DNA of 20,590 nt from NCBI RefSeq assembly GCF_000003605.2, contig NW_003158226.1:186838-207427 (forward strand). The letters run 5' to 3'. Below the pieces are notes generated by a model. That model was not told the origin of the DNA and searched no databases. It saw nothing but the letters and a program-made list of their open reading frames with translations. The translations under genes and the position numbers were made by a program. Every line of letters starts with the position of its first letter. Position 1 is the first letter of the stretch. Shown piece after piece: positions 1 through 20,590 of this stretch. This DNA is from Saccoglossus kowalevskii (taxonomy: Eukaryota > Hemichordata > Enteropneusta > Harrimaniidae).

Positions 1-1377
1 TAGGATAGCTTTAAAAAGCTCTAGATGTTGTAAAGTATTTGCTGAACCCGTCAAATCAGTAGCTTATCGAATATTTGCAGGGGTCAAAGTTCATTTGACA
101 ATATAAATTGTGATTTTAATGGTTAAATTATGGGCATAATTATTCTGCCTTAACTATTTTTCAATAAAATATAAAATAAATTACACTCTCCTAATAAGCA
201 CAGCGCCACCTACATTTTGAACTTATGCGCGAATAAAGTTGTTTTTTGTCTTTACTTCAAAACAATTATTCTGATGTTATTCTAAAAAATTGTGATTTGC
301 ACATTGGACGATTATTCATGAATCAAGTTTTTTCGTTAGATTTCAAATTTACAAGACCACTGGCTTTATGAATAAGACATGTCTCCCATATTGATAAATA
401 TCCATATGCATGATACTTTAATATTATCCAACGTATAAACTGGTATTGCTATATGTTATAATACTACTTAGACGTAGGGGAAGATTTAAATAAGATATTA
501 TATGGCAACGTCTCATATACAGAGAACATAATGTGGTCGGAGTGCATAGCTTATTTACCATATTTACAATAGACCATTTTCCGTTCTCTGCGAGATCCCG
601 CGTTATGCGTGAAATCGAACGTAAAAGCAGGACAAACAAAGGTCATAGCGTCGTAATGGGGACAAACATCGCAAGGGATTTGACAAACGCGAAAGTATTT
701 TGGGGATATTTCCATGCTTAATATTATACTGTATTATTCTGTAAACATTTGATAATGGTAAATTTCGATGAAGTAAGGGTATCTAAACGCTATATTCCCC
801 TGTCAAAGATCGGCCTTTCGATGTGAGCTACGAAATAAAGAAATTCGAGTTCAAAATCAAATCGTTCGTTTTTTTCGGCACACGTTCGGTGTGCGTCTTT
901 CACGCAACTCACGAGATCTTGCAGTTGGAATGAAAATCACCTATTGTTGAGTTCTTCATTCCCCTGACTCAACAGGTATTTACGATTTGTCTCATAAAGT
1001 ACCATCCACGTAATCTAATCTTAATTTTAAGACATTTTTGATTTTTTAAGTCGACATATCCTTAAAATAATTCAAAATAAATGTGGTCCTGTGAGTGAGT
1101 TATTCTAAAATGTGTCTTTGTTATTTGTACAATTATCCACATATTAAGTGTAAAAGCATATATGGGCAAAATTGCTAAAATTACAATTAACAATAACAGG
1201 TGAACCTTAACCTCTCCAAATTTCGAGCAAGCTATTGATTTGACCATTACATCACACATTTCCGAAAAATATGCACACATACAACATACAATTCCAGTCG
1301 TACTAGACGTCATTAGTACTCACAATTGGTACCAAATCTACTAAAATTGACCTAGCCCATGGACTAATGGTTTACGC
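1..1377. other. No gene seen; CpG-rich AT-rich DNA
   Basis: I find no convincing exon, RNA gene or repeat here. The open frames present (for example 533-721 plus and 1062-1313 minus) lack protein-like composition, recognisable motifs or good splice sites. If the gene represented by the exon at 1422-1604 continues, this stretch is its next intron or its 3' part, because that gene reads leftward. Confidence 0.4.
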
Positions 1378-1421
1378 CTAGGATCTATTTCTAACTACGC
1401 AATAAACTAGTTGGGTCTTAC

Positions 1422-1604
1422 GTCCTGACTTAGCATTAGCCATCGTCCCGGGTACCGCCTGTGTGTAAGATTGTAGTGTGCGCCAATCGTCACCTGGTTG
1501 GGTCGCACCGTTGACAGAGTACGCCGGTGGCGGCGGAACATCGTCTTGATTCTGGACAGCTGGAGTCGGAGTCGGGACAGGTTGTACCGTTTCCGGTACC
1601 GTAC
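1422..1604 (-). CDS. Candidate internal exon (exon 2) of an unidentified Pro-rich PPxY-motif protein
   Basis: Read on the minus strand, a plausible acceptor (T-rich tract ending CCACTAG) precedes an open frame of 61 codons. The frame ends at a GTAAGA donor-like hexamer (1416-1421). The product is rich in Pro, Gln, Thr and Asp, with a PVPTPTP stretch and a DDVPPPPAYS segment. That segment contains PPAY, a PPxY motif of the kind bound by WW domains of NEDD4-family ligases. No membrane segment or Cys motif is seen. The exon needs one base from upstream to complete its first Gly codon, which the exon at 6903-6948 supplies exactly. If the donor is not used, the frame continues to a TAG at 1378-1380 and this would be the last exon. 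Local GC and CpG are higher than in the flanks, as expected for coding DNA. I do not recognise the family. A cytosolic, disordered N-terminal region of a larger protein is an inference. Confidence 0.5.
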
Positions 1605-2732
1605 CTAGTGGAAATAAATATAAACACAATCATTAGTTTAATAAATAACAGGGGAGGTAAGAATGGCGGGAATAAGATAGTTTATATTATATGGTAACAT
1701 CATAGACGTCGCGCCGTGTTCGATAATGGGTTCCTCGTGACGTACACAACGCGTGTGAAATACACTATTAATTTACGCGAAGTTCGAAAGCGCCATGCAC
1801 GACGACTGCGGCATTTTATTTTCCTTTAAAGTCGCTGTGTTTAAAATATATTGATTAACTTCATCAAAACGCATATCAAAATAGTAATCGTATCGTATCT
1901 CGAGTATAACTTTGTATTGGCCAGATTGACTTGTTTTTGAATCATAAACACTACATGAAATGCTAAGAACAATGATGGGGTCAGACGCCATAAATCCAGT
2001 ATCGAAGGACCCGTGTCACCCGTAATGATTTGAGGTTGAACTTGGACTTAGGTCGGTAACTGTACAAGACCTTGTTGTAGTGAAGGCAATGAGGCGGATA
2101 AACGGGCTAAATCATGCAGACACATTGAGTTACGCAGCACGTTGTCAGCCCCCCCCCCCCCGCTCAATCCAATAAGAATAACAATGCAATCCTTTTTTAA
2201 CAATTGTAACATCTTATGACGAAACACATGACTGGTTGTAAGCATATGTTACAGTGAGGTACGTGACCTTTGACTCAACGTATTCTGTATGTTGAAATTA
2301 CAACCTGACGAATTCCTCAGTTCTGTTCAAATGTTTTGTAATGTTTTCTTGGCAACCACCGTTCGTTACTATCATATTGTTCACCGAGTAAACAAAGACG
2401 TTTGAAGTATACAGCGCGATATTAAATATAAATAGCAATTATTAATTTATGATTTATTTACGGTTCATTTACGAGACATCGTATCAGTTTGTATATTTTC
2501 ATTAATTTAAGTGACCAGTGAATGTACTGTTTATATATCTCCAGAAACACTTTACTAACAAAAATAAAGAACATTGAAGTGAAAGCATTATACTAGTGTT
2601 ATAAATAACCTCGGTACGTGGGATTAATATACTTATCTGTGCGCTATAATCTACATTGCACGTATAGGACTGTTATGTATTTGAATGCGTTATATGGTAA
2701 GGGCACAGTGATGTTTTTTTGTTTGTTTGTTT

Positions 2733-2747
2733 TTTTTGCATAATGTT
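2733..2747. repeat. 3' target-site duplication of LINE insertion
   Basis: The 15-mer TTTTTGCATAATGTT occurs here and again at 3118-3132, flanking the minus-strand retroelement fragment. It abuts the oligo(T), which is the poly(A) tail on the minus strand, as expected for target-primed reverse transcription. Confidence 0.8.
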
Positions 2748-3117
2748 TTTTTTTTTTTTTTATAACTATCTTTCTTTATTGCATACAATAGAAATTCTTT
2801 ACAGCACAATGTCAAGATACAACAAATGTCAAAGCTGATATAACCCATACAAAATAGACACTGCATACCCGTTAACAATTAAAGTCTCTCAACTTGTCCA
2901 GGAAAATTGACATTGTATGTCTTCTTTTTGAATTTTCTAACTCCATCTTTTGCGTGTAACGTATATCAGATTTTATGAGATTAAAGCATGGTAGTTCCTT
3001 TTTTAATTTACACGTATAGATATTTCTTTTAACAATTATAATTATATGGTTTAGTAGAGGGGAGAAGTCCTTGTCTCCTAATATAATCTGTTTTGCTGAC
3101 AATGTTCTTAGTCCTAG
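2748..3117 (-). mobile_element. 5'-truncated non-LTR retrotransposon (LINE) 3' end
   Basis: On the minus strand this ~370-bp insert holds the end of an open frame, a ~110-bp 3' untranslated tail, an AATAAA signal (2775-2780) and a run of about 14 A (2748-2761). It is bracketed by a 15-bp direct repeat. These are the hallmarks of a 5'-truncated LINE inserted by target-primed reverse transcription. The encoded tail resembles the region after the reverse transcriptase domain in animal LINEs of the CR1/L2/Jockey-like groups, which have a hydrophobic patch followed by a basic Lys/Arg-Tyr segment. The clade cannot be fixed by eye. The target-site duplication is still perfect, so the insertion appears fairly young. 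It is far too short to be autonomous. Confidence 0.85.
2872..3117 (-). pseudogene. C-terminal remnant of LINE ORF2 (post-RT region)
   Basis: About 81 codons remain, from the insertion breakpoint to a stop at 2872-2874. Visible features are LGLRTLSAKQIILGD, then a hydrophobic NHIIIIVKRNIYTCK segment, then a basic and acidic tail ending LDKLRDFNC. The pattern of Ile-rich patch, KRxIY and ME-x-S matches the extreme C-terminus of animal LINE polyproteins. The endonuclease and the YADD-type RT core are absent. The ATG at 3150 that opens the frame lies in flanking host DNA beyond the target-site duplication, so it is not the element's own start. No function is expected. Confidence 0.7.
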
Positions 3118-3132
3118 TTTTTGCATAATGTT
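3118..3132. repeat. 5' target-site duplication of LINE insertion
   Basis: This is a perfect copy of the 15-mer at 2733-2747. It marks the truncated 5' end of the element on the minus strand. Confidence 0.8.
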
Positions 3133-4619
3133 ATATGTTTCATTAAACACTCGTTAGGTCAACTATAGCCTAAATTTATCTGCCAATTTAAAAAAAAAAA
3201 CTTGGCTGTGGTGGTCAAAGCATACATCAGATCCAAGCTAGTTTGAACGTAGTGGTCTCCTTAACTACACACTATTGGGTGTGACCAACAAAAGAACATA
3301 GTGCGAATTTGGGAAATTATTTGAGTAAAACCGTGTCTCACTACTGCGATATCGCCTGTCAATACTTTTTTGTGGTCACAGTAATGGTATATTATGTTTG
3401 TTATTTGGTTGACTAAAAACACCACACGTCTGTCAACTTCCAATCATAATGGTTATCTTACAGTTAAACCTTACAACCTTTTGTTGACGTTGTCAGCCAC
3501 TTGATTCAATAACACGCCGTGTTTATGTCGCTGAGAAAGAAACTAACAATAGCCAATATGTGTACCTTTCTCTCGTCGGAGTATATCATAGAACGGCGGG
3601 AAGGAGTTCTTGACAGAATTGTGCGGGTATGCCTGGAAATGTACCGCACGTGAGCGAAAAGTATCGAAAAATCATTATATAATCCCTTCCCACAATGCAG
3701 CGCCATATTCCAAAGGCTGTTTTAATTTGCGATAAAGCTAACGTATAGTGTAATTGCATGAAAGGTGAAGTCATATTACTGAAAACACCTTTGTAAGTAA
3801 ATATCCACCATGGTAGTGAAGTTCACTTTGCGTAGATCTCAATGTTATTTTAATAGTAGTAAAAATGTTAGGAAATAAGTGTTGACATTATGGTTAATTG
3901 CAATCCTAAACAGTTGTATTGTAATTTTAACAATAGACCCGATATTATATTTGTTTAAGCTTGCACTCAAATTGAACTGTAATTAAATCTAATCATGATG
4001 TACTTAAGTTTCATTCATCATCAATTTCATATATATATACGGGAGGGTGTGTCTTAGCTCAGACGACTAATTTATTGTTTGTCAGAAGTCTTAATGACAT
4101 GGAGTGGAGAAGACACTATATTATTATATGAGCAACGGCACTATGTTTTTTAGAAAGTGACCAATGTGAGGCACCCTGGTATTTGCCGACACACGCTGAG
4201 CATTAACCAGGTACACTAAACAACGTAAATCAGTCCGCGTAAGTTCAACAACGTTTATATGAGATATCAATATCCCATATCTAGGCGTGGTTGATTCAAG
4301 TAGTCACACGGCAAACCGAATTTGACCCGAACCGATCGACACTGAACCGATCAAAGCATCTATCTGATGATTTCTTTGTGTTCCCAAAATACACAATATC
4401 ATAGTGCCCGATCCCAGTTAGCTCCTGAGTCATCGATAAGTACGTCGAAGATCATTATGAGTATTCTTTATTGTATTTCTTACCCCCTTCCCGAATATTA
4501 TATGACGGACAATTCAGAAGTTTGTTATTTTTGTATAACGTCATGTTTAATCTGTTTAATAATTACACGTATATATTTGGATTGTTTTCATTTGTCTTAA
4601 GTATACGTGTGTCATTCCT

Positions 4620-5096
4620 TTGGGATAAAATGGCCGCTGCGATCTCGTTTCACAAGACTTGTTTTTTGCTTCTCAGTAGTTTTCCACTCTTTCCCGTCGC
4701 CGGGTCCACTTTCCCAAATACCATGATTACATGTGAGGAGAACATTGAACGTCACGTGATGGCGGACGAGAATGGAACATTATTAGAGCGACCAAAACAA
4801 GTCTCGTGGTTCTCGCTCCCAACGAGACCTTGTCGGCCATTTGTGTCTATGGTAACTTATGACATGATATCGTAATTGATATTATATAAATTCAGGGGAA
4901 AACAGTTCATGTGTAAACATATGTGTTATCGCGTTCAGTCATTTCTCGTAATATGCATGTGTTCCTAATGTTTGTTGGTTCAACTCTATTCTTAAAATAG
5001 GACTGAAAAAATGTCATGTGACGTCATGAGATGTCCTACATATTAATTACTTATATAGATTGCCATGAATCTCCCACAAACTCAAAGATGGCCGCC
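4620..5096. promoter_or_regulatory. Possible cis-regulatory cluster (E-box, CRE, YY1-like sites)
   Basis: This stretch is locally GC- and CpG-enriched. It contains a perfect CACGTG E-box (4753-4758) directly followed by ATGGCGG, a perfect palindromic CRE TGACGTCA (5019-5026), and two more ATGGCCGC-type sites (near 4629 and 5085-5096) that resemble the YY1 core with one mismatch. An open frame covers 4471-4875 on the plus strand but has no recognisable features. Such motifs occur by chance, so this is only a candidate enhancer or alternative promoter inside the putative intron. Confidence 0.2.
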
Positions 5097-6293
5097 AATA
5101 TCTATGCATCTACGTTTGAAATACCAAACTTACAGAGGACTTATAATATTATGGAAATTAGTATCATAAATTGAAACAGTATGATATATACACTGCTCAA
5201 TCAAACGCGTCAATTAAACATAAAACGCAGTCATAAATTACGTATTTATGTCCTGTTTGATGTGAACACTAAACGCGTCTATATATAGAGACGAATTTTC
5301 TAAACATCGACATGTGTGGCTGTTATAATCATAGCTATAATATGTCCGCGTGCAACAGGTGGTTTATGTGGAATTGACAATTCTACCGCACGCGATTTAT
5401 AAGATTACATCCGGGGTCAATCTACATCCGGGGTGTTGTCCAGAAAGTGCGTTGTATGGCTTTATACTACGAACTGGATGGGATTTGTTTTGTATTGATT
5501 TTAGCGCAGAACAGAAAAGCTGTACTATAAATTAAAACCCTCTGAACTTCCCCGTGTAATCTAGTTATGCAAGACTGTGTCGAAAATGTGATGAACCACG
5601 CTAGGTGCCAGTGTTGGAAATTGACCCAAACGCGCTAAATGTCAGAAGAAACGATATAGTTCCCAAGCAAGCATTATTTCATGCCAAGACAGCTAGTTGG
5701 TCATGAGTTGTTACCACGATATTGATATGGCAACAGTATCCCACCACAATCAACAAATATATATCCAGAATATTAGTATTGGTTCATATTAAGTTTTCCA
5801 ATGGAATTGTCAAGTGAAGTAAAGACCGGAGTATCATATAGAACTTATAGTAAAACGCTAAACTAAAGTAATAAAATGGTATAGTATTTATTCGAAAAAA
5901 ATAGAAAATGCCTTTTTTTATGTCTGGAAGTATTTAAAAAAAATAGTACATAACCTGAATTTACGAATGCTATGAATAAAACAACTAACTTAATTCTATT
6001 AAATTATTCATGCGTGAATCTAAACAATGAATGGCCCATTTCATTATACGACGGATTTGTTATTGTCATCGTCGTTAGTTTAAATCGACGTGATGAAACA
6101 TGAGTAAGTATACACTTATGTAGCTGGAATGTTTGCTCGGCACTGAGAAAGATGGTTCATTTTTGCAGCATCCCAGAAAATATATTCATCAAGAAAGCCA
6201 GAATTGTTCATCAGTGTTATTGTATTTATGATTGTGATAAGGATGAATCCGCTCAACCCCCGCTATGTTTTGTATATTTAAATAAACGTTTAA

Positions 6294-6665
6294 ATGTCAA
6301 CAGTTTTCGAGATGTGTCATTCTAAATTCGATGATGATTATGCATCGCTCTGTTACCGGGTCGGGATGAGTTTTAATGTATATATGGCCGGTATAGCTGA
6401 TTATTTTAAGAGCGCACATTTTCTTAGCAATGCCTACCAAGTACACGTAGGAACGATGGCAATAAACATATTTGCAGATAGATATGTTGTCAAAACTAAA
6501 AAAACTAGTACCCCAATTCGTTGGTATCCCCGTGGGCTCGGTGCCTCCATGGTTTACCTGACACATACCTACTCGCCAGGCATCATCAAAACGGCATTAT
6601 GCAATAACATTGAGAACACAATAAACATCCTTGTTGGATACCTTCAAGCATACTTAAATGCGTGA
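6294..6665 (+). CDS. Unrecognised 123-codon ORF, doubtful
   Basis: This is an ATG-initiated open frame with mixed composition and no recognised domain, signal peptide or membrane helix. The opposite strand is also open over much of it, so the stretch is simply poor in stop codons. One ORF of this length in 20 kb is near what chance allows. No splice sites or regulatory elements support it. It lies on the opposite strand inside the putative intron of the neighbouring gene. I list it because its local GC is higher than its surroundings and it is the longest ATG-initiated non-repeat ORF of the left half after 4471-4875. Confidence 0.12.
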   Translation: MSTVFEMCHSKFDDDYASLCYRVGMSFNVYMAGIADYFKSAHFLSNAYQVHVGTMAINIFADRYVVKTKKTSTPIRWYPRGLGASMVYLTHTYSPGIIKTALCNNIENTINILVGYLQAYLNA

Positions 6666-6902
6666 CCCTTCGCTGAGGTATAAACAAATCCTATTGCGTT
6701 AAGTCTGTAATCGTAGCTGGTTTAACATCGGAGTCGCCGTGTTTTGTGTCGACTCCATCAGCGGATATGTCAGATGATATGGGTATACATGTCTGCGTTA
6801 CAAGTGTGATAACACGGGCTTTAAGACCACAACATCGTGTAGTACATAGTGGCTGTAACGACGCGATTATTACGATTTGGGAAACCGTACGGAAATACTC
6901 AC

Positions 6903-6948
6903 CTGGTAGGTTGTCCTGATACATCGAGTCGTCTTGCTGCTCCGACAT
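6903..6948 (-). CDS. Candidate first coding exon of the PPxY-motif protein
   Basis: The start codon at 6946-6948 on the minus strand lies in ACAACAATG, with A at -3, a good eukaryotic context. It opens 15 codons (MSEQQDDSMYQDNLP) plus one base, ending at a textbook donor CAG|GTGAGT. The open frame upstream contains no earlier ATG. The phase-1 end fits the exon at 1422-1604 exactly: the split codon becomes Gly and the reading continues TVPETVQP. Both pieces are acidic, Gln-rich and hydrophilic, so a continuous disordered N-terminus is plausible. That the two are adjacent exons of one gene is an inference, since phase agreement alone has a one-in-three chance. No TATA box is evident; transcription would start within a few hundred bases to the right. 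Confidence 0.5.
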
Positions 6949-7318
6949 TGTTGTGTTTATAATTCCAGAATTCTGCAATTTGACTTTGGATCCCGGCGAT
7001 TTGAAATAAACCAGTCCAGCACCGAGGTCACGGACCCATGAGTCGGTTATTCATGAACGACAACGCACGATAGATATTATTGACCCAGCCGTGCCGTGTG
7101 CAAAGCGGCTTTATGCATCGCCCTAGTGACGGACGTAAATATAACAACAAAACACCACAATGTGTTATTATTATGTAGATAGCTCCCTCAGGTGATGGCT
7201 TAACGTTCGATTCCATGTCACTGACGTGTTGTCTCGATGTATGGAATGTTAAATTCCGCGTTCCATGTACGGACAAATAGTAATACGGTGTCCAATATAA
7301 CCAACCTAGTGAATATTC

Positions 7319-7334
7319 AAAAATAAATAAATAT

Positions 7335-7377
<43 letters not shown>

Positions 7378-7470
7378 TAATTATAATTTATTTAATTATA
7401 ATAATTAATTAATTAATTAATTAATTAATTAATTAATTAATTAATTAATTAATTAATTAATTAATTAATT

Positions 7471-7527
<57 letters not shown>

Positions 7528-7529
7528 TT
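7319..7529. repeat. Compound tetranucleotide microsatellite (TTTA/TTAA/TTTA), no G or C
   Basis: For 211 bp there is no G or C. The order is a short AAAT start that turns palindromically into about 11 TTTA units, a ~30-bp interrupted AT spacer, about 17 TTAA units (each self-complementary), then about 14 TTTA units. The TTAA core can fold into a hairpin or cruciform along its whole length. Slippage probably built it. Copy number is likely polymorphic and may be assembled inaccurately. Confidence 0.95.
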
Positions 7530-9525
7530 CGACATAAGGCTGACTATCGCACAATTAGAATTGGTTACTATAATATTTGATACAAACCAGTTTTGATGCC
7601 TCTTATTTATCTGTGCTTCAGGTAGTGAAGAATCTATGCAACAGATAATGTACTTTTTGCAGTGAATTATTTAAAAAAAATTTGTATGAAAATGCCGGTG
7701 TGTGTGTTTTAAATTTACTCTTGCATCACAATTATAATATTGGTTACTAGTGACTACTACCCCAATGAACTAATGTGTAAATTACGCATTACCAAATAAT
7801 TTTCAAATTACATAACGCGAGACTTGAATTAAATGACGATTTTCCTTCAGTATGATCGCAGACGTTGTCGTAACTTGATGAAGTAATATGCTACACACGA
7901 AGTGAGATGCCGGTTTAAACTCTGTCGATAACGGTACTGGCATCCGCGGAAAAAAAAAACGCGTCTAGCGATTAAGTGTATCAGACTGATCAGTTGAGCT
8001 ATCTTCTATTCTCTATAGTCTTTGGTTTAGCTTTCGGAAACAACTAACTGACGTATTTCCGTTATCAGACTCTTGTGGAACCAATGTTAAGCCCTCTACT
8101 CGAATGTAATACCTGAGGTATGTCTTCCATGTAACATAGAGGTAAATTCCATGCATGTAAGAACCCCAATTCCAACTACAGTATTATCTAAAAAATCCAA
8201 AATGTAGGACATTTCTGTCGTATAAGCACTGGCAGCAATACCCAAGCCTAATGATTACTGTGACCTTTGCTATAATGTAAAATCGTGAATATTGTCCAAA
8301 TATTTGTAAAGCCAGACTTAATATGAAGCAGCGAAAATTATATTTCTTTTATTTTACGTGTAATTGATTTTGTTCACGATTTTAATAACAGACCATCAAA
8401 CGAGAACGGTATTGATGATGTCCATATTTTACATATATGAGTTGAAGCCAGGGTAACCGTCTACACATGCTTGTTTACCACTCATATCGCAGGCATGATG
8501 TTTAGGGATGGGTCAATATTTCTATTGAGTCACTAGGCTAGGAAATGAATTCAGAAAAAAAGACAATCAACGTGAATTGTGGGATAACCGTCACGTGATT
8601 TGAACAATTATCGCTGAGTAGGAAAATATAGAGGTATGACCTGCTTTGAAATTCCAGTCACCCACCGTAAAAATAATGGTCTATCCCTTAGCGTATCGGA
8701 GACGTTGGCAGTGCATGTGCACATCACTTTGACTGCGGTCTCTGCATTCACGCTCTTCGATATCAAGCCCATGTATTTTCAATTATTATGTACACAATGC
8801 CCCCTACAAATTGACGATCAATAGTACACGTATGTCCAAATTTGTTCACAAAAACTCAAACAATACATTCATTGTTTGACTGCGCTGTGAAAATATATAG
8901 TATCTATGTATTTTGCTTCTTAATGAATATTTGCTCGAACTCGCGCAATCAACCAATATGAAGTGTGTAGATATAAAATGGCCACTTTAACTTTGTGGTT
9001 TTATGTACGCCAAGAAGCAATCATGATCATGGAGTTAAGGGGTACAATTGTTTCGAGTCACGAAACATGACAGCGTAGCCGAGAAATGTCGGCATCCCAG
9101 AGTGGCACACTAGACATTACATTTTACGCCACTACGCAACTTATAAGACGTGTTTACACAAAGATTACATCTTAAAAGCATAAACGGGTTTCAGTTCTCT
9201 TATTAAAATCTGATTTATTACATAGCATGTATTTTTTAATTATTTTCGTATATTTCATTTCAAGGGTGGTGGTCGTCGTTCTGCGCATGTGCGACGCTTG
9301 TGTTGATATACGTTAATTTTCCTATTATCTGATGCATTTTCCCAATGACAGACACGAATACAAGTTTTGCCAAGAACGAGATGTGCACGAAAGAAATACT
9401 GCCTTTGACTACATGGATTATCTATCAAAACTTCGGAAACGACTTATTTTGTACTCGGCGCAACAATTAAAGTCACCCATTTGCACTATCTCACAAGCGT
9501 GATGCACACTTTCATTTTGAATATA

Positions 9526-9567
9526 CTGCAAAATACTTTATTTTCGCTTGGAATTAATTTTCGCTAT
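9526..9567 (+). mobile_element. MITE terminal fragment related to 13988-14165
   Basis: The sequence runs CTGCAAAATACTTTATTTTC then GCTTGGAATTAATTTTCGCT. It matches both ends of the complete MITE at 13988-14165 and is preceded by TA, as at the intact copy. No matching opposite end is seen within the next few hundred bases, so it appears to be a decayed or solo end. Confidence 0.55.
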
Positions 9568-9978
9568 AAAATGATTTTGTTTCTATTTCATTCAAGCCAT
9601 TTCTTCCACCTATGTTTCAATCACATGCATTCTTTTCTTCAGTTAGTCAATACAAGGAATTTAATACAAATAATATTGACTTGATGGTCGAGTGAGATGT
9701 ATAGGAGAACCAGAAAGTGATGATATACCTTTGGATGAGATGTAGCAGTAGTAAGAAGAGTCATTATTATTATACTATTCAGATGACAGGATTATTATTG
9801 GTATGTATAAGGAGTAAATTTCTTCTTATACTGACTAACTCAGTTGATAATACAATGTACCTATGTCATAGAATAATCAAATACTTCACTAAAACCATTG
9901 GATTATGTTAATCCTATTGAATGGTGCCAAATGCATAGATCAAACAAATACCACATTTTTATATCGATATAAAATGAC

Positions 9979-9984
9979 TTTATT
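9979..9984 (-). terminator. Candidate poly(A) signal ending a minus-strand transcript
   Basis: TTTATT on the plus strand gives AATAAA on the minus strand. Reading leftward, a GU-rich segment (TGTGGTATTTGTTTG) follows about 30-40 nt later, as expected downstream of a cleavage site. The signal sits at the border where CpG becomes scarce to the right. It could be the distal poly(A) site of the ZDHHC gene, but other AATAAA signals occur closer to the stop codon (17772-17777 and 17674-17679), so usage is unknown. Confidence 0.4.
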
Positions 9985-12900
9985 GCACCTGACGTGTCAC
10001 ATGACCATATAAGCAATTACATTACAGTAACAGCTCAAAAGAAAGCAACATGGCTGTCCTTGGCCAAAATAATACAAGACAGATTTTCAAATTGGCACAA
10101 CTTAGTGGCAGATATTACACAATGATACAAGCAATATACCTTATAAAAATGCAATGAATGTTTCGACTCGACAGTTGATCTCCTCACAAATTGTGCCCTC
10201 ACAGTCACACTTGAACATTGCTTTTGTTTGTTTACAAAGTTACACTACTTTCACAGTAGACTTTTTCACAATAATTGCATGAACAAAACTAGGATTACTA
10301 CTAAACTTTGAATCAGAGATTCCTGAAAGCATTTTGCAAATATGCTACATATACAAAGCATGATGGGTAATTACATTTCCCATGTGTTGGTGCCATGAAA
10401 CAAAAGCTTTTTTTTTTCTGTTCTAGAAATACAATAGAAAACGACAATATAAATACAATGTACTCTCCAAGAATTTGGTAGAGTAAAGATAAAATACATC
10501 TTTAAGTAGAAAAGTTAATGTAACCGGTGTTAGAAATGAGAAGACTAGACAGACCTACATAGAAGTCTAGTAGTTAGGGTGCTAGTAGGATATTTTACAG
10601 ATTGGAATTATGCTTTCTTTAAAAAAAATTATACAAATCTGCAGAGACTGAACAATAACCATGACAGTATTGGAAGCTAAAGCGGCTGTGAAATCTAAAA
10701 CTTGTTAAGGTAGAAAGTTACACAGAAGTAAAAAATATTGTCATTTTCTTAATTTTTCCCTATTTGATATATCATCTAACAAGGATGAATAAAATGAATT
10801 AAGTATATGGGGTCGCTGTACACAGCTTTAGTGAATATAGATTATTACAGTGAAAATACTGTGTTATGTCAGTTGTAAGGCATTTTACCATTGCTTCCTA
10901 TGAAAGGATATATCTAAATAATTTACTCAGTGACATATGGTGAAAAAGAATAAGTATTTTTTTTGAAATGTGTTTTCATTAGTATATGGCAATTATATGG
11001 AAACCGCTGCTGAAATGACATTTCATTCATAATATTTTGCAGTATTTCTAAAAAAAAAAAAAAAAGACTGATAATGACCCAAAAATGTCCCTATAATGTT
11101 GACTAATTCTGAAACGATTAATTATGCACAAATTTTGACATGAAATATCGGCACTGCTATATGCGCTAAAATTAACACATGTCAAAAACACAATGTTGCA
11201 TTCTACCTTAAAATAAGAATGCATATGTAATCATTATCTACCAATACAACAATTTATATTCCTTTGAATGTTTCAGACACAGTAACAAAAATTGCATATA
11301 TTGCCAGACAACTTTTAATTTCATCATTCTGCATTATTTCTTTGTTGTAATATTTTGCAAGTACAAGTTCATGGTTTCCTAGATTCCTTGTTTTGGTAAC
11401 TTTATTTACACTTGAAAATTGATGCAATAATATCAAAATTATCGGCAGAATTTGAACATGTATTTGTTTATGTTGTAGGTTTATAGCTGGCATGTGCATT
11501 GAAGTGACTAACCCCTTACTTTTAGTGCACAGTGCTATACCTGCTAGAACACTCGACACTGAAACCAAATGTATAATTTTTGCATGTTCTCACATCAAAC
11601 TTGTGGATATCGAAAGCTAATGATTTTACACAATGATTATGTAATGCATTAAAAAAAAAATCACCGATATCAAGAACTATAAATTGGAAAGGCAACAATT
11701 CACAATTTGATAAAAAAGGGATTTATTATTGGTTCATGATTTTTTTTTTTCTGGTTTCTGCCAATAAAAAGAAGAAAAAAAAGGCACTCACTGGACGATT
11801 TTTTTGAATGTTTCAAAACCAGCAACAAACATTTTTTTTTCACCTAATGATATTATTTTGATATAACGAAAACTATGAAAGTAAAGAAACTGAGTGACAA
11901 AAACACAGAGGTTTTTTTAAGGTGACAAGTGTGCATAAAGATGGCAAGTGAGCATTACTCTTTTCCATTTTCTCATTCCCATGCCAAAAAGATGACAACC
12001 ATGTCACTACAGCCTTTCAGTCAACAAATTTAGATAAATTTCAGCCTACTGGAAGAAATATAAAACGGTTTCCCTTTCAATAACGCTTGGTTATCCTAAA
12101 ATTGTCTATTTCCAAGCTTTCAGAATAAATATAAGTGATTGTTATCAACAACTGACAGGGAATAATATCAATAGGAATACAGTATGACCAGTTTAAACAT
12201 AATGCTATGAATTATGGGAAGTGTCTTTTATCATACTATCCTTCATAGAGGGACTGTGGACGGTCACACATTTTATATGTGAAAAAATATTATAATGAAT
12301 ATATGGGAAGTTATGACACATGTGTGATAGATTTATTATCAGCGTTTCCATCATACTTATGTACTTACAAACAAATTGCATTTTCTGTGGTATAGTAATA
12401 GACCTACATACACAGTTGTCATTTGAGGCACTTGCATTACAAATACCATGTATACAGTCTACATTTTATTCAGACAGTATTATTTGGTTAGTTTCAGTTC
12501 CATCAGTTAAAAAGTTATCGACATCCAATATTTCTAACTTTTTCTGTTATAAATTCTTAGAAGAATCCACAAAAGTTGCCATTTTCAAACATTTTTTAAA
12601 TTTCAATAGAGCCACAGAATTAGGCAATGAATATTAAGAAAGTATATTGGAAAGTAACTGATTAGAGCAATAGATCTGACATGATCTCAAATACATTCTA
12701 CACATATGGAAGAAATCTGAAAAATAGTTTATACAATAATTAAAACAAACGTCATTACTTCACTCAACATCTCAATAACATTACTGCCCCCCCCCATATG
12801 TAAATGGAATAACCCATCAACAGAAATCCCTGTGATGGATATGTAAAACATACAAAAGACAGCTTCTCTTCAATAAATAACTATTTTAAAAACCAAATTT

Positions 12901-14632
12901 AATAAATATGTACATACACTAATAAAAAAAACCTTGAGATACAAATAATTCTAGCATAAAAACAAAATAATTGCCTATTACAACACTAGATGGCGCTTGT
13001 CAAATTCAAAATATAATTGTCCATTGTACAAAATAAAATTGATGTAACTAATCTCACACTATATACACAATTGTTTGAATCACTTGCAAATGTAACAGCC
13101 TGTAATTAAGTAGAAATGTACGTCCAACCACAACAAAGGCACAAACAAAAGGAGACATAATCAAAAATAACCCAACATCATACTGTAATGTAACTTCATT
13201 TTCATGATACACATAAGATTTTCAGACATAAAATAGCGACATTTCACATCAATTTCATATTTGTCACATAAATACCCTCGAATTCACAAACTTTGAAGAT
13301 TTAATAACGCTTTACGAAAAAGTATGTATCGTAATAACCACCCGCCAATCAAACTCGATCAGATTATATAGCCAACCACTTATTTTGAAAATTAATTATG
13401 AAACATGATAAATATCCCTTGTAATATATGAATATGAATAGTAAATACATATTATTGTAATTTTATCTTTTTCTCATCAATAATAGAATCAGCATTATAA
13501 ACTTTATCATGATTAGTTCCATTCATAATTTATCTATTCCATTTTTCTCCCTCCACAACAGTTCACATTTTCATGTGCCTACGTCTATTATTTTTTGCAG
13601 GACGCTTCAGGTAAACGATGCAGGCTGTCTATTTGGATTTACATGCACGTCCTTATATTGGGGGTAAGCTTGTAAAATCATAGACAAAAAACAGAATTCA
13701 TCCTGACATTCAAAAATCAACAATTCCAAACCAAACAAGAATCTTTCAGTACTGACATTAACCATTGTCCCCCTGACAATTTTTTTATTTATTTTCCTGT
13801 AATTTTTTTTTACTAATTTTGAAGCAAATGGTCAAAATTTCCTAATGACTATCAGATTTTGATCAGAATGTGGAAAAAAATTATGTACAAGATTTATTTT
13901 GTGTAAGGGGATAATAGTTGTGAAGTATAGACAAATTTCCATTCACTGTCAGATGTTACGAAATGTACAAAAGACACCTATCGAATACTGTGGAAGACTT
14001 TATTTTCGCTGGAAATAATTTTCGCTGAAAAGACCTTTTGGGCGTTTTGCTTGGAATTTGAAATATAGGAAAAAAAGTATATTCGCTGGATTTTATTTTC
14101 ACAGAATCATCCCTTCAGCGAAAATACCAAAATTAAATTCCAAGCAAAAATAAAGTATTCTACAGTACCTGCCACAAAAATCAAACAATTTGATTTTGAA
14201 CTTGAGTTTCTCTGCTTTAAAGTTCAAAGTCAAAATGTTTATTTTTCAGAGAGGAATATGGCATATTTACTTAGATCAAAATTGAGTTCATCAAATGTGT
14301 ATTTTTAAGCACGAAGATAACCACAATAATTACTACTGCTACATCTCATCCATTGTTTTGACATCGCTACATTGCTACTATGACCTTTGTCCTGTTTTTA
14401 TGGTCAATTTTGTGCATAATACAGGATCTTGCAGTAAATGGAAAATTGTCAATTGGGTGAAGATTTTTATACAGCACAAGACTTCTTGACAATCGGTCAC
14501 ATTTTTTTGTACCGATTCTGACGTAAAGAATGACAAGATGTGGAACCCGCTTGCAAAGCCGTCATCAAGAATTTAAGACAACTTTCTAAATCACGAAAGT
14601 AATGACTGTCTAGGAACAAAACCTTGTTTTTA
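9985..14632 (-). other. CpG-poor region; possible extended 3' UTR or flank of the ZDHHC gene
   Basis: Nearly 4.7 kb hold no exon that I can support. CpG is sparse, often none in 60 bases, in contrast to the DNA left of about 9,690. Homopolymer A and T runs and a C10 run near 12,786 are scattered through it. Open frames at 11254-11568 (minus) and 12320-12637 (plus) are low-complexity and lack recognised motifs. In invertebrates CpG depletion marks methylated transcription units, so this part may belong to the minus-strand ZDHHC transcript. An unseen separate gene is equally possible. Confidence 0.3.
13988..14165. mobile_element. MITE with imperfect terminal inverted repeats and TA duplication
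   Basis: The left end CTGTGGAAGACTTTATTTTC is mirrored by the right end, whose reverse complement reads CTGTAGAATACTTTATTTTT. Both continue into GCT-GGAA-type sequence with repeated TTTTCGCTG motifs inside. The 178-bp element is flanked by TA on both sides (13986-13987 and 14166-14167), the target duplication typical of Tc1/mariner-type elements. It encodes nothing. A related end is found at 9526-9567, so this is a family rather than a chance palindrome. The superfamily assignment is inferred from the TA only. Confidence 0.75.
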
Positions 14633-17598
14633 GTGAGTCAGTGATTTGTAAGAGATTCAGTGAGTCAGTGATTTGTAAGAGATTCAGTGAGTCAGTGATT
14701 TGTAAGGAATTCAGTGACTCAGTGATTTGTGAGAGATTCAGCAAGTCAGTGATTTGTGAGAGATTCAGCAAGTCAGTGATTTGTAAGAGATTCAGTGAGT
14801 CAGTGATTTGTAAGAGATTCAGCGAGTCAGTGATTTGTAAGAGATTCAGTGAGTCAGTGATATGTAAGAGATTCAGTGAGTCGGTTATTTGTAAGAAAGA
14901 TTCAGTGAGTCGGTTATTTGTAAGGAATTTAATGAGTCAGTGATTTGTAAGGAATTCAACAAGTCAGTGATTTGTAAGGGATTCAGCGAGTCAGTGATTT
15001 GTAAGGAATACAGTGAGTCAGTGATTTGTAAGGAATTCAGTGAGTCAGTGATTTGTGAGAGATTCAGCAAGTCAGTGATTTGTGAGAGATTCAGCAAGTC
15101 AGTGATTTGTAAGAGATTCAGTGAGTCAGTGATTTGTAAGAGATTCAGCGAGTCAGTGATTTGTAAGAGATTCAGTGAGTCAGTGATTTGTAAGAGATTC
15201 AGTGAGTCAGTGATTTGTAAGAGATTCAGTGAGTCAGTGATATGTAAGAGATTCAGTGAGTCGGTTATTTGTAAGGAATTTAATGAGTCAGTGATTTGTA
15301 AGGAATTCAACAAGTCAGTGATTTGTAAGGGATTCAGCGAGTCAGTGATTTGTAAGGGATTCAGCGAGTCAGTGATTTGTAAGGAATACAGTGAGTCAGT
15401 GATTTGTAAGGAATTCAGTGAGTCAGTGATTTGTGAGAGATTCAGCAAGTCAGTGATTTGTAAGAGATTCAGTGAGTCAGTGATTTGTAAGAGATTCAGT
15501 GAGTCAGTGATTTGTAAGGGATTCAGTGAGTCAGTGATTTGTAAGAGATTCAGTGAATCAGTGATTTGTAAGAGATTCAATGAGTCAGTGATTTGTAAGA
15601 GATTCAGTGAGTCAGTGATTTGTAAGATATTCAGTGAGTCAGTTATTTGTAAGAGATTCAGTGAGTCGGTTATTTGTAAGGAATTTAATGAGTCAGTGAT
15701 TTATAAGGAATTCAACAAGTCAGTGATTCGTAAGGGATTCAGCGAGTCAGTGATTTGTAAGGAATACAGTGAGTCAGTGATTTGTAAGGAATTCAGTGAC
15801 TCAGTGATTTGTAAGGAATTCAGTGACTCAGTGATTTGTAAGAGATTCAGTGAGTCAGTGATTTGGAAGGGATTCAGTGATTTGTAAGAGATTCAGTGAG
15901 TCGGTTATTTGTAAGAAAGATTCAGTGAGTCGGTTATTTGTAAGGAATTTAATGAGTCAGTGATTTGTAAGGAATTCAACAAGTCAGTGATTTGTAAGGG
16001 ATTCAGCGAGTCAGTGATTTGTAAGGAATACAGTGAGTCAGTGATTTGTAAGGAATTCAGTGAGTCAGTGATTTGTGAGAGATTCAGCAAGTCAGTGATT
16101 TGTAAGAGATTCAGTGAGTCAGTGATTTGTAAGAGATTCAGTGAGTCAGAGATTTGTAAGGGATTCAGTGAGTCAGTGATTTGTAAGAGATTCAGTGAGT
16201 CGGTTATTTGTAAGAGATTCAGTGAGACAGTGATTTGTAAGAGATTCAGTGAGTCAGTGAATTGTAAGAGATTCAGTGAGACAGTGATTTGTAAGAGATT
16301 CAGTGAGTCAGTGATTTGTAAGAGATTCAGTGAGTCGGTTATTTGTAAGGAATTTAATGAGTCAGTGATTTGTAAAAGATTCAGTGAGTCAGTGATTTGT
16401 AAGGGATTCAGCGAGTCAGTGATTTGTAAGAGTTTCAGTGAGTCAGTGATTTGTAAGGAATTCAGTGACTCAGTGATTTGTAAGGAATTCAGTGACTCAG
16501 TCATTTGCAAGAGATTCAGTGAGTCAGTGATTTGTAAGGAATTCAATGACTCAGTGATTTGCAAGAGACTCAGTGAGTCAGTGATTTGTAAGAGATTTAG
16601 TGAGTCAGTGATTTGTAAGAGATTCAGTGAGACAGTGATTTGTAAGAGATTCAGCGAGTCAGTGATTTGGAAGGGATTCAGTGAGTCAGTGATTTGTAAG
16701 AGATTCAGTGAGACAGTGATTTGTAAGAGATTCAGTGAGTCAGTGAATTGTAAGAGATTCAGTGAGACAGTGATTTGTAAGAGATTCAGCGAGTCAGTGA
16801 TTTGTAAGAGTTTCAGTGAGACAGTGATTTGTAAGAGATTCAGTGAGTCAGTGATTTGTAAGAGATTCAGTGACTCAGTGATTTGCAAGAGATTCAGTGA
16901 GTCAGTGATTTGTAAGAGATTCAGTGAGTCAGTGATTTGTAAGAGATTCAGTGAGACAGTGATTTGTAAGAGATTCAGTGAGACAGTGATTTGTAAGAGA
17001 TTCAGTGAGTCAGTGATTTGGAAGGGATTCGGTGAGTCAGTGATTTGTAAGGGATTCAGTGAGTCAGAGATTTGTAAGGGATTCAGTGAGTCAGTGATTT
17101 GTAAAGGATTCAGTGAGTCAGTGATTTGTAAGGGATTCAGTGAGTCAGTGATTTGTAAGGGATTCAGTAAGTCAGTGATTTGTAAGGGATTCAGTGAGTC
17201 AGTGATTTGTAAGAGATTCAGTGAGACAGTGATTTGTAAGAGATTCAGAGAGTCAGAGATTTGTAAGGGATTCAGTGAGTCAGTGATTTGTAAGGGATTC
17301 AGTGAGTCAGTGATTTGGAAGGGGTTTAGTGAGTCAGTAATTTATGAGGATTCAGTGAGTCAATGACTTGGAAGGAATTCAGTGATTTGGAAGGAATTCA
17401 GTGAAATGGAAGGGATTCAGTGATTTAGAAGGGATTCAGTGAGTCAATGGTGATTTAGAAGGGATTCAGTGAGTCAATGGTGATTTGTAAGGGATTCAGT
17501 GAGTCAATGATGATTTGTAAGGGATTCAGTGAGTCAATGATGATTTGTAAGGGATTCAGTGAGTCAGTGATTTGTAAGGGATTCAGTGAGTCAATGAT
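14633..17598. repeat. 27-bp minisatellite, about 110 copies, with higher-order structure
   Basis: The consensus unit is GTGAGTCAGTGATTTGTAAG followed by AGATTCA. From 14633 to about 17366 units are 27 bp with few exceptions: two 29-bp units (near 14884 and 15904) and a 19-bp unit near 15870. Variants recur in a fixed order, giving a higher-order repeat of 13-15 monomers (351 and 405 bp spacings) in the left two thirds. The right third is nearly monomeric, and the last ~230 bp degenerate into 19-bp and 30-bp units. Because 27 is a multiple of three, one frame stays open on each strand, giving a nonapeptide SVICKRFSE on plus and LQITDSLNL on minus. I do not regard these as genes: there is no start context, splice site or non-repeat coding sequence. 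G outnumbers C about 4:1 on the plus strand. Most units carry TGAGTCA. Confidence 0.97.
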
Positions 17599-17601
17599 GT
17601 T

Positions 17602-17636
17602 TGCATATATTTTACAACTCATTGAAAATATATGCA
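17602..17636. repeat. 12-bp perfect inverted repeat at the minisatellite edge
   Basis: TGCATATATTTT (17602-17613) and AAAATATATGCA (17625-17636) are exact reverse complements separated by 11 bases. The hairpin starts within a few bases of the last minisatellite unit. Confidence 0.85.
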
Positions 17637-18163
17637 GTGAGTGTTATTTTAAATAAGAGACTCATAGCAGAATTTATTTACCCAACCATCCTGGAACAAA
17701 TCAGTTTCAAGAATTTCACAATAAATGGGTTTTCAAATCTTGACATAATTTAGAATGCTTACCTAATTATATTTATTTAATGGCATCCACAATTTGTGGT
17801 TAAACAAAATATGGTGTACTCAAATCATTTATAAATGTTATTATATGCAAATTTGGAAAATCTTGGATTGATATTATGTCAATTGTTTGTATTTTTTTTT
17901 TACTCATTTTTAAAATGTTTACATCAATGTGGTTCTCTGTGGTTATCTAAGATATAAAATACAGTCAGCCACATTTGGAAAATGGAAAAAAGGGCCATCA
18001 CAGTGATGTATGGAGTGTAATAAATAAGTATTAGGTCACCTGCACCAAACTATCCCCTGCTGTGCAATGAAATCTACTACAGAGGGATTACTTGGAAGTA
18101 GCTGATTGGTTCAGGCATTGGAACGTACTAAGTAATAGGGGTGGTAATGCACATTACGGTGGG
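17637..18163 (-). other. Proximal 3' UTR or 3' flank of the ZDHHC gene
   Basis: This is the sequence immediately after the ZDHHC stop codon on the minus strand, before the hairpin and minisatellite. It is AT-rich and contains AATAAA on the minus strand at 17772-17777 and 17674-17679. Either could end a short transcript of about 400-500 nt of 3' UTR. Neither has an obvious strong GU-rich downstream element. No coding signal is seen. Confidence 0.5.
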
Positions 18164-18358
18164 TCAGACATCGTACTGCGGAGGCTGAAGATGTGAAGTT
18201 GTTGATCCTTGGTGGCAGGGAAAAAGCCAAAATATCATGGGGCCACGCCCAAATACCTCCGACAAAAGCACCATTTTTGATTTCCGTACACGAACATAGC
18301 CATTGTTTTTCTTCTGAATTGATTCCACTGCAGTTTCATCATCAAATATTGCTGATAG
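18164..18358 (-). CDS. Terminal coding exon of a ZDHHC-type palmitoyltransferase (ZDHHC3/7/21-like)
   Basis: ZDHHC enzymes are multi-pass membrane S-acyltransferases that move a fatty acyl group from acyl-CoA to cysteines of target proteins, mostly at the Golgi and ER. This exon supplies 64 residues of the cytosolic C-terminal tail and the stop TGA (18164-18166). It begins LSAIFDDETAVE, corresponding to the TTxE-type motif after the last membrane helix (DETxxE in the ZDHHC3/7 group). A basic stretch YVRVRKSK follows, then SEVFGRGPMIFWLFP, matching the conserved VFG...W..P segment of the ZDHHC3/7/21 subgroup. The last residues QYDV resemble a class II PDZ ligand. The acceptor is strong (pyrimidine-rich tract ending CAATTTAG). 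The upstream exon ends in phase 0, so the junction reads CDQ-LSAIF. Subgroup placement is from remembered family patterns and is less sure than the family call. Confidence 0.92.
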   Translation of the reverse strand, partial: LSAIFDDETAVESIQKKNNGYVRVRKSKMVLLSEVFGRGPMIFWLFPCHQGSTTSHLQPPQYDV

Positions 18359-19572
18359 CTAAATTGGAAGAAAAACAAAATTAGTCCTGAATTAATGTTT
18401 GAGGACACAAAATTATGTCACGTCTTTGTGAAAATTATGAACAAAATCTGTCCACCCCGTCAAAGAAATGGTTAAGGATAAATAAAAAATATATTAACAA
18501 TGCAGAGTCTCTATGTTATTTCACTGGTAGTCAATCTCAATGTTCAGTACACAACATAATCAAAGAAAACTTAGAAAGAACTCCCGTGTGCTGTGAAGTA
18601 TTGGAGTCTCATTAAAAATTAGTTAAAAATTTAAGATTAATCTTTCAAACAAGAAGCTTGGCAACTGATATTGGTGTGCTATTTGAGATGCACAACATGA
18701 AAACTATGTGAACCACATTATCAAAATTTAGAAATGTAATACCTAATTTCACAACTGTGGTTTTCAGTGTAATTAACCTGAAGAGAGCATGCATAAGGTA
18801 CCACATTTTTGAAAAACAAAACATCTACCAGTTGAAATTGAACAAAAACTGACAAAGCATGCATAAGATACCACATTTTTAATAAACAAAATGGCCACCA
18901 GACAGCCATCTGTGATTGAATAAGGAAACCACTCCATGAGTTTTGTAACTTGCTATGATCACATTAAAGAAAAACCTGTGGTTACTTTTAACAGCTACTG
19001 GACTTTTACTGAACAGTTATTCGATTAATTTTTCAGCTCGTAACGATAGAATCAGTCAATTTAGCACTGCCAAGTTGGCTATCAGAAAAGATTTTGACAC
19101 AATTTTACTGAAAAGATGAGTTTTTCATTAATATTAATTTATGCAAATGAGATGAATATTTCAACCAATCGTGTCATGCAACTTTGTTGCTCATACAAGG
19201 ACAAGTTATTAATGACACAGTCCCCGTCTTATGGAAACATTAATTGTATGTAACACTGACCTTATCACAAATAATGGCAAGAACAAAATGTCCAAATAGA
19301 ATGGTCTCAACATTAATGACACAGCCCCCATCTTATAGAAAAAATATATGTATGTAACACTGACCTGATCACAAATAATGGCAAGAACAAAAAGTCCAAA
19401 TAGAATGGTCTCAACATTAATGACACAGCCCCCGTCTTATAGAAAAAATATATGTATGTAACACTGACCTGATCACAAATAATGGCAAGAACAAAAAGTC
19501 CAAATAGAATGGTCTCAACATTAATGACACAGCCCCCGTCTTATAGAAAAAATATATGTAAGTAACACTGAC
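18359..19572 (-). other. Last coding intron of the ZDHHC gene
   Basis: A 1,214-bp intron runs from GTCAGT (19567-19572) to the acceptor before 18358. It is AT-rich and very CpG-poor at 18,600-19,020. It contains three extra copies of the upstream exon's end and donor (19208-19519) and a 70-bp-spaced duplication (18786-18902). No further exon is needed, since the coding phases on both sides join directly in a family-typical sequence. Confidence 0.85.
18786..18902. repeat. Two imperfect copies of a ~46-bp segment, 70 bp apart
   Basis: AGCATGCATAAGGTACCACA at 18786 recurs as AGCATGCATAAGATACCACA at 18856. Both continue through a TTTTT stretch and AACAAAA to a final ACCAG. The duplication is intronic with no sign of function. 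The minus-strand open frame across it (18721-18909) is a by-product. Confidence 0.75.
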
Positions 19573-19623
19573 CTGATCACAAATAATGGCAAGAACAAAA
19601 AATCCAAATAGAATGGACTCAAC
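19208..19623. repeat. 104-bp tandem repeat x4 spanning a ZDHHC exon-intron boundary
   Basis: Four units of exactly 104 bp (starts 19208, 19312, 19416, 19520) fill 416 bp. The rightmost unit contains the last 51 bp of the real exon (19573-19623) and 53 bp of intron. The other three are duplicates lying deeper in the intron on the minus strand. Each keeps a GTCAGT donor-like site, at 104-bp steps left of the real one: GATCAG|GTCAGT in two copies and GATAAG|GTCAGT in the most distal. The distal copy (19208-19311) is the most diverged and the inner copies are nearly identical. The array ends precisely where exon-specific sequence (TATCAGG on plus) resumes. Confidence 0.95.
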
Positions 19624-19645
19624 TATCAGGATCACTGTATGCGCT
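19573..19645 (-). CDS. ZDHHC palmitoyltransferase exon encoding the last transmembrane helix
   Basis: This 73-bp exon lies between a classic acceptor (TTTATTGTATTCTATTTCAG) and a CAG|GTCAGT donor. After one base that completes an upstream codon it encodes 24 residues, starting AHTVILIV and ending with a hydrophobic ESILFGFFVLAIICDQ. The pattern TVIL, E-x-x-LF, then a hydrophobic run ending in Q matches transmembrane helix 4 of the ZDHHC3/7-type enzymes, just before their DETxxE motif. It joins in phase 0 to the exon at 18358. The DHHC-CRD catalytic domain and earlier helices must lie upstream, beyond the right edge of the window. The exon's last 51 bp are part of the 104-bp tandem repeat, so alternative donors follow at +104, +208 and +312 nt. 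Confidence 0.88.
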
Positions 19646-20590
19646 CTGAAATAGAATACAATAAAGATTACAGTCTTTAAAGGCACATAATCCACGTCTA
19701 TTGTCTAGCATTGTTGTTATAGGTGGGGTTTCTGTAAGTCTAAAATCAACAAAGATGTTACCATCGTTTATTTAGGAGATTTTCAGAATGATAACTAAGT
19801 AAGGAAAACAAAACTGGAATTTGAAAAATCCAGAGTGACAGCAGTGTTGACCTTTAGCAGATTGTTATTTTTGTAACAGATTCTGCCTGTTTTCACCTAA
19901 AAAATCGTGTTCTGTACTGAAATGTCAACATAGTTATAACGCCCATATAAACACAACTATGTATATCCACCTCGGGGGAATCAGGGATTAAACTATGAAA
20001 TCCTCGCTAGACGTTAATCTATAAGCATCTTAAGACTACCGAACATGTTTATTACTTCAGGCGGTTGTCTGTCTAAAGTAGTTGTCCATCATTACAAAAT
20101 ATCAGATTTCACTGACTTTTATCATAAAGTAGTTGTCTACCATTACAAAATATCATCAGATTTCACTGACTTATCATAAAGTAGTTGTCTACCATTACAA
20201 AATATCATCAGATTTCACTGACTTTTATCATAAAGTAGTTGTCTGCCATTACAAAATATCATCAGATTTCACTGACTTTTTACCAAACGCTTCAGCGTGG
20301 TATTAAGAGTTTGTTTTCAGGGGTGGGTGATACCAAGGTGGGAAATGGATGCACATAAGGGGTTAATTCCTTGAATTGCAATATAGAGGGTTCAGGCCGA
20401 AATACAATATATAGTGTTTTCATGTTTCGTCTGATATTTCTGTGGTATTCTGCTGCTGTAAGTAATGCACGATTTGTTCCGAAATTCAGTATTTTGTGTG
20501 CATTCCAGGGTTATTCGTTTTTTGATGAAAACACCCCTATTTTTTAATGGCTTAGTCGAATAGTTTCACTCCCACTGGGAAATCTGCATT
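19646..20590 (-). other. Upstream ZDHHC intron, partial
   Basis: No upstream ZDHHC exon (DHHC-CRD or TM3) is visible on the minus strand between the acceptor at 19646 and the window edge. This is therefore at least 945 bp of intron. CpG becomes more frequent again beyond about 19,900. Besides the ~52-bp array at 20072-20281, nothing is seen. Confidence 0.7.
20072..20281. repeat. Intronic tandem repeat, 51-54 bp x4
   Basis: The unit begins near TAAAGTAGTTGTCTACCATT and continues through ACAAAATATCATCAGATTTC and ACTGACTT. Starts at 20075, 20126, 20178 and 20232 give spacings of 51, 52 and 54 bp. Length differences come from a missing ATC in the first copy and a missing TT in the second. Its role is unknown. 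Confidence 0.92.

Follow-up and report, generated by a model that had tools for sequence, protein, structure and literature searches.

How a gene accommodates the tandem duplication of one of its own exon ends, splice donor included, is the question raised by a locus of the hemichordate Saccoglossus kowalevskii, where such an array lies within the 20,590-nucleotide (nt) stretch of DNA that we analysed (the window; C4725:186838-207427 in the organism's own assembly). A preliminary description had placed the array in a ZDHHC gene and had read it either as a splicing switch or as a snapshot of exon-boundary amplification. The gene assignment holds, in that the array-bearing gene is, judged by its predicted product, a DHHC palmitoyltransferase. 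Searched by themselves, exons E and F (the two in the window) had no meaningful match in Pfam or PDB; the five exons B-F splice into a single open frame that finishes at the stop codon in the window, and this conceptual splice product contains an MDHHCPW motif and matches PF01529 with 129.5 bits (cut-off 28.7, E = 1.1e-37). The gene model comprises the following features, with positions in the window unless a contig is named:

Exon A, ending near C4725:224,490 in a DPG motif, upstream of exon B: assigned by the motif only.
Exon B, C4725:215786-215674, same strand as the window exons: carries the DHHC domain.
Exon C, C4725:215301-215240: lies between exons B and D.
Exon D, C4725:213040-212944: lies two exons after the DHHC exon B.
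Exon E, 19645-19573, minus strand: coding, 73 nt, open frame ending in phase 0; TM4 region, AHTVILIVESILFGFFVLAIICDQ; acceptor ttctatttcag, donor CAG|GTCAGT.
Intron E-F, 18359-19572, minus strand: 1214 nt, containing the three extra units of the array.
Exon F, 18358-18164, minus strand: terminal coding exon, LSAIFDDETAVE...QYDV-stop.

In the terminal exon, DETAVE is the counterpart, by alignment, of NRTTIE in human DHHC20 (ETAVE against RTTIE), a partial match to TTxE in which Ala replaces the second Thr; the TTxE region of DHHC enzymes is described as lying near the catalytic motif (PMC7586229). Intron D-E contains a 2.7-kb run of N, which is flanked by separate arrays of a 54-bp tandem unit upstream of exon E (window 20074-20280 and L016:3454-3564, L016 being the adjoining locus). 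Elsewhere in the window, at about 1378-1605 on the minus strand, there is an exon-like, proline-rich open frame ending ...PGTMANAKSGRKTQLVYCVVRNRS, which starts at an AG|GT that scores well as both acceptor and donor and for which Pfam gave no match.

Tandem Repeats Finder delimited the array at 19208-19623, with a period of 104, 4.0 copies, 95% matches, 0% indels and a score of 748, against a maximum of 62 across 30 dinucleotide shuffles of the window. The coordinates given in the preliminary description are thus right, as is its account of a 104-bp unit present four times, in which 51 bp of exon end are joined through the donor to 53 bp of intron. In the direction of transcription the units are:

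Unit 1, 19623-19520, minus strand: authentic exon end (51 bp) with its donor and 53 bp of intron.
Unit 2, 19519-19416, minus strand: duplicate of the exon end, with a decoy donor after 19469.
Unit 3, 19415-19312, minus strand: duplicate of the exon end, with a decoy donor after 19365.
Unit 4, 19311-19208, minus strand: the most diverged copy, with a decoy donor, AAG|GTCAGT, after 19261.

Units 2-4 sit on the intron side, between the 73-nt exon E and the terminal exon F. All four GTCAGT donors occur at the 104-bp steps described: those after 19573, 19469 and 19365 are identical CAG|GTCAGT sites, and the one after 19261 reads AAG|GTCAGT. Donors 1-3, identical over nine bases, rank in the top 0.32% of the 2491 GT sites in the window by matrices not trained on this species. 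Compared with copy 2, copies 1, 2, 3 and 4 match at 101, 104, 103 and 96 of 104 positions, respectively, and each of the 12 variable columns is altered in a single copy (three in copy 1, none in copy 2, one in copy 3 and eight in copy 4). The proposal that the expansion is recent or homogenised therefore fits copies 2 and 3, which differ at one position, but not copy 4 with its eight private changes. Of the variable columns, 4 fall within the 51 exon-like positions and 8 within the 53 intronic ones, a deficit in the former that is not significant (Fisher P = 0.36), so that the extra copies bear no mark of coding constraint. A search of the window against Rfam returned no match at the gathering score, and a 22-base stretch of the unit had no exact match in viral contigs.

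The array is not the only one at a splice boundary of this gene. Outside the window, the end of exon B (...GACCATCACTGCCCATG|GTAAGT) and its donor recur as a 32-bp unit, present 11 times and occupying most of a 372-nt intron, and all 10 of the later donors lead to a stop immediately after DHHCPW, so that wide use of these decoys would be costly. The second array outside the window affects an acceptor: a unit of 48 bp, repeated 4.6 times at L016:6018-6236 (C4725:213017-213235), carries the acceptor of exon D with approximately the first 24 bases of the exon, and the five copies of that acceptor have scores between 8.1 and 8.8 with matrices not trained on this species. Because this unit is in frame, splicing to an earlier acceptor would lengthen the start of the exon D segment by 16, 32, 48 or 64 residues; with steps of 16 residues and the frame kept, true isoform variation is more plausible for the exon D array than for the 104-bp donor array. 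Altogether, two donor arrays and one acceptor array occupy 3 of the 10 boundaries counted in the gene (donors A-E and acceptors B-F), which lends support to reading the locus as a snapshot of exon-boundary amplification.

This clustering is somewhat above expectation. Three of 10 boundaries in this gene, compared with 0 of 104 roughly picked sites elsewhere, gave a Fisher P of 0.0005, or 0.006 when the 104-bp array was omitted, and the probability that at least two of the nine other boundaries fall in arrays is 0.037 at the array density of random flank points (3.5%) and 0.23 at a density of 10%. In a survey of 64 loci, arrays were not in general over-represented at splice boundaries: they covered 1 of 49 donor-like sites, 0 of 56 acceptor-like sites and 434 of 12,560 random flank points, and the single donor-like positive was exon B of the present gene. 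The survey is rough, since its sites were chosen by matrices not trained on the species, many of its kinase matches may be intronless, three pairs of loci overlap (L008/L014, L011/L015 and L019/L022) and L036, cut by a contig end, is in effect outside it. Arrays with a period of 20 or more make up 3.0% of 204,288 bases sampled elsewhere in the genome, so that tandem duplications are a common feature of this genome. In the 47 kb surrounding the gene, 9.4% of bases lie in arrays once the three boundary arrays are subtracted, most of them in one satellite in the window, and the adjoining L016, again less the boundary arrays, contains 3.5%, no more than the genome sample. The idea of a regional hot spot of arrays is weakened by these figures, because the density in the window (15.4% without the 104-bp array) is mostly due to one 27-bp satellite and that of L016 is 3.5%. 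Chance placement explains only part of the clustering; its cause may be a local tendency to duplicate, tolerance on the part of the gene or luck.

Several further repeats were seen in passing. The 27-bp minisatellite of the window (14632-17603, about 110 copies) lies downstream of the DHHC gene and is open on both strands over 478 and 483 codons because 27 is a multiple of three. In another DHHC gene, at L013, a candidate boundary array was withdrawn, as the repeated stretch begins 13 nt inside the intron; it is a 145-bp unit repeated 5.6 times after an exon (L013:652-1488) and, by eye, is faintly like the exon end. At L019:999-1528 there is a 265-bp duplication (two copies), into which the C-terminal end of an uninterrupted match to protein kinases extends. 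At L071, two tandem AAA-domain exons about 40 nt apart (C2612:201339-201176 and 201137-200974) are 74% identical over 164 nt, and this putative pair looks like mutually exclusive exons.

What, then, does the 104-bp array do? We think it probable that it is a mirage-type minisatellite, produced by near-neutral tandem duplication, in which splicing takes the copy next to the exon and discards the others. The 104 bp across the exon-intron boundary would have been duplicated in tandem, the inner copies would afterwards have spread or been homogenised, and the exon-touching donor would be used, with the extra copies lying in the intron and being removed with it. Near-neutrality would follow from the position of the used copy, which touches the body of the exon so that the extra copies leave with the intron. 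We infer both the use of the exon-touching donor and the absence of a regulatory role for the array, which appears to have left the exon structure as it was. Against this reading, donors 1-3 are identical, and nothing in their letters explains why the first of them should win. SRSF1 is described in the cited text as favouring intron-proximal donors and hnRNP A1 as favouring intron-distal ones (PMC5585400); in this array, the intron-proximal donors would be the decoys.

The equal strength of donors 1-3 could instead serve an alternative-splicing switch, in which regulated use of the decoys would swap or truncate the C-terminal tail. The arithmetic of the preliminary description is correct: retaining one, two or three units adds 104, 208 or 312 nt, leaving remainders of 2, 1 and 0 on division by three, and the read-through meets a stop at 19417-19419. 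One retained unit would keep the frame open into the terminal exon, where a 75-residue replacement tail would end, and two or three would bring an early stop, 52 nt or 156 nt, respectively, before the last junction. However, the unit length is not a multiple of three, the alternative tail would lack the DETAVE region, and similar lancelet arrays are reported to keep splicing regular (PMC3087553, PMC3902484). With the donors of copies 1-3 identical, and splicing apparently undisturbed in those lancelet genes, the proposed switch finds no support in our analysis, and we regard it as very unlikely. We give even less credence to an assembly artefact with fewer units at the true locus: the assembly does contain gaps, and copies 2 and 3, one base apart, could put the unit count off by one, but the copies are told apart by twelve variable columns and the stretch is placed once in this one assembly.

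A further alternative accepts that decoys may be chosen and supposes that the choice is corrected. Copies 1-3 end in CAG|GTCAGT after a pyrimidine tract and are thus acceptor-like as well, which makes the unit resemble an intron and suggests that a wrong donor choice might be undone. Each intron-like unit holds, in order, a donor, a branch-like TTAAT, a pyrimidine-rich tract and an AG, and the stretch before CAG|GTCAGT in copies 1-3 (70% pyrimidine over 37 bases) encodes a membrane helix. Every CAG|GTCAGT would then be dual-specific and every 104-nt unit an intron, forming a recursive ladder: a decoy donor would first be joined to the terminal exon, and the retained whole units would later be removed by a second splice, restoring the normal mRNA. 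Tandem dual-specific sites are reported to be spliced in this way in human UBC (PMC10809524), and the three units each have a branch-like TTAAT 53 nt short of their end, followed by just one additional AG, which starts 6 nt on. As acceptors, copies 1-3 reach 7.28 and the two acceptors in the window 7.46 and 7.59; three further matrices put the copies below both of these acceptors (T-rich), between them (C-rich) or above both (weak tract), and under the four matrices, none trained on the species, the copies fall in the top 1.5-3.1% of AG sites. Yet exons B, C and D have higher-scoring acceptors (12.1, 14.1 and 8.76), two AGs of intron E-F without a known role, at 18909 and 18777, outscore copies 1-3, copy 4 is a poor acceptor (2.68) and the distance from branch to AG is long. 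In the exon B array such a ladder is impossible, as its 32-nt units have no AG before the GT. We therefore consider removal of retained units by a second splice unlikely in this gene. In general form, which we hold just as doubtful, the idea would be that helix-coding exon ends at CAG|GT bring a built-in pyrimidine tract, so that their tandem duplication might yield ready-made introns and a decoy choice could be erased recursively. If true, the growth of arrays would cost little, which would help to account for their presence at boundaries in more than one deuterostome phylum, and the ladder made in this way would offer a route to new introns.

The near-neutral, mirage-type reading compares this locus with lancelet genes, and the mitochondrial DNA bears on the identity of the host. 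The GC content of loci L001-L018 is 31-37%, against a figure near 41% for lancelets, and this too argues against a lancelet host. The mitochondrial contig (C4830; 17,037 bp) has nd5 adjoining cob, followed by trnP, nd6 on the opposite strand and trnF, with the genes named by Pfam. Aligned with the bovine chain in 1occ, the nine ATA codons of COX1 fall on Ile five times (residues 72, 203, 277, 353 and 468), on Val three times, on Leu once and never on Met; in comparison with the 7o37 chain, one falls on Met. The sole AAA codon of COX1 lies on a conserved Lys. In the literature cited, ATA for Ile is common to echinoderms and hemichordates and AAA for Asn is special to echinoderms, nd5 and cob are adjacent in hemichordates and Xenoturbella and have nd6 between them in chordates (PMC2697986), and the lancelet mitochondrial gene orders described differ from that of C4830 (PMC2034537). 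Mitochondrial code and gene order thus indicate the hemichordate type, not the lancelet one. COX1 is inverted relative to ND1 and COX2 (L069/C4830), unlike the hemichordate and chordate orders described in the cited text (PMC2697986).

Lancelet mirages are minisatellite-like duplications of exon-intron boundaries, described, in the two reports cited, from Adh3, TnC, the globins BflGb6 and BflGb9, and PGBD5; their units measure 10-160 bp and may lie at the donor or the acceptor end, and the edges of the clusters are excluded from homogenisation (PMC3087553, PMC3902484). In these reports, regular splicing is stated to be undisturbed by the Adh3, TnC and globin mirages (PMC3087553, PMC3902484). 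The present array is alike in that its 104-bp units join an exon end (51 bp) to the adjoining intron (53 bp), with the extra copies on the intron side, and the two arrays described within lancelet PGBD5 compare with three in this one DHHC gene. The hosts of mirages in the literature that we found are lancelets, whereas the host here is a hemichordate. No hemichordate mirage was found in the open-access literature, which is weak evidence for its absence from print, and searches of that literature under donor competition and boundary minisatellites gave no match under those headings. Our analysis thus extends boundary-spanning minisatellites, described from lancelets in the papers found, to a hemichordate, and provides a single gene in which two donors and one acceptor lie in arrays and whose RNA would show how the spliceosome selects between neighbouring sites that are identical.

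A repeated splice donor also features, by its title, in the work of Turri et al. (1995), who reportedly described several donors within a minisatellite of an interferon-induced transcript, which we take to be that of IFI6. In human UBC, the tandem dual-specific sites have AGGT at each unit boundary, and their splicing is documented by RNA (PMC10809524). The present array likewise has AGGT at every unit boundary, and its unit could in principle be exon or intron; the UBC units, as described there, are coding and 228 nt long, a multiple of three, whereas those here are 104 nt and partly intronic. Boundary duplications that create introns, as reviewed elsewhere (PMC3443670), also carry splice signals along. 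Those duplications yielded a new intron and an exon segment that were seen in RNA, whereas here the exon structure is apparently unchanged, and a boundary array of this kind would be a substrate from which tandem duplication could build new introns.
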